Under the pieces are notes generated by a model that worked only from the letters and a program-made list of their open reading frames with translations, searched no databases and had not been told where the DNA came from. This document shows positions 1 through 64,000 of a stretch of 64,000 bases of DNA, in pieces (within the stretch, counting starts at the first letter, position 1; each line of letters starts with the position of its first letter). This stretch comes from Deltaproteobacteria bacterium (lineage in GTDB: Bacteria > Myxococcota_C > UBA6777), in NCBI GenBank assembly GCA_002731275.1, contig PCBK01000052.1, positions 1 through 64,000 on the forward strand, in the 5' to 3' direction. The translations under genes and the position numbers were made by a program.

Positions 1-632
1 CGTCTTCGCTTGCAATCATCCACCTCAACAAACTCTCCACCCTGAGCCTTCGGCTCTTCCCTCCTCTCAAGCCTTTCGAGAGGAGGGACCAACTAGCCAA
101 TATATACGGGCTTAGCTTGATTTTTGATCCGGCGGACGTTGCACTTGTGTCTCCGCAAACTCCCCTTATTCCACCATTTCATCCCCTTCTTACAGGCGGA
201 TATAGCAGGGCCATATCCTTGGATTCCCTTTTGCTCGCCTACTTTCAGTGGGTTTTTTGCGTCTTCACTTGCAATCATCCGCCTCAACAAACTCACCACC
301 CTGTCGCTCCGCTCCTTCCCTCCTCTCAATCCTTTCGAGAGGAGGGACCATTTTCCCGATGTGTACGGATTTTAGCTTGGAATCTGTTCCGGCGGACGTT
401 GCACTTGTGTCTCCGCAAACTCCCCTGATTCCACCAAATCATCCCCTTCTTGTAGGCGGATATAGCAAGGCCATATCCTTGGAGAGCTCGACTGCTTACG
501 AGTTTTCAGTGGGTTTTTTGCGTCGCACTTTGCAACATACGCCTCAACAAACTCTCCACCCTGTCGCTCCGCTCCTTCCCTCCTCTCAAGCCTTTCGAGA
601 GGAGGGACCAACTAGCCGATATATACGGGTTT
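1..632. repeat. Tandem array of a ~260 bp intergenic element (2.4 copies)
   Basis: Three successive copies begin at 1, 260 and 521 (periods 259 and 261 bp); the third stops near 632. Each copy carries a perfect 10-bp hairpin with arms CCCTCCTCTC and GAGAGGAGGG around a 9-nt loop (59-87 in copy 1, equivalents near 318-347 and 578-607). The first two also carry the block GTTGCACTTGTGTCTCCGC (138-156 and 398-416). Open frames here differ between copies, contain no recognisable protein motif and are not credible genes. The window edge cuts the array, so it may extend further upstream. Confidence 0.85.
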
Positions 633-633
633 A

Positions 634-660
634 TAGGTCGGACACAAGGCCCGACCCTAC
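634..660. repeat. Short dispersed hairpin element, copy 1
   Basis: The segment forms a stem GGTCGG / CCGACC with the 9-nt loop ACACAAGGC, flanked by TA on the left and CTAC on the right. Near-identical elements lie at 57516-57541 and, with compensating stem changes, at 20868-20888. It sits at the distal end of the repeat array. No gene is associated with it. Confidence 0.75.
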
Positions 661-718
661 AGGATTCAATCCAACATACACGTGTTTTTCGTTTGTATTG
701 TGATATGCCGTTTCATAT

Positions 719-1020
719 GCATCGCTCCCCTTGTCGACCGAAGCAAAGCGAAGGTCTTACAGGGGGAGCTGGCGGGCGAAGCCCGTCTGAGGGGGTTCTT
801 ACTCTTCATCTTTTGCATCGCTCCCCTTGTCGACCGAAGCAAAGCGCAGGTCATACAGGGGGGAGCTGGCGGGCAAAGCCCGACTGAGGGGGGTCTTGAG
901 TGGCTCCCCTTGCCTACAAAATTGGACAGCAGGGGGAACCTGAGGGGGTCTTGCATCGCTCCCCTTGCCTACAAAATTGAATGGGGGGAGCTGGCTGACC
1001 GCAGGTCGGACTGAGAAGGG
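719..1020. repeat. Cluster of four degenerate GC-rich palindromic repeats
   Basis: Copies start near 719, 815, 903 and 953. The first two are almost identical over about 80 bp and 96 bp apart; each begins GCATCGCTCCCCTTGTCGAC and ends in a GGGGGAGCTGG...CTGAGGGGG block containing a short hairpin (arms GCGGGC and GCCCGT in the first copy). The last two are shorter and replace the middle with CCTTGCCTACAAAATTG. This resembles the intergenic palindromic repeats that accumulate in many bacterial genomes. No coding capacity was recognised. Confidence 0.75.
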
Positions 1021-1052
1021 CTCCAAAGTCACGTATATATGGTTTGATAGGT

Positions 1053-1562
1053 CCCCCTTCCTCTTCCAGAGGATGGAGAGGAAGGGGGAAGGCCGGAGGC
1101 CTGGGGGATGGAGAGGTTTGTTGAAGGGGTGGTTGCAAAGTGAATGAAGCAAATGACAACCGCTGCAAGTTCGCGAGCAGTCAAGCATGTAAAGGATGTC
1201 GCTTGCGACATACGTATGATCATGAGGGATTGTGTCGTACATTCGGGTGCATTTTGCGAAGACACAAGTGCAACTGCCCCTGGATCAGCATTCTAGTATC
1301 CCCCGTGTATACGGTATAAATGCTCCCCCTTCCATTCTCCAGAGGATGGAGAGGAAGGGGGAAGAGCCGAAGGCTCAGGGGGATGGAGAGGTTTGTCGAA
1401 GGGGTGGTTGCAAAGTGAATGAAGCAAATGACAACCGCATATGTTGTCCGAGCAATCGAGCGTTAGGAGGATGTCGCTTGCGACATACGTATGATCATGA
1501 GAGATTGTAGCGTATGTTCGGGTGCATTTTGCGAAGACACAAGTGCAACTGCCCCTGGAGCA
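1053..1562. repeat. Second array of the ~270 bp element, opposite orientation
   Basis: Two direct copies start at 1053 and about 1325 (period 272 bp). The first opens with a perfect 12-bp hairpin, arms CCCCCTTCCTCT and AGAGGAAGGGGG (1053-1088); the second has a related stem at 1325-1361. Both contain GCGAAGACACAAGTGCAAC, the near-exact reverse complement of the block in the array at 1-632, so the two arrays are the same family in opposite orientation. Shared blocks also include CATACGTATGATCATGAG. No gene is supported. Confidence 0.8.
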
Positions 1563-1671
1563 GAACTCAAGCGAAATACCGATAACATCGTGCAAGAATT
1601 GTTGGAGGATCTTCGAGTGTGAGAAGGTTGGCGAGAGTATGGTATGATGTGAAAAATATCGTCCTAGAATG

Positions 1672-1708
1672 AAAAAAGCCTCTTCCCTACAAGAGAGAAG
1701 AGGCTTTT
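1672..1708 (-). terminator. Rho-independent terminator of the tRNA-Lys/tRNA-Glu unit
   Basis: On the minus strand, directly after the tRNA-Glu body, a stem AAAAGCCTCTTC / GAAGAGGCTTTT (12 bp, 11-nt loop) ends in a run of T residues. It starts at the tRNA discriminator base, so the transcript ends immediately after the mature 3' end. Confidence 0.85.
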
Positions 1709-1779
1709 GACCCCTACGGGACTCGAACCCGTGCCGTCGGCGTGAAAGACCGATGTCCTAACCACTAGACGAAGGGGCC
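1708..1779 (-). tRNA. tRNA-Glu (UUC)
   Basis: The minus strand folds into a cloverleaf: acceptor GGCCCCT pairing with AGGGGTC (one G-T pair), anticodon loop CTTTCAC with anticodon TTC, and T arm ACGGG-TTCGAGT-CCCGT. CCA is not encoded. It lies one base downstream of tRNA-Lys, so the two are surely co-transcribed. Confidence 0.95.
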
Positions 1780-1780
1780 G

Positions 1781-1853
1781 TAAGGCAGCTGGGGCTCGAA
1801 CCCAGGACCCTCGGCTTAAAAGGCCGATGCTCTACCGACTGAGCTACTGCCTC
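1781..1853 (-). tRNA. tRNA-Lys (UUU)
   Basis: Acceptor GAGGCAG pairs with CTGCCTT, the anticodon loop is CTTTTAA with anticodon TTT, and the T arm is CTGGG-TTCGAGC-CCCAG. CCA is not encoded. It is the promoter-proximal member of a two-tRNA transcript. Confidence 0.95.
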
Positions 1854-1892
1854 GGTGGGAGGTAATCAGTGTTTCCTCCCGAAGCGCAGTTA

Positions 1893-1921
1893 TAAATACG
1901 AAAACTACCCCCCAATGTCAA
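1893..1921 (-). promoter_or_regulatory. Sigma-70-type promoter of the tRNA unit
   Basis: Reading the minus strand, a perfect -35 TTGACA (1916-1921) is followed after exactly 17 bp by TATTTA (1893-1898). It lies 40 bp upstream of tRNA-Lys, as expected for a stable-RNA promoter. A G-run in the spacer is unusual. Confidence 0.7.
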
Positions 1922-2342
1922 GCGAATCTGAAAAAAAATCTCAACTTTTCAAAAAACTCATTATTTAGGGCAAGCTACAGACCCGAAAAAATGGGCATGA
2001 TCAGATCTTTTTCCACCAACCAAGATCAATTTGGGGGCAAACAGGGTCCAAAAAAAATTTCGCCACCACGATTTTTTTGCTCTGTGCCCTAAAAAAGATC
2101 CATTTGGGGTACAAAAAGTGATCACGATCAGCCAAAAAACAGATCACAACCCCTCAAACACATGATCACGATCAACAAAAAGATCATACAAAAACCCAAA
2201 TCGCCCCGTGCAAGACCCACACAGGATACATACACGCAGAACACCCTGCTCCGCAGTTCTCGCGGGAAGATGTCTAGATCAGGTCAATGGAAGATGGAAT
2301 GGAAAAGATAGGAATGATGTAGAAAGCGAGGGATCAGGAGGC
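1922..2342. other. AT-rich intergenic region with GATC-rich motifs
   Basis: This gap between the tRNA promoter and the 3' end of the RNase E/G gene contains no credible gene. Between about 1998 and 2190 there are many GATC words, including two copies of TGATCACGATCA (near 2128 and 2162) and two of GATCnATTTGGGG form (near 2024 and 2097). These could be protein-binding or methylation sites, or simple low-complexity drift. Confidence 0.5.
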
Positions 2343-4973
2343 TCAGTCTTCTTTGAGGCTGTAGAACTTGTTTTTAAAGGCGTTGGGGCTGCGCTCAAAG
2401 CCTTCTTTTTTGAAGGCCTGCTGCGCTTCTTGGACGGAGAGATGGCGAAGATCATGCAGAACACTCAGCTCCTCCTCACTCCAACGTCGGAAGGAACCCG
2501 TCTGTGAAGCGCTGCGAGTTGCTTTGGGGGACTTGCGACCATTCTGGGGAGTAGCCTGTTTTTGCTCTTCAGAAGAGTCAGCTTCGGATGCATGCTCAAC
2601 AAGCGCCACCCTCTTCTCTTCTTCCTCAGAAGCACGTCGGATCTTTTTCAGCTCCTCAGCACTCCACAAGCTACCACCTTCTGTTGCAGCAGAAGCCGTT
2701 TTATCTTTGGCAGCCGCTGGAGGTTGACGAAAACGACTCTGACGCTTTTGGCGTTCTTGACCTCCTCGCCTCCTCGAAAAGCGTCCGCCTCCCTTTTTCT
2801 CTTCAGAAGGAGCTTGGGTGACCGCTTGTTGTTTCGACTCAGCAACAGGCTCACTCTTTTTCGTGCTCGCCTCAACAGGAACCTTTACGACCTCTTTGGG
2901 AGTCTCCTTTACGGGCTCTTTGGGCTTGTCGTGCTGGCGCTTTTTGGGTGCAGTTGGAGCTTGCGCTTCTTGTTTTTTGGGTTGTGGCTCTTTCTGCGTC
3001 GCTTGCTCTCGATGATCATTTCGTCTCCGAGAACGACCTCTCTCACGTGAAGCCTGTTTCTTTGCTTTGGCTTCTTTGGGAGCAGCCTGCGTTTGCGCAC
3101 TCTCAGCGGCTTTGGCCTCAACGCTCACAGCGGACTTGGGAGCTTCAGGTTGGCGTGTCCTATCCTTGGACGGAGCAGATTGGGTGTTTGTAAGCTTTTG
3201 CAAAAACCAAGGGAACCCTTCGTGGAATCCGTTAGGATAACGTCGCAAGGACTGCTGTACTTTGGGTCTCTTGGGCGCGCTCACCCGACTTGGTGCAGGC
3301 GTCGGAGCAGGCTCTTCTCTTTCCGGTCGTTGCTTGACGGGTTCGTTTTGGGTGGGCTCACTTTTGGGTGTGTCTTTTTTGAAGAAGTGTTGCTTGAGAT
3401 CCTTGATGGATTCCTGCAACACAGAGCCCGCTTGGACAAGCCGTCTGAACTTACGACCTCTACGAGGTTTCTTCCCTTTGGTTTGTTTGTTTTTGCGGAA
3501 GAATTGCAGATCATCATCAATAGAGATGCCCATCCCTTCGCGTTCGAGGATGGTGACATCAGTCTCAAACTCCATCTCCATTTCGAGCAGCTCTGCACGT
3601 TTTTGGTTGAGCAAGTAGAGCGCGATATCCTTGGGGACAGTCGCTTCGACACGCTCGTAGGCACGTGTTGCGGCGGCATCTTGGAGATGGCGTAAGACGA
3701 TGAGTGCGCTTGCTTCGGCGTTGGGGATTTTGCCGAGACCACTACAGCTTGGACAAGAGACAAAGTAACCGAGCTCTTTGGAGTCACGGATCCTTTGACG
3801 AGAGATCGAGAGCAGGCCGAATGAGGATGAGATCCGCCCCATCCGGATGCGGGCTTTGTCCTCTTTCAGGATCTGTCTCATATGACGCTCGACACGGCGG
3901 ACATTTTTGGAGAGTCGCATACCAATAAAGTCGATCACGACAAGACCACCGAGGTCGCGAAGACGAAGCTGTCGTGCGACCTCGGTCGCAGCTTCCAGGT
4001 TGGTCTTCAACGCGGTCTCTTCGATACCACTTTCACTTTGTGTTTTTCCGGAGTTGACATCGATCGCGATCAACGCCTCCGTGGGGTCGATACAAATGGA
4101 ACCCCCAGAAGGTAGATTGATCCGACGTTCGTAGACTTGGGCAATTTGAAGCTCAACTTGATAGGCTGAGAACAAGGGACGTTCGCCCTCATAGTATTTG
4201 ATCTCAGCTTTTCCGGAGATCGCCGCCGAGAAGTATGAACGTGCGCGCTCAAAGGCCTCCTCATCATCGACGAAGATTTCATCGATATCAGCATCGTAGT
4301 AATCGCGGATCATCCGCATGATCAGATCACCATCTTGGAAGACGATGCCAACACGAGGATCACGCCACGCTTCTTGTTGGATATTTTTCCACAGACGGAG
4401 AAGGTAATTGAGCTCACGTTCGAGATCTTCGAACTCTTTGCCAAGCGCCGCAGTCCGCACGATACAACCAAAGCCCTCTGGAGGCTTCAGATCTTTCATC
4501 GCATCTCTGAGGCTTTGTCGGTCTTTTTGGTCGACGATTTTGTTGGAGATACCGATGCCACTCTCACGTGGACGCAACACCAAGAAGCGTCCAGGAAGCG
4601 TGCAATAGGTCGTAAGCGCGGCACCTTTGTTATCGACGGCTTCACGCTCAACTTGGACAAGCACGGGCTGCCCAACTTTGAGTACATCGTCGATACGAAC
4701 GCGTTTTCCATCACCTTTGGGTTTACGACTCCAGAAATCTTCATGGATGTTACGAAAAGGCAAAAATCCATGTCGCTCTCCGCCGTATTCGACGAACGCC
4801 GCATGGATGGATGGCTCAAGCTTGACGACCATCCCCCTATAAATGTTGTTTCGGTTTTTTTGACGAAGGCGGGTCTCAATGTCGTATTCGTAGAGTTTAC
4901 CGCTATCACTGTCAACGATGGCACCGCGAATTTCTTCGGGTTCGTTGACGTTAAAAAGCATCTTTTTGGCCAT
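2343..4973 (-). CDS. rne: Ribonuclease E/G family endoribonuclease with long C-terminal tail
   Basis: An 876-residue member of the RNase E/G family, which cleaves single-stranded RNA in rRNA maturation and mRNA decay in the cytoplasm. The S1 domain is at roughly residues 35-120. The catalytic aspartates of the DNase I-like domain are seen as D305 (IDVNSG) and D348 (VVIDF), and the zinc-link CPSC at 407-410, matching E. coli spacing. From about residue 500 the protein becomes a charged, disordered tail rich in K, E, P and A, with an arginine/glycine patch near 720, as in RNase E scaffolds. It ends in a tryptophan-containing helical segment (about 828-876) resembling a Myb/SANT fold, which is unusual. 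ATG start with GGAG 11 bases upstream. It stands alone. Symbol rne rather than rng is a choice based on the tail. Confidence 0.93.
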   Translation of the reverse strand: MAKKMLFNVNEPEEIRGAIVDSDSGKLYEYDIETRLRQKNRNNIYRGMVVKLEPSIHAAFVEYGGERHGFLPFRNIHEDFWSRKPKGDGKRVRIDDVLKVGQPVLVQVEREAVDNKGAALTTYCTLPGRFLVLRPRESGIGISNKIVDQKDRQSLRDAMKDLKPPEGFGCIVRTAALGKEFEDLERELNYLLRLWKNIQQEAWRDPRVGIVFQDGDLIMRMIRDYYDADIDEIFVDDEEAFERARSYFSAAISGKAEIKYYEGERPLFSAYQVELQIAQVYERRINLPSGGSICIDPTEALIAIDVNSGKTQSESGIEETALKTNLEAATEVARQLRLRDLGGLVVIDFIGMRLSKNVRRVERHMRQILKEDKARIRMGRISSSFGLLSISRQRIRDSKELGYFVSCPSCSGLGKIPNAEASALIVLRHLQDAAATRAYERVEATVPKDIALYLLNQKRAELLEMEMEFETDVTILEREGMGISIDDDLQFFRKNKQTKGKKPRRGRKFRRLVQAGSVLQESIKDLKQHFFKKDTPKSEPTQNEPVKQRPEREEPAPTPAPSRVSAPKRPKVQQSLRRYPNGFHEGFPWFLQKLTNTQSAPSKDRTRQPEAPKSAVSVEAKAAESAQTQAAPKEAKAKKQASRERGRSRRRNDHREQATQKEPQPKKQEAQAPTAPKKRQHDKPKEPVKETPKEVVKVPVEASTKKSEPVAESKQQAVTQAPSEEKKGGGRFSRRRGGQERQKRQSRFRQPPAAAKDKTASAATEGGSLWSAEELKKIRRASEEEEKRVALVEHASEADSSEEQKQATPQNGRKSPKATRSASQTGSFRRWSEEELSVLHDLRHLSVQEAQQAFKKEGFERSPNAFKNKFYSLKED

Positions 4974-5781
4974 AGATGGGTTGTCTCCTACCCTGATAGC
5001 ATTGCAAAGGGCAGTCGTACATGAGGATGGGTATGTTCAAGCAGGCAGGATGTCGATGGAGTGGTGCTCACCTGGATTCTCTCACAGGTCAGAAAAACCG
5101 ACGTATCCATCTACACTTTCCGAAGAAAAACAGAAACATAGGGAATCGATGCATGTAACCCGAGATTTTCCAACACACAAGAAACGATTCTTGTCCGGTG
5201 GGGACAAAAACGAAGAACGATTCTTTGCAGAAACTAAAATACACTCTTGTACGCACATTTCGAGTTTTTTCGCAGCTTTTCGCCAGGCTCAGCTTGCTTC
5301 AACAGGGATATCCGCTTCTTTTGTCGACTGCGTTCAGAACCTCTTTCTCAATGATTCACATATATAATGATAGAGCGATGTTCGCTGTATCGCGAAACCA
5401 CACCCACAGTATCCTCCTGGGATGTCTGTCCGGTGTGTCTATATTTGTGGTTGAATATCAACCGTGTACGTTTGCATTTGGTTCACAAAAGACGGGTGAC
5501 ATATCCTGGTTTTACCAGGAGCACTTCACGCCCAAAAAGCTCTTTTGCTCTCCTACGTATATCACAGCCAAGACTGTGTTGCAAGCCACCGACAAGACAA
5601 GAAAAGACACATAAACCCAACACGATCTCCACGAGAAGCACACAGCCTTCGTTGCACTTTCTGGTCTTTGGGTTTACTTCCTCGGAAAAAACTCTCCCTC
5701 CTGACATTGCATTCACAGGAAATTCACTGCATACTTCGCGGTGAAATCGCTTTGGAACACGTCAAACACAAAGGAAAGTAG
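4974..5781. other. Long intergenic region, no gene recognised
   Basis: About 0.8 kb between the divergent RNase E/G gene and the lipoprotein gene at 5782. Frames of up to 138 codons exist but lack a ribosome-binding site, a signal peptide or any family motif. Small hairpins are present: TTGTCC/GGACAA at 5191-5207 and TCCTGGT/ACCAGGA with a TTT loop at 5504-5520. The length suits a regulated 5' leader for RNase E/G, which is autoregulated through its leader in enterobacteria, but nothing here demonstrates that. Confidence 0.45.
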
Positions 5782-6279
5782 ATGCACAACATTTTGGCCC
5801 TTCGTGGACGCCCCCTCCTCTCTTCAGTGTATGTATGGATAGGATGTGTCTCGCTGCTCTGCTTTGCAGGTTGCCAACCCCCAACCAAACCAGAGCAGGC
5901 GTTCGCCAACTTTCAAAAGTGGGCATCACAGCAAAAGGCCAAGCAGCTCTGGGCCCAACTCTCTCACAAGAGTCAACAACACATCCAAACCATCTTGAGA
6001 GCCCACCACGTCAAGACAACCCCCGCGCAATTCTTCGCAAAGGGTCAGGTACGCAAAGGTCGGACGTTGAGAAAAGATCCACGAAAAAAACCCATCATCA
6101 CGCCGAATAAAGCGACACTTTTCTTTCGGGATGAGTTTGAACAACTTGTGACCATCAAAATGGTGTACGAACAGAAAAAGTGGAAGTACGTGCTCCCCAC
6201 ACAAGATGTATCCCCCTCTCCAACCGCACCAACTGCGTCTCCAAAAACAGCCCCCACAACACGTCAAATCACCCGATGA
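5782..6279 (+). CDS. Small putative lipoprotein
   Basis: A 165-residue protein of no recognised family. The N-terminus has a hydrophobic stretch ending in the lipobox CFAGC (near residue 31), so it is probably lipidated. The body (about 37-150) is basic and helical near the N-terminus, with a beta-like segment (ATLFFRDEFEQLVTIKMVYE), and it ends in a Pro/Thr/Ser-rich tail. The pattern of a short helical region followed by strands resembles small DUF4878/NTF2-like lipoproteins, but this is a loose resemblance. The start follows AGGAAAG with short spacing. It converges on radA with only 21 bases between stop codons. Confidence 0.65.
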   Translation: MHNILALRGRPLLSSVYVWIGCVSLLCFAGCQPPTKPEQAFANFQKWASQQKAKQLWAQLSHKSQQHIQTILRAHHVKTTPAQFFAKGQVRKGRTLRKDPRKKPIITPNKATLFFRDEFEQLVTIKMVYEQKKWKYVLPTQDVSPSPTAPTASPKTAPTTRQITR

Positions 6280-6300
6280 AGAGTCTCCACAGCTTACACG

Positions 6301-7674
6301 TTAAAACAACGTTGAGAGCGCCTCATCCACATTGCTCACACCCAATAAAGTTGCCTTCTTGCTCTTTTTCAGACGAGCCCGGTTATTTTCGGGGATCATG
6401 ATCTGTGTAAAACCGAGCTTCTTCGCCTCTTGCATACGCAACTCAGCCTGACTCACACCTCGAATTTCACCAGCAAGGCCGACCTCACCAAAGATCGCCA
6501 TTTTCTGTGGCAAGGCTTTTCCTCGGAAGCTCGACGCTAGCGCCAACATAATCGGAAGGTCGGCGGCAGGTTCGTCGAGTCGGAATCCGCCCGCCACGTT
6601 GACAAAGATGTCCGAAGCCGTGATCTGCATCCCACCGCTCTTTTCGAGGACCGCAACCAACAGCGCGACCCTGTTTGGATCCACACCAGTGCACGTACGA
6701 CGTGGATTCCCATAGGCAGGGCTCCCAACGAGCGCTTGCACCTCAACGAGCAACGGACGACTCCCTTCAAGACAGACGGAGACCACAGAACCTGCGGCCC
6801 CAACTGGTCGTTGGTCCAAAAACAGAGAGGAGGGATTGCCAACCTCCACAAGACCGTTCTCCTTCATCTCGAATACGCCGATCTCATTGGTCGAACCAAA
6901 GCGGTTCTTCACCGCCCGCAAGATTCTGTACGGGTGTCCACGCTCCCCTTCAAAGTACAAGACCGTATCGACGAGGTGTTCGAGGACTCGTGGACCTGCG
7001 ATCATCCCATCTTTTGTGACGTGCCCGATCAACAAGGTCGAGATCGACTCCCTTTTGGCGAGGTGCATCAGACGCGCAGCCGATTCTCGGATCTGGCTCA
7101 CAGAACCTGGGGTGGATGAAATGTCAGGACAAAAGACGCTTTGGATGGAGTCAACGACGAGAAAGTCAGGTTTGCATTTGGTGGCTTCTTCTTTGATGCG
7201 CTCGATATCGACCTCTGCGAGCAAAAGCAAGTCATCGTTGATCGCCCCGATCCTTTTGGCTCTCATCTTGGTTTGCCGTAAGGACTCCTCTCCCGAGACA
7301 TAGAGGACTTTACGACCTTGCTGGACATACTCCATAGCCGACTGCAACGCGATGGTGCTCTTACCAATACCGGGATCTCCACCGAGCAGGATCAATGAAC
7401 CTTCGACGAGTCCCCCTCCAAGTACACGATCCAACTCGTGAATACCGAATTGTTCGCGCTGCATATCCTCTTCATCGATCGCGGTGATGGGGATGGGTTT
7501 GGTTTTGTCACTCAATCCCCCGCGAGCTGCGGCCTTCTCAGCCTGTACTTTGCCTCGCGTTTGCGAAAACTCCTCCGCAGTGTTCCAAGCTCCACAGCGA
7601 CTACACCGTCCAAACCACTTGGGCTCGCGGTTTCCACAATCTGTACATTGATACATCGTTTTGACTTTTGCCAT
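6301..7674 (-). CDS. radA: DNA repair protein RadA
   Basis: RadA is a RecA-like ATPase that drives branch migration of recombination intermediates. With the start at 7674 the protein has 457 residues, the usual length. It has the N-terminal zinc finger (C10, C13, C24, C27), a Walker A motif GGDPGIGKST at 98-107, the RadA signature KNRFGST around residue 250, and the C-terminal Lon-protease-like domain. An in-frame start nine codons upstream (7701) is possible, but GGGAG lies 7 bases before the 7674 ATG and the zinc-finger start MAKVKTMYQC matches the family. It is encoded alone. Confidence 0.96.
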   Translation of the reverse strand: MAKVKTMYQCTDCGNREPKWFGRCSRCGAWNTAEEFSQTRGKVQAEKAAARGGLSDKTKPIPITAIDEEDMQREQFGIHELDRVLGGGLVEGSLILLGGDPGIGKSTIALQSAMEYVQQGRKVLYVSGEESLRQTKMRAKRIGAINDDLLLLAEVDIERIKEEATKCKPDFLVVDSIQSVFCPDISSTPGSVSQIRESAARLMHLAKRESISTLLIGHVTKDGMIAGPRVLEHLVDTVLYFEGERGHPYRILRAVKNRFGSTNEIGVFEMKENGLVEVGNPSSLFLDQRPVGAAGSVVSVCLEGSRPLLVEVQALVGSPAYGNPRRTCTGVDPNRVALLVAVLEKSGGMQITASDIFVNVAGGFRLDEPAADLPIMLALASSFRGKALPQKMAIFGEVGLAGEIRGVSQAELRMQEAKKLGFTQIMIPENNRARLKKSKKATLLGVSNVDEALSTLF

Positions 7675-7994
7675 TCTTACTCCCACAACGAATAGAGACA
7701 ATCAATGACAGCAAGCATACACAACACACTGTCTCGACGTGTCATACAAAAACATCCCTCCCATGAGGATTGGTTTTTTTGCAGTCCGCAACCAATCAAC
7801 ACAAGAGACAGATAATAACAAGGCCCGGTTTTTTTGAAGAAGAAGACGTGACCAACGAGCAGGATGACAGGTCTTATTTCACAAGATCACATCTTCGAAA
7901 CAAAACGTGATACAATAGAGCACATTTTCGATAAAAAGACGACACGACCACACTGTCGGTCATTTTGTTCAAGCATTTTTTGGAGATATTGTCG
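7675..7994. other. Divergent intergenic region between radA and the MopE/WD40 gene
   Basis: This 320-bp gap must hold promoters for both flanking genes. A possible -10 element GATACAAT lies at 7909-7916 for the rightward gene, but no good -35 partner is visible. No gene or strong inverted repeat was seen. Confidence 0.4.
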
Positions 7995-10937
7995 ATGAGA
8001 AGAACGACTTCTCGTGTTTCATTTCGGCGCTTTTGGCGCATTGGAACCTTGTTTGCAGTCCTTTCCCTTTTGTCATTTCAGTTCCTCCTGACCTCATGTG
8101 CAGAGTGTCAATACGACTCAGATTGTACAGGAGATGACTACCTTTGCCAGTCCGGCGCGTGTATCCAAAAAGAGCCGACAAGACGGACACCTCCCACAGG
8201 CGACTGTCTCGATGGTGAGACTCGTTCGTGTTACAACGGTCCAGCCGGTACAGTTGGGAAAGGGCCTTGTAAAGAAGGAAAACAGTCTTGTGTTGGAGGC
8301 ACTTGGGGAAGCTGTGTCGGTGCGGTCATTCCACAAGCACCTCCCACCGGAAAAGCTGAAGCTTGCGATGGACAAGACAACGACTGTGACGGTACTGTCG
8401 ACGAAGAATGCCGCTGCACAGATGGCACCAAGCAAAAGTGCTTCACAGGTTCTGCCGCCAATCGTGGCAAAGGCATCTGTAAAGACGGCGAGCAAGTCTG
8501 TATCGACGGCACTTGGGGACAATGTCTCAACCAAAAGCTCCCACAAGCGGAGATCTGTGACAACATCGACAACGACTGCGACGGTGTCATCGACAACGAG
8601 GTCAAACGCGCCTGTAAAGGAAAGTGTGGTCCAGGAAATGAGATCTGCAAAGCCGGTCAGTGGCAGGCTTGCGACGCTCCCCAACCCACCGCAGAAAAGT
8701 GCGGCGATCAAAAAGACAACGATTGTGACGGTGGTGTCGATGAAGGCTGCGACTGTAACCCTGGCACCAAACAATCTTGCTATGGCGGTGCCCCCGCGAC
8801 AAAAACCATCTCTCCGTGTAAAGCCGGAAGCCAAACCTGCACCCCAGACGGCAAATGGCCCACTGAGTGCAAAGGACAAGTCACACCCATCGCAGAGAAG
8901 TGTGACGGTGTAGATAACGACTGTAACGGACGCATCGATGACAACCTCACAAAGACGTGTCAACGAGGTTGCAACACAGGCAACGAGGTATGTGAAGCAG
9001 GCAAGTGGGTCAAATGTAGCGCTGCAGCCGCAGATCCAGAGATCTGCAACAAAAAAGACGACGACTGCAACGGAAAAATCGACGATCTCCTCGGTGGTGG
9101 CACTTGTGAATGTAGCATCGGACAAAAAGAGGTCTGTTACACTGGTCCAACGAGCACACGAGGCACTCTCCCTTGCAAACCGGGCGAGAGGACCTGCCAA
9201 AACACTGGAAAATGGTCTTTTTGTCTCAATCAAGTCGTCCCCCAAACAGAACTATGTAACGGCAAAGACGACGATTGTGACGGCCAAATTGACAACACCC
9301 CCAAGACAAGCAACGCGCTGACCACAAAATGCTACGATGGCCCGACAGGAACAGCTGGAAAAGGCTCCTGTAAAGAAGGCGTAAAGCGCTGCAACAATGG
9401 AAAGTGGACCACTTGCCAAAACCAAGTCATCCCCAAAACCGAGACCTGTAACGGAAAAGACGACAACTGTGACGGTTCTGTCGATGAAAACCTGAAGCGC
9501 TCTTGCTACTCAGGCCCCGCAGGAACATCGGGCAAAGGTATCTGTAAGAGTGGCACCCAAACCTGCGCAGGTGGGACGTGGGGTGCGTGCTCAGGTGAAG
9601 TCACACCACGCGCAGAGACGTGTAACAACAAAGATGATAACTGCGATGGGACCGCCGATGAACGTCCAACCTGTGATCAATGCACACAAGGACAATCACA
9701 GGCTTGCTACACAGGTCCCACAAGCACAAGAGGACGACTCCCCTGTAAAGATGGACGCCAAAGCTGCCTCGTGAGCGGAAAATGGGGAACCTGTACAGGT
9801 CAAGTCCTCCCCCAAACAGAGACATGTAACAACAAAGACGACGATTGCGACGGTAAGATCGACGATGGCGTAACACAGCCTTGCAGCACTGTATGTGGTA
9901 AAGGGGCAAAAGTCTGCACAAATGGGACATTCGGTGCATGTAACGCCCCCACTCCCAAGACAGAAGTGTGCAACGCCAAAGATGATGATTGTAACGGAAA
10001 AATCGACGATGGACTCAACTGCTCTTTGCTCGCGACAACGGACTGGAGTGGGACCATTCACATTTGGGATCCCTACACACAAAAGAAATCCCGCACGATC
10101 AATGGCGGTGTTCGTATCTACGTCGCACGCTTTAGCCCCAACAGAAGTATGCTCGCGACAGGGACTTCTTCCAATCTCAAGATCTGGAATCCAACAACAG
10201 GCGCTGCGATCCGCACAATCACCACAGGAAGCACTGTGCGTTCTGTTGCGTGGTCACCAGACAGCAAGTTGATCGCCGTAGGACTGGACAGCGACGAAGT
10301 TCGCATCTACGACGCTTCTTCGGGTGCACAGAAGGCCAGAAACTCGACCAACTTTACCTCCAACATCCTGGCCCTCGCCTGGCACCCCAACGGACATTGG
10401 GTCGCTGCCGCTTCAGGTGGAAAGATCCACCTCCTCAGCACGACAACGTTGACACGGATCACTGCGCTCCAAACAGCGGGTGTTGCGAGTGCTTCCGAAC
10501 CAACGTACATAGACGTCAGTCCAAGCGGCCAATATATCTCAGCTTCTGTTGGAAGCTCGAAACTCGTCGAGCTGTGGAGTGTCACAGCAACTTCGGGTAG
10601 TAAGATCAAATCCCTCAATGTCCCAGACTATATCTACGAGACGCGCTTTGGGTTGAGTGGAAAATTCTTGCTGGGAACAGGTTACAGTGCGACGGTCATA
10701 TGGACTGTTGCGACACAAACCAAGTACGCCCAACTCAACTTCAGCAATACCTGGGTGTACTCAAGTCATATCGACACTTCTGGCAAGTATCTGGCGATCA
10801 CAGGCCGAGATGGGAACAACATCTCAACAGGCCACTTCTGGATCTACGACATCTCCACAAGCACACCAAAACAACTCCTTCGTGACACCACCACACATAA
10901 AAACAACTACGCTCGCTCCGTCGATTTCAGTCGATAA
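7995..10937 (+). CDS. Lipoprotein with ten MopE-type repeats and a C-terminal WD40 propeller
   Basis: A 980-residue exported protein. A hydrophobic segment ends in the lipobox LLTSC (near residue 36). Residues about 60-690 consist of modules of 55-65 residues, each with a CYTGP.GT.GKG.C motif, a G.W..C turn and a calcium-site-like CDGKDNDCDGxxDE box; I count ten such boxes. Similar cysteine/aspartate motifs occur in MopE-like surface proteins of myxobacteria and methanotrophs. Residues about 690-980 switch to WD40-type repeats (SGTIHIWD, SNLKIWNP, DEVRIYDA), predicted to fold as a beta-propeller. ATG at 7995 has GGAG 9 bases upstream; an earlier in-frame ATG at 7965 lacks one. The function is unknown: calcium-stabilised surface stalk plus binding head is an inference. 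Confidence 0.88.
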   Translation: MRRTTSRVSFRRFWRIGTLFAVLSLLSFQFLLTSCAECQYDSDCTGDDYLCQSGACIQKEPTRRTPPTGDCLDGETRSCYNGPAGTVGKGPCKEGKQSCVGGTWGSCVGAVIPQAPPTGKAEACDGQDNDCDGTVDEECRCTDGTKQKCFTGSAANRGKGICKDGEQVCIDGTWGQCLNQKLPQAEICDNIDNDCDGVIDNEVKRACKGKCGPGNEICKAGQWQACDAPQPTAEKCGDQKDNDCDGGVDEGCDCNPGTKQSCYGGAPATKTISPCKAGSQTCTPDGKWPTECKGQVTPIAEKCDGVDNDCNGRIDDNLTKTCQRGCNTGNEVCEAGKWVKCSAAAADPEICNKKDDDCNGKIDDLLGGGTCECSIGQKEVCYTGPTSTRGTLPCKPGERTCQNTGKWSFCLNQVVPQTELCNGKDDDCDGQIDNTPKTSNALTTKCYDGPTGTAGKGSCKEGVKRCNNGKWTTCQNQVIPKTETCNGKDDNCDGSVDENLKRSCYSGPAGTSGKGICKSGTQTCAGGTWGACSGEVTPRAETCNNKDDNCDGTADERPTCDQCTQGQSQACYTGPTSTRGRLPCKDGRQSCLVSGKWGTCTGQVLPQTETCNNKDDDCDGKIDDGVTQPCSTVCGKGAKVCTNGTFGACNAPTPKTEVCNAKDDDCNGKIDDGLNCSLLATTDWSGTIHIWDPYTQKKSRTINGGVRIYVARFSPNRSMLATGTSSNLKIWNPTTGAAIRTITTGSTVRSVAWSPDSKLIAVGLDSDEVRIYDASSGAQKARNSTNFTSNILALAWHPNGHWVAAASGGKIHLLSTTTLTRITALQTAGVASASEPTYIDVSPSGQYISASVGSSKLVELWSVTATSGSKIKSLNVPDYIYETRFGLSGKFLLGTGYSATVIWTVATQTKYAQLNFSNTWVYSSHIDTSGKYLAITGRDGNNISTGHFWIYDISTSTPKQLLRDTTTHKNNYARSVDFSR

Positions 10938-11271
10938 CACAGTGTAGAAAGCTCCTCCCCATCACAGCTCCTTCCGTCCTCCTCGACTTACCTCCAAACA
11001 GTCCATCTGCCGATCGTTTTGCGGGATCGGACAGCCCCAAACAAAAACACTAAAAAAGCATATAAAAAGAGCACATAGACTTTTGTTTTTGTATTGTTTT
11101 GCAGAAAAAATGAAGTCCCATGACACGTTGTGACGCGATCTCGCTGCATGCTGTTGTGTGTAAGAAACATGTCATCAGAGACCCAAACCCCCAGTGACTT
11201 TGCAACCCGGGCTCTGAGGACAGGAATAACGGCAATACGCCGCAAACATACAACATAGGATGTGAAAGGCA
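10938..11271. other. Intergenic region, no gene recognised
   Basis: A 334-bp gap. A small hairpin CCGATC / GATCGG lies near 11012-11032 but has no T-run on the plus strand, so it is not a convincing terminator. Frames on the minus strand have no coding signature. Confidence 0.4.
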
Positions 11272-11799
11272 ATGCGAAAAAAACATTCCTTGTCCCCCAT
11301 CCCACTTGATTTGGAATTCGATCCGATCATCGGCCGAGATATGCAACCCCTCGGTCTTGAAAAGGAGATCCCACACCAGCAGTGGATCGAAGAGTGGATG
11401 GAAGTAGTTGGACCGAAAATCGCACAACATACACGCCCAATCTCATTTGAAGACGGGATCCTCACGATCCGGGTAAAGGATCGCCATTGGCTCATGGAGC
11501 TAAGCTCCCACAGAGCCAGCTACGCACGGCTGATCAACGAGCAGCTTGGCGAACAGAGGATCAAAGAGTTTCGTTTTGAGATTGGTGAGCTTACGCCATT
11601 GCCCGAGAATATGCCGATAGAGGATAATCCATCTCCAGCATGGCTTGACTTGCAACTTCCACCTGAAGTTGAAGAGGAAATCGAGCAAAAACTCGCGCAC
11701 TTGCCTGAAAACCACATCAAACAAAGCGCCCGTCGCATCATGCTCAACCACCGCAAGGTGCTCCATATGAGACAACGACACAAACGCCCGAGACGCTGA
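11272..11799 (+). CDS. DciA-like (DUF721) protein
   Basis: A 175-residue protein matching the DUF721/DciA pattern: W.evVG..ia.ht.p.sfedG.L.i.v.d..W..eL at about residues 40-85, followed by the helix and short strand of the family. DciA proteins load or interact with the replicative helicase DnaB in bacteria that lack DnaC. The C-terminus (about 110-175) is a lineage-specific basic extension ending HMRQRHKRPRR. The start is uncertain: AAAGG sits only a few bases from the ATG at 11272, and an internal ATG at 11341 would still keep the whole domain. It is 45 bp upstream of the twin-domain gene and may be co-transcribed with it. Confidence 0.8.
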   Translation: MRKKHSLSPIPLDLEFDPIIGRDMQPLGLEKEIPHQQWIEEWMEVVGPKIAQHTRPISFEDGILTIRVKDRHWLMELSSHRASYARLINEQLGEQRIKEFRFEIGELTPLPENMPIEDNPSPAWLDLQLPPEVEEEIEQKLAHLPENHIKQSARRIMLNHRKVLHMRQRHKRPRR

Positions 11800-11844
11800 G
11801 GGCATGATGCTTTTTGTTCCTTTTTCGATTCTCGAGGAGAGCCC

Positions 11845-12687
11845 ATGTCTTATTACGTCCACGTATTCCATCGAGGCCAAAAGCGCCGCATGGACATCGA
11901 TCCCGAAAAAGGGTTAGGCAAATATATCAGCAACCAACACATCCTCGAAAAACGCATCCGCATCAAAGATGGACAGGAATTTCAGGAGCTGCTCAACCAA
12001 CAAGCACAATTTGCCATCCTCAAGTTTGATCCCCACCGCTTTCGGTGGAAAACGATGATCATCTTCGATCACAACAACGCACAAGTCCAACAACAAGATC
12101 TCGTGATCAACGGCAACCCCAAACCGCTCAAACTCGCAGGACTGCTCGATACAGACCCATACAACCTCGATGTCCTCACCATCTATGCACGCAAGCCTGC
12201 CCGCCACCTCGTCGTCGTGAGCAAGCAGGAGCTTCCACAACCCCCCGCCTTTGACGAGGAAGATGAGAGCGAATACTACGTACACATCTTCTCAAGAGGA
12301 CAAAAACGCAGACTCAACATCCACCTCAAGCGTGGACTGGGGAACTTCCTGACATGTAACAAAATCCTCGAACGACGCGTACTCGTAGAGTCGCCAGAGG
12401 ACGTACAAGAGCTGCTCGAACAAGGACACAAATTCGCCATTCTCAAATTTGACCCGCTGCGCTTTCGGTGGAAGTCTCTCATCCTCTTCGACCAACACAA
12501 CGCACACATCGAGAAAGACGAACTCGTAATCAACGACACCTCCAAACCACTACATCAATCAGGGCTCATGGACGTCGACCCCGCCAATCTCAACATCATC
12601 ACCATCTTCCACCTCGAACAACTCCATCCAACACAAAAAAAGCCCTCTCAGATACACACACCGACCCCCAAACGAGCCGTCGGTTGA
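11845..12687 (+). CDS. Protein with two tandem copies of an unrecognised ~117-residue domain
   Basis: A 280-residue protein without signal peptide or membrane segment, hence probably cytoplasmic. Residues about 2-118 and 136-252 are two copies of the same domain, roughly half identical by eye. Shared blocks are YYVH.F.RGQKRR, a GLG turn, ILE.R, QELL, FAILKFDP.RFRWK, a hydrophobic strand before FD, LVIN and GL.D.DP.NL. Spacing is nearly gap-free, pointing to a fairly recent duplication under constraint. I do not recognise the family. A good ribosome-binding site (GGAG, 5 bases) supports the start. The end is a short basic tail. Confidence 0.8.
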   Translation: MSYYVHVFHRGQKRRMDIDPEKGLGKYISNQHILEKRIRIKDGQEFQELLNQQAQFAILKFDPHRFRWKTMIIFDHNNAQVQQQDLVINGNPKPLKLAGLLDTDPYNLDVLTIYARKPARHLVVVSKQELPQPPAFDEEDESEYYVHIFSRGQKRRLNIHLKRGLGNFLTCNKILERRVLVESPEDVQELLEQGHKFAILKFDPLRFRWKSLILFDQHNAHIEKDELVINDTSKPLHQSGLMDVDPANLNIITIFHLEQLHPTQKKPSQIHTPTPKRAVG

Positions 12688-12745
12688 GCTTCTGTCCCCC
12701 CCATATTCACCTCTCCAAAACCCCCCTCCCAAGGCTCCTGGATTC

Positions 12746-12774
12746 TTGACAATATCTCCTGATTTTCGTAGCTT
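12746..12774 (+). promoter_or_regulatory. Possible sigma-70 promoter upstream of the lipoprotein gene at 12818
   Basis: A perfect -35 TTGACA (12746-12751) and a weak -10 TAGCTT (12769-12774) are 17 bp apart, about 44 bp before the start codon. The -10 matches only partly. Confidence 0.35.
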
Positions 12775-12817
12775 CTGTGGACATTTACCAATGTCCATTT
12801 TGCGCAAGGAGAAGGAT

Positions 12818-13978
12818 ATGTTGCGTTCTGCCATGTTTGGATTATCTATGTTTTTGATGTGTTTTATGTTTGCAGTTGTACCGCTCACAGGTTGTGGAGA
12901 CAACAACAAAACGACCGAAAAGAGCGACGAAGCGACGACGGATGCGTCGACACCAACAGAGCAAAACACGGGTTTTCGGACCTGCGAGCCAGGTGAAAAA
13001 ATCAACGACTGTCAGGGAAGTGGGGACTGCAAAGCAGAGCGCGATTGCGACAGGCTTCGCGGATATGAGCAGGCAGGGATGTGCTTCGATAACATGTGTG
13101 GCATGACCCCCAAAAAACAAGACGCAACCATCCAAAAGGATAAAAAAGAAGCCAAGCCCGATTGGTCTTGCTTGACGTCCACACCTGCACTTCCCTCTGG
13201 ACCAGAAAAGACAACACTCTGGGGACGAGTCGAGGCCTTCGGCCTGAGCAGTGACACAACAGGCCTGAAAGTCGAAGTCTTCAAACAAGCTGACTTCCTC
13301 AAAGACCCAAACACTGCGACCCCCATCGGGACGTACACCTCAGACGTTCCCAAGTCTCAAGATGGCTGCACAGAGACGTGTGGTGAACGACACATTTGTT
13401 ACAACAAAAAATGCGTCAAGATCGAAGACTCCAGCGGATACGCGATCGCGATTTACGACGTCAAGGATGTCCCCACCAACACTCTCCTAGCTGTCCGTAC
13501 ATCAGGAGACGGGTTTGTCGCGACGATCCAATACAACCTCTGGGTCCCTGCGGACAAAGTCAAAGACGATCTGTTCGAGCTGCGCTCCTTCGTCATCTCC
13601 GAAGTCACGAAGAGCCTGATCCCCGCAACGGCAGGTATCAGCAAAATCGCAGACGGAAATGCTGCCATCGCAGGTGAAGTCCAAGATTGTAGTGGTGAAC
13701 AAGTCCAAGGTGTGACAGTCAACATCTCAGCACGTGCACAAAAACTTGGCTACTTCAATGGTGATGGGGACCAACCTGATCCAGAGCAGAATGAGACCAA
13801 CCGTGACGGAACCTACGCCGCGCTCAACATCAAAGTTCCTGAAAACGGCGACATCAACGTACTGTTTGTCGCCAACATTGACGGCAAACCAACCAAACTG
13901 CTCAAGTACGGAATCAAACTCTTCCCTGACGCGATCTCTGTACTGACAGTCACGCCCTGGCATCCAGGCTTGAAGTAA
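12818..13978 (+). CDS. Putative lipoprotein with C-terminal beta-sandwich-like region
   Basis: A 386-residue protein from the ATG at 12818, which has AAGGAGAAGG just upstream; longer in-frame starts lack one. The signal peptide ends in the lipobox PLTGC (near residue 26). A Thr/Asp/Glu-rich linker is followed by a small cysteine cluster (C.G.GDCKAERDCDR, CFDNMCGM, residues about 50-90), a central region with TETCGERHICYNKKC (about 185-200), and a C-terminal stretch (about 285-386) reading like a carboxypeptidase-regulatory-like or Ig-like beta domain (GEVQDCSGEQVQGVTVNIS). It lies 44 bp upstream of the ceramidase-fold gene and is probably in one operon with it. Function unknown. Confidence 0.75.
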   Translation: MLRSAMFGLSMFLMCFMFAVVPLTGCGDNNKTTEKSDEATTDASTPTEQNTGFRTCEPGEKINDCQGSGDCKAERDCDRLRGYEQAGMCFDNMCGMTPKKQDATIQKDKKEAKPDWSCLTSTPALPSGPEKTTLWGRVEAFGLSSDTTGLKVEVFKQADFLKDPNTATPIGTYTSDVPKSQDGCTETCGERHICYNKKCVKIEDSSGYAIAIYDVKDVPTNTLLAVRTSGDGFVATIQYNLWVPADKVKDDLFELRSFVISEVTKSLIPATAGISKIADGNAAIAGEVQDCSGEQVQGVTVNISARAQKLGYFNGDGDQPDPEQNETNRDGTYAALNIKVPENGDINVLFVANIDGKPTKLLKYGIKLFPDAISVLTVTPWHPGLK

Positions 13979-14022
13979 CTTCTTTTATCACTGATACCCC
14001 GAACAAAAGGAGTACTTCTTCG

Positions 14023-16101
14023 ATGCAATTCGGTACATCATTCAAAAGATCTGCGCTGCTCTTTATCTTTGGTGTCTCTTGCCTCTCGGCGCTGACATTT
14101 TGTGGCGACACACCCAAAGAAGAGACCAAACCCATCGACCCCAAAAGCATTGGTCTACATGACATCTGTCCAGGCCGTGAAGGTTGTATGGCGCCCAAAG
14201 GTGAACTTTACGCAGGCGCCGCCGCCGTCGACATGACCCCTACATCCTACGAGGTCGGTCGCTGGTCATACCTGACCCACAAAGGATTTTGTCCATCCCC
14301 AACACCCAAATCCCCCTACGATACACTTCGCTGTGGACAATACATCGAACGCAGCCAATACGGACGTAAGGATTGTGGAACGGATGGCTTGTGCCCCAAT
14401 GACAACCAAAAAACACGTGTCCCCTGTGACGCAAACACAAAGTGTCCTAACGACCAGATGACATGCAATGTCGAACAAAAGACTTGCTATCTCAAATACA
14501 CAAAACCCGATGACGATGGCTCCGAAAAAGACGGCATGCCAGACTACTTCCTCGACTGTGGTACGGACCGAATTTGCCCATGTATCGCGCCTGACAAACA
14601 GCCTTCTTACTATGGCAAAGACAAAAAGTGTCTGACAGGCCACACCAAAAACCCCGAGTACACAGGTCCCGATGCTGACGGTACAGAAGGCAATGGAAAG
14701 TTCGAAGTCCGCTGGATGGCAGGTTTCGACACCAACCACCCCATCATGGGTGCGCACGATCCCATCTGGGCGCGTGCGCTCGTTCTCCGTACAGGTGACA
14801 CGACCGTTGCGATTGTCTCCGTTGACTTGGTAGGATACTTCCGCAACAAGATCGACGAAGTACGCAAGATGGTCAACGAAAAACTGCCCGGCAATGAGAT
14901 CGACCACATCTTGATTTCATCCACACACGCTCACGAAGGTCCTGATTCAGTCGGTCAGTGGGGACGTGCACAGGCAGGCGTGCCTATCGAAACAGGCGTT
15001 CACCCTGAATTCTCCACAAATCTCATCAAACACATGGCGCAAGCCGTTATTGATGCCCATAAATCACTCAAAAAAGCCACGATGAAGGTCGGAAAGACCA
15101 AAACAGGTCGCGAAGGTTACCTTCGAGATAGTCGCGATCCCAAGGTCTTCGATGATGAGCTTCATGTCCTTCAGGTCCTCGGTGCAGACGATGGTAAAGT
15201 TATCTCCACCATGGTCAACTGGGGGAACCACCCTGAAGTGCTCTCCGACATCAACAACTTCATCACCTCGGACTTCTCCCACTATATCCGCGAAGGGATC
15301 GAAAAAGGCGTCCCCAAAGGGAAAGACACACCCGAATACAAGGGTTTTGGTGGTGTTGGGATTTACCTACAAGGTGCTGTTGGTGGTTTGATGACGCCGC
15401 TGCGCATCGAAGTCCCCGACCTGAATGGTGTGAAGCAAAGCAAGAGCGACTGGGAAAAGTCGAAGGCGCTTGGATATAACCTCGCGATCAAAGCCTTCGA
15501 AGCCCTCAAAAGCGGCGAAGAGATCAAAGACGCGGAGATCGCCTTCTGGGTCCAGCGTATCAAGGTCAAGATGGAAAACAAACAGTTCCACACGGCGTTT
15601 AGTGTGGGCTTGTTTGACAGAGAACCAACAGGGTACGACCCGCTGCTCCCCATCAGTCAGGACAACATGCCCTCGCTGATCACAGAGGTCTCGGTCATTC
15701 GCGTTGGTCCGGTGACGTTCTTTACAGCTCCAGGTGAGCTTGACCCCGAGATCCTTGTGGGTGGATACGACGGAAAGCACAGCTATGGCATCGAACTCAT
15801 CGACCCCAACAACCCCAACCCACCCGACCTGACCAAAGCACCCAAGGGACCTTATCTCAAGGAACGTATGCCAGGAAAATACAAGTTCTTTGTGGGCTTG
15901 GGTAACGACTTCTTGGGTTACATCATCGGCTCTTGGAATTACCAGCTCGACAAGACCAACCCATACTTCGATCAGGCACCGGGCAATCACTACGAAGAGA
16001 CCAACGGCATTGGCCCTGCAATGACACCGGCCCTGCTCGAAACCTATGACAAGTTGATTCCGATGCTCGCGACGCCTGGACCTCCTGCAGCCACAAAATA
16101 G
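14023..16101 (+). CDS. Exported neutral/alkaline ceramidase-fold protein with a cysteine-rich insert
   Basis: A 692-residue exported protein, likely lipidated at the cysteine of SALTFC (residue 27), although phenylalanine before the cysteine is atypical. The core matches the neutral/alkaline non-lysosomal ceramidase family: AGAAAVDMTP near residue 65, a D.IWARALVL segment, IVSVDLVG, SSTHAHEGPD and NWGNHPE; the last two carry the histidines expected to bind zinc. Where characterised ceramidases have the nucleophile serine in GDVSP, this protein reads GGLMTP (near 450), so classic ceramidase chemistry is doubtful. A cysteine-rich insert (about 85-230) holds calcium-loop-like DADGTEGNGKFE. Start follows AAAGGAG. 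Probably an esterase/amidase or binding protein on the cell surface. Confidence 0.78.
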   Translation: MQFGTSFKRSALLFIFGVSCLSALTFCGDTPKEETKPIDPKSIGLHDICPGREGCMAPKGELYAGAAAVDMTPTSYEVGRWSYLTHKGFCPSPTPKSPYDTLRCGQYIERSQYGRKDCGTDGLCPNDNQKTRVPCDANTKCPNDQMTCNVEQKTCYLKYTKPDDDGSEKDGMPDYFLDCGTDRICPCIAPDKQPSYYGKDKKCLTGHTKNPEYTGPDADGTEGNGKFEVRWMAGFDTNHPIMGAHDPIWARALVLRTGDTTVAIVSVDLVGYFRNKIDEVRKMVNEKLPGNEIDHILISSTHAHEGPDSVGQWGRAQAGVPIETGVHPEFSTNLIKHMAQAVIDAHKSLKKATMKVGKTKTGREGYLRDSRDPKVFDDELHVLQVLGADDGKVISTMVNWGNHPEVLSDINNFITSDFSHYIREGIEKGVPKGKDTPEYKGFGGVGIYLQGAVGGLMTPLRIEVPDLNGVKQSKSDWEKSKALGYNLAIKAFEALKSGEEIKDAEIAFWVQRIKVKMENKQFHTAFSVGLFDREPTGYDPLLPISQDNMPSLITEVSVIRVGPVTFFTAPGELDPEILVGGYDGKHSYGIELIDPNNPNPPDLTKAPKGPYLKERMPGKYKFFVGLGNDFLGYIIGSWNYQLDKTNPYFDQAPGNHYEETNGIGPAMTPALLETYDKLIPMLATPGPPAATK

Positions 16102-16477
16102 CTCCCAAGACTTTCCTCCTCTCCCTCTCTCCACTCCATGATTTCATTGAGACCAGCCAGACTTCGAAGGGGTCTTTGATACAACTCCAGTGGCTCGCCA
16201 GACGTGCTGGTCACCCACATCTTTATGCTATTTCGCCATAAAGGAATCCTAGAGGTGTGCAAAGATGAATGGAGTTTATGTATATTGAATGTATGTAAAA
16301 CGTGAGAGTGTCTTCGTTTTGTGGCCATCGTGAAGTTGCATCTTTTTTGAAAGCCACATACAATCAGGACACTTTGAACGAGTATGAAAACGGTTGAGTT
16401 TATCGCTGGATTCAAGCCGTTTTGACCGAGATGGTCTTTTTTTCGCTTTCTGACAAGAATGGTTGGAGTTAGTCGTC
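16102..16477. other. Intergenic region with weak hairpins before the giant Cys-rich gene
   Basis: A 376-bp gap with no recognised gene. An imperfect inverted repeat (AAAACGGTTG at 16387-16396, CAAGCCGTTTT at 16413-16423) is followed by a small stem GACC/GGTC and seven T residues (16424-16443). This could be a weak terminator or a leader structure, since it ends about 35 bp before the next start codon. Confidence 0.4.
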
Positions 16478-19400
16478 ATGCATATGGACCCCCGCCCCGC
16501 CTTAAAAGCAGCCAAAACACCCACGCAACATGCAGGTGGTGTGTTGTTTCGTTTGGCCTTGCTCTCAGGAGTGCTGTTGTTGTTGGCCAATTGTACGCCC
16601 TTTTCAACAGCCCCTACCCCTGTCAAGTCAGGGAATTGTAGTCCTGTTCCTCTCAAGACCAACGACGCCTACATTGTCCGCGACTTGAAGGACAACAACA
16701 AAATCCTCTCCAACAAATACAGTGGTCTCTTCACAGAAGGTGGACAAGACAGCGAAGAGTTAGGCTGTCTGATCCCTGTCCTCGAATATCTCGACAAGAA
16801 CGAGACGGAGCCGACGGCAGCCAAATGTACTGGTGGTCTTGAGGAAGAGAACGGCGTCCAAAAATGCTGGAAACGTCGTCTGCCAGACGAAAAGAAGAAG
16901 TTCTTTGAGATCGTCCGCATCAAGAGTGACGGAACGATCACACAGGCCTTTCCAAGCGACCCCAACAAGACCAACCCCCAATTTAACTTGCCAACAGATG
17001 TAGAGTTCAGAAACGCATACTTCCGCATGTACTTCATCAAGCGCGCGGCAGGTGACAGTACGAGCAAGGAGAACCTTGAGAGTATCTGTTTGCCCATGCA
17101 GGTCGAGAAGTTCCAGTGTTTCAAATCGGACTCTTGTAACTTCTTTATTGAAGTCTACCCAACGGCACCCAACGGAGACATCAACTACAAAGCGTCTCCA
17201 GTGGGTGACAGTTCATGTCGTCTGTGTGCGGCGGAGATTTGCGATGGGAAAGACAACGACTGTGATGGTCAAGTCGACAACATCGTCTACACAAGTGATC
17301 CCATCAAGAAAGAGTGTTTTGGCAGCAAGCCAGAGGACGCCAAGTTTTTGGACGTAGGTGTCTGTAAGCGCGGTACATCAACATGTACAGACGGTGCCTG
17401 GAGCGCTTGCGCAGAGCACATCACACCGACGACAGAGGTCTGCGACGACAAAGACAACAACTGCGACGGTCAGACGGACGAAAACCCCAAAAAACTCTGC
17501 GACGAAGCTCGCGCCAAAGACAGCACTATCCCCGTGGATTCGACGTGTCGTGAAGGTAGCTGTAAGTGTCCAGAGGGTACGTTCGCAAATTGTGGTGGGA
17601 CGTGTCGAAACACCAATGAAGACCCCAAACACTGTGGTGCTTGTGACAATGCTTGTCCTGCCGGTGCCAACTGTGTCTCAGGTAAGTGTACATGTCCAAC
17701 AGGACAGATCAGCTGTAAAGATTCGACGGGCAAGGACGCCTGTTTCGACCCCAAAACAGAGCGCGAACACTGCGGTCAATGTGACATCAAATGTAAATCA
17801 GGTGAGGTTTGCTCAAGTGGTAAATGTGACACAACTTGTGGTGGTACGACACCTGATCGATGCGGAAACGCCTGTGTAGACTTTCAAACGGACAGCAACA
17901 ACTGCGGTGCATGCGGAACCAAGTGTACAGGTGGTAAAAGTTGCAAGAGCGGAAAGTGCGAGTGTGACAGCGGATTCACTGATTGTAACGGGACATGTTA
18001 CAACCTGCAAACAGACTCCAATCATTGTGGTAAATGCGATAACAAATGTGGTGGTGGTACGCTTTGTAGTAGCGGTTCATGTGGTTTGACCTGTACCGTA
18101 GCCCAACCCACCCCCTGCCCCAAATTTGGAATTTGCGTCAACATCGAAAAAGATAGCGCTCATTGTGGTGCGTGTGGGAATGCTTGCGCTGGCGGCAAAT
18201 CATGTGTGAACAAAAAATGCGTTTGTCCTGCGGGCTGGAATGATTGCAATGGAACTTGTAAAGACCCCGCAAAAGATGCTCAAAACTGCGGAAAATGTGG
18301 AAATGTGTGTAAAGCCCCCACAATTGTTTGTAGCGGTGGAGCATGTATCAACTCCTGTCCGTCCTCAACACCTGATATTTGTTCCGGCGGTTGTACAGAC
18401 ATCAAGAAAGATAGCTCTAACTGTGGGAAATGTGGAACACAATGCAAAAATGGCAAATCCTGTCAAAATAGCAAATGTGTTTGTATCAATGGTGAAACAG
18501 ACTGTAGTGGGACTTGCAAGAACCTGCAAAATGACATCGCAAACTGTGGAAAGTGCGGCACCAAATGCAAAGCAGGTGAGAAGTGTGTGAGCGGAGCTTG
18601 TCGAGCGGATTGTCCGGCAGGAACTCCTACATCATGTGGCGGCCAATGTGTCGATACAAACGTAGACACAAACCACTGCGGAAAGTGCGGTTTTAAATGT
18701 ACAGGTGGTCAATTCTGCGCGGCAGGAAAATGTCGATGTCCAAGCGGACTCACATTTTGTAACGGACTTTGTCGCGATACAAAAACAGATCGCGCTTATT
18801 GTGGAACCAGCGGTTGTGGAACAGCGTGTAAAGCCGGTGAAGTTTGTAACGCAGGTCAGTGTGGCCTTAGTTGTGGTGGCTCGACACCAACCAAGTGTGG
18901 TGCCAGCTGCGTCAACCTCTCCACAGATGGAAACAACTGTGGTTCCTGCGGCACGAAATGTACAGGCGGACGCTCATGCTCCAGTAGGACGTGTGTGTGT
19001 CCTTCGGGCCAAATATTCTGCAACGGTCTTTGCCGTGACAAAAACACGGATCGTTCTCACTGTGGGCGTTGTAACAATGCTTGTGCTTCGGGGCAACTAT
19101 GTAACGCCGGAACATGTGGACTCAGCTGCGGTGGTTCAACACCAACTAAGTGTGGTGCTAGCTGTGTCAACCTCACCACAGATAACAACAACTGTGGTGC
19201 GTGTGGGAAAAAATGCACAGGCGGTCAGTTCTGCCAGAACAGTAAATGTCGTTGTGGTACAGGGCTCACTCTTTGTAATGGCGTTTGTGTAGATATGCAA
19301 ACAGACAGGAACAACTGTGGAAAATGCAGCACTGTTTGTAATGCAGGAGAGTTGTGTACAGGCGGCAAGTGCGGCCTCAGTTGTGGTGGCGACACACCCG

Positions 19401-20779
19401 ACAAGTGCGGTAATGCTTGTGTAGACAAAAAAATAGACAGCAACAACTGTGGAACGTGTGGGAAAAAATGTACAGGCGGTCAGTTCTGCCAAAACAGCCG
19501 TTGTCGTTGTGGTACAGGACTTACATTCTGTAATGGTTTGTGTGTTTCAACACAAAACAGCCAAACACACTGTGGAGGATGTAACCAACCCTGTGCAACA
19601 GGACAACTCTGTTCAAGTGGCTCGTGTAGCCTCAGTTGTGGTGGCGATACACCTGATAAGTGCGGAAATGCTTGTGTGAACAAGAAAACAGATGAAACAA
19701 ACTGCGGTACTTGTGGGAAAACGTGTGGTAGTGGTCAAGTCTGTACCAACGGAACTTGTGCCTGTCCAAGTGGACAAACTTTCTGCGGTCCCACCAACGG
19801 CAAATCATGTGTGGATACACTCACGAACAGGGCTTACTGTGGAACGAGTGGCTGTGGAACAGCATGCGGTGCGGGTGAGTTTTGTTCTAACGGTACGTGT
19901 TCGCTGAGTTGTGGCGGAACAACACCCACCAAATGCGGAACCTCTTGTGTGAACACACAAACTGACAGCAATAACTGTGGTGGATGTGGAACGACATGCT
20001 CAGGTGGACAAACCTGCCAAAGCGGTTCCTGCAAATGCCCAGGAGGTTCAGACTTCGCATTCTGTGGCCCAACAAACTCCGAGCAGTGTGTCAACATCAA
20101 ATCAAACCGTTTGCATTGTAATGGCTGTGGAAATGTTTGTGGCATGAGTGAATTCTGTTCAAATGGTGTATGTTCATTGCAATGTGGTGGAGGAACAACG
20201 AAATGTGGGACTTCTTGCGTAAACACCCAAACAGACAGCAATAATTGTGGTGGATGTGGCGTCACATGTAACGGCGGACAAACATGCCAGAGTGGAACCT
20301 GCAAATGTCCAGGTGCTCAATTATTCTGTGGCCCATCTGGTTCGGAAGTCTGTGTCGATACACAAACAAGCAGCCAATATTGTGGGAACTGTTCGACTTC
20401 TTGCGGGGCAGGAAAGGTTTGCCAGAGCGGTACATGTGTCGTCAGTTGCGTTCCACCCCAGCAAGCTTGTGGACAAGGTTGTGCCGATACAAGCAAAGAT
20501 CCAAACAACTGTGGTGGTTGTGGGACTGTATGTAGCTTCCCAGCAAACGCATGTTGTAGTTCAAGTTGCGCCAATCTCGGAACAGATGATAACAACTGTG
20601 GCGCTTGTGGAAATGCTTGTACAAGCTCTCAAGCATGTAGCAATGGTAAGTGTTGTGCCAACAACGAAACGAACTGTGGTGGGACTTGTGTAAACACACA
20701 ATCGGATGACAGCAACTGTGGTTCTTGCGGAAAAGCGTGTTCGATGGGACAGTCTTGTAGTGGTGGTGTTTGTTCATAA
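16478..20779 (+). CDS. Giant cysteine-rich lipoprotein with ~25 Stig1-type repeats
   Basis: A 1433-residue exported protein. The signal peptide ends in the lipobox LLANC (near 39). Residues about 50-245 are a unique region; then two MopE-type boxes (CDGKDNDCDG near 258, CDDKDNNCDG near 317); from about 360 to the end the chain is a continuous array of roughly 40-residue repeats of the form C.GTC.N...D..NCGxCGxxC..G..C..G.C.C. I count 25 NCGxCGxxC-type cores. This is the Stig1-like repeat typical of myxobacterial surface proteins; the paired cysteines predict dense disulfide bonding, so the protein is likely a rigid extracellular fibre. ATG at 16478 has GGAG 9 bases upstream. Later repeats are strikingly similar to each other, suggesting ongoing duplication. 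Function unknown. Confidence 0.88.
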   Translation: MHMDPRPALKAAKTPTQHAGGVLFRLALLSGVLLLLANCTPFSTAPTPVKSGNCSPVPLKTNDAYIVRDLKDNNKILSNKYSGLFTEGGQDSEELGCLIPVLEYLDKNETEPTAAKCTGGLEEENGVQKCWKRRLPDEKKKFFEIVRIKSDGTITQAFPSDPNKTNPQFNLPTDVEFRNAYFRMYFIKRAAGDSTSKENLESICLPMQVEKFQCFKSDSCNFFIEVYPTAPNGDINYKASPVGDSSCRLCAAEICDGKDNDCDGQVDNIVYTSDPIKKECFGSKPEDAKFLDVGVCKRGTSTCTDGAWSACAEHITPTTEVCDDKDNNCDGQTDENPKKLCDEARAKDSTIPVDSTCREGSCKCPEGTFANCGGTCRNTNEDPKHCGACDNACPAGANCVSGKCTCPTGQISCKDSTGKDACFDPKTEREHCGQCDIKCKSGEVCSSGKCDTTCGGTTPDRCGNACVDFQTDSNNCGACGTKCTGGKSCKSGKCECDSGFTDCNGTCYNLQTDSNHCGKCDNKCGGGTLCSSGSCGLTCTVAQPTPCPKFGICVNIEKDSAHCGACGNACAGGKSCVNKKCVCPAGWNDCNGTCKDPAKDAQNCGKCGNVCKAPTIVCSGGACINSCPSSTPDICSGGCTDIKKDSSNCGKCGTQCKNGKSCQNSKCVCINGETDCSGTCKNLQNDIANCGKCGTKCKAGEKCVSGACRADCPAGTPTSCGGQCVDTNVDTNHCGKCGFKCTGGQFCAAGKCRCPSGLTFCNGLCRDTKTDRAYCGTSGCGTACKAGEVCNAGQCGLSCGGSTPTKCGASCVNLSTDGNNCGSCGTKCTGGRSCSSRTCVCPSGQIFCNGLCRDKNTDRSHCGRCNNACASGQLCNAGTCGLSCGGSTPTKCGASCVNLTTDNNNCGACGKKCTGGQFCQNSKCRCGTGLTLCNGVCVDMQTDRNNCGKCSTVCNAGELCTGGKCGLSCGGDTPDKCGNACVDKKIDSNNCGTCGKKCTGGQFCQNSRCRCGTGLTFCNGLCVSTQNSQTHCGGCNQPCATGQLCSSGSCSLSCGGDTPDKCGNACVNKKTDETNCGTCGKTCGSGQVCTNGTCACPSGQTFCGPTNGKSCVDTLTNRAYCGTSGCGTACGAGEFCSNGTCSLSCGGTTPTKCGTSCVNTQTDSNNCGGCGTTCSGGQTCQSGSCKCPGGSDFAFCGPTNSEQCVNIKSNRLHCNGCGNVCGMSEFCSNGVCSLQCGGGTTKCGTSCVNTQTDSNNCGGCGVTCNGGQTCQSGTCKCPGAQLFCGPSGSEVCVDTQTSSQYCGNCSTSCGAGKVCQSGTCVVSCVPPQQACGQGCADTSKDPNNCGGCGTVCSFPANACCSSSCANLGTDDNNCGACGNACTSSQACSNGKCCANNETNCGGTCVNTQSDDSNCGSCGKACSMGQSCSGGVCS

Positions 20780-21139
20780 CCCCCCACTTCAAATCCTCCT
20801 CAACACCCCCTCCTAGACACATATCTGACCCCGAAGTACTCCTCACGAAAAGAACATACGACATCATGGTTGGACACAAGGCCCAACCTCACCGAAAAAA
20901 CATCACACAACATTCCATCCAGACAAAACTCCAGACCCCACCGAAAAGACATCACATCACGCCACATTTCACACAGGCTCCCCTACTCTACCGACCAGAT
21001 ATCACCACCCCCCGCACGTATAACCTAACCCAATATGAGTTTGGACTCCCCATCTGAACCCCACCAACTCAAACCATAAACGGCCTAGGTAGCTCGCTCC
21101 TCTCTTTTGCGACTTTCTCTGCTGAAAAAGTAGCAAATG
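20780..21139. other. Intergenic region between convergent genes
   Basis: A 360-bp gap that is C/A-rich on the plus strand, with repeated short words such as ACCGAAAA and ACATCAC. It holds one copy of the dispersed hairpin element. No terminator with a T-run and no gene were seen. Confidence 0.5.
20868..20888. repeat. Short dispersed hairpin element, variant copy
   Basis: The stem is GGTTGG / CCAACC with loop ACACAAGGC. Relative to the copies at 634 and 57516 one base pair has changed on both sides (C-G to T-A) while the loop is unchanged. Confidence 0.7.
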
Positions 21140-23827
21140 TCAGTATTCGATGTTACTCTTATACCACTCTTCAGCGGTCCGGTTTCGTTTGATCCAAGGA
21201 GAAGCTGCCAGTACCTTGCACGCAGCTCTACTGAAATGATTGACTCCTACCGACAACCATTCGATACCTTCAACATCTTTGCACTCAGCAATGATTCGAG
21301 CTTCCTCATCTCCCAACCCGGTATCCATCAAAGACAAACCATTCAACTGCCTGATAAATCGTGCCTTCAACAGATCAACAATGGCGAGCTGGGAATCTCC
21401 TGACAACTCCATTTCCTCTGACGATTCTGTTCCAAACTCATTAGAATTAAGCGACAATCTCGATAAAGAAGGTAATTCGGCTGACCCAAAAGCAGAGACA
21501 TCTGCAGGAGTAAGACCACACGTTTCCAACTCCAGCTTTTCAAGATAGCGGAGGGTACCGCCTTTGAGGAACAAGGACACACAACCAGCTCCAAGTGGGA
21601 CATCGCCAAGCTTCAAAAAACGAAGGTGTGGCGTGTGATGAGCAATGGCTTGCAAAGACTTTGCCGAGAAACTCGCACCTTGGACAAAGGTCAGAATCAG
21701 TACCTGGAGGTTTTCCCAACATGCAGAACCCGTCAGGCATTCGATATCACTGTCGGAAAGGTGATTTCCATGCAACTGCAACCGCAGCAACGTCTTGAAG
21801 ATACCACTTTCTGACAAAGCCTGAACAAACTGGGAGATCTCTTCGCGACCATCCTTTACGTACTCCAACGTCAAACTTTCAATCCCGGTGGCTGCAAGTG
21901 CCTGACAAAAAGCAAGCAACTCTTCTTCGGTGGCATTTTCATGTGGTCTGTAGGTGACATGGCGCACATTCTTCCAGAACGCGGAGTCTGGCAACGCAAG
22001 AAACAATGGCGTCAACTCTTGGTACGAATCCAATGACTCACATTCAATCTTGAGAGAAGATACATGCTTGAGATCTTTGGCATGGATACAACGCTCAAAA
22101 AACGCAAAAGTATCAAATTCAACGGAGTCCACAAGTTGCAGCATGGAAAAAGACCCTTCTTCGAGAAGCCTGTTCTCCCAAAAAGAGCTGATTGGTCGAG
22201 TTCCCCGCTCAAGTGCAAAGGAAGAATCCTCTTCTACATACCGCTCCGCCCCAACCTCCCAATCTTTGACATGTTCAAGCAAATACGGCAGCACAACTCC
22301 GTCAAGATAGTCAGGATCATCCCAGCCATCGATTTCTTTCTGGAGGGTTTTCCAATAGTGATGGTTTGATGAGGACAGCTTTTCTCGCAAATGACTGATA
22401 CGCTCCTCTGGACTCTGTTTCAAATACGTTTTTTTACATTCATTGAGACGCAACTGACCAACGTTTTTGACAGTAAGGTTCAAGACCTCCATCGCATCGA
22501 GATCCAGACTGTTGACAAGAAGAGAGGCTCCCTCAGACGTTAACCTATCACCTGCAAGTTTCAAAGCTCGAATATCATCAAACCATCCTGCATCCAAAAG
22601 AAGCCGAACATGCCGGTCACTGAATCTTGCAAACTGGAATACACATCGGGTCAATTGCAAATGTCCAGTGGCTTCAATGAACCGTTCCAAAGCTTCAAAC
22701 GAAAGCGAACAACCACGCACATCCAATGCAGTGAGTTGGGTCAACAATCCCGATTTGGCAGCTTCTACAAAAAACGTATCCAATGACTGCTCATCGTCGA
22801 GTTTGTGATTGTCAATCACAAACTCGTTGAGCTGGTTTGCAGGAAACTCATGAGCAAACAAAGCAAGAGCGCCTTCATCAAAATGCCAGCCTTCGAGAGT
22901 GAGACGATTCAACTCTGGAAAAGAGCACAAACGCTGCATCATCTCGGATGTTAGGATGTTGTTGTTCGTCTCGGGCCAATAGACATCACCTTTTCCCAAA
23001 GTGATTTCTTGAATATGGGGGAACTGTTCTGGCTGAAAAAATGAGGAAACATCATGACCATCAAGGATCTCGTGAACCTTGAATCGCAAAAATGTCAGTT
23101 TGGGGAAGGTCTGCTCTTCGGAAAAGAAAAAGCCTTCCTCAATGGTATAGAGTTCGAGTTCGAGTTTTTCGAGGCGCGGCCAAACAACGGAAGCAACCCG
23201 ATTCCACTGGAGTTCATCAGAAATGCTTATCATCAAGTGAGTCAGTGCACCGTGTAAGGAGTATCCATCCCTAAAATCACGTAGCGCCTCCTCTGATGCA
23301 ACAGGAGGCATATAAATGGAGATCGATTGCATCCTCGGAAGTGTAGGACCGAGCAGGCCAAACGCCGAAAGCAACTGGTTATTGACGGTCTCGGGCTCTC
23401 CAGAGAAAAAACCACTCCTGTCTTTCCGAAGATACTTTGGGGCATCTTCGGCAAAAGCTGCGAGGTCACGGTCGCTATGAAACCGAAGACAAAACGTATC
23501 AAAGGGGGTGTACTCAGCGAATCGTGCAGCCCAAGGGAGAATCTTGGTGGGAAGCAACCAGTGAACATCAAACACCCGATATTCGACCATATAGCTATCG
23601 ACAAGCTGCTGTATATCCGAGGCAGCACGCGCTTCAAGTAGCTCACGCTCAGAAACAGGGAGACCATCAAGATCGATGGCAAACAGTTCGCAAAGTTCGA
23701 CAAACGCGAACCAATCGTCGTAGCAATGGTGCAGCCAAGAATCACTCTCGTTTTTTTCTTCGAAAAAGTCCAAGATGGCATCAAACGACGCAGGAAAGTT
23801 CAGGTCGGAAGTATCACAGGATGACAT
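21140..23827 (-). CDS. Large leucine-rich-repeat protein
   Basis: An 895-residue protein from the ATG at 23827, which has GGAG 8 bases upstream; longer in-frame starts lack a ribosome-binding site. No signal peptide or membrane span is seen, so it is probably cytoplasmic. The first ~120 residues contain a W..CYDDWFAFVELCELF segment loosely like the N-terminal domain of deltaproteobacterial repeat proteins of the TIGR02996 type. Much of the rest shows LRR periodicity (L..L.L....L, for example LTALDVRGCSLSFEALERFI and LEKLELETCGLTPADVSAF), closest to the ribonuclease-inhibitor class of LRR. Such proteins bind other proteins; no partner is indicated. It is transcribed alone. Confidence 0.8.
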   Translation of the reverse strand: MSSCDTSDLNFPASFDAILDFFEEKNESDSWLHHCYDDWFAFVELCELFAIDLDGLPVSERELLEARAASDIQQLVDSYMVEYRVFDVHWLLPTKILPWAARFAEYTPFDTFCLRFHSDRDLAAFAEDAPKYLRKDRSGFFSGEPETVNNQLLSAFGLLGPTLPRMQSISIYMPPVASEEALRDFRDGYSLHGALTHLMISISDELQWNRVASVVWPRLEKLELELYTIEEGFFFSEEQTFPKLTFLRFKVHEILDGHDVSSFFQPEQFPHIQEITLGKGDVYWPETNNNILTSEMMQRLCSFPELNRLTLEGWHFDEGALALFAHEFPANQLNEFVIDNHKLDDEQSLDTFFVEAAKSGLLTQLTALDVRGCSLSFEALERFIEATGHLQLTRCVFQFARFSDRHVRLLLDAGWFDDIRALKLAGDRLTSEGASLLVNSLDLDAMEVLNLTVKNVGQLRLNECKKTYLKQSPEERISHLREKLSSSNHHYWKTLQKEIDGWDDPDYLDGVVLPYLLEHVKDWEVGAERYVEEDSSFALERGTRPISSFWENRLLEEGSFSMLQLVDSVEFDTFAFFERCIHAKDLKHVSSLKIECESLDSYQELTPLFLALPDSAFWKNVRHVTYRPHENATEEELLAFCQALAATGIESLTLEYVKDGREEISQFVQALSESGIFKTLLRLQLHGNHLSDSDIECLTGSACWENLQVLILTFVQGASFSAKSLQAIAHHTPHLRFLKLGDVPLGAGCVSLFLKGGTLRYLEKLELETCGLTPADVSAFGSAELPSLSRLSLNSNEFGTESSEEMELSGDSQLAIVDLLKARFIRQLNGLSLMDTGLGDEEARIIAECKDVEGIEWLSVGVNHFSRAACKVLAASPWIKRNRTAEEWYKSNIEY

Positions 23828-24073
23828 GATATACTCCATGTTTACGAGAATGTGGATTGTTCTCTGCTTCTCTGTCATGGAAAACGAAAGACAGAGTGCA
23901 GCATTTCTTGCACCCAAATACAAGCGATACACATAGCTTTTCGATGAGGTGTTGGACGTGTATGTGAACTGACTCGCTCCTTTGGGGACGAGTTAGCTCG
24001 CAGTCGAATCGGATATCCCCAAAGCGTAGGCTTCTAAAGCTTTGCTCCCTCCCCCAAAACAATCACCAACAGC

Positions 24074-24988
24074 TTACCAAGCCTTCCAGTTCCCCGAACC
24101 AGACCCATTTACCGCAGAAACACCTGCAATTCCGCCATTGTTTGTGAGCAAGACCGCCGCAACAGTCGCGCCGGCGATCACAACGACGCCTGCACCACCT
24201 GCGATGATCAAAGGCGTTGGATCGAATCCCTTCGCGATCTTACAACGTCTCTCCTTCTTGTCCCAGGCAGAGCCCGGTGCACACGCACAGTAAGGCTGCT
24301 TGTTGTTATCCTTGTATTCCTTCTGACCACCAGGACACTGACAACTACGTCCCTCTTGAAGCGCCGCTGTCGTTCCTCCTGCCCCAATCTCCAAGTCAGT
24401 CGTCGCCTTCCCACCAATCGAGAACTTCAACTTCAAACACTGTGGCAACACAACGCGAAGTGTGTATTCCCCCTTCGGCAAGTACATCGGACGACCGTTC
24501 AACAACAAGCCACCCTGTCTCTTTAAACGTTTATCAAACAGACGATAGTATCGCTTCTTATGACTGTTACTGAATTCACTCTTTGGCTTCAGCTCGATCT
24601 TCAGCTTGCCGACCTCTTCTGGGTCGACCTCTGGCTCAATCTTCAACTTGCCATACAACGAACCAATCTGCCTCAACATCTGCTTGTAGGCGTTCTTTTG
24701 GGTGTTGTTCTTGACGAGCGCTTTGGCCTTCTCCAACATCTTCGCTGCCTTGAGAATGTCGGGCAGCCAATAGTAGGCCTTCGCGAGGTAGTAATGCGCC
24801 CCAAAGTGGCGCTTCCCTCGTTCTGTTTTGTTAACCGCGATACTCAGCTCCTTGATCGCGTCAAAGTAAAATTTCCGCTTCAACAGCAACTTACCGCGTG
24901 CATATTTCTGCACAAAGTCCACAGCAAGCGCATTGGTTGAATACATAAACACAAGCGCGCCAAGCACAAATACAAGCTTCTTTCGCAT
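24074..24988 (-). CDS. Exported TPR-like protein with Cys-rich segment and C-terminal membrane helix
   Basis: A 304-residue protein from the ATG at 24988. It has a cleavable signal peptide (KKLVFVLGALVFMYSTNALA), then TPR-like helices (about 22-110: ARGKLLLKRKFYFDAIKEL, AHYYLAKAYYWLPDILKAA), a short beta region with the PEGA-like phrase PKGEYTLRVVLP (about 180), an EGF-like cysteine segment (CQCPGG...CACAPGSAWDKKERRC, about 218-252) and one hydrophobic helix (about 258-285) before a Gly/Asn-rich end. It would be anchored with the bulk of the protein in the periplasm. Function unknown. In the 246-bp gap downstream a bulged hairpin lies at 23972-23993. Confidence 0.72.
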   Translation of the reverse strand: MRKKLVFVLGALVFMYSTNALAVDFVQKYARGKLLLKRKFYFDAIKELSIAVNKTERGKRHFGAHYYLAKAYYWLPDILKAAKMLEKAKALVKNNTQKNAYKQMLRQIGSLYGKLKIEPEVDPEEVGKLKIELKPKSEFSNSHKKRYYRLFDKRLKRQGGLLLNGRPMYLPKGEYTLRVVLPQCLKLKFSIGGKATTDLEIGAGGTTAALQEGRSCQCPGGQKEYKDNNKQPYCACAPGSAWDKKERRCKIAKGFDPTPLIIAGGAGVVVIAGATVAAVLLTNNGGIAGVSAVNGSGSGNWKAW

Positions 24989-25232
24989 GCTACACATGTC
25001 TCCATCAAAAGAGAGAACGCCCAGATCCACACTCCATCACAACCACAGAGCGCAATGGATCACGGGTTTTTGGTCGTAGAGCCCTGATTGTACCAAGAGT
25101 CGACGAAAGGTTCAACAACGCGACAACTTCCACACAATCGCAAACGCAAAAGGCAAGTCGACATCCATGATGAAATGTAGTGAAAGGTGCGGAGAAAAGG
25201 GAAGATAGAAGGAGGAGAAAGAGAGGCGTGAC

Positions 25233-28016
25233 TTACATACGTGAGTCCGAGTTGAGGTGGCACTTCTTGTATTTCTTGCCAGAACCACACCAACAAGGAT
25301 CATTTCGACCGATTTTCGGCTTCTCACGCTTGACGGTGACGGGCTTGTTCTCTTCGGACTCGTCTCCCTCTTCGCCTTCCTCGCCACCGTGGCGAAGCTC
25401 GATGTTCTCTTGCTTCTTGCGGCGTTTTTCAACGGTACGATCGATGTCCGCTTCGGACTCGACGGTCACGTGGAAGATCTTCTCAGCGACACCTGTTTTG
25501 ATGCGTCTGAGGAGCTCTTCGAACATCAGGTAGGCTTCTTTTTTGTAGACGAGTTTGGGATCGATCTGGCGATACCCTTGCAGGTTGATCCCCTCTCGAA
25601 GGTGCTCGATCGACTTGAGGTGAGCCTTCCACTGATCATCGATCTCCATCAAGTAGAGTTCTTTCTCTACGTGACGCATCAAGCCAGCACCTTGGGACTC
25701 TTCACGCTTTTGATACCGCTCTTCGACCTTCTTCCACAACATGTCAATGAGCGTCTCTTGTGGCTCGTTGGAGTCGAGCAGTGGCTCTTCGTCGATGATA
25801 TGCTCAAAGCCAAAGAACTTTTTACACATCTGCTCGAGCATCTCGAAGTCCCAATCCTCAACCGGTTGCTCTGTTGAACAATATTGGTTGGCGAGCAAGT
25901 AGAGGACCTCTTCGCTGGTGTCGAGGACACGATCCTTGATACTGTCAGCGCCAAGGATCTCACGACGCATGGTGTAAATCGTCTTACGTTGGATGTTCAT
26001 GACATCGTCGTAATCGAGCAAGTGCTTGCGGATCTCGAAGTTGTGCGCTTCCACTTTCTTCTGGGCATTTTCAATCGCACGAGAGACCATCCTGTGTTCG
26101 ATGGGCTCACCGTACTCCATCCCAAGTGTCGCCATGATGTCGCTGAGTTTTTCAGAGCCAAACTTGCGCATCAAGTCATCTTCGAGAGACAGGAAGAAGC
26201 GAGAAGAACCGGGATCTCCCTGACGACCGGCACGACCACGAAGCTGGTTGTCAATACGACGCGACTCGTGACGCTCTGTACCGAGGATACAAAGACCGCC
26301 AGCGTCGAGAACACGCTGCGCTTCTTCTTGCCACTCTTCACGCTTTTTGAAGATCTTGTCGAAGTCACTGTCCGACAGATTGGCAAGCTCCTTCCCTTTT
26401 TGGCGGGCTTTCTCTTTATCTCCCTTGAGCGCTTCTTTGATGAACAAAGTCGCTTCAATGGAGTTGGGATCTGCGCCATTCTCTTCGAGGATTTTCTCGA
26501 CGAAGGGTTCGGGGTTACCACCGAGGACGATGTCTGTACCACGACCGGCCATGTTGGTCGCGATCGTGACAGCGCCAGCACGTCCGGCCTGTTCGACGAT
26601 CTCTGCTTCACGGGCGTTGTGTTTGGCGTTGAGGACAAAGTGCTCGATCTTTTGTCGAGACAGCATCTTGTGCAAGATCTCCGAGCGCTCGATGGAGATC
26701 GTACCCACGAGAGAAGGCTGTCCGGCCTCGCTCGCTTCTTTGATCGCCTCGACGACGGCCTCGAATTTCTCGCGCTCTGTGCGGTAGACGACATCTTCAT
26801 AATCCTTACGAGCGATCGGCTTGTTGGTCGGGATGACCATAACGTCGAGCTTGTAAGTCTTGTGGAATTCCGCCGCCTCCGTCTCAGCCGTACCAGTCAT
26901 ACCGCTGAGCTTGTTGTACAGACGGAAGTAGTTTTGGAAGGAGATGGTCGCGAGGGTCTCGTTTTCACCTTCGATCTTGACCTTCTCTTTGGCCTCAACC
27001 GCTTGGTGGAGACCTTCTGACCAACGACGACCTGAGAGGGCACGCCCTGTAAATTCGTCGATGATCATGACCTCACCACCACGCACCATATAATCGATAT
27101 CACGCTTGTAGAGCGTGTGAGCGCGCAACGCCTGGTTGACGTGGTGAAGGAGCAAGATGTTTTCGGGATCGTAGAGGTTGCTGACGTTGAGCAGGCGCTC
27201 GATCATCTCGACACCTTCATCTGTTGGGACAACGGTGCGGGACTTTTCGTCAGTGGTATAGTGTAGACCACGTTGCAATTTGGGGATGATCTTGTCGGCT
27301 GTGTAGTACAATTCGTTGGACTCTTCGCCGGGACCACTGATGATCAACGGCGTGCGAGCTTCGTCGATCAGGATCGAGTCAACCTCGTCGACGATCGCGT
27401 AGTGAAGGTCACGTTGTGCGTATCGATCGAGATCGAACTTCATGTTATCACGCAGATAGTCGAAGCCGAACTCGTTGTTCGTTCCGTAGGTGATATCGCA
27501 GCCATAGTTTTCTTGGCGCTGCATGTCGTTGAGCTCGTGTGTGATGACACCACATGTCAAGCCGAGGAAGCGATAGATCTTGCTCATCCACTCAGCGTCA
27601 CGTTTGGCGAGGTAGTCGTTGACTGTGACGAGGTGGACACCCTTACCTTCGAGAGCGTTGAGGACGAGCGGAAGAGTCGCCACGAGGGTCTTCCCTTCCC
27701 CTGTCTTCATCTCAGCGATCTTCCCTTGGTGAAGGACCGTTCCACCGATCAGCTGGACATTAAAGTGACGCATACCTGTTGTGCGAACGGAGGCTTCACG
27801 GACAAGCGCGAAGACTTCGGGGAGCAGTTCATCAAGAGAGCGTCCCTTCTCGACCTCTTCGCGGTAGCGGTTGATCTCGGAGATGAAGTCCTCATCTTTG
27901 AGCTTCTGCATCCTCGGTTCAAGGGCGTTGATCCGCGAGACGATCGGAAGGATTTTCTTGACCTCACGCTCCTGCTTGGAGCCAAATAGTTTCTTGAATA
28001 TATCGAGAGCACCCAT
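25233..28016 (-). CDS. secA: Preprotein translocase ATPase SecA
   Basis: SecA is the motor ATPase that pushes unfolded preproteins through SecYEG at the inner membrane. The 927 residues are full length. Walker A KTGEGKT is at 104-110, the [11 protein letters not shown] Walker B region and [12 protein letters not shown] follow in the expected order, and the C-terminal SecB-binding zinc motif [13 protein letters not shown] is present. The ATG start is preceded by GAGG at 11 bases. SecD, SecF and YajC are encoded 10 kb away, so the export genes are not one operon here. Confidence 0.98.
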
Positions 28017-28449
28017 ACTGGTTTGATCCTCTTTGTGAGTAAGCTATGTGTGAATGACATCTTTGATCACAAGATTCGATGTCGTCTGCGGTTGATGTCA
28101 TCCCAATGGGAAATAAAGATACCTTTTGGAGGTGAGTATGTCCATCATGTCGGGGGTTCCTCGTGTTGAAGTCGACCACTGTTCGACTTCATAGAAGTGG
28201 CTATATCGGACAAATGGTCAGCTCCCGAAGCGATCCGGGGCCTCTCACGCACATAAATGCCATCTAATATAACCGCCTTTGCGCCATTGGCAAGTAACAT
28301 CCTGTATGCTCGCGTTGCGTTCCCGATCCGACAAAGCACAACACCCTCGCTTCTGCGCAGAGAAAAACCATCTCCCCCTTGCCAAGCGAAAAATTTTCGA
28401 TATATGATGAGGAAGTCTGACCTTGAAGAGAAACACGAAGGAGTCCAGG
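28017..28449. other. Divergent intergenic region between secA and the zinc-ribbon gene
   Basis: A 433-bp gap with no recognised gene. Besides the inverted repeat annotated at 28167-28191 it contains ATGACATC (28054-28061) and its complement GATGTCAT (28094-28101), 40 bp apart, close upstream of secA; they could be a binding-site pair. Confidence 0.4.
28167..28191. promoter_or_regulatory. Perfect 9-bp inverted repeat, possible operator
   Basis: TGAAGTCGA and TCGACTTCA are separated by 7 bp. There is no T-run, so an operator or RNA hairpin is likelier than a terminator. It lies about 150 bp upstream of secA and 260 bp upstream of the zinc-ribbon gene. Confidence 0.45.
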
Positions 28450-28935
28450 ATGTCAGAATATGAGTTGATCGCAGTTCCCGGCGTCTGCGCAGGTCACCCA
28501 GAGCACCCAGAGCTGCTGTGGCTATTTCACTTGCTTCCCTCTGGCAAATTGCGATTTGTCCGACTGGAAATTGACTTTCCTGAGCCCGCCGAACCTTCTG
28601 ACTTGTTTCTGCGCAAGTTCGACGTCGATATGACCGGGTTTTCATGTTGTCCCTACTGTGAAGCAGAGCTGTACTTCTTCTGCAAACGTTGCCGGACGCT
28701 CAGCTGCTTCTCCTGGAACCAGGTCCCAGAGAACCAAAAGTGGAAATGCAATGCTTGTAACAGTGTATATCGCATGAAACCGAAACGTACACCCTTCCAA
28801 GTGGAAGCACAGGTCAACACGACCCCCCAGACATCCCTTCCCTCTTCGGGCGAAACATCCGCCTCTATCAGCCGCCCCAACACGGGCAACATCAACCCCA
28901 ATCAAACCCAACAGTGGCACCCCAAAATCAAGTAA
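28450..28935 (+). CDS. TerY-C-like zinc-ribbon protein
   Basis: A 161-residue, probably cytoplasmic protein. Residues about 50-108 have paired cysteines (C67/C70, C78/C81, C86, C100/C103) in the order MTGF.CCPYC...F.C..C..L.C...KC.AC. This resembles the TerY-C metal-binding domain, found in VWA/kinase/phosphatase gene sets linked to tellurite-resistance-type systems. No VWA, kinase or phosphatase gene is adjacent, so the system link is not supported here. The C-terminal 50 residues are Thr/Ser/Pro/Asn-rich and likely disordered. ATG at 28450 has GGAG 6 bases upstream. It converges on the next gene with 23 bp between stops. Confidence 0.7.
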   Translation: MSEYELIAVPGVCAGHPEHPELLWLFHLLPSGKLRFVRLEIDFPEPAEPSDLFLRKFDVDMTGFSCCPYCEAELYFFCKRCRTLSCFSWNQVPENQKWKCNACNSVYRMKPKRTPFQVEAQVNTTPQTSLPSSGETSASISRPNTGNINPNQTQQWHPKIK

Positions 28936-28958
28936 CGCCCCCTCCTCTTCAGTCCACT

Positions 28959-30560
28959 CTACTCATCATACCGACGTGTACGGCGAATCAAAAGATCCAA
29001 GAAAAACCACAACATCAACAACCCAATCAACACCAATGAGAGCCGACGGAAGGTAAAGGGAAACTCCGTCTCCAGCGCCGATGAGTTGTTGCTGAGGTAG
29101 TGACGTGCGATCTTACGAAAAGACGATGTCGCCAATGTTTTCAGTACAGGTTCACTTTGGAATGGAAAAGGCTCCTTGGCAGACAGCATCTGTTGCGGAA
29201 GGAGCTGCTCGATCACCCCAAGGCTGGACTCTTTTTGTTGGAGCAACGTCTCGGCGAACGTCTCACGATACAGCGCAAGACGCCCTTCGAGCAGGGGCGG
29301 ATAGGGATCCATTAACAACTGTCCGACCGCGCGTTGCGCGATCTCCTGGATGGCTTTTCGATTCGCTCGCGTCGCAGGAAGCACAAACAACATGTAACCA
29401 GCTTTTTGCGAAAAGCGCAGTCGTGAACGAATAGGAACGGGATATCCAAATTTTTGTGTCAGTGTGCGTTGGAGCTCCTTCTCTGTGACGTAGTGCAACA
29501 GACGCAGTGGCAAAACATCCAATCGACTAAGCGATGGGAGCTTGTACAACAAGAGCACCTGATTCTGTGCAAACCAACGCTGACGCTGCATCGCGGAGAA
29601 CGGCGAAAATTTACGTCCACCATGCTTGATGCGTTTGGGGGGAGCGTGTTTTGGCAACGAACCGAGTGTCTTTTGGGCCTGACCTGCGAACGCCGCACAG
29701 TCCACACCACCGCTCACAAGAACGCGCATCCCTTGTGCACGGAACATCTCTTTGTGGGCCGTCTGCAACGCAAAGGATTTGAGACGATTGAATGTATGCG
29801 CATCTCCACGCAAAAGCGCCGCACGAGAGCCTGTGAAGAGTTGCGCATCGATTCGCTCATCGACACCAGGTGGTGGGTATTTTCGCGTTGACTCTGCGAG
29901 GGATTTACGCAGCTTGTTGGGGATCGTCGAAGGAGGCAATGTCTCGAGAGCCTTCGCAAAGTGCGCCAACACAAGATCCAGCTTATTCGGCGCAAAACGC
30001 CCCTTGAGCACAAGCCAATCTTTCTGCAAGGACACCTTGTAAAAGGCTCCACCAACGGGCAGAGGGGACTTCGCCGGGTTTTCAGGTGCGTTGAGTGTCC
30101 TCTCAAGAAGTGCCGAGAGAAAGCGCGCGCGTCCATGAAGCTTCGGAGGGTCAGACGCCGCCCCACCTGCAACCAAGATGCGCAGCTCGACAAACTTCCA
30201 ATCCGCCTGACGCATACACCACAACAACATCCCGTTGGACAGTGTCTTGACAAACACATCTTTGTCAGCGCGACGTGGCAATGAGCTCAGAATGGTCTTC
30301 TTCGGCTTTTTGACAGTGGCACGACGTTTGGCTGGTTTTTTCGCAGCCTTTTTGCCTGCGCTCTTTTTGACGGCATTTTGTGCCTTCGCGGGTTTCTTAA
30401 CTTCTCGCGCAGCCGGTGCGCTTCGTGGTGCAGGAACCTCACGACGAACGGCTGCACGCTGTGCAGGCTTTGATTCAGGCTTCTTGCCGGGAGTTGAGGC
30501 ATTCACTGGGTGGGACATGACACCAAGCCACAGCAAGAGTGACCAAGACATCCATCGCAT
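28959..30560 (-). CDS. Membrane-anchored M16-peptidase-like protein lacking the metal-binding motif
   Basis: A 533-residue protein from the ATG at 30560 (GGAG 9 bases upstream). It has a signal peptide, then a Lys/Ala/Pro-rich linker (about 25-95), then an M16-like domain beginning VKTLSNGMLLWCM with the family phrase LVAGGAASDPPKLHGRARF. Where active M16 enzymes have HxxEH this reads GRARFLSALLERT, so zinc binding is lost, as in the non-catalytic subunits of M16 pairs. A second M16-like half follows, and one transmembrane helix (about 508-525, LVLIGLLMLWFFLDLLI) near the C-terminus anchors the protein. A genuine M16 peptidase is encoded at 51489 but is distant. Role unknown; chaperone-like or binding function is an inference. 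Confidence 0.72.
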   Translation of the reverse strand: MRWMSWSLLLWLGVMSHPVNASTPGKKPESKPAQRAAVRREVPAPRSAPAAREVKKPAKAQNAVKKSAGKKAAKKPAKRRATVKKPKKTILSSLPRRADKDVFVKTLSNGMLLWCMRQADWKFVELRILVAGGAASDPPKLHGRARFLSALLERTLNAPENPAKSPLPVGGAFYKVSLQKDWLVLKGRFAPNKLDLVLAHFAKALETLPPSTIPNKLRKSLAESTRKYPPPGVDERIDAQLFTGSRAALLRGDAHTFNRLKSFALQTAHKEMFRAQGMRVLVSGGVDCAAFAGQAQKTLGSLPKHAPPKRIKHGGRKFSPFSAMQRQRWFAQNQVLLLYKLPSLSRLDVLPLRLLHYVTEKELQRTLTQKFGYPVPIRSRLRFSQKAGYMLFVLPATRANRKAIQEIAQRAVGQLLMDPYPPLLEGRLALYRETFAETLLQQKESSLGVIEQLLPQQMLSAKEPFPFQSEPVLKTLATSSFRKIARHYLSNNSSALETEFPFTFRRLSLVLIGLLMLWFFLDLLIRRTRRYDE

Positions 30561-30819
30561 GTATTCGCGCTCCTTTTCGTTTTTCACCATATCTTTTGGA
30601 CATGTGCCCCACAACACCTCATGTGCTATGTAGGGCTATCAAGAGCTTTTGTAGATAGCAATTTTGTCTCAGAAGTGCAAGCTCTTCGGGGACGCAGCAC
30701 ACCTCCCTTTGGTTCCCCACAAAGAATCCCTTTTCCTCTCGAACAAATCATGTTATCTCGAAACCCACAGTGTAAACAACGTGTCCACCCCCCTTTGCGA
30801 AACGAAAGGTTCTCACAAG

Positions 30820-33027
30820 ATGACACAAGACGCCCTTTTCCAACAGATCAGAGAAGGATTCTCAACCATCCCGTTGCCCGAAACACAAAGAGAACAAGCC
30901 CTCACTTATCTCAAAGAGTGGTACACACAGACAGAATACGCAGCGTACAAACCACAGCTCGACTCGCTCATCGAAAAAGAAGCGTGGTCTGTCTTGCTCG
31001 ACAGCTTCTATCGTGTGCTCCCCTTTGGTACGGGAGGCCGTCGTGGCGCTGTGGGGATTGGACCCAATCGCATCAACCCGATGACCATCGCCAGCTCTGT
31101 CCAAGGGCACGTCCTATATTTAAAGGATGCCTTCCCCAATGAGGAAGCACTCTCTGTCGTGATCGCCTACGATGTCCGCTGCTTTCATGACCTCCGAGGA
31201 CACTATGACGCGGACAAACCCAACCCGTTGCTCATGCTGACCTCCAAGGATCTCGCCCACCTCGCAGCCGAGATCTACGCCGCCAACGGTATCAAAGCCT
31301 ACCTCCTCAACCCAGAGCTCGACACCTACATCTCCACACCAGAGTTGTCTTTTTTGATCCGACACTTCAAAGCAGAAGGTGGCTTGAACATCAGCGCTTC
31401 ACACAACCACCCCGACGACAACGGCGGAAAGTTCTACAACGCAAATGGTGGTCAACCTGTCGCGCCACACGATCAACAGATGTCCGAATGGGTCGAAAAA
31501 GTCGAGAAGATCGAAAAAATGCCCCTCCAGCAGGCAGTCGAGACACAACTCGTCGAGTGGATCGAGCAACACCATCGAGACGCGTACATCGAACTCAACT
31601 ACGACAGGCGCTTTGATCTCGCGGCACAAAAAGCCATCGTCGCATACACCCCCATGCACGGCACAGGCTCGACAAGTGTTGGGAAGTTGATCGAACGTGC
31701 CGGCTATGAATTGCACATGCTCGCCTCACAGACGACCTTCGATGGGACGTTTGAGAACGTGCGCTATCGCATCCCCAACCCCGAAGTCCCGGCGTCAATG
31801 CAAGACGCCATCGAGCTGGCCAAAGAGGTCGGCGCGGACCTCGTCCTGGGAACAGATCCAGACGCCGACCGCATCGGCCTCGCAACCCCAGACAAAGATG
31901 GCACATGGCGTTGCTTTACAGGCAACGAGATCGCCGCGCTTGTCACGCGTTATCTGTTCAAAAGCCTCAAACAATCAGGGCGCATCACGGACAACCCCAT
32001 CGTCCTCAAGACCGAGGTCACGTCTGACCTCGTGAGACGCATCACCGAGGCAGAAGGCGGCACATGTGTTGGCAATCTCCTCGTTGGATTCAAATACATC
32101 GGCGACGCCCTACTCTCCTGGGAACAACACGGCGAATTCCTCGGCGTCAAAGGTACGCCTCAGGACTTTGTACTCGGCACAGAAGAGAGCCATGGTTTCC
32201 TGACAACACCTGATCTTCGCGACAAAGACGCAGCAGGTGTCGCGCTCTATCTCGTCGAGCTGGCCAGTCAACTCAAATCCGAGGGGCGCACCTTCCCCGA
32301 AGAACTCCACGATATCCACAAAACATATGGATACTTCAACAACCGGCTGACCTCTATGGTCATGGAAGGCGCCGCAGGGATCGCGAATATCCGCAACCTC
32401 CTGACCAAACTTCGAGAACAACCACCCACCGAGATCGCTGGCAGGAAAGTCCTCGAATTCTTCGATCATCAGGATGAGTCAGGACGCTTTGGTCCCATTC
32501 GCTCGCAGACAGACGCCAGCTCCCGCAATGTGCTCGTCTTTCACCTCGAAGGAAACATCCGCCTCATCCTCCGTCCATCCGGGACGGAACCCAAAGCCAA
32601 GCTGTACATTGAGGTGTCTTCCGATCCAGGGCAGGATGAAACGACACTCGCACAAACCATCGAGCAGGTCGACGCGACCGCAGCACGGATCGGCAAAGAC
32701 TTCGCAGGCGATGCGCTCGGACGTATTGGCATTCAGTTACCGGACTTCGCGTTACAGCTCTCCGACCTCGTCTCCATCGACAACAAACGGTACTTTGGCG
32801 AGACAGTGATCCCTGCGTGGAAGACAAAGCTCGAAGCCCTTGGCGAAACACCTTCCGAGACACAGCTCTCAGAGGTCTCACAATGGCTCAAGGAGGCCCT
32901 CGCTCGCTTTGGGAGCACCCCCAATGGCCTCGTCGCCCCCGGTGTCGAAGCTTACATCGCGCAGCTTGACGCGCCCTCCCAACACTTCGTCGATCACATG
33001 AGACAAACTTTCCAGACGATCCCCTAA
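30820..33027 (+). CDS. Phosphohexomutase (phosphoglucomutase/phosphomannomutase family) with C-terminal extension
   Basis: A 735-residue alpha-D-phosphohexomutase, which moves phosphate between positions 1 and 6 of hexose phosphates. The phosphoserine loop is SASHNHPDD (S194), where most members have TASHNP; the magnesium loop is DPDADR at 346-351; the sugar-binding loop is GTEESHG and the phosphate-binding loop is RPSGTEPKAKLY near 585. FGTGGRRG near 70 fits the family's substrate-entry segment. Some 140 residues beyond the phosphate-binding domain form an unusual helical extension. The ATG at 30820 is preceded by AAAGG; a longer in-frame start at 30664 lacks a ribosome-binding site and adds non-conserved residues. 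Substrate (glucose, mannose or glucosamine phosphate) cannot be fixed by eye. Confidence 0.9.
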   Translation: MTQDALFQQIREGFSTIPLPETQREQALTYLKEWYTQTEYAAYKPQLDSLIEKEAWSVLLDSFYRVLPFGTGGRRGAVGIGPNRINPMTIASSVQGHVLYLKDAFPNEEALSVVIAYDVRCFHDLRGHYDADKPNPLLMLTSKDLAHLAAEIYAANGIKAYLLNPELDTYISTPELSFLIRHFKAEGGLNISASHNHPDDNGGKFYNANGGQPVAPHDQQMSEWVEKVEKIEKMPLQQAVETQLVEWIEQHHRDAYIELNYDRRFDLAAQKAIVAYTPMHGTGSTSVGKLIERAGYELHMLASQTTFDGTFENVRYRIPNPEVPASMQDAIELAKEVGADLVLGTDPDADRIGLATPDKDGTWRCFTGNEIAALVTRYLFKSLKQSGRITDNPIVLKTEVTSDLVRRITEAEGGTCVGNLLVGFKYIGDALLSWEQHGEFLGVKGTPQDFVLGTEESHGFLTTPDLRDKDAAGVALYLVELASQLKSEGRTFPEELHDIHKTYGYFNNRLTSMVMEGAAGIANIRNLLTKLREQPPTEIAGRKVLEFFDHQDESGRFGPIRSQTDASSRNVLVFHLEGNIRLILRPSGTEPKAKLYIEVSSDPGQDETTLAQTIEQVDATAARIGKDFAGDALGRIGIQLPDFALQLSDLVSIDNKRYFGETVIPAWKTKLEALGETPSETQLSEVSQWLKEALARFGSTPNGLVAPGVEAYIAQLDAPSQHFVDHMRQTFQTIP

Positions 33028-33126
33028 CAGGCCCTCTTCTCTGCCGCCCTCTTCCCTCTCAAAAAAGTCTACACCCCATCCTTCAACTCAATGTGCTTCA
33101 ACAACGACTCGCGGTGCGCAAACAGG

Positions 33127-33771
33127 CTACCACTTGACGACTTGTCGCAAGAAGGAGGCGTTGAGGTACTCTTCCTCGATCGCTCTCGCGACATCTTCGA
33201 CATCTCGGAAGGTATCCCAATCGACACGGATGACGGGGATCAGCTTGCTGATATCTTTGATAAAGAGTTCGTACTCTTCGTAGAGTTTTTCGAGGTATTC
33301 GAGGGTGATCCCGCTCTCAATGTCACGACTACGCATGTTGATGCGTTCGAGTGAGATCGAGGGTTTGACGTCGAGGTAGATGATCACGTTGGGTTTGCAC
33401 ATGAAGTTCGACATGTTCTCGAACAAGTTGACGTATGTCCGATAGTCGCGGGGGTCCATGAGTCCGGAGTTCATCAACATCCTGGCGAAGACGGTGTCTT
33501 CGTAGATGGTGCGGTCTTGGACGCCACCTTTTCCGTGCCAGATGATCGTTTGGTGCTGGTGAAAGCGTCGGTTGAGCAGATAGATCTGCATGGGAAAGCT
33601 ATAGCGCTTGATGTCCAAGTAAAAGTCAGAAAGATACTCGTTATCCTCGACAGGTTCGTAGTACACGTCGAGTCCGAGGTGTTCTCCGAGGGTCTTGGCG
33701 AGGGTTGACTTGCCAGCCCCGATCAGGCCGGAGATACCAATAAAGATTTTGTCCATGGAGTTTGAGGTCAT
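33127..33771 (-). CDS. Deoxynucleoside kinase family protein
   Basis: A 214-residue kinase of the dNK/thymidine-kinase-2-like family, which phosphorylates deoxynucleosides for nucleotide salvage. It shows the P-loop GLIGAGKST (15-23), EPVEDNEYL after the first helix, the substrate motif DRTIYED near residue 87, and the lid region with RINMRSRDIE (about 145-155). Length is normal. GGGAG lies 8 bases before the 33771 ATG; an internal ATG at 33756 is less well placed. Deoxyguanosine/deoxyadenosine kinase activity is the commonest role in bacteria but the substrate is not determined. It lies downstream of recO on the same strand with a 43-bp gap. Confidence 0.9.
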   Translation of the reverse strand: MTSNSMDKIFIGISGLIGAGKSTLAKTLGEHLGLDVYYEPVEDNEYLSDFYLDIKRYSFPMQIYLLNRRFHQHQTIIWHGKGGVQDRTIYEDTVFARMLMNSGLMDPRDYRTYVNLFENMSNFMCKPNVIIYLDVKPSISLERINMRSRDIESGITLEYLEKLYEEYELFIKDISKLIPVIRVDWDTFRDVEDVARAIEEEYLNASFLRQVVKW

Positions 33772-33814
33772 CAGCTACTCTCCCAAAAAAGAACATGAGC
33801 TCGCGAAAGATGCA

Positions 33815-34561
33815 TCAAAAGCCTACGAGTTGTTTGAGGAAATCCCGGCTTTTGGGGGGTTGTCCGAGCAAATGGGTCATACGCAGATCAAACAATTCGA
33901 TGGTCTTATACCACACATGAGGCGCAAAGTCAGTCGCTTGTCGACGCTGCAAGCAGATAAGCAGTCCACGGACATCTTGCGAGAGCGGTGCGATGCGGTG
34001 TGGGTGGGAAGGTGGGCATGTATCGCACAGCATCCCCCCTTGTGACAAATCGAAGAAAATACGCCTCTCCTGCTCGATATTCCGCCCACATTCGAGACAT
34101 CGTGCGAGTCCTGGTTGCAACCCCAAGAGCTGCAATAAACGCGTATGAAAACGACAGAGGGCTTTCTCGGACAACGGCGAGTGTTTGTGGCAGTAAGTGA
34201 TAAACGTATCGAGCAGTTCAAACAAAGGTGGGTTCACGTCAGCTTCTTGTGTGAGCCGCAAGATCAGCTCACCAGCATAAGAGACAGCAGCGAAAGCGTG
34301 GAGATCGGCGTGCAGTTCCGTGTGCATGGCGAGCGGTTCGAGGCGCAACAAAATCGGAAACGCGCTACGTGTTCGGCGAAATGCCACTTCGTGTTTACTG
34401 AAAGACTGTAGCAATCCGGCAAATCGGCGTTTACTCGTCCGACCGCCAGGCGCGCGAAAGGTCATATGTCCTTGCGTTCGGGTGTACATCGAGACGAGCA
34501 GATCGGCTTCACGTAGATCCTTCATGCGCAGGATCACACCCTCACATACTTCTTCTTGCAA
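33815..34561 (-). CDS. recO: DNA repair protein RecO
   Basis: RecO anneals DNA and helps RecR load RecA onto SSB-coated gaps. The 248 residues show the N-terminal OB-fold pattern (CEGVILRMKDLREADLLVSMYT), a helical middle and a C-terminal zinc-type CLECGRN...CDTC (about 161-185). The TTG start at 34561 has GAGG 5 bases upstream, and the conserved N-terminus begins right after it, so the non-ATG start is well supported. It follows the PilF-like gene by 17 bp, suggesting translational coupling. Confidence 0.92.
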   Translation of the reverse strand: MQEEVCEGVILRMKDLREADLLVSMYTRTQGHMTFRAPGGRTSKRRFAGLLQSFSKHEVAFRRTRSAFPILLRLEPLAMHTELHADLHAFAAVSYAGELILRLTQEADVNPPLFELLDTFITYCHKHSPLSEKALCRFHTRLLQLLGLQPGLARCLECGRNIEQERRIFFDLSQGGMLCDTCPPSHPHRIAPLSQDVRGLLICLQRRQATDFAPHVWYKTIELFDLRMTHLLGQPPKSRDFLKQLVGF

Positions 34562-34578
34562 CGGGGCCTCTCACATAT

Positions 34579-35364
34579 TCAGGGGACGTAGGACGCGACT
34601 TTGGTTTGGGCTTTCTTGAAGATACTGTAACAAGCGCGCTTTTGGGCAGGTTTCTCTTCGGTGAGCTTCAGGCACTGTCGTGATGTGCGCACAGCGTCTC
34701 TGTATCGCTTGAGTTGAAGTTCGGTGTTGGCGAGCAAAAAGAAGCCTTCGGGAAATTTTTTGCAGTACAATGTGTAGCGGTAAAACGACTGTCGAGCCTG
34801 TTCGAGCTTCTTTTGAGCGTAGTAGACCTTCCCGAGCATGCGGTGACCTTGACAGAGCCGGGGGCACTCTTTGAGGGTCCGAGCGAGATACTTGAGGGCT
34901 TGCTGTGGCTTTTTGATCTTTTGGTAGGCCCAGCCGAGATTGGCGAGCGCGATACAAGGCGTCTGGTACAGCAAATTGTCGACAGCTTTTTGTAACGTGT
35001 TCACCGCCATCTTCCATCGACGAAGCGCCATATACGCAGAACCAAGGTTGTTCCAGCCTCGTGGGGAGCGAGGGCTGATCTTTAACGCGCGACGAAAATG
35101 CGTCAACGCGTGTTCAAATTGCCCCATCCGCATGTACGTCCCACCGAGCGCTTCTTGCACCCAATAGTTTTGGTCATCGGCTTGCTCCGCCTGGATCAGG
35201 ATCGCAAGGGCGCGACGAAATTGTCCCTGGTTACTCTCGTGGATCCCCAACTTCAAAAGTGAACGCGCGCGCTTCTTTTGTTTGTAAGTCGTCCCCAACA
35301 GACAACCGGGAAGAAACAAAACACAGAGCAAACACACCAACCAAAAAGAACGCATACGAATCAT
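34579..35364 (-). CDS. TPR lipoprotein, PilF/PilW-like
   Basis: A 261-residue lipoprotein. The signal peptide ends in LFLPGC (C21). Residues about 30-245 contain around six tetratricopeptide repeats (for example GWNNLGSAYMALRRWKMAVN and LANLGWAYQKIKKPQQALKY). The layout of a short lipoprotein signal plus six TPRs matches PilF/PilW, the outer-membrane pilotin needed for type IV pilus secretin assembly, but no pilus gene is nearby, so the specific role is unproven. GAGG lies 8 bases upstream of the ATG. It is immediately upstream of recO. Confidence 0.82.
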   Translation of the reverse strand: MIRMRSFWLVCLLCVLFLPGCLLGTTYKQKKRARSLLKLGIHESNQGQFRRALAILIQAEQADDQNYWVQEALGGTYMRMGQFEHALTHFRRALKISPRSPRGWNNLGSAYMALRRWKMAVNTLQKAVDNLLYQTPCIALANLGWAYQKIKKPQQALKYLARTLKECPRLCQGHRMLGKVYYAQKKLEQARQSFYRYTLYCKKFPEGFFLLANTELQLKRYRDAVRTSRQCLKLTEEKPAQKRACYSIFKKAQTKVASYVP

Positions 35365-35511
35365 ATGATGAGCCTCACCGTCAATGCCAGACGCGGCATC
35401 GCTTATGTTGAATGGTCAAACGCCATGCACGATGACGTCTCTTGTTAGTGGCTGAAAACAGCGGGAAAGTCAAGATTTTTGAGCAGGAAGTGTGGAGCTG
35501 CAGGAGGTCGT

Positions 35512-36150
35512 CTACTGGAAGGTCAGATTGTAGATGTGACGATAGTTTTGTGACTCGGAACCCTTTCTCTTGTAATCGAGGACGTAGGGTTTTTGGATGA
35601 AAACGCGACCGCCTTCAAACTTCCCGATACCAAACATCAAGGAGATCGTCCCGCCTGTTGTGCTCTCTTTGTAAGCCTCTATCGCGACCTTGTTTACACC
35701 CTTCTTCACGTAAGGCGTCAGATCAAAGACATCTTGTGGTGCGAGGAGACTCACCTTGCGTGCGACTTTTCCGTTCACGATGATCTTCAAAGAATACCCA
35801 CTCGCTTTGGTGCCACTTCGCTGTACAACTGCGACGTACTTTTTGCTTGGACGGGGCAGCAATGTCACAGGAGGTGTCACTTTCTTTGCGACAGTTCCAG
35901 TCTTTGTCGGTGTCGTTGGGGGTGGAGGAGGCGTCTTCGCGCCCTTCTTTTGGACTTTGTACTGAGAGCCATAGATATATACATCGCCTTTTGCGTCGAC
36001 CTTCACCTTTACGTTGGTGAAGGTTTGATTGGTGATTCCGTTGATGCGCACACCATTGAGGTAGATATTTCGAGCAAAAGAGGCGACCGGAAGGAGTACA
36101 ACACACAGTAAACACACAAACCAAAACACCGTTCTCTTTCTGGAAAACAT
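35512..36150 (-). CDS. Secreted protein of unknown function
   Basis: A 212-residue protein starting at the second of two adjacent ATGs, which is the better spaced from GGAG. It has a cleavable signal peptide (VCLLCVVLLPVASFA). The N-terminal domain (NIYLNGVRINGITNQTFTNV, about 25-62) is beta-rich and reads like a short repeat seen in myxobacterial secreted proteins; a Pro/Thr/Lys-rich linker follows (about 65-100), then a C-terminal beta-sandwich-like domain (about 104-212). No catalytic motif is visible. It shows a promoter and a leader hairpin upstream and is transcribed alone. Confidence 0.72.
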   Translation of the reverse strand: MFSRKRTVFWFVCLLCVVLLPVASFARNIYLNGVRINGITNQTFTNVKVKVDAKGDVYIYGSQYKVQKKGAKTPPPPPTTPTKTGTVAKKVTPPVTLLPRPSKKYVAVVQRSGTKASGYSLKIIVNGKVARKVSLLAPQDVFDLTPYVKKGVNKVAIEAYKESTTGGTISLMFGIGKFEGGRVFIQKPYVLDYKRKGSESQNYRHIYNLTFQ

Positions 36151-36174
36151 CATTCTCTCCTTATCAATTTACGA

Positions 36175-36189
36175 TACCCATCTTGGGTA
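36175..36189 (-). promoter_or_regulatory. Small leader hairpin upstream of the secreted-protein gene
   Basis: TACCCA and TGGGTA are separated by TCT, a perfect 6-bp stem 25 bp upstream of the start codon and just downstream of the likely transcription start. It could be an operator half-site pair or an mRNA 5' stabiliser. Confidence 0.35.
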
Positions 36190-36200
36190 CGTCGGCTTCT

Positions 36201-36229
36201 ACGATAGTGCGGGTTTGTGTATTGTGCAA
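36201..36229 (-). promoter_or_regulatory. Possible sigma-70 promoter for the secreted-protein gene
   Basis: On the minus strand, TTGCAC (36224-36229) and TATCGT (36201-36206) are 17 bp apart, about 50 bp upstream of the start codon. Each box has four consensus bases. Confidence 0.4.
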
Positions 36230-36285
36230 AAAACACCTGCAGATGTCAAACAGCCCTGTTCCCCTCCATTTTCCCGATCACCATT

Positions 36286-38043
36286 TTAAAACATGGGGCT
36301 CTCTGTGATCTCTTCGATGGGGTAGATCTTTTTGATCTGTAACTGGATAGAGCGCTTGCCCTGCCAATAATCGAACTGAGGTCTGTACGCGAGTGTGATC
36401 TCATGTGGCAATGGGTAGACGTTGTGCTGGCCAAAGGCGATGGCTTTTAAACTTCGCTGTGCGGAGACACCGACACGGAGAGAGAGGTGCTTTCCTTCGG
36501 CACCTACGAGTTTTTGTTGTACGACAGGAACTTTACGACCGACGAGCAGCGGCGCAGGGTTGGAGATCCCGTAGGGTTCGAGTTCTTCGATCTCTTCGAG
36601 GAGCATATCCGACAGGTCTGAAGGAGAGAATTCAGCGTCGAACTCCAGCGTCGGGCAAAGATCGTCAGGGGTCAACACTTGTCGCGCATGTTCCGTGAAG
36701 GCTCGACGGAAAGGCACGATTTCATCGACATGAATGGTCAACCCTGCGGCCATCGCGTGACCACCAAATTGTTCGAGGTGTGCCTGACAGGCAGTAAAGC
36801 CTTGATGCAGGTGAAACCCTCGAATACTTCGAGCAGATCCCTTCCCGACTCCTTTTTCCATCGCGATCACGACAGTGGGTCTGTGAAACTCCTCGACAAG
36901 GCGAGATGCGACAATCCCAATGACACCGGGATGCCAGCCTTCATGAGACAAGACAATCGCAGGCTCAGCGAGCATTTTCTCCGACTGTTGGAGCATGTTG
37001 CGCGCTTCGTTGTGGATGTGCTTCTCGATCTCCCGACGCTTTCGGTTCTCTTGATCCAGCTCCTCGGAGAGCCTGTAGGCCTCAGAAGGGTTCTCTGTCG
37101 TGAGCAGCTTGACACCGATCGCAGCATCTCGTAGACGCCCTGCTGCGTTGATTCGAGGTCCCAGCTGATAGCCCAACGTACCGGCAGCAAGACGCTCTAC
37201 ATTGACACGTGCGGTCCGCAACAAAGAGTCCAACCCCAGCCACTGTGTGCGCTTCATTTGTTGGAGACCAACGCGCACAAAGATCCGGTTCACACCGCCA
37301 ACAGGGACGACATCAGCGACCGTTCCAAGAGCGACAATGTCGAGGAATTGTTTGAGATTGGGTTCTGGTCGTTCGTTGAAGTAGCCTCGTTCGCGCAGGT
37401 GAGCACGTAAGGCCATCACAAGATTGAATGTCACGCCTACAGCGGCAAGACCTTTGTCGGGGTATTGGCATCCAGGTTGATGTGGGTTGAGGATCGCAAA
37501 TGCGTCGGGGAGGTCAGGTGGGGTGAGGTGGTGATCGATGATGATGGTCTCGATACCGCGTTCTTTGGCGAGCCTCACTTCATCCACACTGGTGATCCCA
37601 CAATCGACGGTGATCATCAAATCACAGCCAAGCTCTTCGACGAGAGGAATACACGCAGGTCGCAACCCGTAGCCATGTAACACGCGGTTGGGGATAAAGA
37701 AATTCACACGCTCCTCGGGCACACCGATCGAGCGAAAGAACAAGGTGAGCAGAGAGGTCGAGGTCACACCATCGACATCGTAATCACCGTATATCACGAT
37801 GCGTTCATTGGAGAGGATCGCGCTGGCGATGCGCTCGCAGGCTTTGTCGACGCCTTTCATCACAGTGGGATGAGGTAAATCACGCAGAGAGGGAGACAAA
37901 AACTTCTCGGCAACGTCGACATCTTGCACACCACGTAGAGAGAGCAAACGTGCGGTCAAGGCATGCACCCCCAAACCTTTGCGCAACGACTCACAACGTC
38001 CTGTATCTTCTAATTCTTTTTTACGCCATTTTACAGATTCCAT
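36286..38043 (-). CDS. recJ: Single-stranded-DNA-specific exonuclease RecJ
   Basis: RecJ is a manganese-dependent 5'-3' exonuclease of the DHH superfamily, acting in recombination and repair. The 585 residues are of normal length. Metal-site motifs are seen in order: YGDYDVDG (85-92), TVDCGI (145-150), IIDHH (168-172) and the DHHA1 motif GGHAMAAG (about 430). The C-terminal OB-fold follows. The ATG start has a weak purine-rich AGAGAG upstream. Confidence 0.96.
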   Translation of the reverse strand: MESVKWRKKELEDTGRCESLRKGLGVHALTARLLSLRGVQDVDVAEKFLSPSLRDLPHPTVMKGVDKACERIASAILSNERIVIYGDYDVDGVTSTSLLTLFFRSIGVPEERVNFFIPNRVLHGYGLRPACIPLVEELGCDLMITVDCGITSVDEVRLAKERGIETIIIDHHLTPPDLPDAFAILNPHQPGCQYPDKGLAAVGVTFNLVMALRAHLRERGYFNERPEPNLKQFLDIVALGTVADVVPVGGVNRIFVRVGLQQMKRTQWLGLDSLLRTARVNVERLAAGTLGYQLGPRINAAGRLRDAAIGVKLLTTENPSEAYRLSEELDQENRKRREIEKHIHNEARNMLQQSEKMLAEPAIVLSHEGWHPGVIGIVASRLVEEFHRPTVVIAMEKGVGKGSARSIRGFHLHQGFTACQAHLEQFGGHAMAAGLTIHVDEIVPFRRAFTEHARQVLTPDDLCPTLEFDAEFSPSDLSDMLLEEIEELEPYGISNPAPLLVGRKVPVVQQKLVGAEGKHLSLRVGVSAQRSLKAIAFGQHNVYPLPHEITLAYRPQFDYWQGKRSIQLQIKKIYPIEEITESPMF

Positions 38044-38346
38044 GAATCACTCTCTTTCCTTCTCCTTCATGTACTGGGACAATACCAGCACAAATGTCCC
38101 CATATCGCTCCCACACGCTCCACCCTCACAGTGAGATACGTTCGTTCTACGCGCAAAGGAAGCACTCTCAACCACAGCTCGTAGAGCGTGGTGTCTTCTT
38201 TACAGGGTTGGTGATGTGCATGTCATAACGAGACACACGAGCGCCAAGGGCAGCATCATACCACGATGATCATGCGATGGGTAGAGAAAAAAGGGGAGCA
38301 GGGAGTCGGAAGCTGGAGGGGGACAGAGGGTGGTCAGAAGAGACGA
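38044..38346. other. Intergenic region downstream of secF, no gene recognised
   Basis: Just over 300 bp between the secF stop codon and the recJ start. No promoter with good boxes, no T-run terminator and no gene were recognised. Confidence 0.4.
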
Positions 38347-39726
38347 TCAGGAAACACCAGCGCGACGACGACGACGACGTGCACGTTTCTCTTCAGCTTC
38401 TTCCTCAGCAGCGGTCTGCTTACGAGTGAAGTACTCGTTGAGGAAGAAGACGATGGGACTTGCAACCGCGATAGAGGAGTAGGTACCGATCAAGATACCA
38501 AACATCATCGCGAAGGCAAACCAACGAATGTTACTTCCACCGACGAGATAAATAGGAATCACTGCGAGGAAGGTCGTGATCGAGGTCAACAATGTACGAC
38601 TGAGAGTCTCATTGATCGATCGGTTCATCACGCGACCAAAGGCCACCTTGGACTTTTGCCAGTTCTCACGGATACGGTCGTAGACAACGATCGTATCGTT
38701 GAGCGAGTAACCGACAATGGTTAGCAACGCCGCGATGATGCTGAGGTCAAACGGAAGCCACAACGCACTAAACACACCAGCGGTGATGGTGACGTCGTGA
38801 AGCAACGCCGCGACCGCACCAGGTGCGTAGCGGAAGTCGAAACGAATCGCGATGTAGATCAAGATGAAAAGGTTGGCGAGCAAGAGCGCCAGGATACCAT
38901 CGTTTCGAAGTTTTTGACCAACACGAGGACCAACAGACTCAACGCGCGTGACTTTAAAGCTGTTTGCGCCGTAAATCTGCTGCAGGTTTTGTTGAATTTT
39001 CGCGCTCAATCCAGCGAAAGAGACAGCGTATTCATAACCACCTGTTTCACTCACAGGTCCTTCAACTTCGATCTTTCCGAGGCCAGCGCCTTTGAAAAGT
39101 TTCGCCAACACGGCAACATCCGTGCCTTTTTTGGCGGTCTTTTTCTGTTTGTCGGCTTTTTTGGCCTTCTTGCTTTTCTTCTTATCGACGCCGGTCAGCT
39201 TGCGAGAGAAGCGGAGATCGATCTTGTCTCCACCTTCACTGCGAAAACGGAAACCGACCAACAAAGACTTACCTTTGTTTTCGATCTCGTTGGTCTTTTT
39301 CGCGGCTTTTTTGCTCGTCGGTTTGGACGTCGCGGCTTTTTTGGGTTTGTTGGGGAAATTCTTCTCGATGTCAGCGCGCAGTTGCTTGATCTGTTTTTCA
39401 GACAAAAAGGACACCGCGCCAAATTTGAACAAGAAGCCACGACCTGTACCAAAGCGCTGGACTTCGTACTTGGTGTTGGGGAATTTCTTTTTCAAATCTT
39501 TCAAGATACGTCCCTGCTTGAGACGTTCTGCGGCGACCTTGTTGCTAAACTCAACCTGGATCTCGGTACCGCCAGAGAAGTCGATACCAAAGTTCATCCC
39601 TCGGACAAACAACAACACCAAACTAGCGACAAAAGCGAATCCGGACACCGTGAGAAATTTGCGGCGAAATCCGATAATTTCGAATTTGACATCGTGCGCG
39701 ATAACCTCGCGGAACTTTGTAGCCAT
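38347..39726 (-). CDS. secF: Protein translocase subunit SecF
   Basis: SecF forms with SecD a proton-driven inner-membrane complex that pulls exported proteins to the periplasmic side. The 459 residues are long for SecF (usually about 310-330). TM1 and the GMNFGIDFSGGTEIQVEF motif are near 25-60. The periplasmic head carries two lysine/alanine-rich stretches (about 135-155 and 185-205, e.g. KKSKKAKKADKQKK) that explain much of the extra length. TM2-6 contain the conserved GYSLNDTIVVYDRIREN (about 345). It ends in a basic tail. GGAG lies 9 bases before the ATG. It is 19 bp downstream of secD. Confidence 0.96.
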   Translation of the reverse strand: MATKFREVIAHDVKFEIIGFRRKFLTVSGFAFVASLVLLFVRGMNFGIDFSGGTEIQVEFSNKVAAERLKQGRILKDLKKKFPNTKYEVQRFGTGRGFLFKFGAVSFLSEKQIKQLRADIEKNFPNKPKKAATSKPTSKKAAKKTNEIENKGKSLLVGFRFRSEGGDKIDLRFSRKLTGVDKKKSKKAKKADKQKKTAKKGTDVAVLAKLFKGAGLGKIEVEGPVSETGGYEYAVSFAGLSAKIQQNLQQIYGANSFKVTRVESVGPRVGQKLRNDGILALLLANLFILIYIAIRFDFRYAPGAVAALLHDVTITAGVFSALWLPFDLSIIAALLTIVGYSLNDTIVVYDRIRENWQKSKVAFGRVMNRSINETLSRTLLTSITTFLAVIPIYLVGGSNIRWFAFAMMFGILIGTYSSIAVASPIVFFLNEYFTRKQTAAEEEAEEKRARRRRRRAGVS

Positions 39727-39745
39727 TATAATCTGCTCCGTATGA

Positions 39746-41920
39746 TCAAATGCTCAGGGTGGTTCGTGTGCTTTTGCCACTGAGGAATAAGTCGAAAATG
39801 AATCGAGTCACAAAGAGTGCCGTAAACACGGAACAAACAATCCCGATCAACAACGTGACAGCGAAGCCTCGGATGGGTCCTGAACCGTATTGATAGAGGA
39901 CGATACCTGCGATCGCTGTTGTGACGTTGGCGTCAAGAATGGTTGAGAAGGCTTTCTCGTATCCATTTTGGACCGCGATGCGGACCGCTTTCCCAGCGCG
40001 CAACTCTTCTCGAATCCGCTCGAAGATCAAGATGTTTGCATCCACCGCCATACCGATGGTAAGCAAGATCCCCGCCATACCAGGGAGCGTCAGAACCGCA
40101 CCAAACCCTGCCATCACGCCCATCACGAACAAGATGTTGAGCAGCAGCGCGACATTCGCGTTGAAGCCTGCACCCTTGTAGAAGAACAAGATAAACAGGA
40201 TGACGAGGATGAAGCCAACGAGCAAGGAGAGCATACCGCGTTGGATGGAGTCCTTACCAAGTCCGGGACCGACTGTCTTCTCATAGAGCAGATCAACAGG
40301 TGCAGGGAGCGAACCAGATTTAAGGACGAATGCGAGGTCTTTCGCGTCCTTCATCGATTCTTCGTAGGACTTGAGTCCACCGAGGGTGATACGTGCGCGT
40401 CCACCGCCGATGCGGGCTTGGATAACAGGTGCAGAGTCGACACGACCTTCGAGGACGATCGCGAAGCGGTGTCCGACGTGCTTGCCGGTCATATCTTCGA
40501 ATGTCGAAGCGCCTTTACGGTTGAAGTTCAATCCAACCTCTGGTCGGTTCATCTCTGGGTCGAGCTGGGGACGAGCTTCGTCAAGGCCTTCACCAGTGAG
40601 GGAAGCTTTGCGCTCAAGCAAGTACGTACGCCATGGCATATCGTCTTTATCACGTCCACTGATCTCATATGCACCCAAGAAGATCTTGTATTTACGACCG
40701 TAGGAACGACCGAGTTTACGGTTCCATTGATTGATCCAACGCGTCAAGATTTTCTTGTTGTCTCCCCAGAACAGACGATCTGTACCGGGAGCAGCACCGT
40801 TAGGGCGGGAGTAGGATGTGATCACATCTTTCACGCCTTTGGGTTTTTTGGGATCCTTTTTCATCTCATCGAAGATTTTCGACGCGGCAGGCGCATCGTC
40901 TTCAACGACATGGAACGCGAGCAGCGCGGTTTTACCGATGAGTTCTTTTGCACGCTTGGGATCTTTCAAACCGGGAAGCTGGATGACGATCTCAGTCTCA
41001 CCGTACTTCGAAATCGAAGGCTCGGAGACACCGAGTGCGTCAACACGACCACGGATTGTGTCGATCGCTTGGCTGACTGCGGACTCTTGTGATTTTTTGA
41101 TATACTCTGGGCTGTAGCGGACGATGTAGACGCCTGCTTTGCTAGAAGAGTAAGTCTTGAGGTAATCCCAGTTCTTCTCAATGGCGTTGCGTGCTTTGGT
41201 CGCGTCACCTTTGAGAGTGATCTCGATTTCGGATTTGTCGGGATCGTGGAAGATCTGGTTTTTGCTCGTGATGAGTTTTTTCTCGCTCAAGAAAGAGGCG
41301 AGGTCATCAGCGAGGCGGGACGCTTTGTTGTTGATGGCTTTTTCGACATCGACACGCAAGACGAGGTGTGTACCACCTTGCAGGTCCAAACCGAGACGAA
41401 GGTTCTTCTTGTAGGGGAAGAACTTGCGGTACCACCATGGAAGATAGCATCGTTCCCACACAGCGTCTGTCATAAAGGCTTTAGACATGAGTGGTTTTTT
41501 GGTCTTGGGATCGAGCTTAGGCTTGCCTTCGTCGTCCACAACAGGCGTCAGGACAAACTTTGGAATCAAGCGCCCATTTTTGTCGCGCTTGTAGGTGGCT
41601 TTACCACCTTTCTTCTTGGCCTCGGTCTCGAACTCAGGAATACACATGCCATCTTCGCTGCGCGCGAACAATGGAATAGGTTGATTATTTCTGTCCTTGA
41701 CGACCTGACCCTTTTTCTTGCCGGTCTCGTGCTTCTCATACAACACGACCTTTTTTCCGTCTTTCACGACGGGATTTCCTTTAAGGTCGAGCTTGTATTG
41801 GACTTTGAAGCGCGGCATGTAAGTCGGCTTCGGATAGACAAATGTCGGTATCAGCGCACGAACCGCTAAAAGGATCAATGCAATGACAAACAAAAACTTG
41901 AGCCACCAATTGGTTCCCAC
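39746..41920 (-). CDS. secD: Protein translocase subunit SecD with a large periplasmic insertion
   Basis: A 724-residue SecD, partner of SecF. I place the start at GTG 41920, because GGAG lies 6 bases upstream; a TTG four codons earlier has none. TM1 (about 7-26) is followed by some 140 residues not present in typical SecD before the conserved LGLDLQGGTHLVLRV (about 176-190). This insertion is Lys-rich and has repeated phrases such as KGNPVVKDGKKVVLYE, RNNQPIPLF and DKNGRLIPKF. The P1 head (VIQLPGLKDPKRAKELIG) and the TM4-TM6 signature (GMAVDANILIFERIREEL) are intact. It lies 59 bp downstream of yajC. Confidence 0.96.
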   Translation of the reverse strand: MGTNWWLKFLFVIALILLAVRALIPTFVYPKPTYMPRFKVQYKLDLKGNPVVKDGKKVVLYEKHETGKKKGQVVKDRNNQPIPLFARSEDGMCIPEFETEAKKKGGKATYKRDKNGRLIPKFVLTPVVDDEGKPKLDPKTKKPLMSKAFMTDAVWERCYLPWWYRKFFPYKKNLRLGLDLQGGTHLVLRVDVEKAINNKASRLADDLASFLSEKKLITSKNQIFHDPDKSEIEITLKGDATKARNAIEKNWDYLKTYSSSKAGVYIVRYSPEYIKKSQESAVSQAIDTIRGRVDALGVSEPSISKYGETEIVIQLPGLKDPKRAKELIGKTALLAFHVVEDDAPAASKIFDEMKKDPKKPKGVKDVITSYSRPNGAAPGTDRLFWGDNKKILTRWINQWNRKLGRSYGRKYKIFLGAYEISGRDKDDMPWRTYLLERKASLTGEGLDEARPQLDPEMNRPEVGLNFNRKGASTFEDMTGKHVGHRFAIVLEGRVDSAPVIQARIGGGRARITLGGLKSYEESMKDAKDLAFVLKSGSLPAPVDLLYEKTVGPGLGKDSIQRGMLSLLVGFILVILFILFFYKGAGFNANVALLLNILFVMGVMAGFGAVLTLPGMAGILLTIGMAVDANILIFERIREELRAGKAVRIAVQNGYEKAFSTILDANVTTAIAGIVLYQYGSGPIRGFAVTLLIGIVCSVFTALFVTRFIFDLFLSGKSTRTTLSI

Positions 41921-41979
41921 GGTAAACTCCAAACACTTTGGTTAAATGTAGAAAAAAAGAGGATAACACTTTCGGAATA

Positions 41980-42381
41980 TTATTTTTTCTTCTTCTTCAG
42001 AGATGAGCTGCCCTTCTTCGAAGATGATGAAGAAGAGGTCTCTGCCATGGAAGAAGTACTCGCGGTAGCTTGGCCAGGAAGCGCGCCAGCGATCGCGGAG
42101 CGTGAAAACGTGATTTTCACTTTGGGGTACACTTCGAGTACCACTTGGTCGGGTGAAACGGAGAAAACCTCTCCGTGGATACCGCTGTTGGTGATCACGC
42201 GATCGCCTTTTTTCAGACGATCGAGAAATGAGCGGTGTTCCTTTTCACGCTTGCGTTGTGGGCTCAAAATCATGAAGTAAAAGAGAACCATCACAAGTAC
42301 AAGTGGGACCAGCGGGTTTTGCAGAATGGCTCCCAAACCGGTGGGTGCCTTTGCCCCAAGAAACAAAACAAATCCGGTCAC
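41980..42381 (-). CDS. yajC: Preprotein translocase subunit YajC
   Basis: YajC is a small inner-membrane protein that associates with SecDF. This 133-residue protein has one transmembrane helix (NPLVPLVLVMVLFYFMIL, about 22-40) followed by the family signature SPQRKREKEHRSFLDRLKKGDRVITNSGIHGEV. A Ser/Ala-rich and lysine-rich tail (about 105-133) is an extension. The GTG start has a perfect AGGAGG 5 bases upstream. It is the first gene of the yajC-secD-secF operon. Confidence 0.95.
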   Translation of the reverse strand: MTGFVLFLGAKAPTGLGAILQNPLVPLVLVMVLFYFMILSPQRKREKEHRSFLDRLKKGDRVITNSGIHGEVFSVSPDQVVLEVYPKVKITFSRSAIAGALPGQATASTSSMAETSSSSSSKKGSSSLKKKKK

Positions 42382-42866
42382 AAAGACCTCCTATATTCTG
42401 AGTACACATTCCAATCATAAATGGAAGGGGGTGCTACTACTACCAGACTCCACGCAAAAGATCAAGGCAAAATCATCCCATGCAATGATACGACGTTCGA
42501 GCATTGTTTTCTTGCGCACAACCGCCACAAACACCGTACATTGAACACGAAACAACATCACCAAATGCACCAAACTTTGTGCGCTGTGTATCACGAACAT
42601 CACCCAACAGGGTTCCTATTCCCAGCCACACATGGTGCACGAAGAGTCCTCACAACAACAAGCATACACAGACGAATCCATTACATTTTTACAAAGCTAT
42701 TTGCGCTTTTGTGAAAGACACGTCATGCTCTTTGGGCTCGCGTTGTGGTGGGAGGATATTTGTGAAAAAAGACATCACAAAAACACCATCATCCCAACAA
42801 AACACATCTGTATAAACAAGATGTACATGAAAAGCAAGAGAAAACGAAAAAAGAAGGAGAAACTCT
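42382..42866. other. Divergent intergenic region between yajC and the adenylate-enzyme homologue
   Basis: About 485 bp, A/C-rich on the plus strand. It should carry promoters for both flanking genes but I could not pick convincing boxes. Overlapping open frames of about 100 codons have no coding signature. Confidence 0.4.
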
Positions 42867-44267
42867 ATGAGCGAAGCGGAACAACACGCGGCGCACTCTT
42901 TGTCGATCTTCCGGTCACACAAACAACAACCGGCCTTCTTTGAAGGCACAGATCAACACCAATGGGGTGATATCCTCCAACGTGTAGAAGAAAAAGTAGC
43001 AGGCCTCGCAGCTTTGGACATCCATCACGACGATATCGTCTTGCTCTCCCTCCCTCCCTCTGTCGATCTATTCGTCTACGTTTTTGCCTTACAGTACTTG
43101 GGGACAAAGACCGTCGTCCTCCCAACAACCATGCCGAGGGGTGACTTGATGAGGTGGATCAACGCCACCAACATCACCGCGAGCATCCTTGACGCGCAAG
43201 TTGTCCAACGTATCGATATCGATTTACGTCAGCGCCCACAACATCGCGTCGGTATCCTTCACCAAGGTCCACCTCGGGCTGGCTGGCAACAAAGCATATC
43301 TCTCCCAAACACAGGACTTCCAGCACCACACGCGGACACGTTCCAGCTCCTCACACTCTCCTCGGGAACCTTTACACCACCCCATATGCTGCGCTTCACC
43401 AATGCCCAACTCTTGCAATCGGCCAAAGCCTTCGCACAAACCCTTCGAGAACACGTCGACACAACACACGCCACACAACACCTCCCCTGGAATATCACCA
43501 TGTGGACAACCTCTATAGGGTGTTTACTCGCCGAGGGCTCTATCACATTCCCATCCCCAACCTCCCCTCCCCAGCCCATCTCCATCGCGAGCGGTTACGC
43601 CCCCCTCCCCACCTCAGAACATATCCAACACCAATTGCTCGTCGGCCCTTACCCAACACACATTGAATCCTCCACCCCACACCACGCACTTTACACAGTC
43701 GAAGCCGCTGCCGGCGTCGTGTCCTGGTCATCCACTCCCACACACGGACTCGGTACACCTTTGCAAGGGTATCAACTCTCTCTCAAAAGAGAACGCCCTG
43801 TCACACTCGACAAACCCGGCGACATCCAGCTCAAAACAGACACACTGACCCAAGAAACCATCGACATCGAAGGTCGCACCTCCCCTCCCCCAACAGAAAA
43901 CGGCTGGCTCAATACGGAAGACATCGGACAATATGACACACGCAAACGTATCCACCTCCAAGGACCAAAGGCCCGACGCTTTGGCAAGGGAGTCCAACAG
44001 TTTTGGGCCGAGCGCATCGAGAAGCAGCTGCTCCAACATCCCCAAGTTCTCGCCGCGACGTTGTACAACAAACCGACCCCTCCCAAGACGCTCAAGCTGT
44101 GTGTCCAGATCGCTCCCCATACACCAGGACAGGCGACAACGACGCAAAGTGTGCTCGCTTACCTGCGAGAGCACTTTCCTCATTACATGTTACCGACGTT
44201 GATAGAGTTCCGCGATGAGATCCCCAAAAATGCGATGGGGCAGGTTGAATATTGGAGGCTTCCTTGA
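42867..44267 (+). CDS. Degenerate ANL-superfamily (acyl-adenylate-forming) protein
   Basis: A 466-residue protein with the fold pattern of acyl-CoA synthetases/adenylation domains but with decayed motifs. The phosphate loop reads LSSGTFTPPHMLRFT (about 163-177) in place of TSGTTGxPK; the aspartate-containing motif is GWLNTEDIGQYD (about 348); the C-terminal motif reads NAMGQVEY with Q459 where the catalytic lysine normally sits. Those changes predict loss of ordinary adenylation. The C-terminal subdomain (AERIEKQLLQHPQVLAATLY, LPTLIEFRDEIPKN) remains recognisable, so the gene is under constraint as a protein and not simply a pseudogene. GGAG lies 7 bases before the ATG. It might bind acyl groups or act as a partner subunit; no companion enzyme is adjacent. 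Confidence 0.72.
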   Translation: MSEAEQHAAHSLSIFRSHKQQPAFFEGTDQHQWGDILQRVEEKVAGLAALDIHHDDIVLLSLPPSVDLFVYVFALQYLGTKTVVLPTTMPRGDLMRWINATNITASILDAQVVQRIDIDLRQRPQHRVGILHQGPPRAGWQQSISLPNTGLPAPHADTFQLLTLSSGTFTPPHMLRFTNAQLLQSAKAFAQTLREHVDTTHATQHLPWNITMWTTSIGCLLAEGSITFPSPTSPPQPISIASGYAPLPTSEHIQHQLLVGPYPTHIESSTPHHALYTVEAAAGVVSWSSTPTHGLGTPLQGYQLSLKRERPVTLDKPGDIQLKTDTLTQETIDIEGRTSPPPTENGWLNTEDIGQYDTRKRIHLQGPKARRFGKGVQQFWAERIEKQLLQHPQVLAATLYNKPTPPKTLKLCVQIAPHTPGQATTTQSVLAYLREHFPHYMLPTLIEFRDEIPKNAMGQVEYWRLP

Positions 44268-44321
44268 GTGAGGAGAACAAAAGACGCTTTGTGGGAGAGA
44301 AGTTGTAAACGAGGGATGAGC

Positions 44322-44984
44322 TTATCGAGCGAGGGAGACTTTCTTGGAGTTTGTGCCGCCGCCCTTTCCAGCTTCGAATGAGACCAACTCAAGGGTCCAT
44401 TGTGGAATACGACGTCCTTGTGTCTTGAGCACAGTCGACACCTTCGCCAGCCCAACACCGGGCGCAAAGTAGAACATCCCTTCCAAAACGCCACGTTTCC
44501 CCTGGCTGTCCTGCGAGCGCACGACGATACAACGTTCATATACACCGGCAGGTGTACTGATCCGACTGTTGACACCGACGATGACATTTCTCTCGACCTG
44601 ACTCGCGTAAGTCCCGACAACACTGAACCATCGCGTCCCTACACGAAGAGGATACTTGAGGAGATAGCGTCGGTTGCTTCGGAGTCCGTATGAGTCGTAC
44701 TCGTAAAATTGCTTTTGATCGTCGAAAAAGCGCTGCCCCTTCTGACGAATGACACGCACGACCTGCTTTTGGGTCTTTGTCTGCTGCGCAAAGCGCACAC
44801 GATACACGCGTTTATCTCCGACCCTGAGAGGAAAGTAATCCTTCGCCTTGAGGACTTGGCGAACCTGGATAGTGTGTTGTTTTTTGGTGTTGGACGTGGT
44901 CGCACAGCCGAACCCACAAAACACAAACACAGCAATCCCAAGCAACAAAAGGATGGTGTTTCTAGTTGATAGGCTCTTCTTCAT
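44322..44984 (-). CDS. Putative lipoprotein of unknown function
   Basis: A 220-residue lipoprotein starting at 44984 (GGAG 11 bases upstream). The signal peptide ends in FCGFGC (near 26). The mature part is a beta-rich domain containing DYFPLRVGDKRVYRV and LLKYPLRVGTRWFSVVG, a pattern common in deltaproteobacterial lipoproteins with a YFPL-G-W-Y core, followed by a segment (TPAGVYERCIVVR, FYFAPGVGLAKV) typical of the same group. The family has no assigned function. It is the last of four exported proteins encoded in a row on this strand and converges on the adenylate-enzyme homologue. Confidence 0.72.
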   Translation of the reverse strand: MKKSLSTRNTILLLLGIAVFVFCGFGCATTSNTKKQHTIQVRQVLKAKDYFPLRVGDKRVYRVRFAQQTKTQKQVVRVIRQKGQRFFDDQKQFYEYDSYGLRSNRRYLLKYPLRVGTRWFSVVGTYASQVERNVIVGVNSRISTPAGVYERCIVVRSQDSQGKRGVLEGMFYFAPGVGLAKVSTVLKTQGRRIPQWTLELVSFEAGKGGGTNSKKVSLAR

Positions 44985-45108
44985 GGGACTGCTTTCTCCT
45001 TTACGTGAGGAACACAATGGTTGTTGGCTCTACCTACAATGTAGTGCATTTCTCTGTGAGCGCAAACTCTTGACACACTCCATTTGGGATGGGGACGTTG
45101 CCATAAAC

Positions 45109-46101
45109 CTATTGTCTCGTCGAAACACTTGGTTTCTTGCGACTTTTCAACTCTTGCAGGGCATTTTTGGCAACCACACGGATCTCTTTGGTCGGGTGTG
45201 CGCCGGCAAGTGTGAAGAGATAGCCTTCGACTTGTTGCCCACCGATCTCCGCGAGGGACGAGATCAGATGAGAGAGGAAGGCCGGTTTTTTCCCCCTCGT
45301 CAGCTCGATCATCGGCTTCACAGCTTGTTGTTCCTTCATTTTGACAAGCGCGCTGATCGCCTCAAACATCAACCGTCGATCTTTGTGTTTGAGCAGCTTG
45401 ATGATCTCTTTGACGGCTTTGGGATCTTTTCGCTGTCCGAGAATACGTGTCGCGAGGAGCTGCTGATAGGGTTCCCCTGCCACCAACATCTTGCGCAGGA
45501 CAGCGGAAGAATCACGCCTCATCACGACAAAGGCGGTCAACATCTTTCCCATCTGCTTCCACAACGCCTCGACGACCTTGCGTCCCTCACGTGAGAGCAT
45601 CTTTCTCGCCCACTGTCTTGAGTAACCGACTTTTTTGGAGAACCGATACTCTCGCTCCACCTGCGAATGGAACGTCAACTCTTCCTGTTTGTTGTCCGTA
45701 GGTGTGAGCTGTGCACCCATCCGACCGGTCAACTGAAACGAGAGCGCGCTCTTGTCGCTCGACATCTTGAGATGCTTGGTGCGCAAACGAATCGCCATCT
45801 GCGCGGTGTATCGGTTACGTACTTTTTGATTGCTCTTGGTCAAGGAGATCCAATCGCTGGACTTCAATGTCTTGTTCATCGAGCGCAACAAGATCTCCTT
45901 GTTGAGCGCCAACTTTTCGAGCAACTGGTGTGTTTGTTGTGTGAGTTGAATGGGAGTGTAGATTTGGAGACTGTCTTTGCCAGGCTTACTATCTCGCCGA
46001 CAGGCAGAGCTTGCAAAGAGCACAAATACCATCAAGCACAAAGTAGATGTTCGCATCATGCCGACATTGCCTTGTCTTTTTGTGCGATACGCCAAAAACA
46101 T
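45109..46101 (-). CDS. HEAT-repeat lipoprotein
   Basis: A 330-residue protein starting at 46101, where GGAG is 8 bases upstream; the longer in-frame start has none. The signal peptide ends in FASSAC (near 34), so the protein should be lipidated. The middle is charged and helical. Residues about 205-315 contain HEAT-type repeats (LLATRILGQRKDPKAVKEII, MFEAISALVKMKEQQAVKPMI, IRVVAKNALQELK), which form a helical solenoid for protein binding. Function unknown. Confidence 0.72.
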   Translation of the reverse strand: MFLAYRTKRQGNVGMMRTSTLCLMVFVLFASSACRRDSKPGKDSLQIYTPIQLTQQTHQLLEKLALNKEILLRSMNKTLKSSDWISLTKSNQKVRNRYTAQMAIRLRTKHLKMSSDKSALSFQLTGRMGAQLTPTDNKQEELTFHSQVEREYRFSKKVGYSRQWARKMLSREGRKVVEALWKQMGKMLTAFVVMRRDSSAVLRKMLVAGEPYQQLLATRILGQRKDPKAVKEIIKLLKHKDRRLMFEAISALVKMKEQQAVKPMIELTRGKKPAFLSHLISSLAEIGGQQVEGYLFTLAGAHPTKEIRVVAKNALQELKSRKKPSVSTRQ

Positions 46102-46130
46102 AAAAATCTCTCCTTGGTGATGCCGGCACA

Positions 46131-46157
46131 AACGCGCACTCAGGGTGAGTGCGCGTT
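46131..46157 (-). terminator. Strong hairpin between the cytochrome-like and HEAT-lipoprotein genes
   Basis: A perfect 12-bp inverted repeat, arms AACGCGCACTCA and TGAGTGCGCGTT around GGG. On the minus strand it lies 15 bp after the upstream stop codon and ends in GTTTGTG, with too few T residues for a strong intrinsic terminator. It may partly terminate the transcript or protect the upstream mRNA. It also sits about 30 bp before the start codon of the HEAT-repeat gene. Confidence 0.55.
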
Positions 46158-46171
46158 GACTTGTGTGGTCG

Positions 46172-46645
46172 TTACTTCTTCGCCCCACCCTGAATCCACT
46201 TTACGATCCTGTTAAATCGCCATCTCGCGATCTTCTTCGCCTTGCGTTTGCCCTTCGCCTGCGGACACTTTTTGCCCTTCCCACCGACTTTTGTGTGATT
46301 GCCTTGCAGCTTCAACAACAGGTAGGAAAAAGCCGGCTGGCTGGGCATTACGAGGTAGTACTCGCTCTTGGTTTGTTTGCTGAGTTGGTTGACGAGGCTC
46401 TTGTAAGCGATCTTGCGCTTGCTCAGATCGAGCCCACCTGCAGGTGGGACTTTGACCTTCACTTTTTTCCCTTTGACCTTTTTGCGCTCTTTACGAGAAC
46501 TATGACAGCTTCGACAATACCGCTTGAATGTCGGCCACACATGGCGACGAAAAGATGTCTTGGCTTCGGCTTGTGATGCAAACATCGGCACACAGAGCAT
46601 ACCAAGGACCGCAAATAAAGACATAATTTGATGATGGAATCGCAT
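46172..46645 (-). CDS. Small exported c-type-cytochrome-like protein
   Basis: A 157-residue exported protein starting at ATG 46645 (GGAG 8 bases upstream; an in-frame GTG at 46654 overlaps that site). After the signal peptide (ending near ASQAEA, residue 28) the sequence FRRHVWPTFKRYCRSCHS carries a heme-attachment motif CRSCH (44-48). The remainder follows the pattern of short cytochrome c domains of planctomycete/myxobacterial type: GGLDLS, AYKSLVNQ, SYLLLKL and a final IVKWIQGGA. The usual GxMP segment with the distal methionine reads KKCPQAKG, so the sixth heme ligand may be absent. An inserted run of lysines (KKVKGKKVKVKV) is odd. No oxidase or other electron carrier is adjacent. Confidence 0.72.
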   Translation of the reverse strand: MRFHHQIMSLFAVLGMLCVPMFASQAEAKTSFRRHVWPTFKRYCRSCHSSRKERKKVKGKKVKVKVPPAGGLDLSKRKIAYKSLVNQLSKQTKSEYYLVMPSQPAFSYLLLKLQGNHTKVGGKGKKCPQAKGKRKAKKIARWRFNRIVKWIQGGAKK

Positions 46646-46708
46646 GTTTTTCACTCCTTCTTGTGTGATAAATGGGTCTCTGTTCCTCCACGGAAGCAGC
46701 CCACCAAG

Positions 46709-47602
46709 TCACGGGCACTGATGTGTACCAAAACAATTGCAACCAAACGGGACACGACGCCAGTACATCCGAAAGGAAGTATCCTGGCCGGCTACTTTGT
46801 AACGAAACCGAATGACAGGGACGTACAACTTCCCACAAATGTCCGCCGGCTTTTGGTATTTGGGCAGTCCATGATTGGACTCAGCTCCATCAAAAGCAAT
46901 GTTTTGACTGTAGCCTGCGGGAATGGAGGTTGGAAGCGGACCATTCGAGGGTGTGATTTCGATGTACTTGCTCGTTGTCTGACGTGGCAAATAGAGCTGC
47001 GCGTCGACCTTCAGATCGGTGATCGCAGCCTTTGAACGATTGTGGATCGTGATCGTCCCCTGTACAACGATAGGACGATACACAGAGCCTGGCATAAATC
47101 GCCAAAACGTCGCAATATTCAACAACGTGGGCTCTAACTCACTGCCGTTTGGGGGATATGGAGATGCGTTCGTCACGACGATGTCGGCATCTGGTGTACT
47201 CGATGTATCACTAGGTCCCTTCTCGATACCGTTTTGCTCGCCTTGTGATGTCGACTCATGGTTGCTCTGCTCGGGGGTCACTTGCTGATCAGGCGTGACG
47301 ACCGTGTCGACATTCTGTTCCGCACCAGCGTCGATGTTCGCTCCTCGATCTTGGGTTTGTTGACGATCGACTTGCAGGCCTTCATTGCCCCTAGCCTCAG
47401 GGATACTTGGAGAGTCTGCCTGATGTTGTCCATCGACCTGTTGCCCCTGATCGTGCGAGGAGCCTCCGTCGTGTTGGTGTTGTCCATCCTGTTGCCCCTG
47501 TCCCTCCAGTTGTCCCTGGCCTGTACAAGCAGCAGACCAGCTGAAGAAAAGAGCCCACAACAACACCCATATCCATCCAGAACGTACATACAATGCAGAC
47601 AT
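46709..47602 (-). CDS. Lipoprotein with Gln/Gly/Asp-rich linker
   Basis: A 297-residue lipoprotein starting at 47602 (GGAG 7 bases upstream). The signal peptide ends in WSAAC (near 26). Residues about 27-140 are a low-complexity linker of Q, G, D, H and S (repeats like GQGQQDGQHQHDGG). The C-terminal ~150 residues form a beta-rich domain with the phrase GTITIHNRSKAAITDLKVD, suggesting an Ig-like or DUF4352-like fold, and end with CGKLYVPVIRFRY and FGCNCFGTHQC. The long linker would place this domain away from the membrane. Function unknown. It heads the run of four exported proteins. Confidence 0.7.
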   Translation of the reverse strand: MSALYVRSGWIWVLLWALFFSWSAACTGQGQLEGQGQQDGQHQHDGGSSHDQGQQVDGQHQADSPSIPEARGNEGLQVDRQQTQDRGANIDAGAEQNVDTVVTPDQQVTPEQSNHESTSQGEQNGIEKGPSDTSSTPDADIVVTNASPYPPNGSELEPTLLNIATFWRFMPGSVYRPIVVQGTITIHNRSKAAITDLKVDAQLYLPRQTTSKYIEITPSNGPLPTSIPAGYSQNIAFDGAESNHGLPKYQKPADICGKLYVPVIRFRYKVAGQDTSFRMYWRRVPFGCNCFGTHQCP

Positions 47603-47815
47603 CAATTCGCTCCATATTCGCGAACAAACCAAACAAGCGACTTTCACCTAGCGCTTGTCGAAGTGTCAGCGCAGGCTGATTTTTTGCTAACCACCCTCAA
47701 ATGATAATAAAACCGTCCATACAGGTCAACACATCCTCCCCACAGCTCGCGTCTCCCCATACCGAGACAGCACTTGCAAACGCCACACAGGCGAAGTCAC
47801 GACGTCCGGTCAGCC

Positions 47816-49483
47816 CTAGTCGATGATCTCATCGATCGTGTACTGATACCCCTGTTCGGTGAGGAAGAGCTGGCGCTTGAGCGAGAACTCCTGCTCGGTG
47901 GTATCGCGGCTCACGAGCGAGTAAAAATGAGCTTCTCCGATCTTCGGTCGCAGGATACGTCCGAGTCGTTGGGCTTCTTCTTGGCGGGAGCCAAACGTCC
48001 CAGAGACCTGGATCAAGACGTTGGCATCGGGTAAATCGATCGCAAAGTTGGCGACCTTTGAGACGACGAGGAGCCGAAGCTCGCCAGAGCGAAACTGTCC
48101 GTACAATTCTTCTCGCCGTGTGTTGTTTGTTTTGCCTGTGATCAGAGGGGCACCAAGGTGCTCAGAGATCCCCTTGATCTGTTCGAGATATTGGCCAATC
48201 ACAAGGATATGATCGTCGCTGTGCTTTTCACAAAGCTCCTCAACGACCTCGATTTTTCGGGGGTTTTCCGCAGCAATTCGGATCTTGGTCCGTTCTGATG
48301 CGACCGCGTAATCGAGTCGTTTATCACGTGACAAGGGCACCCGGATCTCGTGACAAAATGCAGTCGCGATAAAGCCTCGCTGTTCGAGGTCCCGCCACGG
48401 AAGGTCATAGCGCTTGGGTCCGATCAGGCAGAAGACATCTTCTTGCCGTCCATCTTCTCGAATCAATGTCGCGGTCAAACCAAGTCGACGCCGGGCTTGT
48501 AAGACACCAGTAACGCGAAAGATAGGTGCAGGAAGAAGGTGGACTTCATCGTAAATGACGAGCCCCCAATTGCGTGCGTGGAATAGATCGAAGTGGGTAA
48601 ATGCGTCTTCTCGCTGGCGTCGGTGTGTCAGGATCTGATACGTGACAACAGTGACGGGCAAGATCTCCTTGCGTTCACCAGAGTATTCTCCAACCTCTTC
48701 TTCTGTGAGGTCCGTTTTGTCGAGGATCTCTCGGATCCATTGGCGACACGCTGAGATGTTGGTCGCGAGGATCAGCGTGCTGGTCCCAGCCCTCGCAAGC
48801 GTCCCAATACCGACAACGGTTTTTCCTGCCCCACAAGGCAACACGACGACACCATGGCCTCCATCAGGACCACCACCGGCGTAAAAAATATCGATGGCCT
48901 CTTGTTGGTAATCCCGCAACCCAAAGTCAGCCCCCTCTCTCGTCGTCTCACGCAAGGAGACTTCGAGGGGATCGCCCTCTGTAAAGCCTGCAAGGTCCTG
49001 TGCAGGGAACCCTTTTCGAATCAAAAGCTGTTTAATATCTCCCCGGTGGAGCGGCTCAATGTGAAAGGAGAGAGGAGCGGGATGGGGGAGCAACATCGGT
49101 GAGATATGTTTGTCAGCCAAAAGCTGCTGACATACGAGTTCATCGTCGACTTCGAGGACGAGATACTGCTCTTCACCTGCGCGCAGACGGATCGTCCCAT
49201 AGCGGGACATCTGGATCTCAATCTCCGTACAGATATGACCGGGCACAGGGTACTTTGCATACTTTTTTAGGATGCCGATAATCTCTTCTGCTTCCATCCC
49301 CACAGCGGCAGCGTTCCAAAGAGACAACGCAGAGAGTCGATAGGTGTGAATGTGCTCTGGTGAACGAACGAGTTCAGCAAAACGCGCGAGGTGATCGCGA
49401 ACTTCGCGGTACAGAGGACTATACACTTCGACAAGGAGGCTCCGATCGCTTTGTACGATCAGAGGATTTTCGGGATTGAACAT
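47816..49483 (-). CDS. XPB/Ssl2-family DNA helicase
   Basis: A 555-residue superfamily 2 helicase of the bacterial XPB type, a 3'-5' DNA helicase related to the TFIIH subunit of eukaryotes. Residues about 1-180 contain the XPB-type N-terminal domain; Walker A PCGAGKT is at 216-222, the DEVH box at 312-315, LGLTATLIREDG near 334 and the C-terminal motifs SGTFGSRQEEAQRLGRILRPK near 505. Length matches mycobacterial XPB (about 550). The start ATG is preceded by GGGG at 5 bases. No nuclease partner (such as Bax1) is encoded next to it. Confidence 0.93.
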   Translation of the reverse strand: MFNPENPLIVQSDRSLLVEVYSPLYREVRDHLARFAELVRSPEHIHTYRLSALSLWNAAAVGMEAEEIIGILKKYAKYPVPGHICTEIEIQMSRYGTIRLRAGEEQYLVLEVDDELVCQQLLADKHISPMLLPHPAPLSFHIEPLHRGDIKQLLIRKGFPAQDLAGFTEGDPLEVSLRETTREGADFGLRDYQQEAIDIFYAGGGPDGGHGVVVLPCGAGKTVVGIGTLARAGTSTLILATNISACRQWIREILDKTDLTEEEVGEYSGERKEILPVTVVTYQILTHRRQREDAFTHFDLFHARNWGLVIYDEVHLLPAPIFRVTGVLQARRRLGLTATLIREDGRQEDVFCLIGPKRYDLPWRDLEQRGFIATAFCHEIRVPLSRDKRLDYAVASERTKIRIAAENPRKIEVVEELCEKHSDDHILVIGQYLEQIKGISEHLGAPLITGKTNNTRREELYGQFRSGELRLLVVSKVANFAIDLPDANVLIQVSGTFGSRQEEAQRLGRILRPKIGEAHFYSLVSRDTTEQEFSLKRQLFLTEQGYQYTIDEIID

Positions 49484-49897
49484 GTAGACCCCATGTCAGA
49501 AGAGCCACGTGCTTCAAAAAAACGTTACGTTTGAGAGCAACACAGGCCAAAACAATGAGCTGCCCACCCACATCAACAGTAGAGCACATTCACGCGAAGC
49601 CAACACGAGAATAAGCTTGCCAATCGATACGAATGAGGGAGATACCCTGGCACAAAAACGAGAGACGCGATATGCGCAAACAGGGCAAATGACGGGCACA
49701 TATTGTATCTGATGTTTTCGCAAACGCAAGTAGACAGACACATATCACCCCCTCAACACAACCCTCAGACAAACGTCTATCCCTCCACTTTAAGATACAT
49801 TGCAAAACCCACAAACCTTCTCTATCATCCTCAACAAAAGCACTTGGAAACCTCGCCAATGGACTCTAGATGGGCGCCGATGCCCCAAGAAAAATAG
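49484..49897. other. Divergent intergenic region between the XPB-type helicase and the histidine kinase
   Basis: About 410 bp with no recognised gene, terminator or strong inverted repeat. Possible minus-strand frames of about 89 codons carry no motif. Confidence 0.4.
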
Positions 49898-51463
49898 ATG
49901 AAACCTCTCAAACTCTCGATCTCCGCCAAGCTCTTTTTGGGCTTTGTTTGTCTGCTCGTGACTTTTGTCAGCGTCGATATTTGGAGCGTTTATCAGCTCC
50001 GACAGATCGGTGTACATATCAGGATGCTCAACCGATACCAACGGCTGACAGGGCTCGCCTCACAGATGGAGGTATTGCGCCTGCACAAAAAACCCGCGTG
50101 GCAGCAGTTTCTCAAAGAAAAACCCAGCAAGTGGAAACAGGAACTTTACCAAAGGCTCCGATTTCCCAACCTGATCCTCAAGCTGCTCAAGCAACATCAT
50201 CTGAGACTTGTGCGTTTTTCTCGACACAGCCAACAAGACAAAGTCTTTCTGTACAAACTCAAAGCTCACCTACAACGTCTTCGCGAACTCTTTCAACAAT
50301 ACCATTTGATGCTCTCTTCGGCCTTCGCCTCACGCCAAACCATCGCAAAACAGTGGCCCAAAAGGCGCACCATGTTGCAAAGCGTCGACAGACGACTTGG
50401 ACGAGAGATCCGTCTGCTCGTCTTGCAAATGGATCTGAGACTCACACAGTCCGTTCTCCTCGCAGAGAGAGAGGAACGTTCTTCCGTGTGGGGGGTCATC
50501 CTTATCTCCATCATCGCGATCATTCTAGGCTTGATCATCCTTCTGCTCAGCTCCATCCCGCTCAGACGCATTCAAACCCTTGTCGACATGATCCAGAGCA
50601 TCAAAGAAGGAGATTACGCAAAAAAAGCGGATATACCGCCAGGAGATGAGATCGGGACGCTCGCAAAAGAATTCAACAGTATGGCGCAGGCTCTCCACGA
50701 ACGAGATCTCCGCCTCGCACAAAAACACACCGAGCTTGAAGAGGCATACGAAGATCTGCAAAAAAGCTCGGAGAAACTTCTACGTTCAGAAAGACTTGCC
50801 GCCATTGGACGACTCGCCGCACAGATCACACACGAGATCCGCAACCCGCTCAACTCCATCAGTCTCAACCTCGAATTGCTCGAAGAGGATCTCCTCACCC
50901 TCCCCGACCCCGAAGAATCCCTCGCCGCGTTACGCACCGCGATGGAGAAGATCGACCATCTCACCCTCATCACCAATGGTTACTTGCAATTTGCCAGCGG
51001 AAAACCTCCCCAACTCTCCCCCAACAATATCAACCGCGTATTGACTGACCTGTTCGAGTTTTTGCGCCCTGAGTTTGAGAGCCGCCGTGTCACCTGGAAG
51101 CTCGATCTTTTCGAGCAGCTTCCCGAGGTCAATGTCGACCAAAACCAGATCAGCCAGGCCCTGCTCAATTTGATCAGAAATGGCATGGAGGCAGCCTCCC
51201 AACATGGTGAGGAAGGACACATGAAGGTGCTCACACACATTGAGCAAGAGAACGTGCTCATCGAGATTCAGGACAATGGTGTCGGTATCACGCCAGAAGA
51301 TCTCGAACAGATCTTCGATCCGTTCTTCTCGACAAAAGAGGAAGGCACAGGATTGGGGCTCCCCCTCACACAGCAGATTATCAACGCTCATGGCGGTCAA
51401 ATCACTTGTCGCAGCCAACCAGGAGAAGGTACGACCTTCACGTTGACCTTTCCTTCGGTGTGA
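49898..51463 (+). CDS. Orphan membrane sensor histidine kinase
   Basis: A 521-residue two-component sensor kinase. TM1 (about 9-31), a helical periplasmic sensor domain (about 32-195), TM2 (about 197-220), a HAMP domain (about 221-270) and a short coiled coil precede the HisKA box ITHEIRNPLNS with phospho-acceptor H312. The ATP-binding domain shows the N box (NQISQALLNLIRNGMEAA), G1 (DNGVGI), F (FDPFFSTK) and G2 (GTGLGLPL). Its order fits NtrB/AtoS-type kinases. There is no response regulator gene beside it, so its partner lies elsewhere. The ATG lacks a clear Shine-Dalgarno sequence (only AAGAAAAA upstream). Confidence 0.93.
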   Translation: MKPLKLSISAKLFLGFVCLLVTFVSVDIWSVYQLRQIGVHIRMLNRYQRLTGLASQMEVLRLHKKPAWQQFLKEKPSKWKQELYQRLRFPNLILKLLKQHHLRLVRFSRHSQQDKVFLYKLKAHLQRLRELFQQYHLMLSSAFASRQTIAKQWPKRRTMLQSVDRRLGREIRLLVLQMDLRLTQSVLLAEREERSSVWGVILISIIAIILGLIILLLSSIPLRRIQTLVDMIQSIKEGDYAKKADIPPGDEIGTLAKEFNSMAQALHERDLRLAQKHTELEEAYEDLQKSSEKLLRSERLAAIGRLAAQITHEIRNPLNSISLNLELLEEDLLTLPDPEESLAALRTAMEKIDHLTLITNGYLQFASGKPPQLSPNNINRVLTDLFEFLRPEFESRRVTWKLDLFEQLPEVNVDQNQISQALLNLIRNGMEAASQHGEEGHMKVLTHIEQENVLIEIQDNGVGITPEDLEQIFDPFFSTKEEGTGLGLPLTQQIINAHGGQITCRSQPGEGTTFTLTFPSV

Positions 51464-51488
51464 AGAGGATAGCGCGGCGGGTTACAAG

Positions 51489-52829
51489 CTAAAATGTTCG
51501 TGCAAACTCACGCAGTCGTCGCTTCACGCTCTTGGAGAGAGGACCAACTGCGGCAAAAAGAGCGCGCTTTGTGCACAAGATTTTCTTCGTAGACTCGACA
51601 AATTCGTCCATCGTCAGCGCCTCAATCTGTGCACGTTGTGTCTCAAAGGGGACATACGCATCGTACAGCACACTGGCACCAAGACGCTCGTTGAGCTGCT
51701 CAACCTGATCGAGCGCGTACTCTTGTGAAAAACGCAGGCGACGTTTGACGAGCGCGAACTCCTCTTCTGTAGGACCTTCATCACGCAATGTTTTGAGTTC
51801 GTGTACGATCTTCTCGGCGAGCTTGAGTGTTTTTTCAGGCGCGACGCTCGCACCAATATCCAACACGCTCGTGTCGTGGTATGTATCAAGACCCGCCCAC
51901 ACCTCGTAACAAAGACCCTCTTCTTCGACGATGCGCTGCCACAACCGACTGCTCATCCCATCGTCAAGGACACGCTCAAGAAGTAACAAGGACGGGAACA
52001 TCGGATCTTGGGGGGATACGCCCAGAAACGAGAGCTGTAGCTGGACCTGACTGCTGTCATGGGAGACAAACGCCGTGGACTGCGAAGGTGCAGCTTCAGT
52101 GGGAGCCGGCTCAATCGCAAAGGGCGCACCTGCTGGCAGGTGAGAAAACGCCTGCTCGATCATCGGCAAGACAGACTCCGACGCAAAGCGCCCGGTCACG
52201 CAAATGACGAGATGTTCACCTGTGTAAAACTGGGCGAAGTGTTCCTCAAGTTGTTTCTGTTGGACGTAACGGAGTGTATTGGGAAGCCCGATGATCTTGT
52301 GCCCAAGGGGGTGCTCTCCCCAGAACGCAGCACGTGACACATCATCGATCTCCAGATCTTGTCCATCCTCATCGACATCTTCGAGACGCTCTTCGAGGAT
52401 GATATTACGTTCGAGATCGACCCCTTCGAAGAGAGGCTTGTGGATAAAATCACCCATAAACGGAATCGCATCGCTGAGGTGATCAGGATGGACTTTCCCA
52501 AAGTAGTAGGTAAATTCGCGTGTTGTATAGCCATTAATCGCCCCTCCCCACGCTTCAAATGCGCGGTTCATGTCGAGAGAGGTCGCGTAACGCGCGTTGC
52601 CACGAAAGAGTACGTGTTCGAGAAAGTGTGAGACACCAAGCACACGGCTCGATTCGTATCGAGAGCCCACACGGACATACACCCCAATCCCCGCACTGTG
52701 GAGATGGGGAAGCGGACACAGCGCCACCCGAATCCCATTGGAGAGAGTGTGAAATGTTGGTGCGAGGTCAGGCGAGAAGCCTGCACGATCTGGTTGCGTT
52801 GGGGTCAAGGGCTTTAATTCCTCAGTCAA
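51489..52829 (-). CDS. M16-family zinc peptidase
   Basis: A 446-residue peptidase of the pitrilysin/mitochondrial-processing-peptidase family. The inverted zinc motif HFLEH is at 68-72 and the third ligand glutamate at about 147 (LEERLED), the normal spacing. The length equals a single-chain M16B-type subunit. No signal peptide is seen. The start is TTG at 52829, with AAGGA 9 bases upstream, and the conserved N-terminal FHTLSNGIRVAL follows soon after; no ATG is available nearby. It lies 52 bp downstream of the gamma-glutamyltransferase gene with a hairpin in between. Confidence 0.92.
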   Translation of the reverse strand: MTEELKPLTPTQPDRAGFSPDLAPTFHTLSNGIRVALCPLPHLHSAGIGVYVRVGSRYESSRVLGVSHFLEHVLFRGNARYATSLDMNRAFEAWGGAINGYTTREFTYYFGKVHPDHLSDAIPFMGDFIHKPLFEGVDLERNIILEERLEDVDEDGQDLEIDDVSRAAFWGEHPLGHKIIGLPNTLRYVQQKQLEEHFAQFYTGEHLVICVTGRFASESVLPMIEQAFSHLPAGAPFAIEPAPTEAAPSQSTAFVSHDSSQVQLQLSFLGVSPQDPMFPSLLLLERVLDDGMSSRLWQRIVEEEGLCYEVWAGLDTYHDTSVLDIGASVAPEKTLKLAEKIVHELKTLRDEGPTEEEFALVKRRLRFSQEYALDQVEQLNERLGASVLYDAYVPFETQRAQIEALTMDEFVESTKKILCTKRALFAAVGPLSKSVKRRLREFARTF

Positions 52830-52845
52830 TGGTTGGTTTCCTTCT

Positions 52846-52866
52846 CCTCCCTACCGTACAGGGAGG
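52846..52866 (-). promoter_or_regulatory. Hairpin just upstream of the M16 peptidase ribosome-binding site
   Basis: A perfect 7-bp stem, CCTCCCT / AGGGAGG, with a 7-nt loop between the gamma-glutamyltransferase stop and the M16 start. On the transcript its right arm runs straight into the purine-rich AGAAGGA, so it could mask or expose the ribosome-binding site, or merely mark an mRNA end. There is no T-run. Confidence 0.4.
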
Positions 52867-52881
52867 TGTTGAGAGCAAATC

Positions 52882-54828
52882 TTAGAATCCGTCAGCGACA
52901 CCGTCTCCCCTTGGGTCAGCGGCGCCATCAAGCATACCTTTATCGTCAATCCAAACACCCATCGCGTTCCCCCACCAGCTGCGGAACTTCACTTTATGGC
53001 CACGCCTTTTCAAGCGTAGGATCGCCCGATTGGACGCTCTGATGCGCTCAACATACAACACCTCGGGCTTCCATTGGTGGTGGATACGCGGAAAGCGAAC
53101 AGCTCGCTGGATGGACATACCGTGATCGATTAAGTTGAGGATGATCTGCGCGACCGTTGTGATAATCGTGGGTCCACCAGGGCTCCCAATCGACCCACGC
53201 AAGCGTCCATCTTCAAACACGAGCGTTGGGGTCATGCAAGAGAGTGGGGTTTTTCCGGGTTGGATGGCATTTGCATCGGATTGCATCAACCCATACGAGT
53301 TGGGTTTGCCTGGATTGGCTGTAAAATCATCCATCTCGCTGTTCCAGATCACGCCAGTGTTTTTGGCGATCACGCCGGAGCCAAAGGTCGTATTGATCGT
53401 CAGCGTCATCGCGACCGCGTTGCCCCACTGATCGATCACAGAGATATGGGAAGTGTGCTTTGTGAAGTCCGCAGGTGCGCCGGGCTTGACGCTCCCTTTG
53501 GGCGCCGCCTTCTCCATCGATATTTTCTTGCGCAACGCAGCCGCGTACTTTCGCGAGATGAGACCTTTGTTTGGGACCTTTGCAAAACGCGCATCGCCCT
53601 GGAACTTGGCACGGTCAGCAAACGCCAAACGCATAGACTCTCCGAGTAGATGTAGACGTTGGTCCGAGTAAGGAGCCATCTTCGGTAAGGAGAAGCCGTT
53701 GAGGATGTGGAGGATCTGCAACAGATGAACGCCTCCAGAGGAAGGTGTCCCCATCGAGTAGATCGTAAACTTCCGCTTTTTTCCCGAGAGGGTGCGCTCA
53801 TAGGAGCCAATCACAGGTTTTTGCCAGTAGGCCTTGTACTTGTTGAGGTCCTTGAGCCTCATAATCCCTTTTCCCCTGCGCATATCCTTGTCGAGTCGTT
53901 TGGCGATCTCGCCGTAATAGAAGTCACGAGGGCCGATGGTTTGAATTCGTTTGAGTGTCCAGGCGAGATCGGGTTGCTTCAGTCGTTGTCCCTGGCGCAA
54001 GCGCTTGCCTTTGGGAAAGAGCACCCTCATGGACTCGCGAAACTTTCGAAGCTTCCACTTGTAGTAACGAAGATATCGCGACAATAGGCGATGGATACGA
54101 AACCCTTTCTTCGCGTACAGGTGCGCGTCTTTCAACAATTCCTTCCAAGGGACGTTGCTATATCGGTGCGCGACCTCCGCCATACCTGCGACCATACCAG
54201 GAGTACCGGCGGCGAGCCTTCCGATCTCAGAGAGCGTCTTGCCGCGTTTCCCATAACGGGAAAACAGATTGCGTTTCGCCGCAAAAGGAGCCCTCTCTCG
54301 AAAATCCAGTGTATCGACCGCGTCGTGTTTTGCGTCGTATGCGACGAGAAACCCACCTCCTCCCAAACCAGAACTGTATGGTTCAACGACAGCAAGGACA
54401 AACGCAGCGGAGATCGCGGCGTCCATCGCATTCCCACCCATGCGTAAGACGCGCAGCGCGGACTTCGTCGCGAGGGGGTGCGCTGTCGCGACCATCTGTT
54501 TGGGAGAGCGCCTCGCAAACAGTGACTTCTGAGGCGGTGCTTGTTTCTTCAGGCGACGTGGACCGGGGAGCCTTCGCCACCGATAACGTTTGTAAGGAGG
54601 ACGCTTACGCACGACAGCACGCTTAACAACACGTCGTACAGGAGTCTTTGCCTTTCGGCTTACCGGTCCATTCCGAACGACCGGCCTTTGCTGGACCCGC
54701 CTCTTAGGTTGCTTGACCTGGACCTTCTTGTCACACCCGGCGAACAATGACACGGCACATACAAGCACCACAGTACAGGCAAAACGAACGCCACTCACCG
54801 ACAACTTTGACTCAGCAACAAACATCAT
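52882..54828 (-). CDS. ggt: Gamma-glutamyltransferase, lipoprotein form
   Basis: A 648-residue gamma-glutamyltransferase, which cleaves glutathione and transfers its gamma-glutamyl group outside the cytoplasm. The precursor self-cleaves before a threonine, seen here as T459 in KHTSHISV. Other family motifs are GGNAMDAAI near 132, GLGGGGF near 154 and GSPGGPTI near the C-terminus. The N-terminus differs from most: a lipobox SLFAGC (C32) and then about 70 residues very rich in Arg, Lys and Pro before the enzyme domain, so it is probably tethered to a membrane. Two adjacent ATGs at 54828/54825 are the likely start; the ribosome-binding site is weak. Confidence 0.94.
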   Translation of the reverse strand: MMFVAESKLSVSGVRFACTVVLVCAVSLFAGCDKKVQVKQPKRRVQQRPVVRNGPVSRKAKTPVRRVVKRAVVRKRPPYKRYRWRRLPGPRRLKKQAPPQKSLFARRSPKQMVATAHPLATKSALRVLRMGGNAMDAAISAAFVLAVVEPYSSGLGGGGFLVAYDAKHDAVDTLDFRERAPFAAKRNLFSRYGKRGKTLSEIGRLAAGTPGMVAGMAEVAHRYSNVPWKELLKDAHLYAKKGFRIHRLLSRYLRYYKWKLRKFRESMRVLFPKGKRLRQGQRLKQPDLAWTLKRIQTIGPRDFYYGEIAKRLDKDMRRGKGIMRLKDLNKYKAYWQKPVIGSYERTLSGKKRKFTIYSMGTPSSGGVHLLQILHILNGFSLPKMAPYSDQRLHLLGESMRLAFADRAKFQGDARFAKVPNKGLISRKYAAALRKKISMEKAAPKGSVKPGAPADFTKHTSHISVIDQWGNAVAMTLTINTTFGSGVIAKNTGVIWNSEMDDFTANPGKPNSYGLMQSDANAIQPGKTPLSCMTPTLVFEDGRLRGSIGSPGGPTIITTVAQIILNLIDHGMSIQRAVRFPRIHHQWKPEVLYVERIRASNRAILRLKRRGHKVKFRSWWGNAMGVWIDDKGMLDGAADPRGDGVADGF

Positions 54829-54983
54829 CAACACCACTTTCTGCCACCTTGGAAATGCACATCGAACATGTTCTACAGGAATGAAGAGGGAATCACACTC
54901 CCCCAAAAAAGACACCACAAGAGTGGATTGGGTAGGAGGATTGTTCTCCTTGGAGAACCGTTTTCAACAAAGCTTGTGACACG

Positions 54984-55844
54984 TCAAGAGCCTTGTTTGG
55001 ACAAGGCCGCCCATGCGGTCTTGCGATAGTGTCGATAGCGCAAAAGAAAGATGCGCTTTCGTGTGCGAATAAACTTTCGCAACTCGTAGCCTTCGCGGAG
55101 CAAGTGTATCGCGACACGTTTCCACCCATTCACAAAGGTCTTATCTTTTTCAGGCACAGCATCTTGCACCGCACGAAGTTTTCGACCAGACGCCTTGATC
55201 AATGGCAACGCGGTCTCCAAAAATTCGAGCGCCTTCTTGCGGTCGAGGACCAGCCGAAAATATCCATCCGCGACGAGCCCCACCACGAGATATCCGAGCG
55301 AGAGATCGGCTCCCAGTTGATGGCTTAAAGCCCCGTACGCAAATGGCGCCTTACCGGGATAACGGCGCTGCTTTTTGAGGGTCGCGTTGGCGAGGATCTT
55401 GGCGACATCTTGGGCGATCGAGTTTCGATAGACTAAAAATTGTTTCATCTCGGATGCTTTGCCCTTCGTCGCCTCTTTCAAAGATTCGGCCGCACCTGAC
55501 ATCAGTTCGACCGTCGCGCGGATCTTCGCGAAGAGCTCTTTGTGGTCGTCACCACGAGGCAATTTCAAATCCTTCAAGAAAGTCTTCTCTTTTTGGATCA
55601 ACGCGTTCAAGGTCTTCAGATATCGCTGCGTCTTCTTCGCGTTGTACACCTTTGAACGGAACATATCGCCGAGAACACCGAGGCTAAAATAGGTCATCAC
55701 GAGGCGATTTCCCATCAAGGTCTCCCACGTCTTGTTGACCTTGTTCAGTTTGGCCTTACTCAGGGAGCGCCTCGCATCGACCTGTCCACACCCAAACACG
55801 CCTACGACGACGCAAGCTACCACAAACGCTCTCACCTTTTGCAT
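54984..55844 (-). CDS. Helical lipoprotein of unknown function
   Basis: A 286-residue protein. The ATG at 55844 has GGAGG 7 bases upstream. The signal peptide ends in the lipobox VGVFGC (near 19). The mature protein is almost entirely alpha-helical and basic (for example LRKFIRTRKRIFLLRYRHYRK near the end) with one more hydrophobic stretch (LSLGYLVVGLVADGYFRLVL, about 182-201). No family was recognised. It lies upstream of ggt on the same strand with a 155-bp gap that contains a short hairpin (54943-54958). Confidence 0.7.
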   Translation of the reverse strand: MQKVRAFVVACVVVGVFGCGQVDARRSLSKAKLNKVNKTWETLMGNRLVMTYFSLGVLGDMFRSKVYNAKKTQRYLKTLNALIQKEKTFLKDLKLPRGDDHKELFAKIRATVELMSGAAESLKEATKGKASEMKQFLVYRNSIAQDVAKILANATLKKQRRYPGKAPFAYGALSHQLGADLSLGYLVVGLVADGYFRLVLDRKKALEFLETALPLIKASGRKLRAVQDAVPEKDKTFVNGWKRVAIHLLREGYELRKFIRTRKRIFLLRYRHYRKTAWAALSKQGS

Positions 55845-56051
55845 CAATGTTCCTCCTTACACAAGCTGACGTATTCGAGGACAACACAGGGCGCTCACCC
55901 CGCACGAATATGATTACGTGTATCCCGAAATCACAGTCACTCAGATAGCTCATGTAGTACCATATCTATCCTATTCTGAAAAGGACACCTGTTCGTGTGC
56001 ACCACCACACATTTTCATCGTCTCTCCAGCGTCCTCGTGTCCCACAGGATT

Positions 56052-56080
56052 TTGACAGGGTGTTGCATATACAATAGTAT
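56052..56080 (+). promoter_or_regulatory. Sigma-70-type promoter of the PQQ-repeat lipoprotein gene
   Basis: A perfect -35 TTGACA (56052-56057) and -10 TAGTAT (56075-56080) are exactly 17 bp apart, about 75 bp upstream of the start codon. Confidence 0.6.
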
Positions 56081-56094
56081 CAAATCATACTATT
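56073..56094. promoter_or_regulatory. Palindrome overlapping the -10 element, likely operator
   Basis: Arms AATAGTAT and ATACTATT form a perfect 8-bp inverted repeat with a 6-bp centre. It covers the -10 box and the expected transcription start, a position typical of repressor operators. Confidence 0.55.
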
Positions 56095-56155
56095 TCTATA
56101 GATATCCAGGCATCATATCCGCAATCAAGTCGACATCGCGCGAAAGGATTTTTTG

Positions 56156-57484
56156 ATGAAAAAGATGTTTTTTTTGGTAGTAGGGTGTTTGTGCTTTGCA
56201 GCACTGCCCTACGCGTGTACGGGAAACAATAACAACAACGAGACCACCACGGAAAAAGCGCCAGGCGAAAAAGTGGGTGGCGAGACCACCGAAGAGAAAG
56301 GCACAGGCGAAGGCACCAATACTGAAGGCACAACAGAAGCAGTCGCCGACGCAGGTCCAGACAGCCTCCCACAAGAGACGGGACCTGAGGTCGTCTTCGA
56401 GCCCAATCCCAACGTCGGCAAGATCCGCTGGACTGTCGATCTTCCTGCAAATATCCTGAGTCTCGCGCTGAGCAGTGATGAGAAGACCATCTACGCGACC
56501 TCTGGTCCAACTCTTTACGCCCTCACCGCCGAGGATGGTACAGAAGAATGGAAGATGTCAGGCATCGGACAATCTCTCTCTGCTCCCGTCGTGGACGCTG
56601 AGAAGAATATCCTCGTAGGTTCTGTCGACAAGAGCATCTACGCGATCCACCCGACGCTCAAACGATGGGCCTGGAAATTCACGGCGCAGGCTCCAGCAGA
56701 TGCATTTCCCCCTGCCTTGGGCCCAGAGGGGACGGCCTTCTTTGTCGCAGGGAATACCCTCTATGGGATCAAGAAAAATACCGCGTTGTGGGCCACGCAG
56801 TATGATATGGGTGATGAAGCGACGTCCGGACCGGCCGTCGCCAAAGATGGAACCGTTTATGTCTGTGTGAAAGACAAGACCCTCCACGCGGTCGACAAAG
56901 ACGGCAAGCAAAAATGGAAGAAGTCCGTTGGCAGTGAGCCCTGTCCAGCCATCAGCATCGGCGCAGATGGTACCATTTACGCAGGTGGGGGAATGCTTCA
57001 CGCGTTCAAACCAGACGGAAGCACTGTCTGGAGTCCTCAATCTCAATACGGGAACGTCACAACCGCGATCGTCATTCACGGCTCCTCTTTGTACTTTGGT
57101 TCGTTTAACGGGAAGCTGTACAAAGCCAATGTCAGCGATGGTAAAAAATCCTCCGGCCCCAACTGGGACGCAGGCCTCTCCATTACCATCAGCGGAAGTA
57201 TCGACTATGCCCCAACGATCGGTGCCTCTGGGATCATCTACCTTGGGGATTCCAGACCCTCCCTCGAAGCGTACAGTCCTTTCAATGGCAAGGTCCAATG
57301 GGCCGTTGGGACAGCGTCACGGACCCCCTTCACAGGGCACCCAATCATCGCTTCGGATGGCACGCTCTATCTCGGAACAGAGCAAGGTACATTGTTCGCT
57401 GTTTGGACGGAGAGTCCAGGTCCCGCAAACAGCCCTTGGCCGAGAGGACAGGGGAACAACCAAAGCACCTCCCTCCAGCCCTAG
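56156..57484 (+). CDS. PQQ-repeat beta-propeller lipoprotein
   Basis: A 442-residue lipoprotein (ATG at 56156, AAAGGA 8 bases upstream). The signal peptide ends in LPYAC (near 21). A Thr/Glu/Gly-rich linker (about 22-75) leads into a beta-propeller (about 85-440) made of PQQ-type repeats, e.g. TIYATSGPTLYALTAEDG, DKTLHAVDKDGKQKWKKSVG and GTIYAGGGMLHAFKPDGSTVW. Repeats of this kind also occur in BamB, but the long linker and single-gene setting do not favour that. It probably presents a binding surface at the outer membrane. It has its own promoter. Confidence 0.85.
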   Translation: MKKMFFLVVGCLCFAALPYACTGNNNNNETTTEKAPGEKVGGETTEEKGTGEGTNTEGTTEAVADAGPDSLPQETGPEVVFEPNPNVGKIRWTVDLPANILSLALSSDEKTIYATSGPTLYALTAEDGTEEWKMSGIGQSLSAPVVDAEKNILVGSVDKSIYAIHPTLKRWAWKFTAQAPADAFPPALGPEGTAFFVAGNTLYGIKKNTALWATQYDMGDEATSGPAVAKDGTVYVCVKDKTLHAVDKDGKQKWKKSVGSEPCPAISIGADGTIYAGGGMLHAFKPDGSTVWSPQSQYGNVTTAIVIHGSSLYFGSFNGKLYKANVSDGKKSSGPNWDAGLSITISGSIDYAPTIGASGIIYLGDSRPSLEAYSPFNGKVQWAVGTASRTPFTGHPIIASDGTLYLGTEQGTLFAVWTESPGPANSPWPRGQGNNQSTSLQP

Positions 57485-57515
57485 TCGATTGCCCCACGAA
57501 AGACATCCGATATAG

Positions 57516-57541
57516 AGGTCGGACACAAGGCCCGACCCTAC
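57516..57541. repeat. Short dispersed hairpin element, copy 3
   Basis: Stem GGTCGG / CCGACC with loop ACACAAGGC, followed by CTAC, as at 634-660. It lies just past the PQQ-repeat lipoprotein gene and starts a run of short repeats. Confidence 0.75.
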
Positions 57542-57545
57542 GGAT

Positions 57546-57594
57546 AAAAACGTCATACCACGATTAAAAACGTCATACCACGATTAAAAACGTC
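57546..57594. repeat. 20-bp tandem repeat, 2.5 copies
   Basis: The unit AAAAACGTCATACCACGATT occurs at 57546 and 57566, then half a unit at 57586. The copies are identical. Confidence 0.85.
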
Positions 57595-57613
57595 TCCAAG
57601 AATTCCCTTCCAC

Positions 57614-57743
57614 ACCACGAAAACAACATCCCTACACCACGAAAACAACATCCCTACACCACGAAAACAACGCCCCTACACCACGAAAACAACGCCCCTA
57701 CACCACGAAAACAACGCCCCTACGCCACGAAAAAGCGACATCC
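57614..57743. repeat. 22-bp tandem repeat, about 5.5 copies
   Basis: The unit is ACCACGAAAACAACG followed by CCCCTAC, with starts at 57614, 57636, 57658, 57680 and 57702 and a degenerate end. The first two units read CATCCCTAC in place of CGCCCCTAC. The stretch between stop codons of the two flanking genes is otherwise empty of genes. Confidence 0.85.
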
Positions 57744-57812
57744 CACAGAGAAAAAGGTCGACTCCTACAAACCAAATACCACATTGCGATTGTACACAGA
57801 CAACAACACGGT

Positions 57813-60740
57813 TTAGTTTCCTTCTTTCCCGGCCTTCAGCGCTTGATCCCACTTGATATACAGCCCAAAAGCCTGCATCGCGTCGTCGTACTTGTCCGCA
57901 TATCGCGCACATGCGCCGATCAAGTATTGTATGCCGAGATACTTCTTCTTCAGCGTCAGTGGCAGACCTTTTGCGCGCACAAATGGCTTGAGCTGTTTGA
58001 GGCAATCATCAGGCTGATCATCTCCAAACAGCTTACGGGCTTTCAAATAACGACTCCACAATGCTTTTTGGGCTTTGCCTTGGGGAGGTGCGTGTTTGAG
58101 ATCCGGGCCTCTCTCCTGGCCATCAAGGAGCCAGAGCAAACGCTTTGTCTCCTGTATTCCCTTCAGTGAAGGCGCGAGTGAGACAGCCTTTTTTATACTC
58201 TTAACGCCTTTCCCGATCTCGCCATATCGGCACTGTGCGATCGCATGCGCCTGCCAAAAACGCGCTCTCTCCGTTTTTCCCATCGGTTTGTTGTGTGGTT
58301 GAAAATACCGAAACACCTGCCCTCTGTGCTTGGCGACGGCCTTGCGAAAACGCCGGGCGGCTTTTGCCGTCTTGTGTCCGACCAAATCCAAAGGCGCGTA
58401 AAACTCCAAAATATTGAAATCATCCGTGTTATAGACTTCTGGAGTCGTCTTGAGCAGCGCGTCGATCTCCTTCTCACCGAGCAGCAAACGCGGAATCAGA
58501 TCATGCGCCGACTTGAGCTTCATCGCCGAAAAAACCGGCTCGTAAACCTTCTTCTTGATCACCTTGTCATAACGTTCAAGATCGAAGTGTAAAGGCTTGA
58601 CAGAGGCGATGATCACCTTGTCGTAGCTACCATTCTCAATCTCAAACAACCTTACGTAAGGGAACACCTTCCGGACCGAGCGAAGGATCATCAAAATATT
58701 TTCGTAAGAGAGTTCGTAGATCTGCACCCACTGACAGAAGATCCCATCCTTCTTCAGGCGCTTTTTGGCGATACGAAAGTACTCCAACGTGAACAAATTG
58801 GCGACGCCACTCATCCACGGATTCGAAGGTTCAGAGATCACCACGTCGAACTGTTCAGAGGTCGTCGCGAGGTAATTACGCCCATCGTTGTAGTAGAGTG
58901 TGAGCTTTTTTCCACGTTGTTTCAGAGGATGGAAATTCCACTTGCGAAAGCGCTTGGCACCTTCCACAACAGCCGCTTCAAGCTCGACCGCGATCAACTT
59001 CTGTAACGGAAAGTGCAGCGCTGCACCGACGGTCATCCCCGAACCCCACCCCACAATCACAGCTCTCTTGGCGTCCCCATGAAGCATCAGTGGCAATGTC
59101 CCAACGCCGATCTGTGTTCCTCGATCTCCAACATTCGAAGCATCCGTTTTGCCGTTCACTTTCAGAGCCCGGTGTGTCTCACTCCCCTCGACAGAGACCG
59201 TCGCGCTGACACCTTCTTTGTAAAAAAGGACCGTGTTGGGGGTCAGCGCTTGTTTGAGGCTGTACGACTGAAACAATGAAAGACGAAACATTCCGAGATT
59301 CATCCGACCAGGGTGCCATGAGGGCAGCAACCAGACAACGACACAGCCGAGCATCACAACAACTGCAAACCACCCACGATGTGCAGACCGCCGCGCAAAC
59401 AACAGACCAAGCGCACACACGAGATAGAGTGTGACACACAGCGCCAACCCCCCCTGCATCGTCAGGACGGGGATAATCACAAAACCAGCGATCGCTGAAC
59501 CGACAATACTGCCGACTGTATTTGCTGCATATAGTTGGCCAACCTGTTGCCCAACAGCGCGCGTCTGCCAACCGTAGATCGCCAACGCGATGGGAAAAAA
59601 CGTCCCCATCAAGAAGGTCGGTAACAAGATCGGGATGGCCGCGATCAGACCTTTGATCGCAAATAACACGATAGGATCGACATGCTTGGCGATATCATGA
59701 ACGACCAAGACAAATAATTGAGGCAAGCGATCCATGATGACGCTCCCAAGTGCGACACTCAACGCCGTCCCAAACAACGTGTAACTCCAGGCTTTCACAG
59801 GATCGAGTGTCCGTCGCACCAACCACGCACCAAACGCCGCACCGAGCGCAAGCCCCGACAAAAAGGTGCCCAAGATGATCGTAAACGCATACGTCGATGA
59901 ACCGATCACCATCGCCAACGCACGAGACCAGATCACCTGACAGATCATCGCGAGCGCCCCTGTGACACCCAAACTCCACATCACCACCTTCGGAAGGAAG
60001 GTCGTGCTCTCCTCACTCCACTGACTTGGTATCAATGACGAAAGTGGCGCAAACTCGTCATCCTCGGCGTCTTTCTCCGCAGCTTCCTTGTCCTCTGTGG
60101 ATGTGTTTGGGGTCTCTTCTGCCACAGGCATTGCATCGACCCGAAGCCCAATCAACCCCATCGCGCCGCCGATCAACAACAACGTCCCGGCGACGCTCCA
60201 CAATGTCACGGAGTGACCAAGCAGTGGAAGCAACACAAATCCACCCGTAAATGCACCTGTGACAGCGCCAAATGTGTTGGTGCTGTACAAGAGGCCGACA
60301 TCAAACCCGATCCGCTTTTGGTGGCGGACAAAGTATCGACTGAGCACAGGAAGTGTCGCCCCCATCAACGTCGTCGGCAACAACAACAGCAACGAACACA
60401 ACACAAACCGGATCAAACCGACGACGATAAACGGCCACTCAAATGGAATGTATTGATACAGTGTGGGCAACCCCGCGAGCAAAAAAGGCAAGACCAAGGC
60501 ATAGGTCGCGACCCCAACCTCCAACAAACCATACACGAAGATCGGACGCGTCAGACGATCTGCATGTCGTCCAGCCACATAGCTGCCGAGCGCGAGACCT
60601 CCCATAAAAGAAGTCAAGACCGTCACAATCGCCAACGTCGTCCCACCAAACACCAACGTCAGCATACGCACCCAGAGATTTTCCAACACCAGACTGGTAA
60701 AACCAGAACAAAAGAAAGCCAAGAGGACGAGATAACGCAC
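57813..60740 (-). CDS. Fused MFS-like membrane protein / spermidine-synthase-like methyltransferase-fold protein
   Basis: A 975-residue inner-membrane protein. The first ~470 residues are a multi-span transporter-like region (two blocks of helices split by an acidic loop at about 210-250). Residues about 520-760 form a spermidine-synthase-like Rossmann domain, with the nucleotide-binding loop VGWGSGMTVG, an acidic strand LIAVELE and ISEPSNPWMSG. The last ~180 residues are helical, TPR-like. This is the known 'fused MFS/spermidine synthase' architecture; activity on polyamines has not been shown for most members. The GTG start has AGGA 7 bases upstream. It is followed by the repeat-rich gap and lies downstream of lon with a 78-bp gap. 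Confidence 0.9.
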   Translation of the reverse strand: MRYLVLLAFFCSGFTSLVLENLWVRMLTLVFGGTTLAIVTVLTSFMGGLALGSYVAGRHADRLTRPIFVYGLLEVGVATYALVLPFLLAGLPTLYQYIPFEWPFIVVGLIRFVLCSLLLLLPTTLMGATLPVLSRYFVRHQKRIGFDVGLLYSTNTFGAVTGAFTGGFVLLPLLGHSVTLWSVAGTLLLIGGAMGLIGLRVDAMPVAEETPNTSTEDKEAAEKDAEDDEFAPLSSLIPSQWSEESTTFLPKVVMWSLGVTGALAMICQVIWSRALAMVIGSSTYAFTIILGTFLSGLALGAAFGAWLVRRTLDPVKAWSYTLFGTALSVALGSVIMDRLPQLFVLVVHDIAKHVDPIVLFAIKGLIAAIPILLPTFLMGTFFPIALAIYGWQTRAVGQQVGQLYAANTVGSIVGSAIAGFVIIPVLTMQGGLALCVTLYLVCALGLLFARRSAHRGWFAVVVMLGCVVVWLLPSWHPGRMNLGMFRLSLFQSYSLKQALTPNTVLFYKEGVSATVSVEGSETHRALKVNGKTDASNVGDRGTQIGVGTLPLMLHGDAKRAVIVGWGSGMTVGAALHFPLQKLIAVELEAAVVEGAKRFRKWNFHPLKQRGKKLTLYYNDGRNYLATTSEQFDVVISEPSNPWMSGVANLFTLEYFRIAKKRLKKDGIFCQWVQIYELSYENILMILRSVRKVFPYVRLFEIENGSYDKVIIASVKPLHFDLERYDKVIKKKVYEPVFSAMKLKSAHDLIPRLLLGEKEIDALLKTTPEVYNTDDFNILEFYAPLDLVGHKTAKAARRFRKAVAKHRGQVFRYFQPHNKPMGKTERARFWQAHAIAQCRYGEIGKGVKSIKKAVSLAPSLKGIQETKRLLWLLDGQERGPDLKHAPPQGKAQKALWSRYLKARKLFGDDQPDDCLKQLKPFVRAKGLPLTLKKKYLGIQYLIGACARYADKYDDAMQAFGLYIKWDQALKAGKEGN

Positions 60741-60818
60741 AAAAAGATCCTTTTCTTACAAAGTCCGAACGATCTCTATGTCGACGTAAAACACAGGGTC
60801 CGTGCGATGAGAAGATGT

Positions 60819-63332
60819 TCAGGAAGGTTTTTGTTTGGATGGAGAAGGGACAGGGGTCCCGGATTCAGGTGTTTCACTGGCCTGGTGTTCAAGCACCGCA
60901 GGGATGGGTGTCTTTTTGGCAAGTGGGATCAGCGCTTCAGAGGCAGAGGCGACACGATCTTCCCCTTCGAGCGCCCACGCGGCGACGTCATCGAGATGTG
61001 CCAACAAACGCACGTGGAGCTCTCCTTGGATCTCTTGGGGGACGTCGATCAGCTCCTTCTCATTTTTGGTTGGGATAAACACCTCTTTGACCCCAGCCCG
61101 GTGTGCCGCCAAGATCTTCTCTTTGATCCCACCAACTGGCAAAACAACACCTCGCAAGGTGATCTCACCAGTCATTGCGACATCTGAGCGTACTTTCTTA
61201 CCAGACAGCAGGGACAAAAGCGCCGCAAAGATCGTGACCCCAGCAGAAGGACCATCCTTCGGAATGGCGCCGGATGGAAAGTGGATATGGATGTCTTGAT
61301 TGAGCATGACATCTTCGTCGATCTGTAGCTGCCGCGCGTTGGAACGAACATAGGACACGGCTGCGTGCGCTGATTCTTTCATCACGTCGCCAAGCTGCCC
61401 TGTCAGCAGCAGCTTCCCAGTCCCCTTCATCTTGGTGACTTCGACGAAGAGGAGCTTGCCTCCTGCCGCAGTCCATGCGAGCCCTGTCGCGACCCCTGTC
61501 ACACTCATACGATCGGCCATCTCGGAGTGAAACTTTTGTGGTCCTAGATAATCTGGAAGAGTCTGCGTCGAAACCTCTCGTGGCGCGAGATCACCTTCGA
61601 CGACATCCATCGCGACAGTTCGACAGAGCGTCGCGATCTCTCGCTCAAGACTCCGCACACCAGCTTCCCTCGTATACTCACGACAGATCTTGCGGAGCGC
61701 GTCATCTGCGATCTGAACATGCCCAGGCGCAAGGCCGTGCTCTTTGTGTTGTTTAGGGATCAAAAAGTGACGCGCGATGTATAGCTTTTCTTCTTCGATG
61801 TAGCCGGAGATCTCGATCACCTCCATCCTGTCAAGAAGTGCAGGTGGGATCGGATCGAGCATGTTCGCCGTCGCGATAAACATCACCTTCGACAGATCGA
61901 AGGGGACCTCAAGATAATGATCAGAGAAGGTACCGTTTTGTTCGGGGTCGAGGACTTCGAGCAATGCAGCCGCAGGATCGCCTCGAAAATCTCGACTTAA
62001 CTTGTCGATCTCATCAAGCATAAAGAGCGGGTTGTTGCTGCCGGCTTTTTTGAGCCCCTTGATGATGCGACCAGGGAGCGCGCCCACGTAAGTCCGTCGA
62101 TGTCCCCGGATCTCGGCTTCGTCTTTGACGCCGCCGAGCGCGATGCGCACAAACTCTCGTCCCATCGCGCGTGCGATCGAGCGCCCAAGTGAGGTCTTCC
62201 CAACTCCAGGAGGTCCAACAAAGCACAGGATCGGACCCTTCATGTCGTTCTTGAGCTTGCGAACTGCGAGATACTGCAAGATCCGCTTCTTCACCTTCTC
62301 CAGTTCGTAGTGGTCCTCATTGAGGACCGCGCGGGCATGGGGCAGATCCAGCGAGTCCGTCGTAGAAACAGACCAAGGCAAGTCGATCATCCACTCGATA
62401 TAGCTCCGCGCGACTGTGTACTCTGCGGATTGAGGTGGCATTCTTGAGAGACGTCCAAGCTCCTTGAGGACCTCTTTCTCGACCTCTTCGGGCATCCTGG
62501 CTTGTTCGATTTTGAGACGAAACTCATCGACCTCTTCGAGCTCCTCCTCGTCCTCCCCAAGCTCTTTTTGAATGGCTTTGAGTTGCTTGCGTAGGTAGTA
62601 CTCTCTCTGGCTCTTGTCGAGCTCCCCTTTGACCTGATTTTGAATGCGGTAATTAAGCTCCAACATCTGTAACTCTTTGCGCACAAACACGAGCACTTTC
62701 TGCAAGCGACTGCGCACATCGATCGTTTCGAGAATTTCTTCCTTTTCGGACATCGTGATGTTGAGGTACGCAGCGACGAGATCAGCGAGGTAACCTGCGG
62801 ACTCCATGTTCTGCACAACGTTGGAGACCTCTTGGGGGATGTGTGGGGAGAGTTCAATGATACGTAACGCGACCTCTCGAAGGTTGTGAAAGAGAGATTG
62901 TAGCTCTGCGTCTTGGCTGGTGCGTTCGTCGATGAGTTGGATGTGTGCCTGAAGATATGGACGTCGTTGTGTATACCGAAGCACCCTCAGGCGCTGTAGA
63001 CCTTGTACATGGACGATCAAATTGCGGGAGTCTTCGCTGACCTTCATCACCCTGAGGATTTGTGCGGCGGTCCCCATCGCGTAGAGTTCGCGCCCTTCAG
63101 GGTCGTCAACGTCTGGATTCCGCTGCCCAACGATCCCAATCATACGGTCCCCTTCCATCGCGTCATCGATTAAGCGAAGACTCGACTCGCGACCGATCGT
63201 CAAAGGGATCACAACGCCAGGATAGATCACCGTGTTGCGCAGCGGCAGTACAGAAAGCTCTTCCCGGATACGCGCGCGACCACGCCCCCTATCAAACCAA
63301 CCTTTTTTGCCGTCATCATTGAAGAAAGTCAA
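60819..63332 (-). CDS. lon: ATP-dependent protease Lon
   Basis: Lon unfolds and degrades damaged and regulatory proteins in the cytoplasm. The 837 residues have the N-terminal substrate domain (about 25-225), a coiled-coil segment, the AAA+ module with Walker A GPPGVGKT at 373-380 and FMLDEIDKL at about 437-445, and the protease domain with catalytic S696 (PKDGPSAG) and K737 (VGGIKEK). A 50-residue Pro/Ala/Ser-rich tail follows. The only sensible start is TTG at 63332, with GAGG 8 bases upstream. A -10-like TATACT lies upstream on the minus strand; no heat-shock promoter or CIRCE element was recognised. Confidence 0.97.
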   Translation of the reverse strand: MTFFNDDGKKGWFDRGRGRARIREELSVLPLRNTVIYPGVVIPLTIGRESSLRLIDDAMEGDRMIGIVGQRNPDVDDPEGRELYAMGTAAQILRVMKVSEDSRNLIVHVQGLQRLRVLRYTQRRPYLQAHIQLIDERTSQDAELQSLFHNLREVALRIIELSPHIPQEVSNVVQNMESAGYLADLVAAYLNITMSEKEEILETIDVRSRLQKVLVFVRKELQMLELNYRIQNQVKGELDKSQREYYLRKQLKAIQKELGEDEEELEEVDEFRLKIEQARMPEEVEKEVLKELGRLSRMPPQSAEYTVARSYIEWMIDLPWSVSTTDSLDLPHARAVLNEDHYELEKVKKRILQYLAVRKLKNDMKGPILCFVGPPGVGKTSLGRSIARAMGREFVRIALGGVKDEAEIRGHRRTYVGALPGRIIKGLKKAGSNNPLFMLDEIDKLSRDFRGDPAAALLEVLDPEQNGTFSDHYLEVPFDLSKVMFIATANMLDPIPPALLDRMEVIEISGYIEEEKLYIARHFLIPKQHKEHGLAPGHVQIADDALRKICREYTREAGVRSLEREIATLCRTVAMDVVEGDLAPREVSTQTLPDYLGPQKFHSEMADRMSVTGVATGLAWTAAGGKLLFVEVTKMKGTGKLLLTGQLGDVMKESAHAAVSYVRSNARQLQIDEDVMLNQDIHIHFPSGAIPKDGPSAGVTIFAALLSLLSGKKVRSDVAMTGEITLRGVVLPVGGIKEKILAAHRAGVKEVFIPTKNEKELIDVPQEIQGELHVRLLAHLDDVAAWALEGEDRVASASEALIPLAKKTPIPAVLEHQASETPESGTPVPSPSKQKPS

Positions 63333-63437
63333 AACACATACCTCAAACTCGATGCAATCAAATCAATGTTTTGTCACAAGCCTGAAGTATAACACAAGAT
63401 CATCCATCGAGGATCGCAATGTGCAAAGGGTGTTTAT

Positions 63438-64000
63438 TCACCTCTTTGAAGGGCGAGGTGCGAGACGCAGCACACGCACCTTTTTGGAAGGGTATTTGAT
63501 CGTAGGCATCGGACGACGTTGGAGAAAGACACGACTCTTCACACGAAGAAGAGGACGCTTTGGCCGATTCAACATCAACACTTGGCTTCTTTTCTTCGGG
63601 AAAACGCGAGGACGATTCATCGGTGCAGAGACTTGTGGAGAAGGTGGTGTCTCCGCAGGGACCGGATCGATACGCTTGACAGGCACAATCCGACGAACAG
63701 GAGGAGCTTGGCGCACAGTCCGAGGCTGGGGCGCGCTCCCTGCAGATGAGGTCACAGTCTCCAGCGCGCGGATCTTCAAATTATCAAAGCAGGTATAGGC
63801 AATCCAGTTGCTGAAGGCAAAGAAGCCATGATTCTTCCCATCGAGAGGAGAGGGATCGTGGTATTGCATGTACAATTTACCATCGACAAACCACTGTAGC
63901 TTTTCCCCTCGGCGGACAACACGCCAATGGTACTTGCGATCTTTCTTTGGTCCGCCTCTCTTCCAACGTCGGCAGAGTATCCGTTTACTCTGCTGCTTCC
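63438..64000 (-). CDS. 3' part of a gene cut by the window edge; lectin/glucanase-like fold
   Basis: The reading frame is open from the window end to the stop at 63438, about 187 codons, so the start lies outside. Residues near the edge read KYHWRVVRRGEKLQWFVDG, KLYMQYHDPSPLDGKNHGFFAFSN and CFDNLKIRAL, a pattern common in concanavalin-A-like jelly-roll domains (LamG/DUF1080-type: a short strand run, then vDG, then G.f.f.......fDnl.i). The last ~100 residues are a low-complexity tail rich in Pro, Arg, Val and Lys. An apparent start at 63875 is TTG in mid-domain and not real. Function and localisation cannot be judged without the N-terminus. Confidence 0.65.
   Translation of the reverse strand, partial: KQQSKRILCRRWKRGGPKKDRKYHWRVVRRGEKLQWFVDGKLYMQYHDPSPLDGKNHGFFAFSNWIAYTCFDNLKIRALETVTSSAGSAPQPRTVRQAPPVRRIVPVKRIDPVPAETPPSPQVSAPMNRPRVFPKKRSQVLMLNRPKRPLLRVKSRVFLQRRPMPTIKYPSKKVRVLRLAPRPSKR

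Follow-up and report, generated by a model that had tools for sequence, protein, structure and literature searches.

A modular folded repeat in outward-facing arrays at gene ends of a deltaproteobacterial genome

What are the two oppositely oriented repeat arrays with which this DNA begins, and is it their structure that is kept? The window, that is, the whole 64,000-nucleotide stretch analysed here, starts at base 1 of a contig (C3) in a 10.75 Mb genome of 200 contigs. The initial annotation had described two opposed arrays of one hairpin-bearing element in its first 1,562 bases, and both are present, with three units of subfamily A1 on the minus strand and two of subfamily A2 on the plus strand. 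According to profile matches, the A1 units occupy positions 1-108 (a partial unit, matched over these positions and cut by the contig end), 117-367 and 377-627, the last two being of the long-tip type and the third adjoining a hub, while the A2 units are found at 1032-1302 and 1304-1571, the second at the gene-side end and followed by two tRNA genes. Unit spacing is 259-260 in A1 and 272-275 in A2. The hub consists of a GTAG-tagged palindrome, GTAGGGTCGGGCCTTGTGTCCG, at 639-660 on the minus strand, and of B modules (GCTCCCCTTG...GGGGGAG hairpins, then CTGAGGGGG) with a related tail at 713-1000 on the plus strand. The palindrome has 160 copies in the genome at two mismatches or fewer, in hubs and alone, and no RAYT was seen for it; besides the copy at 639-660, the window has one of these at 57520-57541, on the minus strand. 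Elsewhere in the window, at 7965-10937, a 990-residue open reading frame encodes many cysteine repeats of the DNDCDGxxDE type and a WD-like C-terminal part.

The block that the annotation had seen in both arrays, GCGRAGACACAAGTGCAAC, is found at exactly four places in the window, two on each strand, against 0.00 in shuffled sequences even when two mismatches are allowed. When both arrays are read outward from the hub, which is how the sense strand is defined here, A1 and A2 are subfamilies of one non-coding unit, homologous from end to end. The unit starts with the spacer CGTRTATATCGG, followed by hairpin 1 (about 10-13 bp), hairpin 2 with a three-base loop, and a long stem; the order given previously (hairpin, ATATACG-like spacer, block) is correct if the tandem units are read in one direction. 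The spacer is present at both unit ends and is common to other modules, being ten times denser inside islands of these units than outside, and in the window it separates modules as CGTATATATCGG at 616-627 (minus strand). Hairpin 1 is found at 58-88, 317-347 and 577-607 in A1 (minus strand) and, with 13-bp arms, at 1052-1089 in the first A2 unit (plus strand, inverted repeat I16). Hairpin 2 is located at 44-56 in the partial A1 unit, as the allele GAGCC-GAA-GGCTC of the allele census when read on the sense strand (here minus), and at 1091-1101 in the first A2 unit as GGCC-GGA-GGCC (plus strand), the latter with a C(GNA)G loop. The long stem is imperfect, and is built of 13 bp, an internal loop, 3 bp, a second internal loop, an inner helix and a tip. 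In the first A2 unit its 13-bp arms are AGGGGTGGTTGCA at 1125-1137 and TGCAACTGCCCCT at 1269-1281 on the plus strand, the 3' arm overlapping the block. Four tip types occur on one core, namely long (A1), A2-type, short (about 60 nt between the stem arms) and T, and the units measure about 170, 235, 250 or 270 bases (range about 170-275). I rejected a coding function, as the stretch between the stem arms puts long and short units in different reading frames, and the open reading frames there are inconsistent among the copies.

These copies are not the sole ones. In the whole genome the 14-base core of the block has 281 matches with at most one mismatch, compared with 8 for a reversed control pattern, which amounts to about 270-280 copies in more than 100 intergenic islands. 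I sampled 106 islands with 287 unit pieces; further contigs hold more. The layout of the window recurs, as the sense strands point plainly outward from the hub in 22 of the 24 islands that have both subfamilies, and one more island contains that layout. The tips are ordered as well: long units adjoin the hub, and of the 20 T units that could be placed 16 stand outermost (Fisher p = 9e-5).

Sequence is conserved unevenly along the unit. Among the 250 columns of A1, 131 are at least 98% conserved, where 1.3 would be expected under a uniform rate, and 39 are less than 70% conserved; A2 is similar. As about half of the columns are invariant, internal-loop (unpaired) positions included, the copies do not decay freely. 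Identity is 0.838 within and 0.846 between arrays for A1, and 0.852 within and 0.838 between arrays for A2. An origin of the arrays by tandem duplication is therefore unsupported, as identity within arrays is about equal to that between them, for A1 also in islands well inside their retrieved stretches. The most similar pair of long units is about 93% identical, so that no copy gives the impression of being recent, although contig breaks could conceal some that are nearly identical. These data favour old, independent and constrained copies over a recent burst or tandem duplication, with the proviso that near-identical copies may be concealed or mixed up in a short-read assembly.

The assembly itself deserves attention. 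Because 69 of the 106 islands reach the end of the retrieved stretch, mostly a contig end, the repeat itself has probably broken the assembly, and the array lengths seen may fall short of the true ones. Some islands contain N, and two of them (L010 and L084) have about 430 nearly identical bases in common that end abruptly. Part of the pattern could on these grounds be an artefact of a fragmented and slightly contaminated genome; however, I regard this as very improbable, for the 31 islands well inside their stretches contain the same units and, for A1, show the same lack of a higher identity within arrays. Separately, one locus (L030) carries a large inverted duplication around a single gene (6200-6660 and 10030-10500), one copy of which has many N, and this duplication is probably an assembly artefact.

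Is the fold kept while the copies differ? It was proposed from the window that the copies vary in stem sequence and retain perfect pairing. The difference in stem (CCCTCCTCTC versus CCCCCTTCCTCT) exists, but mainly between the arrays, as the three A1 copies have a common hairpin-1 stem, and pairing is not perfect in every copy, since hairpin 1 of the second A2 unit is imperfectly paired. More informative variation than that of hairpin 1 is found in hairpin 2, hairpin 3 and the long stem. As single strands, the window units fold far better than shuffled sequences in all four foldings (z = -6.4, -5.1, -5.1 and -4.6). A set of 28 diverse units shows two-sided changes in 13 pairs and a covariation score of 0.269; shuffles reach 0.135, and slid versions of the structure no more than 0.085. 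In 150 units aligned to the model the stems covary as well, at 0.235 compared with 0.110 when shuffled and at most 0.059 when slid, in an alignment that leans towards the model. A free prediction by RNAalifold on the stem domain recovers the same outer stem, with double changes in 8 of 16 pairs. Under a stricter null that preserves phylogeny, hairpin 2 alone covaries beyond expectation.

A further line of evidence comes from linkage. In the A1 long units, polymorphic sites more than 30 nt apart are rarely associated (4 of 2572 site pairs at z > 6), and associations stay inside blocks of about 15-30 nt. Since polymorphisms farther apart than this are nearly independent, base pairing can be read straight from the linkage pattern: the strongest association over more than 30 nt in A1 is the predicted pair 87-234, whose partners lie 147 nt apart and are always paired (CG 41, TG 14, TA 10). 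The arms of the outer stem are linked to each other (V 0.54, null 0.28), and hairpin 2 shows no linkage to the nearer outer-stem arm, about 30 nt away. The strongest distant association in A2 is not a base pair, so that the argument from linkage depends on A1. Through the divergence and shuffling of the copies, pairing on one strand has been maintained. The proposal that structure rather than sequence is retained was thus right about structure, in that the stems covary and neither outcome named beforehand as refuting it was observed, but sequence is retained too, in half of all columns.

Pairing could also be kept by mutation instead of selection, if template switching at quasi-palindromes, a known process (PMC7202029), together with gene conversion perfected the hairpins without any function. 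Hairpins 2 and 3 do exist as few discrete self-complementary alleles, several hairpin-2 alleles are common to A1 and A2, and the limitation of associations to short blocks is of the kind that such events would leave. However, neither a covarying pair 147 nt apart across the long tip nor the invariant unpaired columns are easily explained in this way, and I consider this explanation unlikely.

With respect to the strand, RNAalifold scores the sense strand better, and on that strand G-U cells outnumber A-C cells by 308 to 66, a count in which few positions dominate and which comes from an alignment fitted to the model. The strand data say that one single strand matters; they do not tell RNA from DNA. 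In RNA, C(GNA)G loops stand out less than they do in DNA. In 187 of 200 units the loop of hairpin 2 is C(GNA)G, and GNA loops on at least two G-C pairs form extraordinarily stable DNA mini-hairpins (PMC4686876). For these two reasons the loops lean towards single-stranded DNA, without being proof of it.

A close rival, next after the REP/BOX-like reading that I prefer, is an expressed structured RNA family, in which transcripts would run outward from the hub and each unit would be a host-selected fold with exchangeable tips. The invariance of about half of the columns, internal loops included, would suit an RNA, as would conserved internal loops around a covarying 3-bp helix, the preference for G-U over A-C on the sense strand, and tips that swap while the core stays. 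On the other hand, no Rfam family matched (loose thresholds gave chance-level matches only), in three islands, scans for sigma-70-like promoters gave nothing beyond chance level, the C(GNA)G triloop is chiefly known for stabilising DNA, and the double-hairpin half of the unit occurs alone in other genomes. I therefore see the RNA family as possible yet rather less than probable. Among the natures first suggested for the element, a mobile unit and a structured RNA both stay in play.

The genomic location of the islands is biased. When the copies are mapped relative to genes, as had been recommended, 17 of the 28 islands with both flanks available lie between convergent genes, whereas among other gaps of 100 nt or more this holds for 30 of 231 (p = 8e-8, genes being called by a simple hexamer gene finder). 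Of 110 outer array ends, 86 face the 3' end of a gene, and the median distance to the stop codon is 37.5 nt. Convergent gaps are favoured by REPs (PMC3733652) and by BOX elements (PMC3049150) too, and this liking has been read as pointing either to a transcribed function or to mobile elements persisting in the places where they are least damaging (PMC3733652, PMC3049150).

Such convergent placement beside stop codons could alternatively mean that the arrays terminate transcription in both directions, or act as insulators, where two genes converge. When scanned in the direction of the flanking gene, A1 long and A2 units are about twofold enriched in terminator-like sites, with 0.43 per A1 long unit against 0.17 in shuffles. 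However, such a site is present in a minority of units (37% of A1 long, 26% of A2), a hairpin of 30 bp would suffice for termination, and the strand that folds better is the opposite one. Termination as the explanation of the arrays is accordingly, in my opinion, improbable.

Do relatives reveal where the unit came from? The collection includes five genomes of this phylum, all of one family, and in the other four a model of the whole core gives weak matches (best E 0.001). Two of these that were inspected, as well as matches in two unrelated genomes, cover the double hairpin alone. This double hairpin (CCCCTCTC..GAGAGGGG, then GTCGC-GNA-GCGAC and AGGGGTGAG) is built like the first half of the unit and stands alone, without the long stem, in a relative (G002) and in two genomes of other families (G148 and G295); I found no name or publication for it. 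Its sites are L142 1020-1107, L144 1501-1621, L143 1501-1564, L123 813-910 and, in the relative, L125 1501-1605, downstream of which a long array of 10-base repeats (CTTTCCGTGC/CTTTCCGTAC) is observed. The 386 genomes searched, its own excepted, yield no match to the long-stem model at E 0.001, and the four phylum relatives nothing better than E 0.87; a DNA match to the unit is absent from 40 genomes, and the block has no match in viral contigs. Going by these searches, the long-stem unit appears so far to be known from one genome only. Judged from sequence comparison, the unit is chimeric, joining a double hairpin that is REP-like and widespread to a private long-stem domain.

Regarding mobility, the genome contains four Y1 transposase genes (L118, L119, L120 and L121) with tnpB-like neighbours; all four resemble insertions of the IS200/IS605 type, and three of them are closely similar. 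None of the four is flanked by a unit, and one sits about 1.3 kb from an array. Derivation from IS200/IS605 was rejected, as neither subfamily profile matches the insertion sequence copies, just the array beside one of them. A RAYT or other autonomous partner was not found in the genome. For a comparison with MITEs, which carry terminal inverted repeats and target-site duplications, the units offer the spacer at both ends, and no target-site duplication or empty site was identified. An integron attC site looks unlikely, the arm ends having, in a comparison by eye, the wrong polarity for RYYYAAC/GTTRRRY.

The reading I prefer, held tentatively and at slightly less than an even chance, is that of a REP/BOX-like modular repeat which probably spread as folded single-stranded DNA and is retained at gene ends for its fold. 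The units would first have spread in this form through the action of an IS200/IS605/RAYT-type transposase, one that can no longer be recognised, and may have survived best after stop codons. They may now be retained as their folded strand acts at gene 3' ends, for which REP and BOX could be the model, these being thought to affect mRNA ends, transcription or replication barriers. A bolder proposition, which I find doubtful, is that the roughly 280 copies represent a structured RNA, or a structure of single-stranded DNA, of a new type whose tips and hairpin alleles are combinatorial. Set in polarised, ordered arrays at gene ends in a poorly sampled lineage, each copy would be under selection, with a part in separating convergent transcription or replication.

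Palindromic repeats of bacteria are usually seen as decaying mobile debris or as vaguely functional hairpins, and the present family makes the maintenance of a fold and the choice of strand testable. With about 280 copies whose polymorphisms are nearly unlinked beyond 30 nt, base pairing is visible in linkage without the need of a phylogenetic model, and the outward, ordered arrays close to stop codons offer a concrete system for the role of repeats between convergent genes.

Compared with known systems, the unit resembles the REPs in being palindromic, intergenic and of high copy number, with many copies at gene 3' ends or between convergent open reading frames and in a paired inverted arrangement (PMC3733652). 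Like a REP it is extragenic and mostly located beside gene 3' ends, and a GTAG-tagged palindrome is itself part of the hub. However, GTAG/CGTC-tagged REPs are high-copy palindromes of 20-40 bp (Di Nocera et al. 2013, PMC3733652), whereas the unit measures about 170-275 bp and just its first half is near a REP-like size. By eye, the A1 and A2 hairpins lack a GTAG or CGTC tag, in contrast to the hub module at 639-660, and the unit adds a private long stem with swappable tips as well as ordered arrays. With BOX of Streptococcus pneumoniae (PMC3049150) the unit has in common a modular structured build in which the number of parts varies, an excess between convergent genes, and an apparently old proliferation with slow present movement. 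While in BOX it is the number of boxB inserts that varies, here whole apical tips are exchanged and the arrays are ordered outward around a hub. The likeness to BOX is one of build and placement, and it extends to an exchangeable internal part, which in this genome takes the form of four tips on one core.
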